Assembly (NCBI RefSeq): GCF_000001735.4
Contig: NC_003075.7
Location: 11,905,001 to 11,969,000, forward strand
DNA: 64,000 nt
Direction of reading: 5' to 3'
Source: Arabidopsis thaliana
Taxonomy: Eukaryota; Streptophyta; Magnoliopsida; Brassicales; Brassicaceae
Part shown: positions 1 through 64,000 of the stretch, piece after piece
Layout of the letters: the number at the start of each line of letters is the position of its first letter
How positions within the stretch are numbered: the first letter of the stretch is position 1
Position numbers and translations under genes: made by a program
The notes under the pieces: generated by a model
The model's database searches: none
What the model was told of the DNA's origin: nothing
Seen by the model: the letters and a program-made list of their open reading frames with translations, nothing else

Positions 1-2430
1 AAATCTTTTTCCATCATTAAAATAAGATAAGTTTTTACAAAACAACCTCAATGTTTTTTTATAGAACTGCTGTTATTAGTTTTTCCTTGCAATGTCCCCT
101 CTAGATATTCGATTCCTTTTTCGGTCGGGTCCGGAGGATTCATGTGGTCTAATTAGTAGGAGTATTAGTTATTAAGAGGAATAATTAGCTGACGCTATAT
201 ATATATGAATTACAAATAATAAAGTCATGTTTTAGTTAAGAAGTCCATCTTATCATCAAAAGTAACATCTTTATTATTGAGTTATCATAGCTAGTGAAGA
301 CATATAATTATTAACTATCATGTGAAGCTTTTTCGAACTAGTTATCTAAATATTCCTCCTGGATTATTTGGTTATATCCCAAGATCTTTATTCCTTTGTT
401 GGTGGATAGAATGCTAATTTGGGTTGGATTTTTGCTGTTGTCCATTATTCATATATATGATCCATAATGTATCAGTTTCTTGGATTAAGAATTTAAGACT
501 ACTGAGTAAGTTACGTTAGAAAGATAGTCAAAACCAATACACTTATTCATGTAAATTTCTTACAATAATCATTGAGTTTAGATTTTTTTCTTTCAAAACT
601 ACTCGCAGGCATTAGTTCATAATTTAAGAGGTTTTTCAACTGTAAGTATCAAGTATGCAACAACTCAACTATGATTTATCCAAATAAAAACTAGATTGTG
701 CACGTTAGCTATATGACATTGTCATAAATATTTTACAAAAGTATAAGAGACATCCATGACGGATGTATTGTACCAAATTCTTCAAAATTAGGTACACAAA
801 AGTACATAAATTTGTTACTTTCAATTCTTCCCATCGATAAAGCCTCCCAATTTCTTTCTTTCCATTTTTTCTTTTTGCCAAACAGATACAGTTTTCTTCT
901 AAATAATTTTGTAATTAATTGTTTCTTCTAAAAAAGGTGGTAAATATGTTTATGACTTTCTGTTAAATTTATAAATTATAATTTACAATTTTAAAACATA
1001 ATTCCTGAACAATATTAAATCACTTAAAAATTCTGTAACTAGTGGAATTCCGGCCAAAAAAATCTCAGACACGTAATAAAAATATGTCTTATTCATATGA
1101 ATGAAATAAATATTATAATATATGAAGAGAAAACAAGAAAAGGAAAAAAGAAAGAAGAAGGCACTTTCTGTGAACCGAAACATGTTACGCAGATCGCAGG
1201 CGCCGTGCCGACTGCCGACCAAATCCTCACTCCATGTCTCTCCAACACACATGCTTGGCTTTTGTCATCCTCATTATCCGATTATTTTTAAAAATAAATT
1301 CTCATAATATTGTGAAAAGTTTTCATTTGATCTCCATATCTAAGCTATATCTTTAAACATGGCCCTTTGTGTTATCTTTTATCTTCTATATATTATAGAT
1401 CGACATCTCTTATCAAAACACATATTTTTAAATTTGGACTAAGACTTAATTAGTCCATATACATAGACTGATAGACACACCCATATGTGCATGTACACTA
1501 AACGACATATTGCACATAAAAATGATGAAATGAGTATTTGTTAATAACAATACACGACAATCGGATCTTTTAGATGCAACTACAACAAGAAGCATATTTT
1601 TTACTCATAACGATCAGAAAAGTTTGAGTGTAGCTACTGTTTTTATTTTGTCATGTTAAGGAATAATGAACACACATATATATGACATGTCAAGTACTTT
1701 CGATCGGAAAACCAAAGAGTTTTCGTCGACCTATCTCAAGTTTGCATTTTAAATTACAACGAACTTGTGACAGAGAAAAAGAAAAGAAAATACTACAACG
1801 AAACTTGTAGGTCAACTCTTAAATTGCATATTACCGTACGAATGTACATAGTTGAGATTGATTTTGTTCAAACGTTTTGCTCATTAATTGAGTTTGACTA
1901 TTCAACAATGAAAGAACCCACACGAAAAGGTCCGGTCACTAAAAACTTAAAGTTAATTTATTAAGCTTGGTTGAGTACTAACCAGCACCGGTCTATAGAC
2001 TCTCGATTCAGAACATCTCCCTTATGTTTTTTCAACATCGGAATGTCAAATTTTTGTTCTCAAACTGTGATAAAATCGGGAATAACATGTTATATTTGTT
2101 TTCAACGATTTGACAAATATTCTTGAATAAAGAGTTTGGTCTTGACACAACGTAGCCTCGTGGCATAAAACATCAATCGAAGAATCGAAACACAAATATC
2201 TCGTGATCATACGAAGAAGTAAAAACGTTTTCTTTTTTTTTAAAAGGTAAAAGCCTAATGCTGGATAATCAATAAAATATTTCTAAAAACGAAAATGAAC
2301 TTAAAAGAAAGAGAGAGTAAAAAAACAAAAAATATTTTTGTATTAGTGACATGTTAAATTTGGAGAACTATACATCATGCACATGTATACACGCACGAAC
2401 ACACACATTCAACGGTCACACCTCAGAGGC
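1..2430. other. Intergenic, no gene recognised
   Basis: AT-rich sequence with short homopolymer runs. Reading frames here are short, lack family similarity and have no supporting splice structure. The last few hundred bases are the likely promoter of the SAUR gene that follows. Confidence 0.6.
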
Positions 2431-2437
2431 TATAAAA
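2431..2437 (+). promoter_or_regulatory. TATA box of the SAUR gene
   Basis: A TATAAAA match lies about 200 bases before the SAUR start codon. It is followed by a CT-rich leader, as expected for a plant TATA box with transcription starting near 2460. Confidence 0.6.
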
Positions 2438-2630
2438 AGAGGTTGCTTTGTTCTATTCTCAGCATCAAATTCAAATCAGTACTCTTCTTCTTCATCTTGA
2501 ACTGTAACACAAAACACAGAGAGAGAGACATATTTTTGAAAACGTAATTTCAGACAAACCCGTTTCATAATTTCTCCAAAAGGTTTCATTTTGTTTTCTG
2601 GGTCTCTGTTTTCTTGGAACCTAAACAACT

Positions 2631-3113
2631 ATGAAGAGGCTCCGAGGTTTTAAGATCGGACACAGATTCGTCAAGATCTTCAAATGGATAATCCGAAGTA
2701 GAAGAAACCAAACCGGGAAACGCCAATGCCTGACCGGAATTCTCAACCCGGTTACAAAAATCTACTCTTTAGCACGGCGGTGTCTCCGTCGTGGAGCTAA
2801 TAGACTGTGCGGAGGAATGAAACCGGGTCAGACCCGGCTTGGTAACGAACCGAAGACGCCGACAGTTCCAAGAGGGCATTTAGTGGTTCATGTCGGTGAA
2901 TCCGGTGAGGATACGCGACGTGTGGTGGTCCCGGTGATTTATTTTAACCATCCTCTGTTCGGAGAGTTGTTGGAACAGGCAGAGCGGGTTTACGGGTTTG
3001 AACAACCGGGTCGGATTATGATACCTTGTCGGGTTTCGGATTTTGAGAAGGTTCAGATGAGGATCGCTGCATGGGACCACTGCCGACGAAAGAGCACTTT
3101 TAAGATTCTCTAA
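2631..3113 (+). CDS. SAUR34: SAUR-like auxin-responsive protein
   Basis: Intronless gene for 160 residues, typical of the SAUR (small auxin-up RNA) family. The N-terminal 75 residues are basic and variable, with several Arg/Lys clusters. The SAUR domain covers about residues 77-150: it begins VPRGHLVVHVGE, continues through a VPVIYFNHPLFGELLEQAE core, and ends with the F-x-x-V region. SAUR proteins of the best-studied subgroup inhibit PP2C.D phosphatases and so promote plasma-membrane proton-pump activity and cell expansion; this longer basic-N-terminus type is less studied. The ATG chosen is the first in a leader that follows a TATA box at 2431. I recognise it as the At4g22620 position; the number 34 is from memory and less sure than the family. 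Confidence 0.9.
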   Translation: MKRLRGFKIGHRFVKIFKWIIRSRRNQTGKRQCLTGILNPVTKIYSLARRCLRRGANRLCGGMKPGQTRLGNEPKTPTVPRGHLVVHVGESGEDTRRVVVPVIYFNHPLFGELLEQAERVYGFEQPGRIMIPCRVSDFEKVQMRIAAWDHCRRKSTFKIL

Positions 3114-4367
3114 TTTCACTCTCATTTTTAAATATATATAATTTAAGTTTTAGCTTTTTTTTTCCATAAAAAAAAGAGAGCAAATGTCAAATTAGAAAAA
3201 TGAGAAATTTCCTATAGTTTGTGTGAATATCAGTTTTATAAGTTATACACATTACCCATACATTTTCTATGTTATTCAAACACAGATTTGTAATGAGAGA
3301 ACATTTATTTCATCAATTTATTTATTTTATATATCATCATGCAATGATGCAAAGACCTTACATATTTGAGATAATTTTTATTTTTTATGTCTTCTTTGTT
3401 TTATTATTAGACACAAAAAGTGATTTTGGTATAAATGGTTTGATGTCTAATATCTATCACGTATCAAATATTGCATACCAACATAAGTAGGTCAAGATTT
3501 TCTTTGCAACATGGGGGGGTTTAGTTATAAACTTATCTCGGAATCATTTTAAAGTTATTAACATGTGAAATTGATCGAAGTTCAGAATAAAATGGTGCTC
3601 CATATCGTATTCTCGGATGCTGCTGGTTTTTACTTTTGAGTAAGCAACAAACGAATCATGGTTGGGTTCATACAAAGATATTTTAAGCCCAACAGAAATG
3701 CAAATTCGAAGCCCAGCTACCCAACAAGAGTGTCGACCTCTTCAACAAAGCAACAAAACAGCCGTACGGAGGAAACATCTGTACGGTCAATTTATTCAGG
3801 TAAACCGAAATTGTTTTAAAATCTAAGCAAGTTGTTTTATTCATATGAAAATGGAAATATTCTATAAAGAATGATATGAGTTCTTTGGAATGGTCAACGT
3901 GAAATCAGATTAAACCGATCTAATTTGTTTTGGTTCGATTGGTTTATTAGTTTATTTGAGCTAGTACCGGCTTTGTATTTGTGTGGATAGATCGGTTATA
4001 AACAGGTTCTGTAGGTGTGGCCTCACGTTTTAGACACAAATGCTCCGCAGGCCGCACGTTGTACTTGTTCATAAACTTTTTACGCTGCATCACGTTGTTA
4101 CTGACGTATTCTTCTCATGACATAGTTATGGCATTATTATGACATAAGTGACATATGATTATTAAATACTATGATGTTTTAAACATAGTTTCTGATACCC
4201 TATCATCCTAATGCTAAATATTCATTAAAGAAATAATTAGGATACTAAAATTCTAAAATATAAATCATAGGAATTTTTTCTTAAATCATAGTGGGAGATT
4301 TTTAAGTTTCTGTACTCTCTATTAATACCGTACATCCCGAAGAATCCTATATGCAGAAGTTGAGATC
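3114..4367. other. Intergenic between SAUR gene and LTP-like copy 1
   Basis: No gene is seen. It holds the SAUR 3' UTR, AT-rich spacer, and at about 4022-4046 a copy of the promoter block that recurs upstream of the LTP-like array (see the shared-block entries at 6361, 9531 and 11456). Confidence 0.55.
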
Positions 4368-4945
4368 ATGGCTTACACAAACAAAGTAGCGGTTGCGGTT
4401 GGAGCAGCGGTGGTGTTTCTCGCGGTTGTGATGAATCCGCGGTGGACAGAGGCACAAACGTATCCAAAATTGGATCGTTTATGTGTGATGATGATCCCTG
4501 ACATTCTGGAAGAATGTTTCACCCACGATAGACTAAAACCTACGGAAGACTGCTGCAACGATCTCAAAAATGCGACTATGACGCAGGTTGATTGTCTTTG
4601 TGACAACTTCCTCGAAAGTCTCAGTTTCTCTGACCTTTCGAGAACTTTCTCCGCTGGAGTTTTGAAGAAGTGTGACGTTTCTCACAAATACATGTGCCAG
4701 GCTGCTAAGAATAGAGGTAACGCAACCTTTTCTTTTCTGTCTTGTGATTTAATCATGCATATATGGTAACTTATAATATATTTTGGTTTTTGTTTTGTAA
4801 TGAAGGAGAAGCAAAGGGAGGGAGAAACAGTACTACTACCTGCGACAACAGCATTACCAATACCAGTGTAGGAGGAAAGAACAAGGTTGCTACATCTATG
4901 AGTGCTTTTGGTTTGGTTGCGATTCTGCTTTTTGTTATGTTTTAA
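4368..4945 (+). CDS. Lipid-transfer-like protein, GPI-anchored type (array copy 1)
   Basis: Two exons, 4368-4716 and 4806-4945, joined by a phase-1 intron, giving 162 residues. The signal peptide covers about residues 1-29. The eight-cysteine motif of nonspecific lipid-transfer proteins is complete: Cys 39, 50, 62-63, 76, 78, 102 and 110, with the diagnostic CC and CLC. Exon 2 encodes a short Gly/Ser/Thr/Asn linker and a hydrophobic tail ending in VMF, which suggests a GPI-anchor signal and an outer plasma-membrane or wall location. The ligand is not predictable. It is the first of four tandem relatives sharing the MAYTNK-like start and the same intron position. The exon-2 acceptor (AAG followed by GAG) could slip by 3 bases. 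I place it at At4g22630. Confidence 0.88.
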
Positions 4946-5288
4946 TTTCAATTTTGGACCGACCTATTCTATGTGAACTTTCATTTTATCCCCTTGTAAA
5001 CGCTAAAACAAACACGTTTCTTTTACTGTGTTATCCGTTTGTATTTGAATAATCATATCTTAAGTTAATAGTTGTCAAGCAACAACATGAGAAATCGAAT
5101 CCAAGGATTTGTTTTATTTGTTTGTGACATGGGTTATGGGGTTAGTTATGATTTATTTATCATGTGGGATTAATCGGAGTCAGAACAAATAAATACAAAA
5201 CAGTTATAATATAAAACAGTTACTCAAATAGACCAAGATCTAATTTCGGGTCATTTCTTGGTTAGTTTATCGGTAATATTAACAATTA

Positions 5289-5305
5289 GCTGGAGTAGCT
5301 CAGTT

Positions 5306-5337
<32 letters not shown>

Positions 5338-5362
5338 AGAGGTTCGACCCCTCTCTCTAGCG
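5289..5362 (+). tRNA. tRNA-Asn (GTT)
   Basis: 74 nt with a full cloverleaf. The acceptor stem GCTGGAG pairs with CTCTAGC (one G-T pair), the A box is TAGCTCAGTTGG, the B box is GGTTCGACCC, and the anticodon loop CTGTTAA carries GTT at 5323-5325. There is no intron. CAA lies just upstream and T-rich sequence follows, as usual for plant Pol III tRNA genes. It lies between LTP-like copies 1 and 2. Confidence 0.97.
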
Positions 5363-6657
5363 ATTTGTTATTTTTAAATTTTGTTTTAAAAAAAAAAAAA
5401 TGATAAAACGCAATTTGCTCTTACGCATGAATCTTTTTTTTTCCTTGCATCTGACTTCTTTCTTTCTTTGGTTCTTAATCATTTTAATACAAAACTTTGT
5501 ACCTTGCCATTGAAACTTTTTTTTTTTTTCCATTGAAACTTTCAGCAAAGCTTTTACAAAGCAATGATACCTAGTATGCAATTTTGACGACATTGGATGA
5601 TTCTACGAAAGTCAAGAACGAAGCTGATATAACTATATTTCTTAATGGTGATAACTTATCAAAGCCGTGACTAAATTCAATTTGTAATCAAACTAATACA
5701 AAATTGTACCTTGTCATTGAAACTTTCCTGAAAGCTTTTACAGAGCATTAAGGAACCCAAACAACTTTGAAAAACTGAATGATTCTGAGAAAGTCAAGAA
5801 AGATGTGACACAACTCTATTAATTGTGTGAATTAATGTCAAGTTATGACTAAATTAAATATTTAGACTTAGGGCTTTTTTCATTAAAAATGATCATGTTG
5901 CATTTTAGAGTTTTCTTCTTTTAGTTTCAGAGACCAAAATTTAATGAGTACGACATGATTTTTTTTTCTTCCTTTTTCTTGTATTCATTTTCTTCGCCAT
6001 TTCGCAGTTATGTATTATTATATAATTTAAAATTTATGATATGAATTATAAAAATGTGCAATATGTTCTAAAACGTCTCGAGCACTCAAAAGTTTAGGCA
6101 AAACCATGATTTCCACCTCTCTTGCTTATAAATCTTCCAAAATTTAAAACCCACTAGCATTGCGCCTCTCATAATTAAACAACGTCTGAATCACTATGCA
6201 CGTCATTGTTATCAATGTGGATGCTAACGAACTAACGAACATATGTTAAATTCGAATGGACTAAAATATAGGCAAAAAAGAATTCAGAATTTCTATTGTT
6301 ACAATAAAATAAAATGGCCATTTGATGCTTGTTTTGCATCGGTGTTACAAAAAGAGGTCCTCACGTCATATACACAAATGCCTCCCCCGAAATTAAGTTT
6401 GTTTTCTTGTAGATATATATTCTCAGAACAAATCAAATGCCATATAGAAAGTCGTACACATTTGGTCAACATTGTGAAGCAAAGTCAATGCGACTAGGTT
6501 ATTATTTTGATTAGTTATACCAACACGGTACATACCAAGACTCTATATAAATGATAATGTATTTTGGAGAAGTCACATACAAAATTAAATAAGAGCGAAC
6601 CACTGGTCGTTCAAAAATATATAAGAAAATATTAAACCTCTGTTTTTGCTGGCGATC
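5363..6657. other. Spacer between tRNA-Asn and LTP-like copy 2
   Basis: AT-rich, no gene recognised. Two imperfect copies of a segment containing CATTGAAACTTTC followed by AAAGCTTTTACA occur near 5505-5570 and 5715-5745, a small local duplication. The 3' part is the copy 2 promoter. Confidence 0.5.
6361..6399 (+). promoter_or_regulatory. Shared promoter block of the LTP-like array
   Basis: A TCACGTC-N-TATACACAAATGC-type block about 290 bases before the copy 2 start codon. Related blocks lie at 4022, 9541 and 11464. A TATATAAAT at about 6544 and a following AGTCACATAC block near 6571 also recur before copies 3 and 4. This looks like a common core promoter inherited with the duplications. Confidence 0.55.
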
Positions 6658-7451
6658 ATGGCTTACACAAACAAAGTTACGATATCAGCCGCGGTTGCGA
6701 CAATGATGCTGTTTCTGGCGGTTACGATCGTGGATGCACAGTCAATGCCACCAATGCCAAAGTTTAATCCTGTGTGCGCGTTGGCGGATCTCCCAAACAT
6801 CGTCCAACTTTGCTACTTTAACTTGGATTTGACGCCATCTGAAGAGTGCTGCAATGATCTCAAATCGTCGAGCACGATACAAGTGAATTGTCTCTGTGAC
6901 AATTTCATTGCACATCCTTCCAATGGCAATATCTCGCAAGCTCGCTACGACCTGGTCAACAGCGCCTGTGGTGTTGCCGACAAATTCGCATGTAAAGGTA
7001 TCTTTTAAACATTTTCATGGCTTGTCCCTTAGTATTTTGTTCAAACTACATTATGTTTTCAATAGAACAAAAAATTAGAGATATAGTACCGTTACTGATT
7101 CCGACATAATTTTTTAAAAAAGTTTCATAAAAATGCATGTTAGTGTATTAAATAATGCATTTAATTCATAAATATGTTGAATGTGCCAAATTTGAAAAAT
7201 GTATAGACGAAATATGTTGAATGTTAATTAAAAAATATATTAGAATAGGGGATAAAAGTAAGATGAGATTGTAAATCCATAGGTTTTGTAGATTCTTAAT
7301 GCAACATGAAACAAAAGTTGTTGTATTATTATGGTGATTAATTGATTTTGGTTTTGTGTGTGGTAAAGGAGGAGACGCCAGCGGAGGATCAACGAACAAG
7401 ATTGCTGCATCAATGGTTCTACTTGGTTTGGTTGCAAGTCTGTTCTTTTAA
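6658..7451 (+). CDS. Lipid-transfer-like protein, GPI-anchored type (array copy 2)
   Basis: Exons 6658-6997 and 7369-7451 with a phase-1 intron, 140 residues. The start is the ATG of MAYTNK, aligned with copy 1; upstream in-frame codons contain no ATG. The signal peptide ends at about residue 27 (VDA before QSM). The eight cysteines are complete: 40, 52, 64-65, 78, 80, 104, 112. Exon 2 codes a Gly-rich linker and a hydrophobic tail ending SLFF, a likely GPI-anchor signal. The intron (371 bases) is much longer than in copy 1 (89 bases). I place it at At4g22640. Confidence 0.88.
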
Positions 7452-8541
7452 TTTATTTCAATTTGGCCTTCCAAATTCTATGTAATTCTAAGATATCCCC
7501 GATATATATATAAGAATTATGGTATAAAAGGAATTGTTCAGACAATGTAATCATATATGAATGATATACATAGTATATACCACTTGTTTACGTTTTCAGT
7601 TTTCATGTTTTGATAACATGATTCCGCTGTTTTGTACCATTCAAAATATTCATCATGTTTTCATGTTTTGGAATGTGATTTTGCTATTTACCACTAGTGT
7701 GTTAAAAATATAAATTAAAGAAAAGAAAATGGTGATAATCTAATCAAACTAGCTGGCTTTCCGGCGTTTTACAATTATTTTTCTTAAAAAAATCTAGTTT
7801 AGTTCGTTCCACTAACAACTATTCTTTAATTCGATTATTTTGTTAATTAGCTAACATACCGGTCAGGAATGTTTTTAACAAATATACAAAAAAAATAAAA
7901 ATAGGTGACATACCAGTCATGAATTTATCATATAACAAATATACAAATTAAAAAAAAAAAATTAGATATAATTTTTTAGTGTTAATATTTTGTGCACCCT
8001 CACAAAGTAATATATGTTATTAAACATAGATTTATATATCTCTTAGAAACTACTTGATCAACTCAAATTAAATAAAGAGAAAAATAAATAAGAGTACTTG
8101 ATCAATTCAAAATACATTAGTAATTTAGCAGTTTTGTATCATTTGTCAATCGTATGAGAGACCCCTTCTACTACTAGCTAGCGAAGACCTACAGGGCAAA
8201 ATGCTTCCACTAGCCGTACATAAGGTTGAATATGTACTAGTGGGTTCAAGGTCAAACCATGCTTGACTCAGTATTTTTGCTGGCTGGAATTTTATTCTGA
8301 ATGCGTCAAAATGAATGGTGAGGTAATGGACACAGACCATTCACTTGTGACAAAAATTATTTGCTTTTTTTTTTTATTAATAGTATCAATAATGTACGTC
8401 CAAGTACTTCAATATATATGATAATGTACTTTTGATTTTTGATAAGTCACATAGGGAAGAAAAAAAAATAAGTGGGCTAATAGTCATTCAAACTAAAACC
8501 CTACTATTTTTGGGTTTGTCGGAGTCAGATACTAATCATAT
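7452..8541. other. Spacer between LTP-like copies 2 and 3
   Basis: AT-rich with A and T runs. No gene is seen. The end holds the copy 3 promoter, with a TATATATG at about 8413 and an AGTCACATAG block near 8444 matching copies 2 and 4. Confidence 0.5.
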
Positions 8542-9338
8542 ATGGCTTACAACATAATGGCGGTTGCGGTTACAGCGGTGCTGTTTCTAGCGGTTGTGAT
8601 CGCTCCTCAGTGGACAGAGACAAAAAAACCACCACGACCGTCGGATACATCGGATACATCGGGTACATCGGGTAGAGACAGACGTACAATGTGCCCGTTA
8701 TCAATCCCTGGAATCGTCCAAAATTGCTACGCAACGTTAAATGCGTTTCCATCAAAAGAATGCTGCAAGGATCTCAAAACGGCAAGCAAGAGAGAGGTGA
8801 CTTGTCTCTGCAACAATGTCATTGCACATCCAGATCCTCTTTACACCAACACCAACCAAGTCAACAAGGCATGTGGCGTTCTTGACAAATACGCATGCGA
8901 CGGTACTTTTTCTTTGGTTTTCCTTTTGGATCTTTTGTGGTTTATCAGAAGTTATAGTTTTAATCTTGTGATTGATTTTTGCATGTTGTTATGTAGTTGC
9001 ACCTACTTTTACTATTGTTTACACTAATTATGACATGATCATCATCGCTGTTATACAAGATCCATAAAAAGTAAATTAAATTAAAAATCCATTAATATAT
9101 TCCGCGGTTTTGCAAATATCTTAAAAAATAGTACAGTATCTTACCGTACCATATTAATTAGTGCAATCTTTTGTCAAAGATAATTAGCTAACTAGTGCAG
9201 TTTTAAACAAGACTTATTTATGGTATCTAATTGATTTCGGTTTTGTGTGGCAAAGCAGGCAACTCTAATGGAGGAGCAACGAAAAAGATTGTTGCATCAA
9301 TGGGCCTTTTTGGTGTGGTTGCAAGTCTGTTCTTTTAA
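8542..9338 (+). CDS. Lipid-transfer-like protein, GPI-anchored type (array copy 3)
   Basis: Exons 8542-8902 and 9259-9338 with a phase-1 intron, 146 residues. After a signal peptide of about 26 residues comes a linker not found in the other copies, made of DTS/GTS repeats encoded by a 9-bp tandem repeat at 8641-8673. The eight-cysteine motif follows: Cys 51, 62, 74-75, 88, 90, 111, 119. Exon 2 encodes a Gly/Asn linker and a hydrophobic tail ending SLFF, like copy 2. The exon-2 acceptor is a tandem AAGCAG, so one residue could be added or skipped. I place it at At4g22650. Function beyond the family is not predictable. Confidence 0.87.
8641..8673 (+). repeat. 9-bp tandem repeat in LTP-like copy 3
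   Basis: About three and a half units of TCGGATACA/TCGGGTACA encode the Asp/Gly-Thr-Ser repeats between the signal peptide and the first cysteine. The other three array members lack it, so it is a local expansion. Confidence 0.8.
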
Positions 9339-9530
9339 TTCAACTCTACAAAATTCTGTGTAATTGTTCTTCTCATCATTTTTGTTTGTTTTCAAATCTG
9401 ACTACTCGAACATTTATCGAATCAACAAACCTTAACTTTAATAATTCCGCTTCGTCAATGTTGGTATTAAAACCTGGTCTGCGTAATTTGACAGATGTGT
9501 ATAGATTATTTTTTAGGTTTGCATTGGTTA

Positions 9531-9780
9531 ATGTGATTATCACGTCTTCATACAAATGCCCCACCCGAAATTTCATTTCAATATATATTATGGTAAGCCG
9601 TACGCAGATGCAGATCATTTAAACATATTTGTTACTACAAGGGTTTCAATATTCTTATCAATTTTTAGTAGGTCTAATTAAGATGTCCAGTTATATACAT
9701 TTAATTTGAATTACAGTGGATTTAATGAAACATACCAAAGTACATACATTCAGGTCAAAGGCAGTGAGATATTTTATTAG
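9531..9780 (+). repeat. Orphan LTP-type promoter copy (left direct repeat)
   Basis: About 250 bases aligning, with substitutions and small indels, to 11456-11674. Shared stretches include ATGTGATT-TCACGTCTT, AAATTTCATTTCA, AGATGTCCAG/AAATGTCCAG, and TTAATGAAACA. The right copy precedes LTP-like copy 4, but this left copy is followed by the 3' end of an antisense F-box gene and by no LTP exons. It is best read as the promoter of a lost array member. Confidence 0.65.
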
Positions 9781-9980
9781 TAGATAACTATACTAGCAAA
9801 AACAACATACTGAAGAAGCAAGCTGAAATATATTTTGGTTTGCGATGAAGTTGTAATTTGACCATTCACAAATGTTCTTAAGAAAAAACAAGAATTGTTT
9901 CATAAACAAGGAAAAAAAAAAAACGCATCATCATTATTCATTAGCTAACAGCAAGAAATTGAAGAAGCAAGTTGAAATCA

Positions 9981-11171
9981 TCATGTATGCGAAAAGCTTG
10001 GTAAGAACCATCGAGCAGAGAGTTCAAGTAACGAACAATCGAAATCAAATTTGTGCAGTGGCTCCATCTCCCGTGTCTCGTAATTGAACAGAAAGAGATC
10101 TTTTGTGGTCGTGTCATGGCTATCACTGAAATATATAGTATTTCTATGGAGTCCCTCAACTTCATTGGCGAGCACGGTGATGCCTAGATCCAAAAGCATT
10201 GCCTCGTCGCCCAAAGAATCAGCAAGTTCATATTTATCAAGAAATGTCCCTGACGAATAAAACTTGTAGACGTTGAATGACTGGATTCTAGACCAATGTC
10301 TTAACATTCTTTCAACCAAGAGGACATCTCCGGTTACTGTGACTACAAGTTTTGTCTCAGCAACGCACCATGAATTACTTAATTGACGACTACGAGGACT
10401 TAACCACTCAGATCTATAGACATGCATAAAACATTGAAAGGCTTTTCGAGGAATCTCTCCAGAAAAATCTAGGATTGTGAAAAGATTTCTGTAGCTAAAT
10501 GAGTAAAGCTTGTGATCCTTGTAAACCATGTCAAGAGAATCTAAAATAATTTCTGGAATTTGATTCCACAACTTATCTCCGTTCTTGGCATAAACCACAC
10601 ACCAATATCCAAGCCCCCACAGAGCTATGTACTCTTTGGTTTTCTCGTCAATCCAAAACACAGGGGTACGTACGGTATTATTACCTTTGAATAACTTAAC
10701 GTGGTTGTGATCGTCGAAAGTTAGAAAATCATCATCTATGGTTTGGTCAACCTTTACCATGCCAACTTGTTGTGATTCAATAGCGGGAAGACCGATCTTC
10801 TCGTAGGTGAATGGATTCAAAATGTATAGATTATACTTTGAATCTTGCATCAGGAGCCAACTTCCATAGGTTGCTAGACAAACACTCTTTGCAAATTCAA
10901 CACCAAGATCTTGCGTTTGGTAAAGTTGGTCTTTGTCCTCGGGATTGAAAAAAATCGTGCATGAACTGTTTTTGTTGTTGTTTTTGTCTTTGGGGAAGAG
11001 CATCAGCCAAGGGATCTGATTTTTGGGCACGGATTGTTTCGAAGCAGAGTACCAAGACGAACACACCGATTTGGCTTGTCGAAAATTAGCAAAGCTGAGG
11101 CGTTTGAAAACTAAGTTCAAGAGATCTAGAGGAAGATCCGACCAGGTATTAGGGTTTTGGTTCTTCTCCAT
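9981..11171 (-). CDS. F-box protein with DUF295 domain
   Basis: Single-exon gene of 396 residues. The start is the ATG at 11171 (MEKNQNPNTW); upstream in-frame sequence is not F-box-like. The F-box covers about residues 10-46 (WSDLPLDLLNLVFKRLS, then RQAKSVCSSWY). The C-terminal half matches the DUF295/KIB1-like family, including a KYELADSLGDEAMLLD region. F-box proteins are substrate receptors of SCF ubiquitin ligases; this subfamily has expanded greatly in Arabidopsis and most members have no known substrate. It lies antisense inside the LTP-like array, flanked by direct repeats at 9531-9780 and 11456-11674. I place it at At4g22660. Confidence 0.9.
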   Translation of the reverse strand: MEKNQNPNTWSDLPLDLLNLVFKRLSFANFRQAKSVCSSWYSASKQSVPKNQIPWLMLFPKDKNNNKNSSCTIFFNPEDKDQLYQTQDLGVEFAKSVCLATYGSWLLMQDSKYNLYILNPFTYEKIGLPAIESQQVGMVKVDQTIDDDFLTFDDHNHVKLFKGNNTVRTPVFWIDEKTKEYIALWGLGYWCVVYAKNGDKLWNQIPEIILDSLDMVYKDHKLYSFSYRNLFTILDFSGEIPRKAFQCFMHVYRSEWLSPRSRQLSNSWCVAETKLVVTVTGDVLLVERMLRHWSRIQSFNVYKFYSSGTFLDKYELADSLGDEAMLLDLGITVLANEVEGLHRNTIYFSDSHDTTTKDLFLFNYETREMEPLHKFDFDCSLLELSARWFLPSFSHT

Positions 11172-11455
11172 GAAAACGACAATATTTGAGATATATAGAG
11201 AGAGTTCTCTTATCAACAAATAATTATTTGAGTGAGGAGATATCTCTAACAAAAGATTTTATAAACCGAATAGATCTCGGAATTTCATGGTTTGCTTTGT
11301 TAAAATATGGGCTTTTGTGAAATTCCGAAATATTGGCCCCATTAATTAATCAGTATATATTTTGTTCACTTGGATCCAATAAGGTGCAAGACATGAAGAG
11401 AGAAAGGTAACATAGGTGAACGATTTTGTTCCCTAAATAAAGGTTCAATTCAACA

Positions 11456-11674
11456 ATGTGATTCTCACGTCTTATACACAAATGCTCCACCATAAATTTC
11501 ATTTCATTATATACCTATTTTGACACCGAAAAGAGTTTGGAATAAATATACCTATTTTCTTCTTAGGTCTGAAATGTCCAGTAAAATACATTTGAATTAC
11601 AACTGATTTAATCATTTAATGAAACAGACCATTAGTTATACATATACACGTCAACGGCATTGAAATTGTATTAG
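11456..11674 (+). repeat. Right direct repeat flanking the F-box gene
   Basis: Copy of the segment at 9531-9780 in the same orientation, about 490-700 bases upstream of LTP-like copy 4. It contains the CACGTCTTATACACAAATGC block seen before other array members. The two copies bracket the F-box gene. Confidence 0.65.
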
Positions 11675-12160
11675 TATTCGCCTTTCTTCATATATGATTA
11701 GAATGAATGAACTGTCGAATCCATATCAATGAATATTTAGTTTTGTTATAATCCTAATAAAGATATGATCTGGATTATATTAATGACACATATCTTTGAA
11801 TTGTCAGGGCCGTCCAGCTTATATTGATTTTCGACATTCTGTCCTTAACAACTTCTTCGCAAAACATTCCATTTTATGTATTAATGGTTTTATTTTAAAT
11901 TGGCTTCCATATATATACATGAACATGCCACATAAAATATTCATTCTCAAAATGCGAAGAACATGGGTACTGGCGGAAGAAAGCTGTAAGTTTTTAGGTC
12001 AACTATGTAAAACATATTTAATAAATAGTAATCAACAATCTACATGCCAAGACTCCTATATAAGTTAATGCAGTGTTTAAGAAGTCACATACGAAAAAGA
12101 AAGTGAGATAATAATCCAAAAAAAAAATCCATATTTTTGCCAACGTTTTTAGACGATCAA

Positions 12161-12733
12161 ATGGCTTACACTAACCAAATTTCAGCGGTTGTGTTTCTAG
12201 CGGTTGCGATTGCTCCGCTATTAGCTGAGCCACAGTCAACGATGTTTCCAGAGATGACTCCTGAATGTGCCACGGTTATGCCTGACCTGCTCGAAAAGTG
12301 TTTTGCAACCGGTAGTGTGACGCCAACAGAAGATTGCTGCACCGATCTAAAATCCGCAACCTCAACGCAAGTGACTTGTCTTTGTGATAACTACATAGCA
12401 AACCCCGCCGTTTCAAACATCACCGGACCTTACTCCAAAGCAATCACAACTAAATGTGGCGTTTTCGACAAATACTCTTGTGACGGTACTAGTAAAGGTA
12501 CGTTACCAACTCTTTCATGTTATAGTAATTTCAAACAAGAATGGTGCGTTCATGGTAATTAATGGATTTTGGTTTTGTGTGGTGAAGGAGGAGAAGAAAA
12601 GAAAGGAGGAAGCAGCAGTAGCAATGGTAAAGACAATGGCAAGAGTGAGGGAAATGGAGGAAGAGCGAACTCGGTTGCTGCATCAATGGCTATGTTTGGT
12701 TTGCTTGCAAGTCTCGTCTTCGTAATGTTTTAA
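12161..12733 (+). CDS. Lipid-transfer-like protein, GPI-anchored type (array copy 4)
   Basis: Exons 12161-12497 and 12588-12733 with a phase-1 intron, 160 residues. The ATG of MAYTNQ is chosen by alignment with the other copies; in-frame codons before it include no ATG. The signal peptide covers about residues 1-22. The eight cysteines are complete: 36, 47, 59-60, 73, 75, 99, 107. Exon 2 encodes a long Gly/Lys/Ser/Asn linker and a hydrophobic tail ending FVMF, similar to copy 1. Two in-phase donors 12 bases apart (GT at 12486 and at 12498) could give products differing by four residues. I place it at At4g22666. Confidence 0.86.
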
Positions 12734-12886
12734 TTTAGTTATTTGTATTCATACCAAATTTTATGTAATTTTTTTCTTCTTCTTCTTCCTTTTTCCTTGA
12801 AAGAAAATCCGTGAACCCAAAACAATTACGTACGTTTTTGAGTCTATAACATTTTATCTGCATTATTTTAGGGTGTTTTAACTTTA

Positions 12887-12920
12887 TTGGGCCTTATTAA
12901 CGGGCTTATAGTGGCCCACG
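12887..12920 (+). promoter_or_regulatory. Site II-type elements upstream of HIP1
   Basis: TTGGGCC near 12887 and GTGGCCCAC near 12911, in opposite orientations, lie about 330 bases before the HIP1 ATG. TGGGCC/GGCCCA motifs are bound by TCP-type factors and are common in housekeeping and growth-related Arabidopsis promoters. The assignment is by motif only. Confidence 0.5.
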
Positions 12921-13235
12921 GAAAAACTCGCCAACAAAATAAGCCGGTTTGTAAACTAATTTTATTCCAATTTCAACATTTTGGTTTTTGTTCAATTCGA
13001 TTTTCCGCAAATAAAAAAGCACGAAGCCGGTCCAAAACCGGCGATGCTTATCCGTTTAGAAATGAGAAGGTACTAGAACAAAAGCCTTATTCACTTCCTT
13101 TTGTTCCCCAAATTCTCGAAATCGAAACACGACTTAAAACGAAAAAGACGAGACTTTTAACACTCAGACCTAAACCAACACTCTTCCTCTTTCTATCTCT
13201 CTCTCGCCGATCGGAAGCAGATTTTTCTCAAAAGG

Positions 13236-15671
13236 ATGGATTCAACGAAGCTTAGTGAGCTAAAGGTCTTCATCGATCAATGCAAGTCTGACCCTTCCCT
13301 TCTCACTACTCCTTCACTCTCCTTCTTCCGTGACTATCTCGAGAGGTACTTTCGATCTAATCTCTATGCTTAGTTTGTGTCTGTGGTGGTTAAGAGTTAG
13401 TAAAGTATTGATCTTTGAGTCTATGTTTGTGTAAAGTGTATTGCCCTGATCTCTAGCGAAAATCTGTTGTGGAATTGATAAACCCTTTACTCTCTTGTGG
13501 ATGAAAGTTCCTGTCTTTGGTTTTGGGTTCTTAGAATTTGTGTCTGTGATGTTTTAGTTTAGTAAAGTATTGATCTTTGAGTCTCTGTTTGTGTAAAGTG
13601 TATTGCTCTGATCTCTAGCTGAAATCTATTATGGAATTGATAAACCCTTGTACCTTTGATCTCTGTGAGGCTATTCTGTGGTTTCTGATGAGTTTTGGGA
13701 TTTTTTATGATTTCAGTCTTGGTGCTAAGATACCTACTGGTGTCCATGAAGAAGACAAAGACACTAAGCCGGTATATATTTTTTTGTTTGGTTCAATTGA
13801 ATTCGTTTGTGTGTTTTGCAGAAGAGTTTGTTTTTGATTTGATTGTTTCTGTTTAACAGAGGAGTTTCGTAGTGGAAGAGAGTGATGATGATATGGATGA
13901 AACTGAAGAAGTAAAACCGAAAGTGGAGGAAGAAGAAGAAGAGGATGAGATTGTTGAATCTGATGTAGAGCTTGAAGGAGACACTGTTGAGCCTGATAAT
14001 GATCCTCCTCAGAAGGTACCATGATGACTAAGCAAAACCTTAGCTTTTGATTTTACTAATTTCTGTCTGATTGTGTGTTTCTGACTCTCTTGGTTTCGAT
14101 ACAGATGGGGGATTCATCAGTGGAGGTGACTGATGAGAATCGTGAAGCTGCTCAAGAAGCTAAGGGCAAAGCCATGGAGGCCCTTTCTGAAGGAAACTTT
14201 GATGAAGCAATTGAGCATTTAACTCGGGCAATAACGTTGAACCCGACTTCAGCTATTATGTATGGAAACAGAGGTCAGTACAAGTTGATTTTGTTTATTT
14301 TAACTTCCATCAGATGGGTTTCTTTGCCTAAGTGTCTACATTTGTGTTTCAGCTAGTGTCTACATTAAGTTGAAGAAGCCAAACGCTGCTATTCGAGATG
14401 CAAACGCAGCATTGGAGGTACAGTGGTCTACAATTTTCCTTGAGAATTTTGTTTTATGGTGATGATATTCAATCGTTTTGTGTTTATGATCACAGATTAA
14501 CCCTGATTCTGCCAAGGGATACAAGTCACGAGGTATGGCTCGTGCCATGCTTGGAGAATGGGCAGAGGCTGCAAAAGACCTTCACCTTGCATCTACGATA
14601 GACTATGATGAGGAAATTAGTGCTGTTCTCAAAAAGGTATGCATGTGTTTGTCTATATGTTTAATCACTTTTGATTCATTAACAATGCATAAGCGTGATT
14701 CTTATACAAACATTTTTTTGAAATTTGTAGGTTGAACCTAATGCACATAAGCTTGAGGAGCACCGTAGAAAGTATGACAGATTACGTAAGGAAAGAGAGG
14801 ACAAAAAGGCTGAACGGGATAGATTACGTCGCCGTGCTGAAGCACAGGTAGCTTCATAGACCATGAAATCAATCAGAATAATATTTTGATAACATTAGTC
14901 AGTTTTGTATTGACCTTATCACTTAGCTATAGACATGGGTTTTGTTTATATAATGTTGGGCTTATCCATATCTCTTTTTCTGTAGGCTGCCTATGATAAA
15001 GCTAAGAAAGAAGAACAGTCATCATCTAGCAGACCATCAGGAGGCGGTTTCCCAGGAGGTATGCCCGGTGGTTTCCCAGGAGGTATGCCCGGTGGATTCC
15101 CAGGAGGAATGGGAGGCATGCCCGGCGGATTCCCGGGAGGAATGGGTGGTATGGGCGGTATGCCCGGTGGATTCCCAGGAGGAATGGGCGGTGGTATGCC
15201 TGCAGGAATGGGCGGTGGTATGCCCGGAATGGGCGGTGGTATGCCTGCTGGAATGGGTGGTGGCGGTATGCCAGGTGCAGGCGGTGGTATGCCTGGTGGT
15301 GGCGGTATGCCTGGTGGTATGGACTTCAGCAAAATATTGAATGTAAGAGCGACTATTTGTGAATTACCAATATCCAGAGTTTTTGAAGTTAAATTGACAT
15401 TGTGAGATTGGTTTGATATTTGTGAGCAGGATCCTGAGCTAATGACGGCATTTAGCGACCCTGAAGTCATGGCTGCTCTTCAAGATGGTATGATGACTCA
15501 GTTTAAAGTTGCAGTTTATTAATGTTTTTTGAATATTTTTCGAGTCTTGAATGTTGTTTGAATGCTATAACAGTGATGAAGAACCCTGCGAATCTAGCGA
15601 AGCATCAGGCGAATCCGAAGGTGGCTCCCGTGATTGCAAAGATGATGGGCAAATTTGCAGGACCTCAGTAA
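13236..15671 (+). CDS. HIP1: Hsp70-interacting protein HIP1 (TPR co-chaperone)
   Basis: Ten exons: 13236-13345, 13717-13771, 13860-14015, 14105-14273, 14353-14417, 14496-14636, 14731-14847, 14986-15342, 15430-15487 and 15574-15671; 441 residues, closing in frame. Order: N-terminal Hip dimerisation segment (residues 1-40); acidic linker (about 58-107); TPR repeats (about 120-225, with [15 protein letters not shown] and the following helices); a charged coiled region rich in Arg, Glu and Lys (228-272); a Gly-Gly-Met-Pro repeat region (about 285-385); and a C-terminal STI1/DP domain ending MGKFAGPQ. This is the full architecture of animal Hip, which binds the Hsp70 ATPase domain and stabilises its ADP state in the cytosol. 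I place it at At4g22670. Confidence 0.95.
13377..13652 (+). repeat. Tandem duplication inside HIP1 intron 1
   Basis: Copies at about 13377-13490 and 13540-13652 share long stretches such as AGTAAAGTATTGATCTTTGA and GTGTAAAGTGTATTG, ending near GGAATTGATAAACCC. They differ by scattered substitutions. The period is about 163 bases and the whole repeat lies within the first intron (13346-13716). Confidence 0.85.
15040..15325 (+). repeat. GGMP-coding minisatellite in HIP1 exon 8
   Basis: Imperfect tandem units of 12-24 bases around GGAGG(T)ATGCC(CGG) encode Gly-Gly-Met-Pro, Gly-Gly-Phe-Pro and Gly-Gly-Gly-Met motifs. Copy number is a likely source of length variation between accessions. Confidence 0.8.
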
Positions 15672-17788
15672 ACAAAACAAGAAGCTTGCTTTTCTTTGCC
15701 AATTTCTGTGTTTAATTGCGTGAGATAAGAGATATGTTGGAGAACTTTTGTTTTCTTTTATGTTGTCGTTGCAGAGGAACTTTAACAGGAACAAAACTCT
15801 TTTCTCTTCGTTAGTAATCTACCCTCTTCTCGTTTTTCACTTCCTGAGTTAGAAGATTTATATTGAAAGATTCGTATAAGTATAACACTTCCAACATTGT
15901 TTTTATGCGTACATTGTCCTCATGCAGACGAATTGTGTCTGTCAGACACATCAATCCATACCATATAAGAGAAGAATATGTAATTTATTTGTGAATCTGA
16001 CAGACACAGCAATCACAGAAAAATATCTATGGGTGGACTTAAAGGGCCATTTTTAGTGTGAAGAAGAAGAAGCAAAGGATCTCTTCGTTTAGTTCGTTGA
16101 CAAAACATGTAGGAGACCAAATAATATTCAAGTCCAGTGTTGACGGGTTTGTTACATTCACATTTAACTTTGTCGTATCATCTCGTTTCAAATGTTTTGA
16201 CCTAAGTATTTGATAAAACTTTGAAGTGGATTCTACAAATAATTAATATACTATTTGACTGGTTTGATATCATCAGGGTAGAAAATACATAGATTTTAAT
16301 TTTAAGGAATTATGTGGTTAGTAAGTAAATTTTATCTCCTGTATTCTAGCCAGTTGTTTATTAGTTCTTTTTGAAATTTCGTGAGTGTGAAAATATATAT
16401 TGTGAAAACGATGTGAAAAATGCAATTTCAAACTAATTATTAACAAAAATAACACTCACAAAAATAAATTAGGTTGTGACTATCTCATCCGGACTTCCCT
16501 CATACATATAGCACATTTAAATTATCAACAAAAATAACACTCACAAAATTTTGAAAAGAACTAATTAACCACTCACTAGAATGTTTGAGACCATGCCAAA
16601 GATTTCGAAGTTATGTGTGTGATCTCCACAATGAGAAATGGTTTCACTTTTAGTTTAAATTAAACAAACTTTATTGGTTCTCGTTACCAAAAATTAATGT
16701 TAGTGGTGCGACAACTAATTCCACAGAGGAAAGGATTGTGATGTGGATGTACATTGGAAACTCTCCACATACTATTTCTTCTTTTTTGGCAAACCACATA
16801 CTATTCTCATACGAAGTTTAATTGATCAAAATCATAGTGTCTTTGAAAACCAATATATACAATTCTATAAAGATGAAAATAATAGATACATCATACATGG
16901 TCAATGATGAAAAAAAACCAAAATTAAAAGGAGCCACACATCTCTAAGTTAGAAGATTCAAACGTTGATAGCAAATCTTAGATTTCCGAATCGTCCAAAT
17001 TCAGAAGTGACATGGTTCGGTGTTGAAGACAGAACTAAACCTACGACAGTTTTTTTGTATCCTGGTCTTGTTTGTGGAATAAAGTCAAATGTTATTAGTT
17101 ATTACTGTAACGAGTTTTTAAAATTTACAGAATTAATTATGTAACTTATGATGAAATTTCAAGGTATTATGTAAAAAGTGTGTTAATAATTTATTAAGGA
17201 GTATTAAATATAAATTCATGATTAAAGTCTAAAGATAACAATAACTAAATATTTTGGAGTAATTAATCTTGTTAACAAAAAACTCAAAATAATGTGATGT
17301 TTATTAGTTTTATACTAATAATTTTCTTAATATTTGTTTAGCACAATTATACAAATATTTTATAACATAAAGATAAGGATACAAAGATATGCAGGAGAGA
17401 ACTAGTGTCTCAATTTTTTAAGTTTTGTTTAAACGTAAAGTTGGACCCTAATACTGAAACATACATTCATCTTATTTTCATAATATATATTCCTCGGTTT
17501 GTGAATATGTGAATAATTTATACAAAACAAAGAAAGTAAACTTCAATCTGTATTCTTGACTTTGACGAAATCCTACCAAACCCTAATTAATAATACTTGA
17601 AAACCATGGTGCACCCTTACTGCTTTACATGGATTTATTATCCTTACATGTTTATGATTTGTATGCGTGTATATGTTTACATATAATGTACATATATATA
17701 TATATGTATATGCCACGTATGTATAAACATGACAACTCAATGCTTGTGTTCATCTCCATAGAGTTGCCAATATGTCAATGGTGAACAG
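15672..17788. other. Intergenic between the 3' ends of HIP1 and MYB85
   Basis: Convergent intergenic DNA holding both 3' UTRs. Apart from a foldback element at 16343-16582 and a short TA-rich run near 17690-17710, I see no gene. Confidence 0.55.
16343..16582. mobile_element. Possible foldback MITE
   Basis: Arms of about 55 bases are inverted copies: ATTCTAG...TTATTAGTTCTTTT-GAAATTTCGTGAGTG on the left matches the reverse complement of the right arm. Inner sequence repeats AACAAAAATAACACTCACAAAA twice. No transposase and no certain target-site duplication were seen, so the family is open. Confidence 0.5.
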
Positions 17789-19080
17789 TCAAAACCCAAA
17801 ATCATGAACACCAAAGTCTTGACAATAATCCAAAAACATCTTCTCGTCATTGATTCTTTCCGGTGACCATATCGGAAAATCTGCATCGGCGCCGGAGATA
17901 TTGTGGTCATATAATGTTCCACCAACACCAAAGTTACTATCACTCCAAGAGGCCTCATCTTTAGTAGTTTCGTCGGACCATAAGTAACTAAACAATTCAT
18001 CATCATCATAAATGTTGTCAATTAGATGATTTTCATTATCCATCGAACTGTTTTGATCAGTAACCGTGCTACTACTTTCTTCTTCTGTTGTCGTGACACT
18101 TATCTCCACGTATTTCGTGTTAGTTGTCTTTGGTTCCACTGAGACATCGTCTGGATTGGACGGAATGGTTTTGGAATTATCGATATTAGAAGGTTCTTGA
18201 TTTAGGGGTTGATGGGTCATAGGATCGATTCCCATCTTAAGAAGTTTCTTCTTGATATGAGTATTCCAATGGTTTTTTATTTCGTTATCTGTTCTTCCAG
18301 GTAATCTTGAAGCTATCTTAGACCACCTATAATACAACCAATGGTTTTAAATAACAAATTAATTACAAGAATAAATAATATTTTATAAAGTGTTGGTGGA
18401 TATATATGTTACAATCTTGGTATAGAAAAACAAGAAGATTGACAAAATAAGTTAACATTATCTCTGGAAGAGAAGGACGTTACTTTGTCTTGAAGTAGCT
18501 TGAAGTTGATTTCAACGAAAAATCAATGCAAATCAAAACTTATTCTACTTATTTGACCAACTTATTTGGAACCATTTGGCATAATTTACACAACACACAT
18601 TAATACACTAAACATGTTGGATCACATGCAATTGACTTTATATTTTATGATGATCAAACCAATGTTTATCTTAAGTCTCTAGTTTTTGTTACAACGTAAA
18701 ATTTGAATTTTTAATATAAATTTGAAAATTTTAAGCCTCCGTTGATATTATATGACACAAATCATTAAGTAAGAATTCAAAAAAAATGTGGAATTAATAT
18801 ATGATTATTAGGCTTACTTATTGCCGAGATTAGCATGAAGATCTATGACAAGTTGTTCTTCATCATGCGAGAGAAGGCCTCGTTTTAAGTCAGGCCGGAG
18901 ATAGTTAGTCCACCGGAGGCGGCAGCTCTTTCCACAGCGACGGAGACCGGCCAGCTTCGGCAAAGCACGCCAGCAACAATGGCCATTGGTTAGTATGAAG
19001 TTTATAAGCTTCTTATCTTCCTCCACCGTCCACGGCCCTTTCTTCACCCCTAGCTTGTCACAGCATGGCTGTCTCCCCAT
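17789..19080 (-). CDS. MYB85: R2R3-MYB transcription factor MYB85
   Basis: Two exons on the minus strand, 18818-19080 and 17789-18326, 266 residues. R2 (about 14-61) has the [13 protein letters not shown] start and [17 protein letters not shown]3 (about 67-112) begins [27 protein letters not shown] and ends [11 protein letters not shown]. The intron falls in R3 at the Lys of NK-W; the first intron found in many R2R3-MYB genes is absent. The C-terminal half is acidic and Ser/Thr-rich. MYB85 acts downstream of the NAC-MYB46 network and promotes lignin and secondary-wall formation in fibres and vessels. A TATATATA lies about 165 bases upstream of the ATG. I place it at At4g22680. Confidence 0.93.
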
Positions 19081-22000
19081 TAAATACTATATAGAAATGA
19101 TATGTGTGATTGTATATTATGTTATATGGGGATGTGAAATAGAGAGCGAAATGGAAGAGATATGGAAGAATAAAGTTATCGAGGATGGAAAATCTCAACA
19201 GCTTGCAAGTTATGTCAAAAGCTTACCAAAGCTCACCCACCTATATATAACCTTCTCACACCTTTCCCCCACAATTGGTTTCAGGAAAAAATAACTTTAC
19301 ATCTTAATATTTTCGAAATTGTTTTAGTAACTTTTATTAAAAATTCTAGTGGCATTATGGCAAAGCATTTTAACTAGTAACGGTTATATATATATACATG
19401 GTTCGATTGGTAACACAAAAAATTATAAAATCTTTTGTCGATATGAAAAAAGTAATTGATAACATATAAATAATTAAAAACGGTATAAATAACGAACATA
19501 TAAAATGGTATAAAAAGCTGATAATAGTTTTTTTTGTCGCTTTTAGTATTCTTTTATGTGATTGGTTAGAATGAAAAACAGTACGGACTACTAATCACCC
19601 TCATAATGTTGTCACTTAGAGATTTCTTGGTATATAAATACAATTAATCACCCTAATAGTGACTTAATATATGTATAATACCCGTCTTCACTATTTTATC
19701 ATTAAAGAATGTCTAATCTAAATAAGAATTATGCATTACTCGTTCATACAAAAGTACATATAGATCAGAATTTTTTTAAGGTACGTATGTATATACAGGT
19801 GTCATGATGGGGAAATTACAACAGTTTCAAAGAAGATCTTCTGTATCTGACTTTATACATAATACGTTCGTTTATATTTTTATATTGAATGGTTCATTTT
19901 AATTAGGAGTTAGTCAGCTAAAGAATTACGAATTCTGATAAAATAAGATTATTCTAATAAATAATGATTCAGGTTTTTTTTGGTCAGAAATGATTAAGGT
20001 TAAGAAATATAATTTGTCTTACTTTGTCAAATCTGTTGCTAGTAGGATCATAGAAAGGAGTATTGGAGATGTCGCATTTGGTTGGTGAAAATGACTTTGG
20101 AACTAATGTGAAAGGATAGGATGCGTGCGAATGTACGCAATCACACGTGCGATTCATACCTTTTTTACTCAAATACTTGCTCAAGTTTCAAATAAATATA
20201 TACTTTGTATTTATTTATTAAAAAATGTATTAATTTCAACATTAAGTACTAAGGATCTTGATAACTAAAACTAGTGTAGTTTTAAGTTGTAGGCACTTAT
20301 TCTGTCACCAAAACTGTATATAAATCACCGACTCTAATAGTTGATGACACACACAAAAAAAATGAATTTTTCATTGTTGTCGCTATCAGCTGTGAAATAA
20401 ACACGAATAAAAATATGATCCAGTCTTTACAAAACCGATTTTACATAAAATATTCAGAATTTGCCCATAATAATACTCTTTTCAGAATCTCAAATAATTG
20501 GCTTGGTCCGGTTCAACTATGGCAAAATCCGATAAGTTTTGAGAATTGAGATCTTTAGTCCATTGCGATAAACCATTTTTTTTGGCAACCCTAACAAACC
20601 TATTAAGTATATTATATACGAGTCTCTAATTTTGGTAAGATTTGTTTTTTACATAACATAGAAGAAACTTAAAAGCTTCAATAATGAATTGCCGCACAAA
20701 ATACTTTGTCGCCGATACGAAAAATAAGTATAGACGAATATCCATTTGACACATGGTGTACACGTATAGATCACTGTATCAATATATGTTTCTAATCTTT
20801 GCGACTTGTGGGTGACTTGCAATTTTGGCTTCATGGTTTTGCTACAAATTGATCTATCTTTCAATATTAAATTAATATTCTTCGTCGTATCATAGTGTCT
20901 ACTTAATTATTGTCAGAATGTGGCTCGCTCGCTTCTTTGTTTAATCGGATCGGAAATGTTTTAAAAATCTTCCATGAAAAATTAAAGATTGTATGCTAAG
21001 ATATGATAGTAATCCTGGTAAATGTTATTGGAAGTGTTGATATATCCTAAATGATGAAGTAGGCGGATATATAAGCGAGAAAGTCTTTGGCGTACCGAAA
21101 TAAGGGATGTAACCTGATTCTAATTTCTAAATGAGTACACATTTATAGGTTTTGGGAGTTTATATGTTGCATTTATAACTTAATTTGGGGCACATAAGAG
21201 CAATGCCATTTTTTATTATAAAAGAAGCTAGGTTTGTTGACTATAATTTTCGAATGGATTCTGATAATCCAATTCGATAATTATTTACACTATTATTTCT
21301 TTTAAAACCTATGTTCATATGGTATTAAGTCAGAAGTGTTTTGTTTTTCTGCTCAATGATGAATTTCGCTTCAACGGGTAATTAATGCTTTAGCATTCTT
21401 TTTCTTGATTCCGATTTCTTTGACTTGTGTTTAGTACTACTACTACTCTACTGCTCAAACTAATATAAACAAATATTTTTTTTTTCTAGTTACGATTTGT
21501 CCACACCAAATATAGATGTTCCCACTTCTTGTTCTTGCCCACGAAATTTTTCCAATGAGTCACTGCTATCTTCTTTTGCTGGCTGAATCATTATTCACTA
21601 AGTAATATATATTAAAAATTCTTAGAATGTGGTCGTTTAATTTACTATATATGTGTGAAAATATGTGAATCTTTGTTTCATGGAATCTATTTTTGAAGTT
21701 ACAATTTCTTCGAACAACTTGTGAGTTGTGTCTCTTGTCTTCTTTGATAATCATGGCCCCCAGACAAAATGTTATATACACAATTGTCGGAAGTGTCTGT
21801 TTCCGTGTGATTAAGGCAGAAAGAAAGAGCAAATTAAATAGGAGAAAAATATTTTCACTATTTGATCAAGAATATATGTCTATGTAAAGTACATATCAGT
21901 GTTTAATGTAAAACCATTTTTTTTTGAATAAGTTTTTTTCTCAAGAATTTTTATGTTATATGTAAAAAGGGACTATGGGAGTTGGAGATCCCTCATTAGC

Positions 22001-24251
22001 ACAAGTAAAAAGTCTCGAAAATGCGAATATATTGTGTGTATATATGATTAAGTCTCTAAAACTCAATAAACACAATTATAAAAGTGACATTTCAACACCC
22101 CACCACTTTCTTGTATTTCTCTACAACTCTCATTTGCTAATAATTAATTAATTAAGATTCAAGACTCTTAATCATCGCTTGTTCCCTTAATCAAAAGTTT
22201 AAAATCGACTTCTTGCTTTAATCCCATTTTCAAGTCACCACTTACGTAACTTAGGAGTAATGCCATCGTCATTATATTATGCATGCATATATATAGTAAA
22301 TTCATGTGGGTGTGTAACTGTGTATGTATGGAACTGTAAATATAAAGATGTGGCACTATTGTTAGTCAAGTCACTTTTGTCCCCTTTATTTATTTATTTT
22401 TATTATTTTTTGTCCCCTTTATTGTAGACTATATATTTATTTATTCAATTTCTAAGTAACTAAGACCATAATATATTCAGAGTATTATTCTGAAAAAATG
22501 TTATACTGTTTGTCTGTTTGATATGATTATCAATGGTTCATATTCACATAAAAACTATATTAAATTTTACCTATGTTACATGGTACTGATAGATATCTAA
22601 TATATGGTACTATTGACTTATGTTGAACAAATAATATCCTTTCTTACTGCATAGGTTACATGAGAGATGTTGCATGGTCAAACTATTAGTCTAGTTTTGT
22701 GTAAATAAAACACCGGACCGGTTATAAAGAAAATCAAGACATAAAGAGGTTTGTTATAAGAGTATTTTATTTTTTTCTTAATTAATTGGCTTTCTAAATG
22801 TTGAAACAATTAGATTTCCTATATTTTAGCAAGTACCTAAGTTTTAGAGAATTGAATCAAAACACATTGATGAGAAAGTTTTGTTGGTTATATTTTTACT
22901 GAATGAATAATATCAAACCAAACTATTCTATTACTTATACCATTTGAAAAAAAAATTGTCCAAAAAAAAAGAATACCATTTGAATCAAAATGATTTAAAT
23001 ATCTAACCGGGACTACAAAAGAAAATGTTATCCAATGGGTTGGGTCTTGTTGTGATCAAATATGTGAGGGCCAAATTGTTATGAAACAATATTTAGGCCC
23101 AGAATAGTCTCACTAAGTGCAATCAAGCCCATGACCGTCATACACTAAGTTAATAATAGATATAAGTTATAACAAAAGAAATAATTGAAATAGGAGGAGA
23201 AGTAATGAATGATCAGAAATGTGTCCGTGAAAGTTTCATGTTCTTGGTCTCACTTTCATAATCATGTTTATGGTCGCTCACACGTAATTGTCGCAAGAGT
23301 TAACTACACTACGTTCAGAAGTGCATTTTCGTAATTATGTAGAGATTTCACAATTTGGCTTAAACTAACCAAAATGCCCTGGCATGATGAGAGCTCGTAG
23401 ATAGGCTTTTTAGCATTTGTGTTAACTTTATGCATTCAATCTTAAACATTCATCTATCTAACCATACTATTTTAAGTAAGACACAACCAAACCGATCTCT
23501 AACAAAATTGAATTAAATTTTATAATGACACAAATTTTACGAAAACTCGAATCTAACCAAAACCAAATCCGTATCATACTAGAAACTTAATTGAAATGTC
23601 GACCCCTAATTCATATTACATCATCTGCTAAAGTTAGTTGCATAAGAGTACCCACATCGGTTATTTATTTGTCGGTGTCTGTAAATATAAGAATAATCAA
23701 TAAAAAATGGTAGGTGTTTTTAGTTTTAAATTTGTGGTTTTAAGAAAACATTTGAAACATAAAAAAAAAGAGATGATTTTAATTTCATTACTAATTTATG
23801 CTAAAGACATTTTTCAAAAATTGTGTAACGAGGATGGTCTAATGGTGTTTTGTAGAGCTTGTAATTTAAGATAGTTTTTACGTTGGAATGAAATTGAGCT
23901 AGATCCGATTGTCTAGCCGCCAGTCTTCACAGGTAACAACAAGTCAACAACCGACACATAAATAAAATAAAAAATTTGGACAAAATAGTTGAAAATATTG
24001 TAAAGTGTTGTTGTTATTTTCTTTATTTTAAAAATGTTTAAGGTAAACGTATAAAATCAGCGCGCATGCAATAAAATAAGTCAAATTCAACCTTTTACTA
24101 CTACTACTATATTGAAGTATTTTTTTTGTTTTTTTGTAGTAAATTACTATTGAACAATGATTAATGGATAATAAGGTTTTGAATATCGACAAGTGGAGTG
24201 ATGCGATAGTACACTGTTTTCGCGGCTGCGTATAGATAATTGATTGAATTA

Positions 24252-24294
24252 GACTTCAACACTGGTGGCGACTTGGTCAAGATTGGCGTTGTAT
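24252..24294 (+). repeat. CYP706A upstream duplicated block, copy 1
   Basis: ACTTCAACACTGGTGGCG followed by ACTTGGTCAA-ATTGGCGTTGTAT matches 29386-29428 with very few changes. It lies 694 bases before the conserved CYP706A1 ATG, against 652 for copy 2. It marks that the duplicated unit includes upstream sequence. Confidence 0.8.
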
Positions 24295-24374
24295 CATCAT
24301 AATTTTTTGTCCAATAATGTTATTACATATTTATGATAGTATATAGTACTGTACAAAAAAGTGATTATCTATTA

Positions 24375-24568
24375 CTCTTTCTGTTTTAAAATTAGATTTT
24401 TTAGAAAAAAAATTATTTTTAAAATTGAGTTTTTAAGGTTTTTTATGCAATATTTATTAATTATTATTCATATATTATAAACTTTTTTTTGAATATTTTT
24501 AGTTTAGAATTATAGATTTTTTTTTTAAAGGTCCGTATTTTTTTACAAAATCTATTATTTAGAAAGAG
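24375..24568. mobile_element. Possible small AT-rich MITE (Stowaway-like ends)
   Basis: The left end CTCTTTCTGTTTTAAAATTAG resembles the reverse complement of the right end, which also begins CTCTTTCT and soon reaches an AGATTTT match. The inner sequence is T-rich and partly self-complementary. Target duplication is not clear, so the family is tentative. Confidence 0.35.
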
Positions 24569-24841
24569 AGAATCTTAAATAAATTATTCTTATAACGCAA
24601 TACAATCATTTTTCTTTACCTTATGAACTTTATTTTTTTTTGTGATTAGAAGATAAAGTAAATACTATTTTTTCTGCATGTCTTTTGTATAAGTTTGTAA
24701 CTACTACCACTTTCAACGCCGTCTCAAATCTTTCACTCTTTTTTTTTGGATTGCAATATGAAGTACCTAAGAAATTTCATATAAGGTGATCTAAAATATA
24801 ACAAAAATAAAATAGTGTAATGATTCTCTCTGAGCCTACAA

Positions 24842-24848
24842 TATAAAT
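24842..24848 (+). promoter_or_regulatory. TATA box of CYP706A1 (overlaps an upstream ATG)
   Basis: CCTACAATATAAATG is conserved at the same place before CYP706A2 (about 29932-29946), followed in both by a CT/CA-rich leader. TATAAAT overlaps the ATG at 24847 in copy 1. Its position about 100 bases before the shared start codon fits a core promoter. Confidence 0.7.
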
Positions 24849-24945
24849 GTCCACACTCCCTTTGTTCTCTCTTCACCACCACACAACACAAAACCTCCAA
24901 ACCAATAATCAGAACACAGTGAGATATTTCTCTCTGAAGCCAAAG

Positions 24946-26520
24946 ATGGAAACGGCGTCTTCTAATTTCTCTCTCTCGCAGATCCTCAATATTGAGGAAC
25001 CCTACAGCTCCGTAATGCTCGGTGTCGCCGCTCTCTTGGCCGTTGTTTGCTATTTCTGGATACAGGGGAAGTCCAAATCCAAGAACGGACCACCGTTGCC
25101 TCCGGGACCTTGGCCACTTCCGATCGTCGGCAACCTCCCGTTCCTAAACTCTGACGTCCTCCACACGCAATTCCAAGCCCTAACCCTAAAACATGGCCCT
25201 CTCATGAAGATCCACCTCGGTTCCAAACTTGCGATCGTCGTCTCTTCCCCTGACATGGCTCGCGAGGTTCTCAAAACCCACGACATCACTTTCGCCAACC
25301 ACGATCTCCCTGAAGTCGGAAAGATCAACACTTACGGTGGTGAAGACATCCTCTGGTCTCCTTACGGTACCCATTGGAGGAGACTTCGTAAGCTCTGCGT
25401 CATGAAGATGTTCACTACCCCAACTCTCGAAGCTTCCTACTCCACTCGCCGGGAAGAAACCCGACAAACCATTGTCCACATGTCGGAAATGGCTCGTGAA
25501 GGATCACCAGTCAACCTCGGAGAGCAAATATTTCTTTCCATTTTCAACGTCGTGACAAGAATGATGTGGGGCGCCACTGTTGAAGGAGACGAGAGAACGA
25601 GCTTAGGAAACGAGCTCAAAACCCTAATATCTGATATCTCCGACATAGAAGGGATTCAAAACTACTCAGATTTCTTTCCGTTGTTCTCAAGATTCGATTT
25701 CCAAGGATTGGTTAAGCAGATGAAAGGCCATGTGAAGAAGCTTGATCTCTTGTTCGATAGAGTTATGGAGAGTCACGTCAAAATGGTGGGAAAGAAGAGC
25801 GAAGAAGAAGAAGATTTCTTGCAATACTTACTTAGAGTTAAAGATGATGATGAGAAAGCTCCTCTGTCCATGACTCATGTCAAGTCTCTCCTCATGGATA
25901 TGGTTCTTGGTGGTGTCGACACATCGGTTAACGCATCCGAATTCGCCATGGCAGAGATTGTGAGCAGACCGGAAGTGTTAAACAAGATCCGACTAGAACT
26001 TGACCAAGTTGTTGGCAAAGACAACATCGTTGAGGAATCACATTTACCTAAGCTTCCTTACCTACAAGCGGTTATGAAAGAGACTCTTAGGCTTCACCCT
26101 ACGCTTCCTCTTCTTGTTCCTCACAGAAACAGCGAAACCTCGGTGGTTGCGGGATACACTGTGCCTAAAGACTCCAAGATTTTCATCAACGTTTGGGCGA
26201 TTCATAGAGATCCTAAGAATTGGGATGAACCAAACGAGTTCAAACCTGAGAGGTTTTTGGAGAATTCGCTTGATTTCAATGGAGGTGATTTTAAGTACTT
26301 GCCTTTTGGGTCAGGAAGGAGGATTTGTGCGGCGATTAACATGGCTGAGAGACTTGTTCTGTTCAACATTGCTTCACTTCTTCACTCTTTTGATTGGAAA
26401 GCACCTCAAGGACAGAAGTTTGAGGTTGAAGAGAAGTTTGGTCTTGTTCTTAAGTTGAAGTCTCCACTTGTGGCTATTCCTGTTCCAAGGTTGTCCGATC
26501 CAAAACTCTATACAGCTTAA
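24946..26520 (+). CDS. CYP706A1: Cytochrome P450 CYP706A1
   Basis: Intronless. I choose the ATG at 24946 (524 residues), aligned with CYP706A2. An in-frame ATG at 24847 would add 33 residues (557 in all), but it sits in the likely TATA box and the extension is broken by a stop in the paralogue. Parts in order: N-terminal membrane anchor (about 20-40), Pro-rich hinge PPLPPGPWPLPIVGN, I-helix GGVDTS (normally A/G-G-x-D-T-T/S), K-helix KETLR, PERF, and heme-binding PFGSGRRICA with Cys 461. The family is ER-bound monooxygenases using a P450 reductase; CYP706A members include terpene oxidases, but this substrate is not known to me. Nearly identical to CYP706A2 from 25132 on. I place it at At4g22690. 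Confidence 0.94.
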   Translation: METASSNFSLSQILNIEEPYSSVMLGVAALLAVVCYFWIQGKSKSKNGPPLPPGPWPLPIVGNLPFLNSDVLHTQFQALTLKHGPLMKIHLGSKLAIVVSSPDMAREVLKTHDITFANHDLPEVGKINTYGGEDILWSPYGTHWRRLRKLCVMKMFTTPTLEASYSTRREETRQTIVHMSEMAREGSPVNLGEQIFLSIFNVVTRMMWGATVEGDERTSLGNELKTLISDISDIEGIQNYSDFFPLFSRFDFQGLVKQMKGHVKKLDLLFDRVMESHVKMVGKKSEEEEDFLQYLLRVKDDDEKAPLSMTHVKSLLMDMVLGGVDTSVNASEFAMAEIVSRPEVLNKIRLELDQVVGKDNIVEESHLPKLPYLQAVMKETLRLHPTLPLLVPHRNSETSVVAGYTVPKDSKIFINVWAIHRDPKNWDEPNEFKPERFLENSLDFNGGDFKYLPFGSGRRICAAINMAERLVLFNIASLLHSFDWKAPQGQKFEVEEKFGLVLKLKSPLVAIPVPRLSDPKLYTA

Positions 26521-28300
26521 GTAAGTAAGAAGGAAATTTGGTTTGAGCTTATGAGAGGAAGTTGAATTGAGTTTTCTTGTTTAAAGTTTATTTTTCTTTA
26601 TTCGTGTTTGGAGTTTGATGCTTTGTAAAAAAAGATGTGTCAAGTTAAATTTAATTTTCTTATATATAATAAAATAAAGTTTTAGTCACAATATATAATA
26701 ACGCATTATTTTGGTGTCCAAAGTCGATACCATAAGCTATAAAATTCTTGGCAACAAAATTACACATACAGTGTATGGGCTTAAGAACCACAGAAGTTTT
26801 GGATATGTAAACATTAACGATCAACTGGTACTCAAAACTTCAGAATTTGACATATCTAATGCATGGTAATTGGAAAAAAAAAAATACCGTAAAAGACGCT
26901 ATTATACATTACAAAAAATATAAATACTGTGTACACTTAAACAGTTATTTACTTTCATCTATCTGTAAATAAATAAGTCAAATTTTTGATATTTAGGGGG
27001 TGTAATTGGTTCCTAATTTATAAGGAATTTTGATGACTTCAATCAAATACTAGAAAGTAAAAAAATGAAAGATTTTAAACGATTGTTAGAGACTTTTTTA
27101 TAATCTTGTTGATTAGTTTTTCATAATTTTGTAAAGTTTTTCAAACAATCTCTCTATTTTGATAATACTTTTCAATGATTTTTCATGACTTCATTTTAAG
27201 AAGAAAAATGTAGAAAGTCATGAACCAATAACATAATAATTTAAATTATTAACAATCAAAGATTCTTTTGTTTTAATTGAATAACACAAAACTTTTAATG
27301 ACTTTATAAGTGTATAAATCTAATAACCCAAAATTTATGAAGATTTTAAATTATTTTTTACAAATCTTAAATGAATAACACAAAATTTTAACATACTTTT
27401 AAAAAGTCTTGATTAAATAACAACAAATTTTACATAACAGTTTAAATCACTTAAATTCTTTTGAAATCATAAACGAATAACACCCCTTTATTAGACATTA
27501 GTCATGATAATTTGGGAAAATAATAATTATAGTAAATAATGTTATTATCTTTCCTAAACAAGTATTGCGCAGTCAAACAATAACTCTTCATCATAAATAA
27601 ATAAGTCAAATTTTCGATATTTATTGAACATTGCTATCTTACCTAAAATTATTGATATGGCAATTTAAATATGTTTTGAGACATGCCTATAAAACTATGA
27701 CTCATTTTGTTATTCTATGCATCATTTATATTTACTACATTTTCTTACATTGGAGCAAGGTATTGCATGATCTCACCATCTTGATCTAACGTTTAAAATG
27801 AAGTTTTTTTTATTTGTCATTAACTTATAATAGTTTTTCATATATACCACTCATGTTTTATTACATCCATTTTATACACTTTTCATTGCTACATAAAAAA
27901 CAAAAAATGATTTTATAAATATTCGACTATGAGATCTTTCGTGAGAATTTGTTCTCTTATGTTACATTGATATGATATTGTTATGTTTGTACGATTTCTA
28001 TAAGAACTTCTAATCGCTTAAGTTAGGAAGATTTATTGAATATTTAAATTATATATATATCTATGTAGTTTTACGTAGATTTTTTACTCATCACAAGCAA
28101 TGGTGAAAATATAAATTTTAGTGGTATTATTTATGATATATAATTTAAATATGTAGAAATTTTTATATATCTTGAAGATATTTTTCTTAATTTTGTTAAT
28201 ATAAATCAAATATGCATATATTTAAAAGTGTATTGATAATTTTTTTTTCTCATACAATTTTTTTATTTAGGGGTTAAGAGAGAAAATAAAACAAAGAAGA
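26521..28300. other. Intergenic between CYP706A1 and LBD32
   Basis: The first 240 bases match the 3' flank of CYP706A2 with indels (for example GTCGATACCATAAGCTATAAAA against GTCGATGCCAAAGCTATAAAA). A Harbinger-like MITE follows at 26996-27487. The remainder is AT-rich with no gene seen. Confidence 0.6.
26996..27487. mobile_element. Harbinger-like MITE
   Basis: 492 bp. The left terminus GGGGGTGTAATTGGTT is an inverted match of the right terminus, which ends AACGAATAACACCCCT. TTA is present on both sides (26993-26995 and 27488-27490), the 3-bp target duplication of the PIF/Harbinger superfamily. The inside repeats a degenerate AATAACACAAAATTTT motif five or so times in one orientation. There is no coding capacity, so it would depend on a transposase elsewhere. 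Confidence 0.75.
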
Positions 28301-28879
28301 ATGGCTTCCAACCGTTGTGCTGTCTGCAAAATTTTGAATGAAACTTGTGCTCCAATGTGCATTTATGCACCACATTTTCCATCAAACGATGCAAGTTTCA
28401 AAGTTATTATTCAGATTTTTGGAGCCGTGAATGTTTGCAATATCCTTGATAATCTTGAATTTCCAGAACAACGAGAGATTGCTGCCAACTGTTTACGTTA
28501 TGCTGCTGAGGCTCGTATACGTAATCCTATTTCTGGTTGTCATGACATGATTCTACAATACAAGAATATTCTCAATAATGTTGAACAAGATATTGAATCC
28601 GCGGTGAATGAGCTTGGAACCTATGTGGGACACGATCAAGTACCAAAATTTTATGATCTTCCAATGCCAGATGATTTCCTCATGACACCAGTCTCTTTAG
28701 ATTCTTTTATTGCAAAAATTAAGAGTTTAAACGAAGTTCAAAAGAATCAACTTATGCAACTCCCAACTGCTGCTGATAATGCACCAATGATAATGAATAG
28801 CATATTTGGGAAGATGGAAGATAAAAACCTGAAAGATGGGCATAGAGCTGATGGTGCATCAACATCTGCTGGTAAGTGA
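28301..28879 (+). CDS. LBD32: LOB-domain protein LBD32
   Basis: 192 residues as a single exon. The LOB domain occupies about residues 5-104: zinc-finger-like C-x2-C-x6-C-x3-C (Cys 6, 9, 16, 20), a divergent GAS block with FPSNDASFKVIIQIFGAVNV, and a weak Leu-zipper-like segment. Compared with typical class I members several conserved residues are changed, so it is a divergent member. LBD proteins are plant-specific DNA-binding factors; the role of this one is not clear. The TGA stop lies inside a strong splice donor (CTG/GTAAGT), so a spliced form with another C-terminus is possible. It lies between the two CYP706A copies. I place it at At4g22700. Confidence 0.87.
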   Translation: MASNRCAVCKILNETCAPMCIYAPHFPSNDASFKVIIQIFGAVNVCNILDNLEFPEQREIAANCLRYAAEARIRNPISGCHDMILQYKNILNNVEQDIESAVNELGTYVGHDQVPKFYDLPMPDDFLMTPVSLDSFIAKIKSLNEVQKNQLMQLPTAADNAPMIMNSIFGKMEDKNLKDGHRADGASTSAGK

Positions 28880-30037
28880 TATTGAAGAGATACTTCCATT
28901 TTCTGAAAATCAAAACCAAAAATAATTTTAATTATGTCTTTTCCGTGAATTTCTTTTAAACTCGAGTCTCCATAATAATTCTGTGTTTCTCTTCTCTGTT
29001 TTTCCTTTTTATAATTCTACAGTTTGTAATGTCTTAAGTTTAATATATCACAAAGTTTTTAAGAAAAAAAAAACATAATTTGACCAGTTTATAAAGATTT
29101 ATTAACAGCATTTCCATATTTAATTTCCATAGTTTTTTGCAAATAGTAATCTATATTATAGGATTTGAAGATGTTTGTATATTCTTGATTGGTAACTCCG
29201 AAATAATTCTAAAGTTTGTAACACTTAAAAACATCATGTTTTTCTACTGTTTAAAAATTGGATATGAGAAGAAATACAATTCTCCGACAGTCCGACGAGG
29301 AGTGCTCTGTCGTCCATACACAAAAAGCTTTTGGCTCATTTTTTATTTTTATTTTTTCTTTTCTCTTTAGACAATATTTGAATGGGACTTCAACACTGGG
29401 GGCGACTTGGTCAATATTGGCGTTGTATTTCCTATCAAATTATATATGTTATTATCATTCGTTTTCTCCAATAATTCTATCAGAGATTATCATATAAATT
29501 ATACTATTACTTATTAGTACAATGAAAATTAAGAGTATTTATTATATTCAACAACTCCTTCTTTACGAATTACGACCCAGTAGAATTTGTCAATAATTAT
29601 ATTTTTTATATATATATTTCACTTATGAACTTTGAGAGTTATCGTCATTCAAAGTTATAATTTCATTTGGTTTTAGTTTCATATCTCTTTCATGTTAACT
29701 TCTTTTGTCTGCACTAAAACATATATATATTTTTTTTATTGTCCGCGTGGTCTTTGATATATATAGTAATCATTTTCAAAGCCGTCAAATTTTTCACTTT
29801 TGATTTTGAATATAGAGGAACCTGTTGACCCAAAAAAACAGATTATGAAGGAACTTAGGAAATTTCATACAAGTTGATCTTAAAAATTAAGCAAGAAAAA
29901 AGAATAAATTAATGCAGTCATTCCTTAAGCCTACAATATAAATGTTCACACTCCCTTGTTCTATCTCCAACACAACACAACACAACACAAAAAATCCAAC
30001 CCAAGAACCACAGTGAGATCTTTCTCAGAAGACAAAA
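28880..30037. other. Intergenic upstream of CYP706A2
   Basis: Contains the LBD32 3' region, the duplicated block at 29386-29428, and the CYP706A2 core promoter with TATAAAT at about 29937-29943, about 95 bases before the start codon. No further gene is seen. Confidence 0.6.
29386..29428 (+). repeat. CYP706A upstream duplicated block, copy 2
   Basis: Matches 24252-24294 in the same orientation (ACTTCAACACTGGGGGCG, then ACTTGGTCAATATTGGCG). It marks the 5' reach of the duplicated unit that carries CYP706A2. Confidence 0.8.
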
Positions 30038-31618
30038 ATGGGAACAGCGTCGTCTAAGTCTAACATCAACCTCTCGCAGGTCCTCAACACTGAGGAGCCG
30101 TACAGCTCCGTGATGCTGGCCGTCGCTGCTCTCTTGGCCGTTGTATGCTACTTATGGATTCAGGGGAAGTCCAAGTCCAAAAAGGAACCTCCACTGCCTC
30201 CGGGACCTTGGCCACTTCCTATCGTCGGAAACCTCCCGTTCCTAAACTCTGACGTCCTCCACACGCAATTCCAAGCCCTAACCCTAAAATATGGCCCTCT
30301 CATGAAGATCCACCTCGGTTCCAAACTTGCGATCGTCGTCTCTTCCCCTGACATGGCTCGCGAGGTTCTCAAAACCCACGACATCACTTTCGCCAACCAC
30401 GATCTCCCTGAAGTCGGAAAGATCAACACTTACGGTGGTGAAGACATCCTCTGGTCTCCTTACGGTACCCATTGGAGGAGACTTCGTAAGCTCTGCGTCA
30501 TGAAGATGTTCACTACCCCAAGTCTCGAAGCTTCCTACTCCACTCGCCGGGAAGAAACCCGACAAACCATTGTCCACATGTCGGAAATGGCTCGTGAAGG
30601 ATCACCAGTCAACCTCGGAGAGCAAATATTTCTTTCCATTTTCAACGTCGTGACAAGAATGATGTGGGGCGCCACTGTTGAAGGAGACGAGAGAACGAGC
30701 TTAGGAAACGAGCTCAAAACCCTAATATCTGATATCTCCGACATAGAAGGGATTCAAAACTACTCAGATTTCTTTCCGTTGTTCTCAAGATTCGATTTCC
30801 AAGGATTGGTTAAGCAGATGAAAGGCCATGTGAAGAAGCTTGATCTCTTGTTCGATAGAGTTATGGAGAGTCACGTCAAAATGGTGGGAAAGAAGAGCGA
30901 AGAAGAAGAAGATTTCTTGCAATACTTACTTAGAGTTAAAGATGATGATGAGAAAGCTCCTCTGTCCATGACTCATGTCAAGTCTCTCCTCATGGATATG
31001 GTTCTTGGTGGTGTCGACACATCGGTTAACGCATCCGAATTCGCCATGGCAGAGATTGTGAGCAGACCGGAAGTGTTAAACAAGATCCGACTAGAACTTG
31101 ACCAAGTTGTTGGCAAAGACAACATCGTTGAGGAATCACATTTACCTAAGCTTCCTTACCTACAAGCGGTTATGAAAGAGACTCTTAGGCTTCACCCTAC
31201 GCTTCCTCTTCTTGTTCCTCACAGAAACAGCGAAACCTCGGTGGTTGCGGGATACACTGTGCCTAAAGACTCCAAGATTTTCATCAACGTTTGGGCGATT
31301 CATAGAGATCCTAAGAATTGGGATGAACCAAACGAGTTCAAACCTGAGAGGTTTTTGGAGAATTCGCTTGATTTCAATGGAGGTGATTTTAAGTATTTGC
31401 CTTTTGGGTCAGGAAGGAGGATTTGTGCGGCGATAAACATGGCTGAGAGACTTGTTCTGTTCAACATTGCTTCACTTCTTCACTCTTTTGATTGGAAAGC
31501 TCCTCAAGGACAGAAGTTTGAGGTTGAAGAGAAGTTTGGTCTTGTTCTTAAGTTGAAGTCTCCACTTGTGGCTATTCCTGTTCCAAGGTTGTCCGATCCA
31601 AAACTCTACACAGCTTAA
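30038..31618 (+). CDS. CYP706A2: Cytochrome P450 CYP706A2
   Basis: Intronless, 526 residues. The N-terminal 60 residues differ clearly from CYP706A1 (MGTASSKSNINLSQVL against METASSNFSLSQIL), but from the PPGPWPLPIVGN hinge onward the two proteins differ at only two residues that I can see (Tyr/His and Ser/Thr). Motifs are the same: GGVDTS in the I helix, KETLR, PERF, and heme-binding PFGSGRRICA with Cys 463. It is a tandem paralogue 5.1 kb downstream with LBD32 between. The near identity suggests that substrate range is shared and that differences lie in the membrane anchor and promoter. The upstream ATG at the TATA box is closed by a TGA, so the start here is unambiguous. I place it at At4g22710. 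Confidence 0.95.
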   Translation: MGTASSKSNINLSQVLNTEEPYSSVMLAVAALLAVVCYLWIQGKSKSKKEPPLPPGPWPLPIVGNLPFLNSDVLHTQFQALTLKYGPLMKIHLGSKLAIVVSSPDMAREVLKTHDITFANHDLPEVGKINTYGGEDILWSPYGTHWRRLRKLCVMKMFTTPSLEASYSTRREETRQTIVHMSEMAREGSPVNLGEQIFLSIFNVVTRMMWGATVEGDERTSLGNELKTLISDISDIEGIQNYSDFFPLFSRFDFQGLVKQMKGHVKKLDLLFDRVMESHVKMVGKKSEEEEDFLQYLLRVKDDDEKAPLSMTHVKSLLMDMVLGGVDTSVNASEFAMAEIVSRPEVLNKIRLELDQVVGKDNIVEESHLPKLPYLQAVMKETLRLHPTLPLLVPHRNSETSVVAGYTVPKDSKIFINVWAIHRDPKNWDEPNEFKPERFLENSLDFNGGDFKYLPFGSGRRICAAINMAERLVLFNIASLLHSFDWKAPQGQKFEVEEKFGLVLKLKSPLVAIPVPRLSDPKLYTA

Positions 31619-32466
31619 GTAAGAAGGATGTTGAATTGAGTTTTCTTGTTTAAAGTTTACTTTTCTTTATCTGTGTCTGGAGTTTTGATGCTTTGTATAA
31701 AAGATGTGTCAAGTTACATTTTTGATAACATTTAATATAACAAAGTTTTACTTACAATAATAACGCCTAATAGTCGATGCCAAAGCTATAAAACTATATT
31801 GTAGTTATATTTTTGGCAAGTCGATTAAAATTCTTGGGTCAACAAATTACAAATTAGTATGAAGGTTACAAATTAAAATTGTAATTATTTAAATTAATTA
31901 ATGTATAATTATATCACAAATACTTCACGTCACACTAAATGAGTCCTTCTTAGCGGCAAAATATGCGTTATTGGGCTAGGCCCATTTATAAACGACGCCG
32001 TTTACACAGTCTAGAAACTCAACATCGTCGTTTCTCTCCCGGCGACTTTATCGCCGTCTTTTTCTTCTTTAAACTCTCTGGCTAATTTCGTTTTGCTTTG
32101 AGCTTGTGAGCTACTTCTGATTCCGGCCATCACGCAGCTTCAGGTTAGTTTTTGATTTAAATCAAACAACAGTACATGGGTTCAGTGTGTTGTGTCTCGA
32201 ATGGAATTGGTTTCTGTGTTTAGATTAGGGTTTAGGGCTCTTTCATCTAAGGAAACGAAACCTAGGTTATACGAATCTCTTTGTTGGGTCTCTCTCAATA
32301 CCAATACCAATCAACGAAAGGATTAATTTTGTTCATCATCTTCAACGTCTAAGGCTATAATTTGTGTTAGTTCAAATTGATTCAGAATAAAGTTTGGATT
32401 TTTACTTCACCTAGTCCTGAATTTGTTGTTCTCTGTGTAGAAAGTTTCTGTTTTTAAATCAAAGAA
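31619..32466. other. Intergenic and 5' leader of KAE1
   Basis: The left part is the CYP706A2 3' flank. The right part is the KAE1 promoter and leader, which probably contains a 5' UTR intron from about 32144 (CAG/GTTAGT) to 32440 (CTGTGTAG). Confidence 0.55.
31971..31984 (+). promoter_or_regulatory. Palindromic Site II pair in the KAE1 promoter
   Basis: TTGGGCTAGGCCCA gives two TGGGCY-type elements back to back, about 490 bases before the ATG and shortly before the probable leader. Such pairs are typical of TCP-controlled housekeeping and translation genes in Arabidopsis. A second short palindrome, AAACGACGCCGTTT, follows at 31991. Confidence 0.6.
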
Positions 32467-33717
32467 ATGAAGAAGAAGATGATAGCCATTGGTTTCGAAG
32501 GATCAGCTAACAAGATTGGAGTTGGAATTGTGACTTTAGACGGTACTATCTTAGCAAATCCTCGGCATACGTATATAACACCACCTGGTCATGGTTTTCT
32601 TCCTAGAGAGACTGCACATCACCATCTTGACCATGTTCTTCCTTTAGTCAAATCAGCTTTAGAGACTTCTCAAGTTACTCCTGAAGAAATCGACTGTATT
32701 TGTTATACGAAAGGTCCCGGGATGGGAGCGCCGTTGCAGGTTTCAGCCATTGTTGTTAGAGTATTGTCACAGCTTTGGAAAAAGCCAATTGTTGCTGTGA
32801 ATCATTGTGTGGCTCACATTGAGATGGGGAGAGTAGTTACTGGAGCTGATGATCCTGTTGTGTTGTATGTGAGTGGTGGTAACACTCAGGTGATTGCTTA
32901 TAGTGAAGGTAGGTACCGGATTTTTGGTGAGACTATTGATATTGCTGTTGGTAATTGTTTGGATCGGTTTGCTAGAGTCTTGAAGCTTTCTAATGATCCA
33001 AGCCCTGGTTATAACATTGAACAGGTAGATTTCATTTGAAAGTAAAGTAAATTTGAATTCTTGAAAGATTCAAGAACAATGTTAACACGGTTTTTGGTGT
33101 TGTTACTAGCTTGCTAAGAAAGGAGAAAACTTTATTGATCTTCCGTATGCTGTTAAAGGTATGGATGTATCGTTCAGCGGAATCTTGAGTTATATCGAAA
33201 CTACTGCAGAGGAGAAGCTCAAGAATAACGAGTGTACACCAGCAGACTTGTGTTATTCCCTTCAAGTAAGGCTATCACTTGGTTCTTAACTGATGAATTT
33301 TGTCACATGAATGCAAATTTTGGACTGTTTAAGAGTAATATCATGAATTCATGTTTGTTGATCTTGCAGGAGACGGTGTTTGCGATGTTGGTTGAGATCA
33401 CAGAAAGAGCGATGGCGCATTGTGACAAGAAAGACGTTTTGATAGTTGGCGGTGTTGGGTGTAACGAGCGTTTGCAGGAAATGATGAGGACTATGTGCTC
33501 AGAACGTGATGGTAAGCTGTTTGCAACAGATGACCGTTACTGCATCGATAATGGAGCTATGATCGCTTACACAGGTCTACTCGCGTTTGTTAATGGTATT
33601 GAAACACCGATCGAAGACTCTACCTTTACACAACGATTTCGCACAGACGAGGTTCATGCGGTGTGGCGAGAGAAAGAAGCTGTACTACTTGGGGATAAGA
33701 AAGTTGCAGCGAATTGA
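32467..33717 (+). CDS. KAE1: KEOPS/EKC subunit Kae1 (tRNA t6A37 threonylcarbamoyltransferase)
   Basis: Exons 32467-33024, 33110-33265 and 33370-33717, 353 residues. It belongs to the Kae1/TsaD (OSGEP, M22 'glycoprotease') family with the ASKHA actin-like fold. It starts [16 protein letters not shown], with the metal-binding pair in [10 protein letters not shown] (His 113 and His 117), YVSGGNTQ in the second phosphate region, and Asp 298 in IDNGAMIAY. Kae1 transfers threonylcarbamoyl from TC-AMP to A37 of ANN-reading tRNAs as the catalytic part of KEOPS. No organelle targeting peptide is seen, so this is the cytosolic form; the organellar form is GCP1. I place it at At4g22720. Confidence 0.95.
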
Positions 33718-35431
33718 GTCTGTCCCCATTTTTGTTCATTTTTCATCAAATTTGAGATTGAATCTCTCTCTACTCGATAAATTGGTTTTTGCTAAGTAGT
33801 TAAGACTTTTAAATGTGTTTTATTAGCCAAATTATATGATTGATATCTTTTGGTTTGAATGTAATAACACTTTCAAATTTCAAAGTGAGCTTTGTAAAAA
33901 GTTCAAATGTTTCTTGTGTTGCATTTCGCTATTTGTTTTATTGCTTTAATAAAAATATGATATCTCAAAGTCGACATTTCTACCGAGAATGGTGGAGAGA
34001 TTAGTGCATTAGTCTTCCTTAATCATACAAAAACAACTGTGAAAATACAGCACTACTAAAAAGTAAAAAGTAAGAACTTTTTAATGTAGAACGTATGAGA
34101 TGGTTCAATTAATCACAAGACACTTCTATGGCATTGCGTATTAAACGAAAAGTGAGTAAATAGAATTTATACATAATGATCTAATCTTGATCTTGCTAAT
34201 AAAAATTGTAAAGGCAACAACAAGTTGTCAAAAATTTCAATTTGACGTAGAGATAAATTCTATCTAATAATTTTGTAAAAACATTCGAGATATAGTGTAT
34301 CATTTTTCCATCATCTAGAACTCATTTGCGTATTTTCAAGTGTAAATCAGAACCTTGACACATAGGCTACACAAATTTTGGTCGATATTTATATTACTTT
34401 TGTAGCATAATGTGGATATCCTTCTAGAGACTAGAGTTCTAGATAAAACATTCATACATGTAACTATGTAAGTAAGCATGCATACTAAATATAAAATTTT
34501 CAAAAGTTTTAAAAGACATCATATAGATTCAAAAAGACGTGGGAAAAAGGAGAAAATGACAAAAGTTATTAGTAAAACAATCAAGTAAAAGGTCAAAGTA
34601 GTTAACGAAAAGATAAAAGTATTTCAAAAGTCTTCCTTCCATCTTGAAATGCCAAAAAATAAAAGACGAATGATTGAAGATAAATCAAAGTTGTCTGATT
34701 GCTATTGTATACATCTTTTTTTTTGTTAAAACTATTGTATACATCTAAAAAACCTTGAAGTAATCAAGATCTGAATTATAGCCGTTGATAAGGTTTTATG
34801 CTTTCACATTGAACTCGATCGTCGTCGTCAAATCTACTAGTCTCGTTTTTTAGTTTTAACGTGCTTAATTACTTCACTAATTTGTTTTTTGTTATCATTT
34901 TCACCAATTTTATTCATTGTGTGAATTAAGTTTTGTCCACATAGTAAGATTCATCAGTATAATAGGACATATGATAAAAGTTTGTATATAATCAAAGAGT
35001 ATATCTAAGAATATCTAATTAAGATGAATGTTTCAGTCCACATTGGATTCTGCTTATAGTCAAACTGTCTTGTTCTTAAACCCAATTAGGTTAGAATACA
35101 TGTACCAACAAATAGCATTTCTATAACTAATCTTTTATCAATTTACTTTATAGCCTACAAATAATTAGAGGAAAAGAAAAGAGAGTTAGTGGAATAATTG
35201 TCCTCTAAATCTCGATATCATCATTAACTAAATACTATATTTAGACCATATATACTATATTTTATAGTATACTATATTTTATAGTATATATAATCAACTA
35301 ATCATATTAGACCACTATTAGAAATATGGATCTAAAAAAAACATTCTTTAATCAGTACTATTCTCATCCAAAGACTTGTTTTAAGAGACTAAATATGAAT
35401 ATGTGTATGTGTATGTGTATGCAGGAGTAGA

Positions 35432-35445
35432 CACGTGCACGTGGC
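35432..35445 (+). promoter_or_regulatory. Overlapping G-box/ABRE elements
   Basis: CACGTGCACGTGGC contains a palindromic CACGTG followed by ACGTGGC, the core recognised by bZIP ABF factors and bHLH factors. It lies about 950 bases upstream of the LRR gene ATG. The assignment rests on motif alone. Confidence 0.4.
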
Positions 35446-36253
35446 ACATGCAGGGAATGGGAAGGTGGAGTGTTGACAAAGAAGAAGAGGATGATCCAAG
35501 TTTCGAAATGATTCCAAAAGTTATGAACTATAAGCCAAAGTGCTCAATCGCCAAACATGAACTTAAATAAACTTCACTCGTTAGATCGTTTTCTCACATT
35601 AAAGCCGCTCTACACTTTTACCCATTTTACCATTTATAATAACCACCACACATAGATATTAAGTTCTATGGATTTTATTCGTAAACTTAAGTTATGATCA
35701 AATAGCTAAATGATTTTGCGATTTGCCCGAGTTCTGTTTGTTTCTAAAATGGTTATCCAAAAAGCATATTTTTGTTTTATATAGAATTTGTGATATAGAA
35801 GAAATATACTAAAAATGTTTTAAAGTCTGTCTAAATCATAAACCAATGCAAAGAAAGTGAAATAAACCAAGATCTCGAGCAATAGACATAATAAATAAAC
35901 AAACACCTAATAACATCACATCCCCACTAACAAATGTGAACATTAACTGTTAAAAATCACCAAAAAAGTCATCAAGATTTGGCTTTCCTTTTCAAAAGCA
36001 GTATACGTCTCTGTCTCACACAGACAGTGTATTCAATGCGTTGTGTTGTCTTCCCACTTTTCACCAGCTGAGGTTCTGCTTCTTTCTCTTCTTCTCTCCA
36101 AAACAAGAAAATTCTGCAGAATAACTTTTCATTCACGAGAGTGGAAGGTTACAGTTTTCCAAATCCGAGAAACAGACACAAAATTGGTCCCTCTCTAAAA
36201 GTTACTATCTTCGTTTAACAAAGAGATAGCTCCCAATCCAGTACAAAACAGAG

Positions 36254-36321
36254 TACTCTGCTCTATAAATTTCGTTCCTTTATTACTCTGCTCTATAAAA
36301 CAGATTATTCTGCTCTATAAG
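36254..36321 (+). repeat. Triplicated CTGCTCTATAAA promoter repeat
   Basis: Three direct copies of a (TACT/TATT)CTGCTCTATAA unit begin at 36254, 36284 and 36306, each carrying a TATA-like core, within 130 bases of the LRR gene ATG. This looks like a duplicated core promoter that could give several start sites. Confidence 0.7.
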
Positions 36322-36383
36322 AGAGATAGATAAATGAGCTAAAGCTCAGTAATTTCTAAACAGAGAGACAAGAAAATTCAAGA

Positions 36384-38696
36384 ATGGTTACCTTATGTGC
36401 CACGTTACTGATCCTTCTCTCAATCTTTCTTGCAACTCCGTCGAATGTTCGAGGAAATGCAGAGCTGAAGGCTTTAATGGAGCTGAAATCGTCGCTTGAC
36501 CCTGAAAACAAGCTTCTCCGTTCATGGACGTTTAACGGCGATCCATGCGACGGATCTTTCGAAGGAATTGCATGTAACCAGCATCTAAAAGTCGCAAACA
36601 TATCATTACAAGGGAAACGTTTGGTCGGAAAATTGTCTCCGGCGGTTGCAGAGCTCAAATGTTTGTCAGGTCTTTACTTACATTACAATAGTCTCTCTGG
36701 AGAGATACCTCAAGAGATCACAAATCTTACTGAATTATCAGATCTTTATCTCAATGTTAATAACTTCTCTGGTGAGATTCCGGCAGATATCGGCTCCATG
36801 GCTGGCTTGCAAGGTTAGCATCTTATAATGTTTCACAGATCTTTCACTTGAATGTTTACTCGATCTTCCATTTGAATGTTTTGTGGTGTCTTTTGTTGCA
36901 GTTATGGATCTTTGTTGCAACAGTTTAACAGGGAAGATACCAAAGAACATTGGATCCTTGAAGAAACTTAATGTGTTGTCTCTGCAACACAACAAACTAA
37001 CCGGAGAGGTTCCTTGGACTTTAGGAAACTTGAGTATGTTAAGCAGGCTTGATTTAAGCTTCAACAATCTGTTAGGTTTAATCCCAAAAACCCTAGCCAA
37101 CATTCCTCAGTTGGACACTCTTGACTTGCGCAACAATACTCTCTCTGGCTTTGTTCCTCCTGGTGAGTTAATGATTCTTGAAACGTCTTTGTAAGAGCTT
37201 ATCTCTCTGTTTCTTGACTCGGTTTTTTCTTCGTTATGTTTCTTCAAAGGTCTTAAGAAGTTGAATGGGAGCTTCCAGTTTGAGAACAACACCGGGTTAT
37301 GTGGTATCGATTTTCCTTCTTTGAGAGCTTGTTCTGCTTTCGATAATGCGAATAATATCGAACAATTTAAGCAGCCTCCTGGTGAAATAGACACTGATAA
37401 ATCAGCTCTTCACAACATTCCCGAGTCTGTATATCTCCAAAAGCATTGCAACCAAACACATTGCAAGAAATCCTCATCGAAACTCCCACAAGTTGCTTTG
37501 ATTTCAAGCGTGATTACCGTCACTATAACATTGATTGGTGCTGGTATATTGACCTTCTTTCGCTACAGAAGAAGGAAGCAAAAGATCAGTAACACACCTG
37601 AGTTTTCCGAGGGAAGACTAAGCACAGATCAACAAAAAGAGTTCCGTGCATCGCCTTTAGTGAGTCTTGCCTACACTAAAGAATGGGATCCGCTAGGTGA
37701 TAGCAGAAACGGAGCTGAGTTTTCACAAGAGCCTCATCTCTTTGTTGTAAATAGTAGCTTCAGGTTTAACTTAGAAGACATTGAATCAGCAACCCAATGC
37801 TTCTCAGAAGCTAATCTATTGAGCAGAAACAGCTTCACCTCAGTGTTCAAAGGAGTCCTCAGAGATGGTTCTCCGGTAGCTATCAGAAGCATCAACATAA
37901 GCAGTTGCAAGAACGAAGAAGTCGAATTCATGAACGGTTTAAAGCTTTTATCTTCGTTGTCACACGAAAACTTAGTGAAGCTACGTGGATTCTGCTGTTC
38001 TAGAGGCAGAGGAGAGTGTTTCCTCATCTATGATTTTGCTTCAAAAGGAAAGCTTTCAAATTTTCTTGACTTACAAGAACGCGAAACTAATCTGGTCCTT
38101 GCTTGGTCTGCAAGAATCTCCATCATCAAAGGGATTGCAAAAGGTTAAGTATTTGAAATATCACTTCTTTGAGTTCAAGGAACAAAATGTATTTAATACA
38201 CAAATTTCTTGCAGGTATTGCTTACTTACATGGAAGTGATCAACAGAAGAAGCCTACAATAGTTCATCGAAACATCTCTGTCGAAAAAATCCTACTTGAT
38301 GAACAATTTAACCCGTTAATCGCTGATTCGGGTCTTCACAACCTTCTAGCAGACGATATGGTCTTCTCAGCACTCAAAACAAGTGCAGCAATGGGATATT
38401 TAGCTCCGGAATACGTCACAACCGGAAAATTCACCGAGAAAACCGATATTTTCGCCTTTGGAGTCATCATTCTCCAGATACTCTCTGGTAAGCTCATGCT
38501 TACAAGTTCACTGAGAAATGCAGCTGAAAATGGAGAACATAACGGGTTCATCGATGAAGATCTTCGTGAAGAGTTTGATAAACCAGAGGCGACTGCAATG
38601 GCGAGGATTGGGATAAGCTGTACACAGGAGATACCAAACAATAGGCCTAATATAGAGACATTGCTTGAGAATATAAACTGTATGAAGAGTGAATGA
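36384..38696 (+). CDS. LRR receptor-like protein, predicted pseudokinase
   Basis: Four exons: 36384-36813, 36902-37162, 37250-38143 and 38215-38696; 688 residues. Order: signal peptide (1-25), LRR N-cap with a WxxxPCDGSFEGIAC motif, about five to six LRRs (70-235), a Cys-containing juxtamembrane segment, one transmembrane helix (about 311-334) with RYRRRKQK stop-transfer, and a kinase-like domain (about 400-685). Catalytic signatures are missing: the Gly-rich loop is SRNSFTSVF, the ATP-anchoring Lys is Arg 443 (VAIRS), and HRD is HRN (Asn 548). The DFG Asp is kept as DSG (566-568). It probably signals by partner binding, not phosphotransfer. I place it at At4g22730; no ligand known to me. Confidence 0.93.
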
Positions 38697-39049
38697 CTCT
38701 GCTTTTTAATTAGTATCTTTGTGCAAGTATGATTCTCCGGTTAGCTGTGTCCCACCAATTGGTTTTGTTTGTTTTAGTTCTCTCCAGTAAGAACCGGGTC
38801 CGGTTTATATTTTATTTAGATTTGTAGCTGAGAATTGAAGCTTTAATCAGTTAGCTATATGATTATAAGCAACGAAGAACTGATTAATGTAACAAAAGAT
38901 ACATATATAATAATCATCAAGGAGCAGTGTTTAAAACCCTCAAATCATGTCATCATACAGTTACAGTAATGATGATGCAACCTAAGTAAAGTAATTAGTC
39001 TTTGGTTACATTCACTAAAGATTTTCGAAACCATACATATAGGCGGAGA
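38697..39049. other. Convergent 3' ends of LRR pseudokinase and MLF-like gene
   Basis: 353 bases between two stop codons on opposite strands. They should hold both 3' UTRs, which may overlap. No other feature is seen. Confidence 0.6.
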
Positions 39050-40565
39050 TTAGTTTGTACCATGTCCTCTTACATTCATTGCAGCTTTCGGTCTTCGGGA
39101 TGATTCTGCTCGTGCATGAGAAGGACTTGGATCAGTCGAGGGAAGTAACATTGGTTGCTCTCTGTTCACAAGACCACCTGCAAGAACATCAAAGAGATGA
39201 TTTATCTTTGTTCACAAAGAAACGTACAACACGAAAACTTGACCGTGTAATAGGACTGCTTACTTCCAAATGAACCAGAGCGACTGGGTAACTGCATTTG
39301 CCTTCTAGCATTTCCACTCCAAGACTGTTCAAAACCAGCCAATTCATCTGCAGAATTTTGCAATTGAAAGCAAACGGTATATAAGGATATTTCATCCACA
39401 ATAGAACATTTATGAAGCTTAACGAGAATTGTATTAGTTACCTTCATTCAAATTGTGCAAGGTCTGAGTTGTATCAACACGGCCATCTGAGTTAAGTTTA
39501 CGCGCAACTGTGTGGCCCTGCAAGCATAAGAACATAACTTATAACTGATCCAACAACAAAAGATACAGATTTTATTATCCTCAAGGTATGTATATATGTA
39601 CCTTGTTATGAAGGCCTCTTGAAATCATATGCGCTGCTTCCCGCGTTGCAGTGTTGGCTTCTCTGCTTTCTTCAAGAGTTAACTGTTTCACAGTAAGACC
39701 GGTTTTAGTAAAAAGTATCAGCTAACATTCTTACTTTCACACACACGCAATTACATTACTAATGTAACTCACCCCATCACTTCCTGTCCTTCTGGTCTTT
39801 GAGGAAGTATAGTAGTTGCCGTTCTGACCACCGTATGTAACAGTCGAGCTCTGAAAACTATAACTACCGGTTTGAGGTTGCCACTGTCCATTGTTCACCA
39901 TAGCATTCACATTCATGTTCTGCATTTGTGGGTTCCTTCTCTCTGCATTCACATTCATGTTCTGCATTTCTCGGTTCCTTCTCTCTGCATTTACATTCAT
40001 GCTTTGCATTTGCCGGTTTCTTCTCTCTGCAGCGAACATAAAACACAATCAGTTCCATAGAAAAGAACGATTTCATTCCACTTTAAAACCAAGGTAGAAA
40101 TAGAAAAAAGGTATCACCTCGCACTCTAGCATCTTCAGTTTCAGCCTCACTGCTTGACCTGCCATGTTTCCCTAGACTTCCTTTCTTCTCTTTATCACCT
40201 TCTCCTTCTTTCTCATCATCTGAATCAATCTCTTCAATAACCGGTCCGCGTGATCTACTCGGTCCTGGAGGCTGATTATTCTCAATAAAACCCTGTGGCA
40301 GACGATGCATTTCTGCAAAAGGATTCATGCTGGGACCAAAGAAGTTGGATTGAAACATGCCACCACCAAAAGGCTGAGTGAAGAAAGGGTCGTCAAATGG
40401 ATCTCTTCCTCCGAAAAAATTAGACATGAGACTCGGAGGACCATTAGGGCCACCAAATCCACCAAAGGAACCTCTTCCAAAACCACCAAAAGAGCCACCT
40501 CCAAAACCACCAAAAGGACCCCCAAAACCACCACCAAAAGGATCTCTACCACCACCTCCTTGCAT
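39050..40565 (-). CDS. MLF-like glycine-rich protein
   Basis: Six exons on the minus strand: 40118-40565, 39773-40026, 39602-39682, 39442-39517, 39264-39347 and 39050-39177; 356 residues. The N-terminus is Gly/Phe-rich (GGFGGPFGGFGG type, residues 1-40), followed by DPFDDPFF and NPF motifs, an acidic Ser-rich stretch, three tandem 14-residue repeats of ERRNxQMQNMNVNA (150-191), and a C-terminal region with GSYSFQSSTVTYGG, HMISRGLHNKGHTVARKLN and LAGFEQSW. These last blocks are typical of the myeloid leukemia factor (MLF) family. Plant members are poorly known. A leader intron is likely, with its donor in the segment shared with MBD1. I place it at At4g22740. Confidence 0.85.
39902..40027 (-). 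repeat. Three 42-bp coding repeats in the MLF-like gene
   Basis: Three tandem in-frame units of 42 bases encode ERRNRQMQSMNVNA, ERRNREMQNMNVNA and ERRNPQMQNMNVNA. Very few differences separate them, so the expansion is recent. The repeat begins at the exon 2 acceptor. Confidence 0.88.
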
Positions 40566-42420
40566 CTTCCCTGATAAAAACTAAAGTATACAAAAACAAA
40601 AACAGAATTCATAAAACGCTATCATCAAACACAAATCTGAAATTTGCAATTCAACACAATCTCTAGCAAGATAACAATTCTCTAACTGCAAAGCAATTTC
40701 AACAGTAAATCAGGAAGATTACATGAATCGATCACAATCAAGTCACAAACAACTCAGGAACGTAAATATCATGAAGAAAAAACCAGAGACCTGAAGCGAA
40801 CTAGACCTAACGAAGAACCCGAAATTGAAATTCAATCAGAAATCAAAATCAAACATTAAAATTCACCGTAATCGAATTTGAAGTTCATACCTCGAACAAC
40901 GATTCGGACTCCCAACAATCTGAGAGATATTTGTTGGAATTGAGAAATTTTCTCTTAAGCCATTTTATGCAGCAAGAGAATTTAAGAATCTTCTCGAACT
41001 GTGTTTCTACAGGAGTCGCAGTTTGATTGGCTGATGGGTTAACTTCGACACCGTTTCTGTAATTTTCTCTTGCTCATTGTCTTAAACTCATGGATTTTCT
41101 TCTAAACATGGCAAAATTATAAATATTTTCTACTGTTTTTCTAAATCCATTTTATTTTATCTATTCTATAATTTATATGTTCATTAGTTGAATCGAGTTT
41201 TTTCCGTTCAAAATGAGTTTCCGCATGATTTTGTACGTTTTAAATCTTAGATTTAAGCCATATTCAAAATATCGTTAGGCAATCTAAGATGAATTCTATA
41301 AACATTAATCTTAGATTGCATATACAAAAAAAGTTACAAGTTGAACACAAACTGCATAAATTAGGAACAAAGCTCGAGAGTGATTCGAAAAATCAAACCC
41401 AAAAGTAATACGGATAATCAAGCCGCTACTCATTCGGAACCACGAAATTACAAACAAAACTTTGAACATAACTTAAAATAACCACCGAAGTTTAAGAAAA
41501 AATGCTACCACCAAACAAAATAATGTGAAAACCACACTCGCAGTCAACAGAAAGCGCGGAAAGAACAGTAGATGCAGAACTACAAAAGCTCACAAGCAGT
41601 CTTCGAGGCAAATGTAAATCGCGAAAAAGGACCCCAAATACGACGAATAACAAGAAGAAAAAATCACATATAAGAATCAAAAATTGTAGCCATGTAATCT
41701 TCATCCTAAAGAGTCTAAATTTAGAACTTTGCATGCCCACAAAAGGTTAGCCTTTACATACCAAGTAAGACCACATGAGAAAACTGCTTATTCAACTAAA
41801 CCAAGGAGTAAGGACGGTGGAAGGAGCAACCTAAACTTCTAATAAACGGTAGACTCCAGATACAAACAAAAACTAATGAAACATACACAAAACCTTGAGA
41901 AAGGACTAGCTTCAAGGGCTGGTCAGAAAACCCAAGAGCGGAAACATACATAAAGTTATGTTGTGAGTCTTCTTTTTGAAAATCCCAAATATGCAATCAT
42001 TGTTTAAGGCTTCTTTTCATAAAGCTCTCAGTCCCAAGAGGTTATGACCAATACTCAATGTTGAATGGGATAAATAGCCCATAAGCGAGGACTTGCACAC
42101 CGCACGCTATAGCAGAGGGTGCGCTTGGAGTAGAAGAAGTTGTACACATGCTGCTTGAATATACTTTGTCGTGTTTGTTTGTACACACTGAGTGAAAACC
42201 AGAGCGATTCATGTAGTTGTGACTTGTGACATAACAAAAAGAGAAGAAAAGATAATCCTTCATTAGAAAATAAAGATCCAATCAGAGTCAAAGAGATGAG
42301 TTTAAGAAACATTCTACAGTAAGAAGTCCGACACCCTTAAAAGACTAAACCAGATAGAAACCTAAAACTGACTCCAATAACAACTTCAACACCATAAGAA
42401 GCTGGGAAGCGCTATGTAGC
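40566..42420. other. Leader of MLF-like gene and downstream region of MBD1
   Basis: 40566-40900 is the probable leader intron and first exon of the MLF-like gene; 40883-41111 is the segment duplicated at MBD1. From 41270 to 42420 the base composition is less AT-rich than usual spacer and could be MBD1 3' UTR or a noncoding transcript. Frames there show no family similarity. Confidence 0.45.
40883..41111 (-). repeat. Duplicated promoter/first exon, copy at MLF-like gene
   Basis: Aligns in the same orientation with 43633-43859. Shared: GTTCATACCTCGAACAACGA at the start, GAATTTGAGAA/GAATTGAGAA, CAACTGT/GAACTGT, GATTGG, ACC(G/A)TTTCTGTAATTTT, and ATGGATTTTC-TCTAAACA near the end. Read on the minus strand, both contain TTGTTCGAG/GTATGA, a likely splice donor of a noncoding first exon. 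Confidence 0.8.
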
Positions 42421-43514
42421 TCAATCAATTGTAACTTTCCTTGATGGCTTGGGGGTCCTGTCAGATAATATCCCACTAGGAACCGTCTCTTCCATCACCT
42501 TTGGGACTGTGAAATTGAAATCTCCAAGCAGTGCATACTTGTAATCCTGATTGGCATCGATGAAGGCTGCGATTTCATTACGAGACTTGAGCTTCTTCCC
42601 AGTAGGAGTTATGTAGTACGCATCCATTTTCGAGTAATCCTTTCTCAGAATTAAGCTCCTTTTGAACCCTCTTGGTGTCCTCGGCAAGCCAGGCTTGTCG
42701 ATGACCCATGTTCTGGAGGAATCATAGTTTAGATCTCCAACATCTTCACAGGACACACCTTCTTTCGTCTTGCAAAAAAACGGGTCCTCTTGTACTCTAC
42801 TTCTGATATCTTCATACTCATCTTGAGTATCAATCTTCCTCCACTTCATGCACTTCTCACACTGCACAGCAAAGACATCTATCGACCTCCCTGGAGTACC
42901 GGCTTTTTTCTGCACCTGCACAATACAAATATGGAATCTCGGTGAAAAGAAGAACAGTCACTCACAAGCTACTTGGATCAACAGAATCATACTACAAATC
43001 GTTTAATATATAGCAAGATGAGAAAACATGCGTAGAGAAACACAAAAGTCAAAACAGGGACACCACCAAAAGAGTGATACTGAGAACATGCAGAATCAAA
43101 AACCAAATTTGAAGAAAAGGGTCACTGCGAAACCTTAAATAGCATAAATATTGATTAAATTTTATACATAACTGATCAGCCAAAGACACAACGAGAAATA
43201 AAGTTATAACCTTTATGTCTGCATCAGTTCGTCAAATAACACTAGTAACTAAGTCTTCGAAACTGGTTGAAAAAAAACCTTAAGATTCTCAACTAAAACC
43301 CTAATTAAGAGATAGAATTCAATGATAAGATCTGTGTGGTAAAGAGAGACCACAAAGCAAAATTGAAACCGGGTTTAGGTTTAGTGAGGTTTACCTTAAT
43401 GGTTGTTGGTTCAGCTGATTTCTCAGTCTGCTCCTCAATCTTACTTCCAGATGAAGCAACTGATGAGTTTTCCGATCGAGACTTCTTCAAGTTCATTGCC
43501 GGAAATGGTAACAT
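42421..43514 (-). CDS. MBD1: Methyl-CpG-binding-domain protein MBD1
   Basis: Two exons on the minus strand, 43395-43514 and 42421-42915, 204 residues. A short Ser/Lys-rich N-terminus is followed by a CW-type zinc-finger-like module (QCEKCMKWRKI, then CKTKEGVSCED, about residues 55-95) and a methyl-CpG-binding-domain fold (about 105-180: WVIDKPGLPRTPRGFKRSL, then YYITPTGKKLKSRNEIAAFI). MBD proteins are nuclear; only some Arabidopsis members bind methylated CpG, and MBD1 is not among the well-supported binders that I recall. The exon 2 acceptor is a tandem GCAG-GTGCAG, so Val-Gln could be skipped. It shares promoter-proximal sequence with the MLF-like gene downstream. I place it at At4g22745. 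Confidence 0.93.
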
Positions 43515-44365
43515 TAAACCTTCAATTTCAAGCCCTAAACGATCAGTATAACGAAGCGAGAGAAAACTCCAAAATTGCGAAATTCAAGTACGAAATCGAA
43601 TCAAAGAGCAGATTCAAGGAGAGTGATCCAAAAGTTCATACCTCGAACAACGATTCAGATTTCCAAAAATCTCAGAGCTCTTTGTTAGAGAATTTGAGAA
43701 TTTTTCTTTGAACCCTTTTTAATGCAATGTTTTTTTTTGGCCAGCAGAAGAAGAAAAAATCTTCTCCAACTGTATTTACAGATGTCGAGATATGATTGGT
43801 TCAATGCGACACGCAGACCATTTCTGTAATTTTTAATGGATTTTCTACTAAACAGGGCATAATAATTAATTAAATTTCCAAGTGTTTGTTAAATGGTTGA
43901 CTCTGGATTTTAAATATGTACATATTTGGCCAAAATTATATAGACCAGAAATTTAGTTTTTAAAAAAAATTATTTTAGTAAAAGTATTACATTATAAAAT
44001 AACAATAAAACAAAAAAGGACAAAAATAATTATTTTTGATTCGATCAAAAACATACAGAAAGTATGTGGTACGTCAAATCTTTGATAGTTACAGTACATC
44101 ATTCACGTGTCGTGATTTTTTTATTTTTTATGATAAATAACATGTTATTATTATCAATAGTGAAAAAATGAAAATGGTATATTTAAGCAAATGTGAAAAT
44201 GGTATATTTAAGAAGTTTGAGAAATTTCTTTTCACGAAATAAAAAGATACAAATTCCACAATAGGCACTAATCTTTATAATACACAAGACAATGTTTGAT
44301 ATAATATTTGATTGATACATACACAAAGCAGAAGACACACTTCCAAAAATTTCAAGTTTGTAAGG
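43515..44365. other. MBD1 leader and promoter, 3' flank of PAT13
   Basis: Contains the MBD1 5' UTR (a leader intron from the donor near 43640 to an acceptor possibly at 43520), the duplicated segment 43633-43859, then AT-rich spacer with a short direct repeat of GAAAATGGTATATTTAAG near 44170-44215. Confidence 0.5.
43633..43859 (-). repeat. Duplicated promoter/first exon, copy at MBD1
   Basis: Copy of 40883-41111 in the same orientation relative to its gene. The donor-like TTGTTCGAG/GTATGA and the region upstream of it are retained, with an A/G-rich insertion (AGCAGAAGAAGAAAAAATC) near 43743. Confidence 0.8.
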
Positions 44366-46335
44366 TCATAGAGACTGAAGCGGCTCTGTCTCGGACTCCG
44401 ACCTGCTCGTAAAGTCTAACCCTCCAAGTGCTGGCAACTTCTTCTTATCGTCTTCCGTGTACAATGGCACGAACCAATACATTTTATCACTTCCAAAAAC
44501 CTGATTCAACAAAGGAATAGAGACCAAACTTTTTAAAGCTTTCATTGTGTTCGATGTCAAAGATATTATCTAAGTAGCGGGGAAACGAATCAGTCACTGA
44601 AGAACGAGTGAAACAAAGAAGATGGAGAGCGAACCTGTTCAAAGTTTGTCTTACGACCAACGTTGTATGGCCAGTTCACTGTATGCTTCTCATACGCCTG
44701 AGATTAAAGAAACCATTAGTTTGGTCAGTGAGTTTATTGACATGGAGATTCCTGAGAGAACCCAAGTTAAGAGCAAAACCAAGTGAGAGTTGTTGCTTTA
44801 CCTCAATAGTTGTGGTGTTACGAGCGACCAACATTATGTGCATTATTAGGAAGCCTAGGACACTTAGGGCAAATGCTATGTTCAATACTGGAAAGCAAGA
44901 GAGTGAAGTTTTTGAATCAGATGGTAACGTTAAGGTGTTCTGAAACAAAAACGGAAACTGAGATTTCTATATCTTTGAACTCACCAAATGCAACAAAGCT
45001 GGCTGCTAGGCTTCCTGGTGATACGGTTATATCACCATCTCCATCGCTGAAGAATACGAGGAAAATTGGCAATAGTGATACTGCAACCACCGTTGTCTCA
45101 AGAAATGTGTAAAACTGCATTTTTGAGATATTGGGAATGGATTATGATCATGGCAACATTAATGAACAGAACATATCAAAAACAACTTCGTTCAGCGATG
45201 CTATGATAAGTTGACATACCAAGAATAGGAGAAATGATTTGTAGTTATTTGCACCAACACAATTCACCACCCAAACACAGTGATGGTCCATCTTTAGTAT
45301 GCATCTTCCACCTGAAAACCCAATATGACAACTTTTTCACTACTAAAAAACACATATACCGGATTCAAAGAAAAGAATCACTCATTGAAGAGACTTACAG
45401 ACTGAACAATGGTGAGAACGAGGCGGTTTATATTGATTGCACTTTCTACAATATCTTACACCATGAGACGAGGAATCTCCAACCGAAGCTTCTCCAATCA
45501 AAGCTTGGTTTCCCTCGCTTTTCTCTATGTCTAATTCTGGCCTCCAACCCGTTGGAACACCACCAGGGTCCGTCACAACAACAGAGAAATAACTCCACAG
45601 TAGCATTATAAGCTGCAAACAAAACAACAATCATAAAAAAAATGAGTCCTTTGCTTCCTTACTCTTTCCTCTGTGAGTTCTACAATGCGAGGGAGTTCAA
45701 ATGTTGATAATCTATTAAAACACACAAGAAACCAACAGCTTTAAAACTAAAAGAAACAAAGACACTCTACACTACAACCAAATCAAACCAAAAAAAAAAA
45801 GATGAATACTTGATTGCTTACTTAGCTTATACTATCCTAATTCACTATCTCATCTTGCTGTTACTTAAAATCCAACAGACACAAATGTAAATCCACACGC
45901 CAAGCTAGATTGAGCCCACTACCACAACAAAGCAACAAGCTTTGACTCAATATTATCAAAGCAAAATCAAGTTGGTGCATCTGACAGAACCCAAAAGATT
46001 ACAATTCGTAAGTAACTAAAGCATAGTCCAAACCAGCGTATCATGTAATTAGCAGAGATCTAGAGGGTACCAAATGCAAAAATTTCAAAAGGGTCACAAA
46101 AAGATTAAAAATTTCAGATTGACCTAGAAGGAAGAATTGAGTTTACCAGAAAGTGGAAGAACGCTAAGACGAGAACAGATAGTAATGAATCGACACCACC
46201 GATCAGTAGAGCAGGTCCGTAATTAACGACGACAACGGCGTAGTATGTGAATCCGATGATCCCGATAACAATTAAGATCATGATCGAACCCAAGGCGCGA
46301 AGTGCTGTGCAGAACTTGAACACGTTCCACGCCAT
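44366..46335 (-). CDS. PAT13: DHHC protein S-acyltransferase PAT13
   Basis: Seven exons on the minus strand: 46147-46335, 45399-45612, 45220-45311, 44985-45114, 44802-44887, 44635-44697 and 44366-44500; 302 residues. Four membrane segments are visible: about 12-35, 43-70, then after the cytosolic Cys-rich domain 160-185 and 205-235. The domain carries [20 protein letters not shown] and then [17 protein letters not shown], with the catalytic DHHC at 143-146. The enzyme forms an acyl-Cys intermediate and moves palmitate to target cysteines. The C-terminus has [13 protein letters not shown], close to the conserved TTxE/PaCCT regions. PAT13 and its relative PAT14 have been linked to leaf-senescence control. 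I place it at At4g22750. Confidence 0.95.
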
Positions 46336-47018
46336 TGTCGGGGTTCTTTCAAAACACCCGGAACTTGTTTGGTCGGAGAAAAAAATGAAGCAAACCCCAA
46401 ATTGAATTGAGGAATAAAGTTTATAAATTTCGATGAAATCGAGCTGACAATTTTTTTGTTTTCATGGATAATTATCCTTTTTTCTTTGTTCAAAAATTAA
46501 TATATTTATTTCTGAGGCTTTTTATTATACTCTGTTAAATTTTAAGAATTATAACTTTTCTTTGTGATAATTTTAAGAATTATAATTTTTTCAGGAGAAT
46601 TACAAAATGAAATTTACCCCATACGATAACTACTAATTACACGCATGGTAAATTAAATAATTCAAGTGAAGAATTTTTCTTTGAATGATTTTACGTCACA
46701 TTATTACAGATTTACAGAACTACTTATAGTTTAGTCACAAACAACGTAGCATATATGATCACGCATTAAGTGTCGAAAAAAAAAAATATGATCACGCATT
46801 AATTTAATTATTTTCACAACACAACCCCCTTAACTAAAATATGGATCATTATAGTAGAAGCATAATAGTGGATTAGTAGCAATTTATTCCTCTTACCATT
46901 ATTTTTCCAGACAGTTTTTTTTACATGAACAAAAAAAAACGTTTTTTCCATATTGTTACTTACTCCCACTTCTCCAATCAAACCCTTATCTTATCAATGA
47001 ATTGAAAATTTTAACAGG
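46336..47018. other. Intergenic between PAT13 and SMO1-3
   Basis: PAT13 promoter and SMO1-3 3' flank. It is AT-rich; a short direct duplication of ATATGATCACGCATTAA lies near 46750-46800. No gene is seen. Confidence 0.55.
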
Positions 47019-48609
47019 CTAATCGTGTTTCCTTACTCTCTTCTCTTCAGCTTCCTCTTTAATCTACAACATATAAGATAAACCACAAAAACAAAAGTAA
47101 GATGTAGATAATGTCACACATGACAGATATATATATATATGAAGTTATTAAGCTAACATTGATAATGTGAAGTTTAAAATATTAACCTGATGATGAAGAA
47201 GCTTCTTATGGATTCGATAGCCCTAATGACAGAAAACAATATAACAACAACGTCAACACTGGTCAATATTCTATAATACGTAATTAGTTTAAAACGCTAA
47301 CGGACAAAGTAATATGATTGAAGTTTGATCAAAACTCACTTTATCAGTTCCATAAATGTAATCGCAGTAAGTGAAAACCGAAGCAAAGTTGCTCTGGCTT
47401 TGTCCTCCAACGTAGTGATGGTAGTCATGATACTCAGGTCCACCGTAAAATGGAATTAATTTTGTCACACTCCATGGAAAATCATATCTGCAAACAAAAT
47501 AAGTAAACAAGTGCATCTACAAACAATATGTAACTATTTATGTCTATGTTTGCATATTACTAAATTCTTTTTTTGTGTTTAGCGTTTGAATTTTCGAATG
47601 ATATCACTAAACACTCAATCTTTCTTTTACAAACGCTAAACAGGATAATGATTTTAAGTTTGTTTAGTGTAGTTTTACCCGCTGTGGGTCTCAATCGCCT
47701 CGAATTGTCGTAAAGATATCCATAACCAAAACGTCATTATATGGCCAGGAGCAATTGCCGGTCCAAGAAACGTCGGAATCCCAAGAATCAAAATCTCGGC
47801 CCAATGCGCATACGGCGATGCGTATCCGATAGGTGATGTGTACTCATGATGGATTCGATGAATCTTCTCGTAACCCCATTTGCAATGCATCCATCTATGG
47901 ATCCAGTAGTTAGTGTAATCTTCTATCAAGAAGTAAACCACTAATTGTGCTACTATCTCCATTAACGATGGTAATGGCAAACCACTTCGAATCCCAACCA
48001 TCTGTCAATTAACACATATAGTATATCTCAAGAACATCACAAATTAACAAAAAAAAGTGTTGTAAGAAGGGTATATACATATATGCAATAATATAACGTT
48101 TCAATTTAATATTTTAATGGGATTTTTCTCTAAATAACCAAAAAAAAAAGCACAAAATTGTATAACAACCCACTCACACAAAAAACGTTGCAAAAACAAC
48201 ACTTAAAAAAAGGAATATACATATATCATAAAATATTTGGTTGTTTGTTTTAAAGAATAAATGAAAATTTAAAATGAATAGTAACCTGGATGGAAGGATA
48301 AGAAACGATTTGCAATGTGCCGACGACGAGAAGGAACAACTTCATGACTTCTTTATAACATTGGAACATATCAGACAACGAATACTTAACCTTCTTCTGA
48401 ATCTTAAACTGATCGAACCAACCGGTCCATTCGACAATCACAAGAGGAAAAGGAGCTAGTGAAAAGACAAGGAAGAGAACCAGAATGGTGTGGCAATATA
48501 CATGGAAATTGGATTTGGTGGCTGAGTAATCGAACCAAACCGTCTCGAACCAAGTAAGGTTTCGTCCTAACGCCACGGACGCATCTTCTACGGTTGGATA
48601 AGGGATCAT
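47019..48609 (-). CDS. SMO1-3: Sterol 4-alpha-methyl oxidase SMO1-3
   Basis: Five exons on the minus strand: 48286-48609, 47679-48001, 47340-47487, 47187-47222 and 47019-47063; 291 residues. It is a fatty-acid-hydroxylase-superfamily enzyme with three di-iron histidine boxes: HRWMH (143-147), HRIHH (156-160) and HDYHH (236-240). Membrane segments lie at about 38-62, 90-110 and 128-142. SMO1 enzymes remove the first C4 methyl group from 4,4-dimethylsterols such as 24-methylenecycloartanol in the ER, working with C4-decarboxylase and ketoreductase. It is the tandem partner of SMO1-2, with the same intron phases; the last two short exons differ most. I place it at At4g22753. Confidence 0.95.
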
Positions 48610-50123
48610 ATTGTGAGAGTGTTGTGTCTGGATTAATTTGTGTGGTTTATGTTATAGCATTGTTTTGGAGTTATAGACTCATAAAACGTGTCTTGAATGT
48701 GTTTTGGAAAATGTATGATGAGGATGCTTGAAAAACTATATAAAGATGCACAAATGTCGAAACATGGTACCTACTTAATTAATTTCGGTGATTTTTCTTT
48801 TTTTTTGATTTTTCCAATTTTTGGTATATTATTTACCCTTTGAGAAGTCCGCCAAATTGGGTCCTCAATGTATTTGTTTTTTGACTTTTTAGTAGAACAC
48901 AACAAAACATATCTTATCTCTTTACGTCTATATTTGATACGAACGGGTCACATTTTCGTTTTTTAAAAATATAAAACGAAAATTCAAAGTTACTAAGGTT
49001 GTTATTTTTTAGTAGTTATTTAGGTTAGAAGATATCTAAAATTGTATGTTCGGAAATATTTGTTGCAAATTCATTTATAGACCTATCATCAGGAGTAATT
49101 TCTTTTCACCAAATGATTTTGAATAGCTAAAGCCTTTCTTCATTGTTTAACAATCTACGAAACGAAGAGTGATGATCCATACGTCTAGAAAAGAAAAACT
49201 CGTTGATACACAAAATATGTGTGGACAAAAACTTAATATCAAGTTCATTAAAACTCTTTCGTGAATTGGTTTAAGAGTAAAAACTTATTGAAGTAGTTTA
49301 CAATATAGCCTCATTAAACCAAAAAAAAAAATATAGCCTCACACAGCTACAACCCCATTCTTGAAGTTATTATCATATTCACTGTGTCCATGGTAATTCT
49401 AAGACAACGAGAACAAGGAAATGTGTGTTAAAGAAAAACTGTGTGTTGTTAGGTTTAGTTGAAAAAACACAGGAAGGAAGAGAGTGTTTCGATTTTAAAG
49501 TCATAAATTAGTTGGTAACAACTAAATAAGTTATTGTACCTACTACTGTACTTAAAACTGTTGTTTTCAAGTTTGGTGAGACAGCTTTAGTAAATGCATG
49601 TGTTTCGCTTGTTTTAGCCTTCTTTGATTAGATTTGTTTTCCGAGAGTGAAATCGACCCCCATCATCAATGCAACTATCGTTATGGTAAGGATTTTCCTT
49701 TTAAATCATGCCACTCAAATGCAACAAAAAGGAAAAGAAACGCCCACCGTGGGGCTCGAACCCACGACCACAAGGTTAAGAGCCTTGCGCTCTACCAACT
49801 GAGCTAGACGGGCCTTGTTGTTAACGTTAGATACTTAAGTTATACTTAACTTAACTTAATACTATCAGAGTAGGAACTTGTTACAAGCCAATGAATGCAC
49901 TATGTAACATTTAAAATATACAAAAAGGATTTATTGACACACACCAATTCCAAAAGAGTTTTAAAAAAAACTTCAGATAGGAACTCGTCACGAGCATTTT
50001 CATGTGACACAGGGAAGACCAGAACAGAGAAAACTAACTACCCTTTCATTTTTAAGTATTGACTACATTTGTAGAATGCTTGAAACTTACGGTAAGTCAA
50101 CCTCGCGAGGGGTTTTAGATTTA
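48610..50123. other. SMO1-3 promoter, tRNA-Lys and SMO1-2 3' flank
   Basis: A minus-strand TTTATATAG at about 48736-48744 is a plausible SMO1-3 TATA box. Apart from the tRNA at 49741-49813 no gene is seen. Confidence 0.5.
49741..49813 (-). tRNA. tRNA-Lys (CTT)
   Basis: 73 nt on the minus strand. The acceptor stem GCCCGTC pairs with GGTGGGC, the A box is TAGCTCAGTTGG, the B box is GGTTCGAGCCC, and the anticodon loop CTCTTAA carries CTT (positions 49778-49780 on the + strand as AAG). No intron; a T-rich stretch follows as terminator. Confidence 0.97.
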
Positions 50124-51695
50124 CTAATCGAATTTCTCTCCTCCATTAACCAGCTTGTTGCTCTTCTTGGACTTCTCCTTCATCTGCAACTCATAAGATA
50201 TAGCATCAAGAAACATATCATCAATATGATGATACTAGATACCACATATACTGTTATGTGAGCTTGCAATTTGATGGCTGCGTTTATGGGTATGCGGTAT
50301 GCCGAGAGATAAGCTAGTCTCAGTTTATGGAGTATTTATTTACCTGCTGAAGAAGCTTCTTCTGGAATCGGTAACCCTGATGAAAATAAGAACATATACC
50401 CACATTGTCAAATTTTTATCCAGAATTAGTAGACGCTAACCGGAAAAGAACTGAAGTTTCATTACTCACTTTATCAGTTCCATAGATGTAATCGCAGTAA
50501 GTAAAAACTGAAGCAAAGTTACTCTGGCTTTGTCCTCCAACGTAGTGATGGTAATCATGATACTCAGCTCCACCATAAAATGGAATGTACTTTGTCAGAG
50601 ACCATGGGAAATCATATCTTCAAAAGAAAACGAAAAATAAAAAAAACAAGTCAATTTATCTCCAGAGAAACAAGTTTCATGCACCAAGCAATCATCATAT
50701 TGTCCAAATACTTATTTGAACAAGACAAGATGCTTATCATCTCAAGAATGATTTCTTGCTCATGTTGACCACAAAAGATTAACTAAGCAGTCTCTAAACA
50801 ATCACCTAGAGCTAATTACAGTCAATAAAGCATCAGAAAAGGCTAGTGCCTAACCTTAGCCCCACCAACAAAAGGTAAACGCACTATTGAAACTTCCCAC
50901 ATAGCCCCAACGCATTATAAACTAAGATAAACAATTCAAAACCATTCCTTTTCCTTACCCGCTATGAGTTTCGATAGCCTCAATCTGTCGTAAAGCAATC
51001 CACAACCAAAAGGTAATCATATGACCAGGAGCAATAGCAGGTCCAAGAAACGTGGGAATGCCAAGAAGCAAAACCTCAGCCCAATGAGCATAAGGAGCAG
51101 CATAACCAATAGGAGCTGTATACTCATGATGAATATGATGAAACTTCTCATAACCCCATTTACAATGAAAGAATCTATGAACCCAGTAATTAGTATAATC
51201 CTCTACCAAGAAGTAAACCACTAACTGTGCTACAATCTCCATACATGATGGTAATGGTAATCCACTTCGTATCTCAATCATCTGTTTCAACACACGAAAA
51301 ACAAAATCAACCTAAATCGCATCAATTCCGAAATTAGAAGCCAAATTCCAGAAATTAACCTGAATCGAAGGATAAGAAACGAGTTGTAATGGACCAACGA
51401 CGAGGATGAACATCTTCATGACGTCTTTGTAACATTTGAACATCGATGAGAATGAGTTTTTCACTTTTGGTTGGATTTTGTAGCGATTGAACAAATCTGA
51501 GGTGGATTGAGATGATTCGATGAAAACGAGAGGGAGAGGAACGAGAGAGAAGATGAGGAAGAGGAAGAGAATGTTGTGGCAGTAGAGGTAGTAATCGGAT
51601 TTGGTGGCGGAGTAATCGAACCAGAGAGTCTCTAGCCATGTGAGGTTTCGAGATAATGCGATCGACGCTTCTTCGATTGTTGCGTATGGGATCAT
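50124..51695 (-). CDS. SMO1-2: Sterol 4-alpha-methyl oxidase SMO1-2
   Basis: Five exons on the minus strand: 51360-51695, 50959-51281, 50470-50617, 50344-50376 and 50124-50183; 299 residues. Histidine boxes: HRFFH (147-151), HHIHH (160-164) and HDYHH (240-244). The protein is close to SMO1-3, but has four extra residues in the loop after the first membrane region (SSQSTSD segment) and a longer Lys/Ser-rich C-terminus ending GGEKFD. Same reaction as SMO1-3: C4 demethylation of 4,4-dimethylsterols in the ER, upstream of sitosterol and brassinosteroid synthesis. Its promoter has several GGCCCA elements, unlike SMO1-3, suggesting broader expression. I place it at At4g22756. Confidence 0.95.
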
Positions 51696-51747
51696 TGTAG
51701 AAGATGATGAAATCGTTTCCTTCCGGTGACGGCGACGGTCGTTGACG

Positions 51748-51790
51748 TGAGATTGAGATTGAGATTGAGAGAGAGAGTGAGAGAGGAGAG
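51748..51790 (-). repeat. Pyrimidine-rich (CTCAAT)n/(CT)n leader repeat of SMO1-2
   Basis: Read on the minus strand it is CT-rich with three to four CTCAAT units flanked by CTCTCT runs, 50-95 bases before the ATG. CT-rich leader patches near transcription starts are common in plants. Confidence 0.65.
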
Positions 51791-51962
51791 TGTCGTCGTT
51801 GTTGTTGGATTTTGTCTGTTATGATTTGGCGAATATTTGGAGTAGTGACGTGGCATTATCGGTTTAGTTTACAAGTGTGATGTTTACTTGTTGAACCGGA
51901 TTAAACCAAAATTACTAACATTGTCTCAAGATCTCGCTTACAACATAAAAAAGAGGGACAAA

Positions 51963-52052
51963 ATGGCCCATACTAAAAGCCCATTATAAATTATTGGGCC
52001 ATTAAAATGGATAAAATGTACTCCACAGTAGCGTTGTGTTTGGAGTAGGCCC
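51963..52052 (-). promoter_or_regulatory. Cluster of Site II elements, SMO1-2 promoter
   Basis: ATGGCCCAT (51963), AAGCCCAT (51977), TTGGGCCA (51994) and AGGCCCAA (52045) lie 270-355 bases upstream of the SMO1-2 ATG. Such clusters mark TCP-regulated, broadly expressed genes. No such cluster was seen before SMO1-3. Confidence 0.55.
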
Positions 52053-53476
52053 AATTTTCTTTCTTTAATTGTTTAAATGGTGCATACAAATTTCTGTTTT
52101 TTTTTTTAAGAAAAAAAACTTTATTATACACTTGGATATACACATATATATAAAGACACGGATATACATACACGAGTTTTGTGGAATGTGTCTATGAATT
52201 TTTATGACACCATTATACTATAGAGATAGCAAAAGGTTGAAATAAATTGAGGCTGTTGGCCAATTGTATTTAAGTAATAGAATGGTATTACATCATCACG
52301 AAAAGTGACGTTACATTTGAAATTATAAAGTCTTACAATTTTTTCGTCATGACAATAAATGATATTTAAATGTAATAATACATATTTTTTAAGTTTCAAG
52401 TATACATAAAAAAGGGTCACAAACGATCGTTGTTAAATACTTGGTGGAAAACAAGTGCGTTACGCGTGAACATGAGTGCGTATGGCATAAGAGAAGTCGA
52501 CCACACCATTAATGACTTTAAATCAAGCCCAAAAGTTCTTTCTTTTAACAGTGGAAACAAACCTCGGACCAATCTCAGCCACACAAATTCTCCTTTTTAT
52601 TTTATGTTGTTTTTTCTTGACGTTGATGAATTCTTGTTTTTGGTTATAAATTTTTTATATTACTTCCATTACTCAGCACTTTCGTAAAATTTAATGAATT
52701 GATGATACTAGTTGAGTCTCCCTCCTCTCTAATTGTTTATGTGTTTTTTTTCATTTGTTTATGTGCTTCTCACTATCACCTTAGATTTTTTGTGTTTTAC
52801 GAAACTTGTTTGGGTTTCTCGTTTTCTTGTTTAACGTGTCAACTTTTCTACAAATCCAATAGTTTTGTTTCCTTTACACTTTATAGGATTGTGAGTCTCC
52901 CAAGTAATCTTCTAAAACAATGCATCAAGAAATTTATATTCATTTGTACAAGTATATTATTGCCTTTTTCCAACACATTTTATCCATAATAAGGATAGAT
53001 TTTTTAAAAAATACTCCGTATGCTAACCAGAAAACATTTTAGCTCCATAATTACATAGAAGTTTTAATCTAATACAGTGCTACAATTCAACGCATTTCTA
53101 TTTTACTATAATAAACACAAGTACGTAAGAATCAGCACAAGATATCATACTATAAAAGAATCGATCGTCGACAGGAAATATAAATACTATATTACAAGAA
53201 CCACGTCTATATTACTACCTTTAATCGTGTATTTTTTTTGGTCGGTTTGAATTTAAATGTTAAAATCCACACTTATGTTAAAAAGAAAAAAAAAAACAAT
53301 TTGATTTGGAAAAACATTTGAAAAATACAAATGAAAGAAAAGAAGATAATAAAAGAGTAAAGCAAAGCAAAAGCAGAGAATAACTCTTAATTCGCTTCTT
53401 TGCCAAGCAAACCACCAAAACCTCTCAATTGTTTTTTCTTCTTCCTCCTCCTTAAGCAAAGATCATCATTCACGAA

Positions 53477-54904
53477 ATGTCTGATTCGATTCACCGGAGA
53501 AAAGTTTCGAATCCTGTAGGAAATGGAGGTCGGAGCTCCAGAACAAGACGAACAGCTTTCAGATATGTTTCCGACAAGAATAATCGCTCTAAATCGAGTA
53601 ATAAGGTTTTCGAGAGAAGCTTCTCAGAGCCGAGTCTTAATCGCCACCGCGACGGACAGAGTAATCACTTGCGGCGACCATCGCCGATGAGAGGTTTACC
53701 GATGGAAGAAGAAACAAAACCGATCGTTTACTTGCCTAGGATTCGCTCTGAGGTTTTCGCTTCGTCTCCGTCGTTGTTGAACTTATATTCGCCCTCGTCT
53801 TCATCTCCGATCAATCAAGAGGTCAGAGTCGTTTGCTTCTATTTTTTCAAATCAACAAATTCATGATTTCAACTCTGTAAGAGAATTCATCATTTAGTCC
53901 ACAAAGATTTAAAAGTTTACAGTTTAAGCCTAATATTATAAAATATTTCAATATAACCATTATATAGGCTGAACAAAGAGTTTTAAGTTCAGCTGCAAAT
54001 TCTAGAGTCAGTTCTCCAGTTCATGTTATCAGATCGTGATAAATATACCAAAAATTGACATTTCTATTAAATTTCTAAAATCAGAGAACCTCATTTTGTT
54101 ATTATTTTTCGAAACAGGGTAATACAAAAGAAGCACCAAAAGTAATAATCAGTGTAGCAGTAGAAGGAAGTCCTGGACCGGTAAGAGCAATGGTTAAACT
54201 GAGTTGCAACGTCGAAGAAACGATCAAAATTGTCGTTGACAAGTACTGTAAAGAAGGAAGAACTCCAAAACTCGATCGAGATTCTGCCTTTGAATTGCAT
54301 CAGTCACATTTCAGCATCCAGTGTAAGATATATTAATTATCCAAAAATAATAATTGTTTTTACATATAGAATTAATAAAATAAAAGCACAAATGATGTTT
54401 TGGTTGAAATTTTGAATCAGTTGTTTTCAGTTTGACGTAGATTGATTGGATTAAATATCTATACTCCATGATATCTAGTTTTGCTTTAATCACCAACGGT
54501 TATGGAAAATATCAAAACTACTCATGGCTCATGTGAACATAGAAACATCACATAATTCTTGAGTTATATAACCTATAATAAAGAAAATGGTGACTAAACC
54601 TAACGATTTACCTCTCTTTTTTGTCACATAATTGAATGGTTAAGACAATCAAAATATACTTAAGTTTGATGTAATGTAATTTTCAGGTTTGGAGAAAAGA
54701 GAAATAATTGGAGAATTAGGCAGTAGAAGCTTCTACATGAGAAAGAAAGCTCCTGAAACCGGAGGTTCGTTCGCCGGGATTTCTCCAGCGAGAACGAGCC
54801 TAATTCCGTCGTCGAATTTGATCGGATCGTGCATCGCTCAGTTGATTGGGAAAATCATGAGGAGAACAAGAAGGATATGGAACATATTGGTATGTGTGCA
54901 ATGA
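53477..54904 (+). CDS. DUF7054-type protein with ubiquitin-like region
   Basis: Three exons, 53477-53821, 54118-54322 and 54687-54904; 255 residues. The N-terminal 115 residues are basic and Ser/Arg-rich with likely disorder ([19 protein letters not shown] and [13 protein letters not shown]). From about residue 123 a compact domain begins [18 protein letters not shown], continues [19 protein letters not shown] and [25 protein letters not shown], a ubiquitin-like beta-grasp pattern annotated as DUF7054 in related plant proteins. The C-terminus has a Ser/Pro segment ([15 protein letters not shown]) and a basic tail. Its function is unknown to me. I place it at At4g22758. Confidence 0.85.
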
Positions 54905-55552
54905 GATAGACCAAAGTATACACTTTTGAGCGTGGCACATAATATTTTTTAGTTTGTGTTTTGCTCCACTCTCATCAAATAAGGGAACCTTGTACTTTAT
55001 GAAATTGTATTATAAGTGTGTATATATTTGTGACGATAGATGGATATGGTTCTACGAAATTATTGATTTATGAGGAAAAAATTCATACACACTTCGAGAA
55101 AATAACAGAAAATTGACTTTTGAATTATAATTGTGAGAAAAATGAGAGATCAAACCTTCTGTTTGAGTCAGAGTCTTTAGGAAGTATCTTCTTCTTCTGC
55201 GAATTGCAAAACCCAAACAGGTTTATAACAGAGAGAAGTTGCCGTCGCTATCGCCGACGCCTCCACCACTACTCGGCGATCACTGTAGTCCTCATACTCT
55301 CTCTTTCGGGTAAAATTGCTCTCATTCTATTTTAGGAAGCCTTTCTTATATTATTCAGGATATAAACCGTAAAGTTTTAGATTCGAAATTAAAATTTTGA
55401 CTCGGTGCATCAAGCACAAACTTATTGGACTTTCTCTAGAAAAGAGCTGAAATTAGGAACTGAGGCATCAATGTAATGTATGACGATTGTTTTGATAGTG
55501 GAAGGTCTTTGGTAGATTGGTTCTTGTGTTGGTTTTAGAGTTTGTTTCACAA
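54905..55552. other. Spacer and leader of the PPR gene
   Basis: The segment near 55220-55310 (GCCGTCGCTATCGCCGACGC followed by a GGGTAAAA donor-like site) looks like a PPR-gene leader exon with an intron before the ATG. No separate gene is seen. Confidence 0.5.
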
Positions 55553-57289
55553 ATGTTGGATTCTAAGCTGAGATTCTTCCTTCAAAGATGTGTAGTGCTT
55601 GAACAGGCGAAGCAAGTTCATGCACAGTTAGTAGTGAACCGCTATAACCATCTTGAACCCATCTTGGTTCACCAAACTCTTCACTTCACTAAAGAGTTCT
55701 CTAGGAATATTGTAACCTATGTTAAAAGAATCCTCAAGGGGTTTAATGGTCATGATTCTTTCTCCTGGGGGTGTTTAGTTCGGTTCTTAAGCCAGCATAG
55801 GAAGTTTAAAGAAACGGTTGACGTGTATATTGATATGCATAACTCTGGGATTCCTCCAAGTTCACATGCTGTAACCTCAGTGTTAAGAGCCTGTGGTAAA
55901 ATGGAGAATATGGTTGATGGTAAACCGATTCATGCTCAGGCTCTGAAAAATGGATTGTGTGGTTGTGTTTATGTTCAGACAGGTCTGGTGGGTTTGTATT
56001 CTAGACTTGGTTACATTGAGCTGGCAAAGAAGGCGTTTGATGATATTGCTGAGAAGAACACAGTTTCGTGGAACTCGCTATTACACGGGTATCTGGAAAG
56101 CGGGGAACTAGATGAGGCTCGCAGAGTCTTTGACAAGATCCCTGAGAAAGATGCTGTGTCATGGAATCTGATTATCTCGAGCTATGCAAAAAAAGGTGAC
56201 ATGGGCAATGCATGCTCTTTGTTTTCAGCAATGCCTTTGAAAAGTCCGGCTTCTTGGAATATATTGATAGGCGGGTATGTGAATTGCAGGGAAATGAAAC
56301 TAGCAAGAACCTACTTCGATGCAATGCCCCAGAAGAATGGTGTCTCTTGGATTACAATGATTTCAGGGTACACAAAATTGGGAGATGTTCAGTCTGCTGA
56401 GGAGCTCTTTAGACTGATGTCTAAGAAAGACAAACTCGTCTATGATGCCATGATAGCTTGTTATACTCAAAACGGCAAGCCAAAGGATGCTCTGAAGCTA
56501 TTCGCTCAGATGCTTGAAAGGAATTCATATATTCAGCCGGATGAGATCACACTCTCAAGTGTTGTATCAGCTAATTCACAGTTGGGTAATACCAGTTTTG
56601 GTACATGGGTTGAGTCATATATAACCGAACATGGAATCAAGATCGATGATCTCTTAAGTACCTCTCTAATTGATCTTTACATGAAAGGCGGAGACTTTGC
56701 CAAGGCATTCAAAATGTTCAGCAATCTAAACAAAAAGGACACAGTTTCTTACTCTGCTATGATCATGGGCTGCGGGATAAACGGCATGGCCACAGAAGCA
56801 AACAGTTTGTTTACAGCTATGATTGAAAAGAAGATCCCTCCAAATGTAGTAACATTCACAGGACTATTATCAGCGTATAGCCATTCAGGTCTTGTTCAAG
56901 AAGGCTACAAATGCTTTAACTCCATGAAAGACCACAACTTGGAACCCTCCGCTGATCATTATGGGATAATGGTGGATATGTTGGGACGAGCCGGGAGGCT
57001 AGAAGAAGCATATGAGCTGATCAAGAGTATGCCGATGCAGCCAAATGCTGGAGTTTGGGGAGCTTTGCTTTTAGCCAGTGGGTTACACAACAACGTTGAA
57101 TTTGGAGAGATTGCGTGCAGTCACTGCGTTAAACTCGAGACAGATCCTACAGGTTATCTTTCGCATCTTGCTATGATATATTCGTCTGTTGGTAGATGGG
57201 ACGATGCCAGGACTGTTAGAGACAGTATAAAAGAGAAGAAACTGTGTAAGACACTTGGGTGTAGCTGGGTTGAGGGTTCATATCATTGA
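55553..57289 (+). CDS. PPR protein, PLS class with E motif
   Basis: Single coding exon of 578 residues from the ATG at 55553; codons further upstream in frame contain no ATG. About a dozen PPR motifs (P, L and S types) fill residues 60-500, for example VSWNSLLHGYLESGELDEAR, VSWNLIISSYAKKGDMGNA, VSWITMISGYTKLGDVQSAE and VVTFTGLLSAYSHSGLVQEG. The end has an E-type region (PNAGVWGALLLASGLHNNVE, and CKTLGCSWVE) and no DYW deaminase domain. PLS/E proteins usually guide C-to-U editing at specific organellar sites and recruit a deaminase in trans. Predicted organellar, but the targeting peptide is weak. Its RNA target is unknown to me. I place it at At4g22760. Confidence 0.92.
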   Translation: MLDSKLRFFLQRCVVLEQAKQVHAQLVVNRYNHLEPILVHQTLHFTKEFSRNIVTYVKRILKGFNGHDSFSWGCLVRFLSQHRKFKETVDVYIDMHNSGIPPSSHAVTSVLRACGKMENMVDGKPIHAQALKNGLCGCVYVQTGLVGLYSRLGYIELAKKAFDDIAEKNTVSWNSLLHGYLESGELDEARRVFDKIPEKDAVSWNLIISSYAKKGDMGNACSLFSAMPLKSPASWNILIGGYVNCREMKLARTYFDAMPQKNGVSWITMISGYTKLGDVQSAEELFRLMSKKDKLVYDAMIACYTQNGKPKDALKLFAQMLERNSYIQPDEITLSSVVSANSQLGNTSFGTWVESYITEHGIKIDDLLSTSLIDLYMKGGDFAKAFKMFSNLNKKDTVSYSAMIMGCGINGMATEANSLFTAMIEKKIPPNVVTFTGLLSAYSHSGLVQEGYKCFNSMKDHNLEPSADHYGIMVDMLGRAGRLEEAYELIKSMPMQPNAGVWGALLLASGLHNNVEFGEIACSHCVKLETDPTGYLSHLAMIYSSVGRWDDARTVRDSIKEKKLCKTLGCSWVEGSYH

Positions 57290-57490
57290 GATGTCGGGGA
57301 ATACAGATTTCGGTTTCGGTTAGGATCATCAAACCGAATGTGAGAGATTAGGGATCAACTTCTACATCCAAGAGTGGAAGAAACTGAAGAAGAAGTTGGA
57401 AAAACAACCCTAAGTTACCAACCTACATCAGACCTAAACTTTGAGAGAGTGATTAAACAGAGGATTTTATGAGGAAGAAATCAGGTTGAT

Positions 57491-57752
57491 GTCATGAGAG
57501 GGCTTGTGTCGTGGATCAGAAGGTAAAGACGGTGTCCATGTGGCATGTACTGATTGGGAGAGAAGACGGTGTGGGACGGATGGTTGGATGATCAACAACA
57601 TTCGAAGAGGTTGGCCTTGGAGAAGACATGATTAGCGTGTCATTGGCTAGCCCTGATGGACGTGTAGTAAGCAGTGGTGTCGCTGGCCTGCTGGTTGCAG
57701 CTGTAGGTAGTTTTTTAGCCGGCAGCAAGATCATAGACCGAAGCAGCAGAAT
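57491..57752. pseudogene. AHL2 last-exon fragment with inverted half
   Basis: 57491-57630 copies the end of AHL2 exon 4 in the same orientation (matching 58901-59033; on the minus strand it reads MSSPRPTSSNVVDHPTIRP and PSSLPIST). At 57631 the similarity flips: 57631-57752 matches 59041-59190 in inverse orientation (on the + strand ISVSLASPDGRVVSSGVAGL, then LLVAA), with about 20 bases missing. There is no PPC core, AT-hook or start. Sequence on its left (57320-57490) also matches the AHL2 3' flank (58400-58900). It cannot encode an AHL protein. Confidence 0.85.
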
Positions 57753-57892
57753 CAAAAGGTGTCTCCAATGCCAACCGGCAACCACATTGCAGCATGTAAA
57801 CTGGAAAACAGTACCTTATGTTGAAAAAGAAAGACAAAATGGTGGTTCGATTGTGTACAAATTAAAATAATAACTGAACATACAAAAATGCA

Positions 57893-58342
57893 TTTATCAC
57901 GGCTCATGCTTTGCATAGGCTTTAACACTAGTATTGTACATTGTTCATGTTCTTCAAACTTTGCTATTAATTTGGTATAAATTAGCTTAGCCATTTAGCT
58001 AATTCATTCCAAATTAGTAACAAATTTTCAAGAAGATAAAAAGTACTATATTAGTTTTAAGGCCGTGTTAAGCAAACCAAATTGATCAAAAAGAATTTTA
58101 TATTTTTCATCAACAAAGGTAAACTTTATGTATACATTTTAAAATATATATCAAATGGACCCTTTTTGGAGATAAAAATAATTATTTGTTATCAGTTTCG
58201 TTTGCTTTCATCTATTTATATTGCTTTCAGAGTTTACTTAATGGCTTAGCTAATTCATACCAAATTTTCAAGAACATGCAAAATATACAATTTTAGTGTT
58301 ACGCCCACGCAAAGCATGGGCGGTGATAAATGTGGTTTTATG
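57893..58342. repeat. Foldback repeats with Helitron-like 3' end signature
   Basis: 57893-57995 is inverted relative to 58240-58342. A further partial inverted copy (57993-58070) abuts the left arm and makes a palindrome around AATTAGCTTAGCCATTTAGC. Each outer arm has a GC-rich hairpin (GCCCATGCTTTGCGTGGGC in the right arm, on the minus strand) followed by TAACACTAG/TAACACTAA. A short hairpin about ten bases before CTRR is the hallmark of Helitron 3' ends. However, similarity continues past CTRR, so these are duplicated copies and not two clean ends. Confidence 0.6.
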
Positions 58343-58497
58343 TGTTATCTTTCGCATCTTGCTAATCAATCACCATTGGTTTGAAAAAATCCTTCCTGGT
58401 TTGGATAAATCAGAATGTGTAGCCGGTTAAGAGATTGGGAGCAAGTTTCAATTTCTACATCCAAGAGCGGAATAAACCGAATAGAAAGTTGGAATAA

Positions 58498-58752
58498 AGG
58501 CATTTCCATCAGTGAGATATCTTCTTGGTTTCTCAAAAAAAAAAGATATTAGTATTTTAATAAATATTAGTTATATAATTAAATTTTAACAATAAAATAA
58601 TATATGACCAATAGATGATATACAAGTGTTTTTGTAGGTGTCTTAGAGTTTCTCACTTGAGAGACTAATTATACTCTCTCTCATACTTTTTGATTATATT
58701 TTATTTTTATATTGAACAGTTTCTCAATGAGAAACCATTGATGGAGATGGTC
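58498..58752. mobile_element. MITE inserted in AHL2 3' flank
   Basis: 255 bp with imperfect terminal inverted repeats, AGGCATTTCCATCAGTG at the left and GACCATCTCCATCAATG (reverse complement) at the right, and a TAA on each side (58495-58497, 58753-58755). The duplicate of this flank at 57320-57490 lacks it, so the empty site is visible next door. TTA/TAA target use suggests a Harbinger-type MITE. No coding capacity. Confidence 0.65.
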
Positions 58753-58878
58753 TAACAATCCTAAGTGACAATCCTAAGTGACAGACCAACATAACACCTA
58801 GACTTTGAGAGTCTAACATGTAGAGCCCTAAACTGGAAACCAAAATACAGAGGATCTACGAGTTCTTCAAGGAAGAAA

Positions 58879-60439
58879 TCACGTCAAAGTGATATTAAAG
58901 TCATGAGAATGCTTGTGTCGTGAATCAGAAGGAAAAGACGGTGTCCATGTACTGATCGGGAGACTAGATGTCATGGGACGGATGGTTCGATGATCAGCTA
59001 CATTCGAAGAAGTTGGCATTAATGGAGAAGACATGAAGTTGTGGTTATGCGGCTTCGGTGTCTGTTCTTGCTGGTTTGTTCCACCTAAGAAAGTTCCTAC
59101 AACCACTTGAATAGGAGTGGCTGCAACCAGCAAGCCAGCAACACCACCACCTACTACACGTCCATCAGGGCTAGCAAGCGACACGCTCATCCCGCCTGTT
59201 CTGCTTCGTGTCCCGTCTGAGTCACTAGGCATGAATGTTCCAGATAGTGACAATATCTCAAACCGACCCTTTAAAAAGCATAAGCACTCGTCATGATCAA
59301 CAAGAATTACATGAAAACCAAAAGCAAGGGATAGGCAACTCGGTTTTATATTCCGGTTCGGTTGTTTACATTGATGGTTTATTAATACAGTTTGGTAACA
59401 GTGTTTTTCATCTATGCAAATAGTGATTAAGATGGAAACCGTACCTCATAGGTCAATGTACCACCAGATGAATCAGGCTGACGAAGTGTAACGCTCGAAA
59501 CGACACCGTTTGCGCATAAAACGCAAATAGCTAGAGACCCTTGTTGAGAAAATGATATTATCCTCTTCGTAACGTCCTATAAAACCAAATTACCCACTAA
59601 ATCATCAACTACTCTAAAAATAAACACATTCTTAATCTATATTTATTTTGTCATAATTACCTCGCCTGCATTCACCGTAATAATATGCGGCGTGAAATTA
59701 GCGGCGGCAGAGGAAGGAGACCATTCACCTTCACAAGCACAAAACAACATCACCAAAAATCTCTTCAATAAACATGCAATTATTATTATACCGTATATAT
59801 ACATGTATATATGACCGTATATGTACGGACAAAAAGTTGTAATAAGAGGTCCCACCACTTGAAGTAGAAGCTTTCTTTCTTTGCATGTTTCAACTTAAGA
59901 CCCAGAAAGATCCCAAAAAATCTCTTTTAAACACTTTTGAAGTCACGAGAACTCAAGATTCAGTTCTAAACAAAACATAGATTTAGACACAAGATTAGCA
60001 AAAAATTTAAAAATCTATAGTTACCTAAATTCTCGACCTGGTACTTTGGCCTGATGAATGAGCTTGGAGTTGGAGTTGCTGGTTTCATTTTGCCACGTTT
60101 CTCCGATGTCGTCGAGAAATCGATGACGTGAGAAGTCGTTGGTGCGGCTGATGATATCGGATTCGGAGATAGCGTCACCGCTGCTCCGTCGTGTCCGTAC
60201 TTCCTAGGGCGCCCACGTCTCTTCTTTATCGGTCCGCTTGAGAAACCATCCATAGCCGCCGACGGAGTAAAGGAGTTTTGCGGCGGTGGAGGAGGAGGAG
60301 GAGCGACGGAGTTGGGAGGTGTGTTTGAAGTTTCTGACCTCGGAGCCATGTGGAAGTCTGACGGCGCGTTGGATCTCACCACCGTAACGCCTCCGTCGCT
60401 CCCGGTGGTTGTTTTAACAACTTCTCCGGTAGTCTCCAT
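58879..60439 (-). CDS. AHL2: AT-hook nuclear-localised protein AHL2
   Basis: Four exons on the minus strand: 60025-60439, 59661-59728, 59445-59576 and 58879-59268; 334 residues. One AT-hook with core RGRPRKYG at about 75-82, after a basic KKRR; a Pro-run and Ser/Thr-rich stretches surround it. The PPC/DUF296 domain covers about 150-275: FTPHIITVNAGEDV, ISFSQQGSLAICVLCANGVV, VTLRQPDSSGGTLTYEGRFEI, LSLSGTF, and GRVVGGGVAGLLVAATPIQVVVGTF. AHL proteins bind AT-rich DNA in the minor groove and form trimers through PPC to repress genes of growth and development. The intron-bearing structure fits the clade B AHL genes. A fragment of its last exon lies 1.1 kb downstream. I place it at At4g22770. Confidence 0.94.
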
Positions 60440-61348
60440 ACCTATTACGATTATTAAACAAAATAATCGTTTTGACAAACCTAAAAATAGATTTGGGACA
60501 GAAGAAGATATAATTTTCCAAATCCAAAGGTTAAAAATCAGATTAAAAATCAAGGAGGAAGAAGAAATACATGAGATAATATTTTCTTGTAGATATTATT
60601 TCTTAGAATTAAAGCTTTGAAAATTATTAGGATGGAATTAGGAAATGTTTGAGAGGAAAGTGAGGAAAATTAGATTTATTTATGCTGTGTAGTTTTAGAT
60701 GAAATAAGAAAATAAATATTTTTTTGACGGCAATGAATATTTTTGATTTTGAAATTTGGAAAATAAAGCGTTTTCTATATATTATTTTAATATTTATTTC
60801 AGGCTTTTAGTTCATTTCCTTCCTAACTTTTTCCTTGTCTGTCCGTTTAAATTTAATATTGAATAAATTAATACGAAAAAGAAAATGTATTGTTTTCGTG
60901 AAAAGGAAATGTATTTAATGGGGCGTTATAATACAACTCACAATTTTATATTTTAATTTGGAGAAAATAATATCTTTTTGTCATATTATAGAAATGGGAA
61001 TTCGTGTTTTTGCTGGAATCCGATGGGGAAAATTAATAATTTAAAAGAGAAGAATAAATAATAAATAGAAAGTAAAAAAAAAAACGGAAAGTGGGTGATA
61101 CTAATTTTTTTGTTTTAAATTATTATTACTTTTAGTTTTTTCTGTTTTTTAAAAGACAAATGTGGCCTGCAGATAAGACTTGTTTTTTTTTTCTGTCATT
61201 CTTTTAAGGTGTTTTTATATCATTGTTGTTTTGGAAATATATAGAAAATGATTTTTGCAAAAAAGTAACGTAAATCTCGACGATACAACTTATGTAAATA
61301 TCGGCTTCTAAGCAAGTAATTTCACTTCTAAGCTAACTAAAAGAAAAA

Positions 61349-61390
<42 letters not shown>

Positions 61391-63695
61391 TAAACCATCC
61401 TCAAGCTAAGACAGATCCTATTCCTACTATTACTAATGCGATTTGTTTCAGCAGAATAAGTGACTACACTTTGATATATTGTCGAAGCATACAACCAGAT
61501 GATAGTTTAATAATGTGACCACGGTCCACAACGCAAGGAGATGTCGATATTTCATCAGTATTTTGGGATGTTAATCTTCTCAATGTTTGTTTTCCAGTGT
61601 TATGTATGAATGAAGATGTATATTTAAAATGAAAATAAATTCAAGTAGGCTTGTTTAACAATAGACGATATTTGTTGAAGCTATGTCATGGAATTGATCT
61701 TAAAACGATATATAATCTTTGCGAAAGGGAAGGAGTAATCTCCTGTTATATCCTTTTTTCATTTTGTTTCTCAAGTTTAGCTCACGAGGATATGATATCT
61801 ACCAAACTAGTTAATGTCATTTTGAATTATAGAGCAACTTGTCTTATTTTGAGAACAAAAAAAAAGAAAAGAAAAAGATATCGTATCATTTCCTCTGTCA
61901 ACAATAATATTTTATCACATTATATGCTAATCTACACATAAACTACAATTTAATAATACAAAGAAATGTATTTTCCAAGGTTTGGTCTACCTTTTAATTT
62001 GTTTGAATAATTTACAAAGGGTAAGTAATCATGAATCATAATTTTTAAAAATAATATAAATCGGGACCACAAAGCATTGACTCGTAGCGATTAATACATA
62101 CTATAACTTTCCAAGAAAACAAAGAAAATTAATTAAGAAAATAAAGATTAGATAAGAAAAAGCATTTTAGTAGTAGTAATCTATTTGTTTGGGCTTATAA
62201 AGAATACGTTTGCTTTTTAAACAAAAATTATAACTCGAAGTGCATTTCCTCCAAAGTTTTATGTTGGTTAGAAATTCACAGTACACCTTTTTAAAATCTA
62301 CATCAGCAAATCATGTCTATTTAAAACTCTACTTTGAATTGTGTCTTTAGATATATTTCATAATTTCAAAATTTAATCTTAAACTCAAAACATAAAACTA
62401 AATACATAGTTACAAACGATAAAACTCATCTCAAAATCTGAATTACATGTTATATAATGTGTCTTATTTCAGAGTCATAAAATTATGTCAAAGAGTAACA
62501 ACTTAAACATCGATAGATAAAATATGATTAGCTGTGCAACATGCAAGAATCGATATAGTTTTAAACATCCATGAGCTAATGCAAACGGCCCAATATTATA
62601 AATTTGGGTCTCATAAGCCCTATATAAAAGTCCACTTACACTATTAATTTACTTAACTTTTTTTTGTCAACTATACTATAACCCCTATATGATGCGAACC
62701 CAACTTTAACCGGCGGTATATGGCAACATGTCAGAAGAACCGGTTTGGTGCAAAATTCAAAGTCAGAAGTCTCGTGTTTGGTTTTTATTGGTCAATAATG
62801 CCTTAGCTGTTTGCAACTCTGCCTTTTAAAGCCAACAGTAAAGTTAGATTCTCTTAACTTCTAATTGGATTGTTCTTCTAAATTAGTTCACAAAGAACTG
62901 TACACAGCATACAAGTACAGGTACGATTTTTTCCAATTTCAAATGTTTGTTTGACTTCATTCAATTTTGAACAATAATGCTGCCTTCATTTCTAAAAATT
63001 AATATTATTGATATACAAACAATTAAAATTCAGTTTCATACATGACTAAACCACTTCAATTTTGTCCATAAGTTAATGACTCATGAGTCATGAGCATAGT
63101 TGTCATAATAATACGTAGCTTTTACGTCATAGAGACGACATGTCCATGGCCAATAGTTTTGTGTAAACTTTAAATATATTATATTATCCTTAACCATAAT
63201 TCTTAATCTTTTGTCTATCGGTCACATGTTATCTTCATCTTGAAGAAATGTAGTTGTCTTTTTATAAGCATGCTTAGATAAAGATTATATAATAAAAAAA
63301 CGAATCAATAAGATTCACACATGTAGGACCCACTTGTCTCCTTTGCGTTACACTAACCCCATAATTTAATTTAATTTTACATACAACACACTGATTTACT
63401 ATTGACAAAACTAATCTTCTAACAACGATAGGTTATATCATAAATATGTACAGAGAAAAAAATAAATGTTACCAAGATTCTACCTAACATCCTTCTACTA
63501 CCTATTGGTCCAACATGAAAGACCGACCACCAAATTCTTAACTAACTTCCCACATTTTATATACATAAAATTAAATTTGCCCACAAACCAAATCCATAAC
63601 CGGTTCACTATCTGCTCCAGATACACCAATTCAACCGCGTGGGTTGTTGACAAACACGATTGAATTGGTCTACATGGACCGGTTAGTTACCCCGG
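60440..63695. other. Intergenic upstream of AHL2 and downstream of ACR7
   Basis: About 3.2 kb of AT-rich sequence with no gene recognised. It holds the AHL2 leader and promoter and an (AT)n tract. Near 63095 TGACTCATGAGTCA is a 14-bp palindrome resembling bZIP/GCN4-like TGACTCA sites. Confidence 0.55.
61353..61388. repeat. (AT)n microsatellite
   Basis: About eighteen AT dinucleotides in a row. It is expected to vary in length between accessions. Confidence 0.9.
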
Positions 63696-64000
63696 TTAAA
63701 AATATGATTTGATCAAACCCAAATGGTATAGATTCCTCATCACTAGACTCCCAAGTGACACCAACACTGTCCCTCCTCCATACCGTCCTTGGTGATCTTG
63801 CGGTTCTATATGTTGTTCCTTCTCAACCGCTTCTCGGCAACTAATCGGGAACGGTTCTTTAACACTGAGATCATCGATACCGATCTTCTCCCTAATCGAT
63901 TTGATTATCTCGGGATCTATAAGGTTACCATTTGCATCCGTCACATAGAACACATTCCTCGCTATACTATCTTTAGTCGATATCTCGGCTCTAGCAATGT
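63696..64000 (-). CDS. ACR7: ACT-domain repeat protein ACR7 (C-terminal part)
   Basis: Only the last 101 residues or so are inside the window; the gene continues past 64000. The visible part begins [20 protein letters not shown], the second half of an ACT domain, continues through [19 protein letters not shown], and ends [18 protein letters not shown] before the stop at 63696-63698. Plant ACR proteins carry four ACT domains, a fold that usually binds small ligands such as amino acids, with no catalytic domain. They are thought to act as sensors; the ligand of this member is not established to my knowledge. I place it at At4g22780. Confidence 0.9.

Follow-up and report, generated by a model that had tools for sequence, protein, structure and literature searches.

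The P450 gene pair in its genomic setting

The window, by which we mean the whole 64,000-nucleotide stretch of Arabidopsis thaliana DNA analysed here (C4:11905001-11969000), contains two P450 genes that we take, as did the original prediction, to be CYP706A1 (gene 1) and CYP706A2 (gene 2). A LOB-domain gene lies between them (Table 1) and, as judged by open frames and Pfam domains, all three genes are intact and show no sign of a crossover product. In a search of the genome (119.66 Mb on seven contigs), the best matches of gene 1 were gene 1 itself and gene 2, and the next by score were loci on chromosome 5 (17.998 Mb) and chromosome 4 (7.31 Mb), which are presumably CYP706A3-A7. Both the P450 domain (PF00067) and the closeness to the other CYP706A genes place the window pair in the CYP706A subfamily. 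The 526-residue frame of gene 2 is its longest ATG-started frame; in gene 1, an in-frame ATG further upstream at 24847 (region 24847-24948) would give 557 rather than 524 residues, and the extension may be particular to gene 1. No RNA family matched positions 22000-33500 at gathering score. Elsewhere in the window, a direct-repeat array with a copy spacing of 9-42 bases occupies 15031-15239, and one of its frames, read by eye, is rich in glycine, methionine and proline. Two scans of viral and prokaryote contig collections turned up no relative; in one of them, 15 stretches fitted a peptide pattern and none encoded a relative.

Table 1. Coordinates of the genes, tract segments and flanks of the window pair, and of the CYP706A5/A6 tract.
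Feature	Position	Strand	Description
First P450 gene (presumed CYP706A1)	24946..26520	+	single open coding exon, 524 aa; Pfam p450 PF00067, E 5.1e-98
LOB-domain gene, between both P450 genes	28301..28879	+	open frame; Pfam LOB PF03195, E 1.2e-26
Second P450 gene (presumed CYP706A2)	30038..31618	+	single open coding exon, 526 aa; Pfam p450 PF00067, E 6.4e-99
51-bp block, gene 1	24244..24294	+	about 650-700 bp before ATG; 92% identity to 29378-29428
51-bp block, gene 2	29378..29428	+	about 610-660 bp before ATG; partner of 24244..24294
Diverged homologous 5' flank, gene 1	24757..24945	+	about 15% mismatch (aligned sites) plus indels; partner 29844-30037
Unconverted 5' coding part, gene 1	24946..25131	+	N-terminal anchor and proline-rich hinge, read from sequence
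Unconverted 5' coding part, gene 2	30038..30229	+	6-base insertion relative to gene 1
Tract core, gene 1	25132..26297	+	0 synonymous differences in 253 sites, 2 nonsynonymous
Tract core, gene 2	30230..31395	+	alignment, change-point scan
Site of absent phase-0 intron	25896..25897 (gene 1), 30994/30995 (gene 2)	+	protein-similarity models
3' part of tract, gene 1	26298..26520	+	4 synonymous differences in 52 sites, dS 0.081
3' part of tract, gene 2	31396..31618	+	scan within tract, dS
Diverged homologous 3' flank, gene 1	26521..26744	+	29-base indel; about 8-10% mismatch, increasing to 15-20%
Diverged homologous 3' flank, gene 2	31619..31793	+	alignment, DNA search
CYP706A5/A6 tract (presumed names)	L034:4241-4508 and L034:8582-8849, i.e. 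C4:7310740-7311007 and C4:7315081-7315348		identical 268 bp, exon 2

The homogenised tract and its two edges

When positions 25132-26521 are set against 30230-31619 (offset 5098), the two genes differ at six of 1390 bases (0.43%), namely at 25192, 25424, 26298, 26337, 26403 and 26511. Only two of the six change a residue (His/Tyr at 25192 and Thr/Ser at 25424) and the other four are silent, so that the counts and coordinates of the original prediction, about six differences with two residue changes, were right. It had also read some 30 differing sites and an indel in the preceding coding bases, and the nucleotide alignment of the 186 bases at 24946-25131 indeed gives 30 substitutions (~16%) and one 6-base indel; a codon alignment, which places the indel differently, gives 21 synonymous and 10 nonsynonymous changes. 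By Nei-Gojobori count, dS is 0.717 in this 5' part (21/45.5 sites, which are all the synonymous sites that the segment carries) versus 0.0132 in the tract (4/305), and dN is 0.075 versus 0.0019. Gene 1 and gene 2 are identical over 873 consecutive bases (25425-26297). The pattern has the marks of interlocus gene conversion: an abrupt change in divergence with homologous sequence on both sides, and low divergence that extends to synonymous sites.

A single change point fitted to the synonymous differences is best placed between the codons of 25129 and 25132, where the log-likelihood rises by 37.4; none of 2000 randomisations reached this gain (largest 10.35). For the first base of the converted stretch, the 95% interval spans 25098-25152. 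The predicted abrupt switch at the proline-rich hinge is thereby upheld. Within the unconverted coding part, identity persists longest in the hinge codons directly before the edge (25 bases by count, 25097-25121), a natural spot for a tract to end.

The description of the tract as sharp holds for this 5' edge and fails for the 3' edge, which is graded, with heterogeneity that starts within the coding sequence near 26296. All four synonymous tract differences lie to the right of 26296, within the last 75 codons (4/52 sites), and there is none in the 253 sites to the left of it. In a change-point scan inside the tract, 49 of 20000 randomisations were at or above the observed value, and the largest gap between the six differences, 874 bases, has a p value of 0.019. 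In four control pairs from the same subfamily (A4/A5, A4/A6, A5/A6 and A3/A7), tail-codon dS is 0.338, 0.237, 0.163 and 0.642, respectively, in each case below core dS. The segment at 26298..26520 is probably an older or separate conversion, and the distribution of the differences, only six in number, is suggestive of two or more conversions that overlap, the older extending to the 3' end and the younger spanning 25132 to about 26297. The drop in similarity that had been predicted to follow the stop codon, with indels, is present as a 29-base indel, then 8-10% mismatch at aligned sites to 26620 and 15-20% to 26720. Beyond this, 26721-26790 can be aligned only with 42 gap columns, with 7% mismatch among the remaining 58 sites, and the local alignment ends at 26744/31793.

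A probable old duplication, a young tract and a missing intron

What might explain why two genes that differ so markedly in their first 186 coding bases are so nearly the same thereafter? The flanks bear directly on this question. Used as a DNA query against the genome, the 5' coding piece from gene 1 has gene 2 as its sole other match (82% identity), and so does the 3' flank of gene 1 (78% over 189 of 280 bases); because gene 2 is the sole other match, the flanks are true but diverged duplicates and not replaced sequence. The flank mismatch figures are somewhat optimistic, since gaps absorb mismatches, and the ~15% mismatch of the 5' noncoding flank is below what a dS of 0.72 would lead one to expect, barring constraint or optimistic gap placement. 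Further upstream, the 51-bp block sits in otherwise poorly alignable sequence, no third copy of it was found in the genome search, and it is perhaps a common regulatory element. The idea that a third P450 supplied the 5' end of one gene is disfavoured, since the gene 1 5' part matches only gene 2 in the DNA search with gene 1 as the query. In the codon comparison, dN between the two 5' parts is 0.075 versus 0.53 or more from either to A3-A7.

In the one genome examined, we therefore consider it very probable that an old tandem pair underwent a recent, presumably non-crossover, interlocus gene conversion, which copied ~1.2-1.4 kb of coding sequence from one gene to the other. The likeliest mechanism is that one of the genes suffered a double-strand break, which would have been repaired from the related sequence ~5.1 kb away. 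The start of the copied tract lies within the proline-rich hinge codons or immediately behind them, and the tract core would reach about 26297, the less similar 3' part deriving, on the statistics of the scan, from an earlier or separate event. As the conversion would have ended before the N-terminal anchor and the promoter, separate control regions and anchors were kept, and the outcome would be two genes with distinct promoters, N-terminal anchors and 3' ends that encode nearly the same catalytic domain. Comparison of the six differences with the five paralogues showed no direction of transfer, and third-position GC content gave no clear answer as to the donor copy. At a mutation rate of 7e-9 per site per year, the tract dS of 0.0132 would correspond, very roughly, to an age of one million years. 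Another rough yardstick comes from PMC3749932, according to which the coding sequences of A. thaliana differ by ~6% on average from those of A. lyrata or A. halleri; since the tract stands at 0.43% and the 5' coding part at ~16%, the duplication would be older, and the tract younger, than the split of A. thaliana from A. lyrata and A. halleri.

The tract core also contains the site of a missing intron. A phase-0 intron stands at one identical alignment column in all five of the other CYP706A models (72, 126, 362, 152 and 326 bp), and both window genes are precisely without it. An intron precisely absent within the tract, by comparison with the predicted models of its relatives, is the signature of cDNA-mediated conversion or intron loss, and at some stage a cDNA probably played a part, either after the duplication or, as a retrogene or an intron loss, before it. 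It is more economical to place the loss before the duplication, given the long branch that precedes it (dS to A3-A7 of at least 2.1 in the tract). Had the intron been lost after the duplication, conversion may have spread the loss to the second gene. In its specific form, in which one gene lost its intron through a cDNA after the duplication and conversion, from DNA or the same cDNA, passed the intronless body to the other, this sequence of events seems to us rather unlikely.

Another proposal is that the conversion itself was templated by cDNA: a spliced transcript of one gene would have been reverse transcribed, and this cDNA would have taken the place of most coding sequence in the other gene, or in both, with removal of the intron and homogenisation of the pair together. 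The precise absence from both genes of an intron present in five of five other CYP706A gene models, at a site in the tract core, speaks for it, as do the position of the 5' edge and of the 3' edge of the core, both inside the reading frame, and the failure of the tract to reach the 5' end, which a 5'-truncated cDNA would be expected to produce. However, as both loci are intronless, the donor must have lost its intron too, and loss before the duplication followed by ordinary conversion takes no more events. The coding region also has the strongest homology, hence edges within it are expected under DNA conversion, and the 3' flank is homogenised to a lesser degree. On balance, a cDNA template for the tract is improbable. 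It is very improbable that the whole unit was duplicated once and recently, and that the 5' end and flanks of one copy were later replaced or changed rapidly: the tract itself is young (dS 0.0132), but a DNA search with the 5' coding part of gene 1 brings up no other locus than gene 2, the divergence between these two parts is mainly synonymous (dS 0.717, dN 0.075) and resembles ordinary slow divergence rather than replacement, and old homology exists in both flanks. Flanks that are diverged yet homologous therefore do not fit a recent duplication with replaced ends. Uniform divergence, which would have spoken against conversion, was looked for and is absent (dS 0.717 versus 0.0132, with diverged flanks), and the uniformly low divergence over gene and flanks that a recent tandem duplication would leave was not found either. 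Because the flanks and 5' coding part are homologous but diverged, the preference of the original prediction for an old tandem duplication with recent homogenisation over one recent duplication stands.

Could constraint on the sequence, or an artefact, have produced the step in divergence? Purifying selection of extreme strength, acting on the tract's nucleotide sequence itself, would fit the conservation of the tract protein (dN 0.0019), but it is contradicted by the control pairs, taken from five other CYP706A gene models that were built by protein similarity without transcripts. The core codons that have no synonymous change in 253 sites in the window pair have a dS of 0.469 in A4/A5, 0.428 in A4/A6, 0.302 in A5/A6, where the value is lowered by a tract of that pair's own, and 0.995 in A3/A7. 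The step in dS thus does not come from constraint, since core dS in the four control pairs is 0.30-1.0. Their 5'-part dS values, in the same order, are 0.330, 0.414, 0.163 and 0.448, each below the pair's own core dS. From the window genes to A3-A7, dS over the tract is 2.1 or more and near saturation, and the controls refute such selection as far as one genome allows, which leaves it a negligible probability. An error of assembly or cloning, in which the body of one gene was copied into the locus of the other, would account for the high identity, which is all that recommends it in the one assembly examined; six scattered differences, two of them coding, and a 3' gradient in dS are unlike a copied contig, and we regard such an error as extremely unlikely.

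Comparison with other P450 pairs and known systems

Among the P450 pairs compared, the window pair stands out for the exceptional length and cleanness of its tract. The pairs set against it came from 20 further stretches around P450 genes, picked from the P450 matches in the genome and including the CYP706A loci, a survey that covers part of the genome's P450 clusters and same-strand pairs inside each stretch only. Two stretches (L033 and L042) held no pair, and some genes occur in several pairs; with the window, the survey yielded 52 distinct alignments, each 500 columns or longer. The window pair tops the 52 with a score of 196 for its best segment (1379 near-identical bp at 99.6%, the remainder at 74.3%), followed at 42.4 by L040 (C1:24124858-24125323 with C1:24128653-24129118; 466 bp at 97.9%, the rest at 91.2%), at 40.9 by CYP706A5/A6 (268 bp at 100%, the rest at 84.4%) and at 35.6 by L044 (C5:8669682-8670008 with C5:8674135-8674461; 327 bp at 98.5%, the rest at 83.4%). 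The L040 and L044 tandem-pair segments are possible conversions. Against 100 column shuffles, 12 of the 52 score above the shuffled maximum. Shuffling takes no account of protein constraint, however, and those of the 12 outside the top four stay under 14, so that they may be no more than conserved regions. In the pair that we take to be CYP98A8/CYP98A9 (L036), there is no long homogenised tract, the best segment being 23 bp.

The genes on L034 that we take to be CYP706A5 and CYP706A6 present a firm second, conversion-like case within the subfamily. Like the window pair, they share a stretch of zero dS in an otherwise diverged pair: 88 identical codons with 0/60.7 synonymous changes, against a dS of 0.335 elsewhere in the pair and of 0.327 over the same 88 codons between CYP706A4 and either A5 or A6. 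Unlike the window tract, theirs is much shorter (268 bp) and lies in exon 2 of genes predicted to keep the intron. Beside the CYP706A7 gene, L035:6951-7604 contains P450 fragments in three frames that are probably a CYP706A pseudogene.

The window pair is reminiscent of several systems already described. In the HMA4 cluster of Arabidopsis halleri, as presented in PMC3749932, ectopic conversion likewise homogenises the coding sequence of tandem paralogues while promoter histories remain separate, although that work drew on population samples and found recurrent exchange beside dosage selection, whereas CYP706A1/A2 is seen in one reference genome. The RPP8 family of A. thaliana also exhibits intergenic conversion between paralogues of the same species (PMC6771003); there, conversion shares polymorphism among immune-receptor paralogues and raises diversity, whereas it would have made the CYP706A1/A2 enzymes alike. 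CYP98A8/CYP98A9 form, like CYP706A1/A2, an intronless tandem P450 pair in the same genome, but according to PMC5059761 retroposition came first and tandem duplication followed; the term gene conversion is absent from the main text of that paper. Table 3 of PMC5604286 counts six tandem CYP706 genes in A. thaliana, and the main text of that paper likewise does not contain the term. Among titles and abstract openings in the open-licence literature, none was found that describes conversion between CYP706A1 and CYP706A2, which is weak evidence of absence.

The CYP706A1/A2 tract is a striking and very clear example of a well-known process, and provides a model-plant example of two genes with separate promoters, anchors and 3' ends and nearly one catalytic domain. 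Divergence measured over the whole gene would misdate the CYP706A1/A2 duplication, and short reads and array probes would be unable to separate the two genes over most of their length. The phenotype of a single CYP706A1 or CYP706A2 knockout may be masked by the near-identical enzyme. The precise absence of the intron within the tract means that the order of intron loss and conversion could be read from any close relative, and if the loss did follow the duplication in one gene and pass to the other by conversion, a single tract would both have homogenised two enzymes and taken an intron from a second locus.
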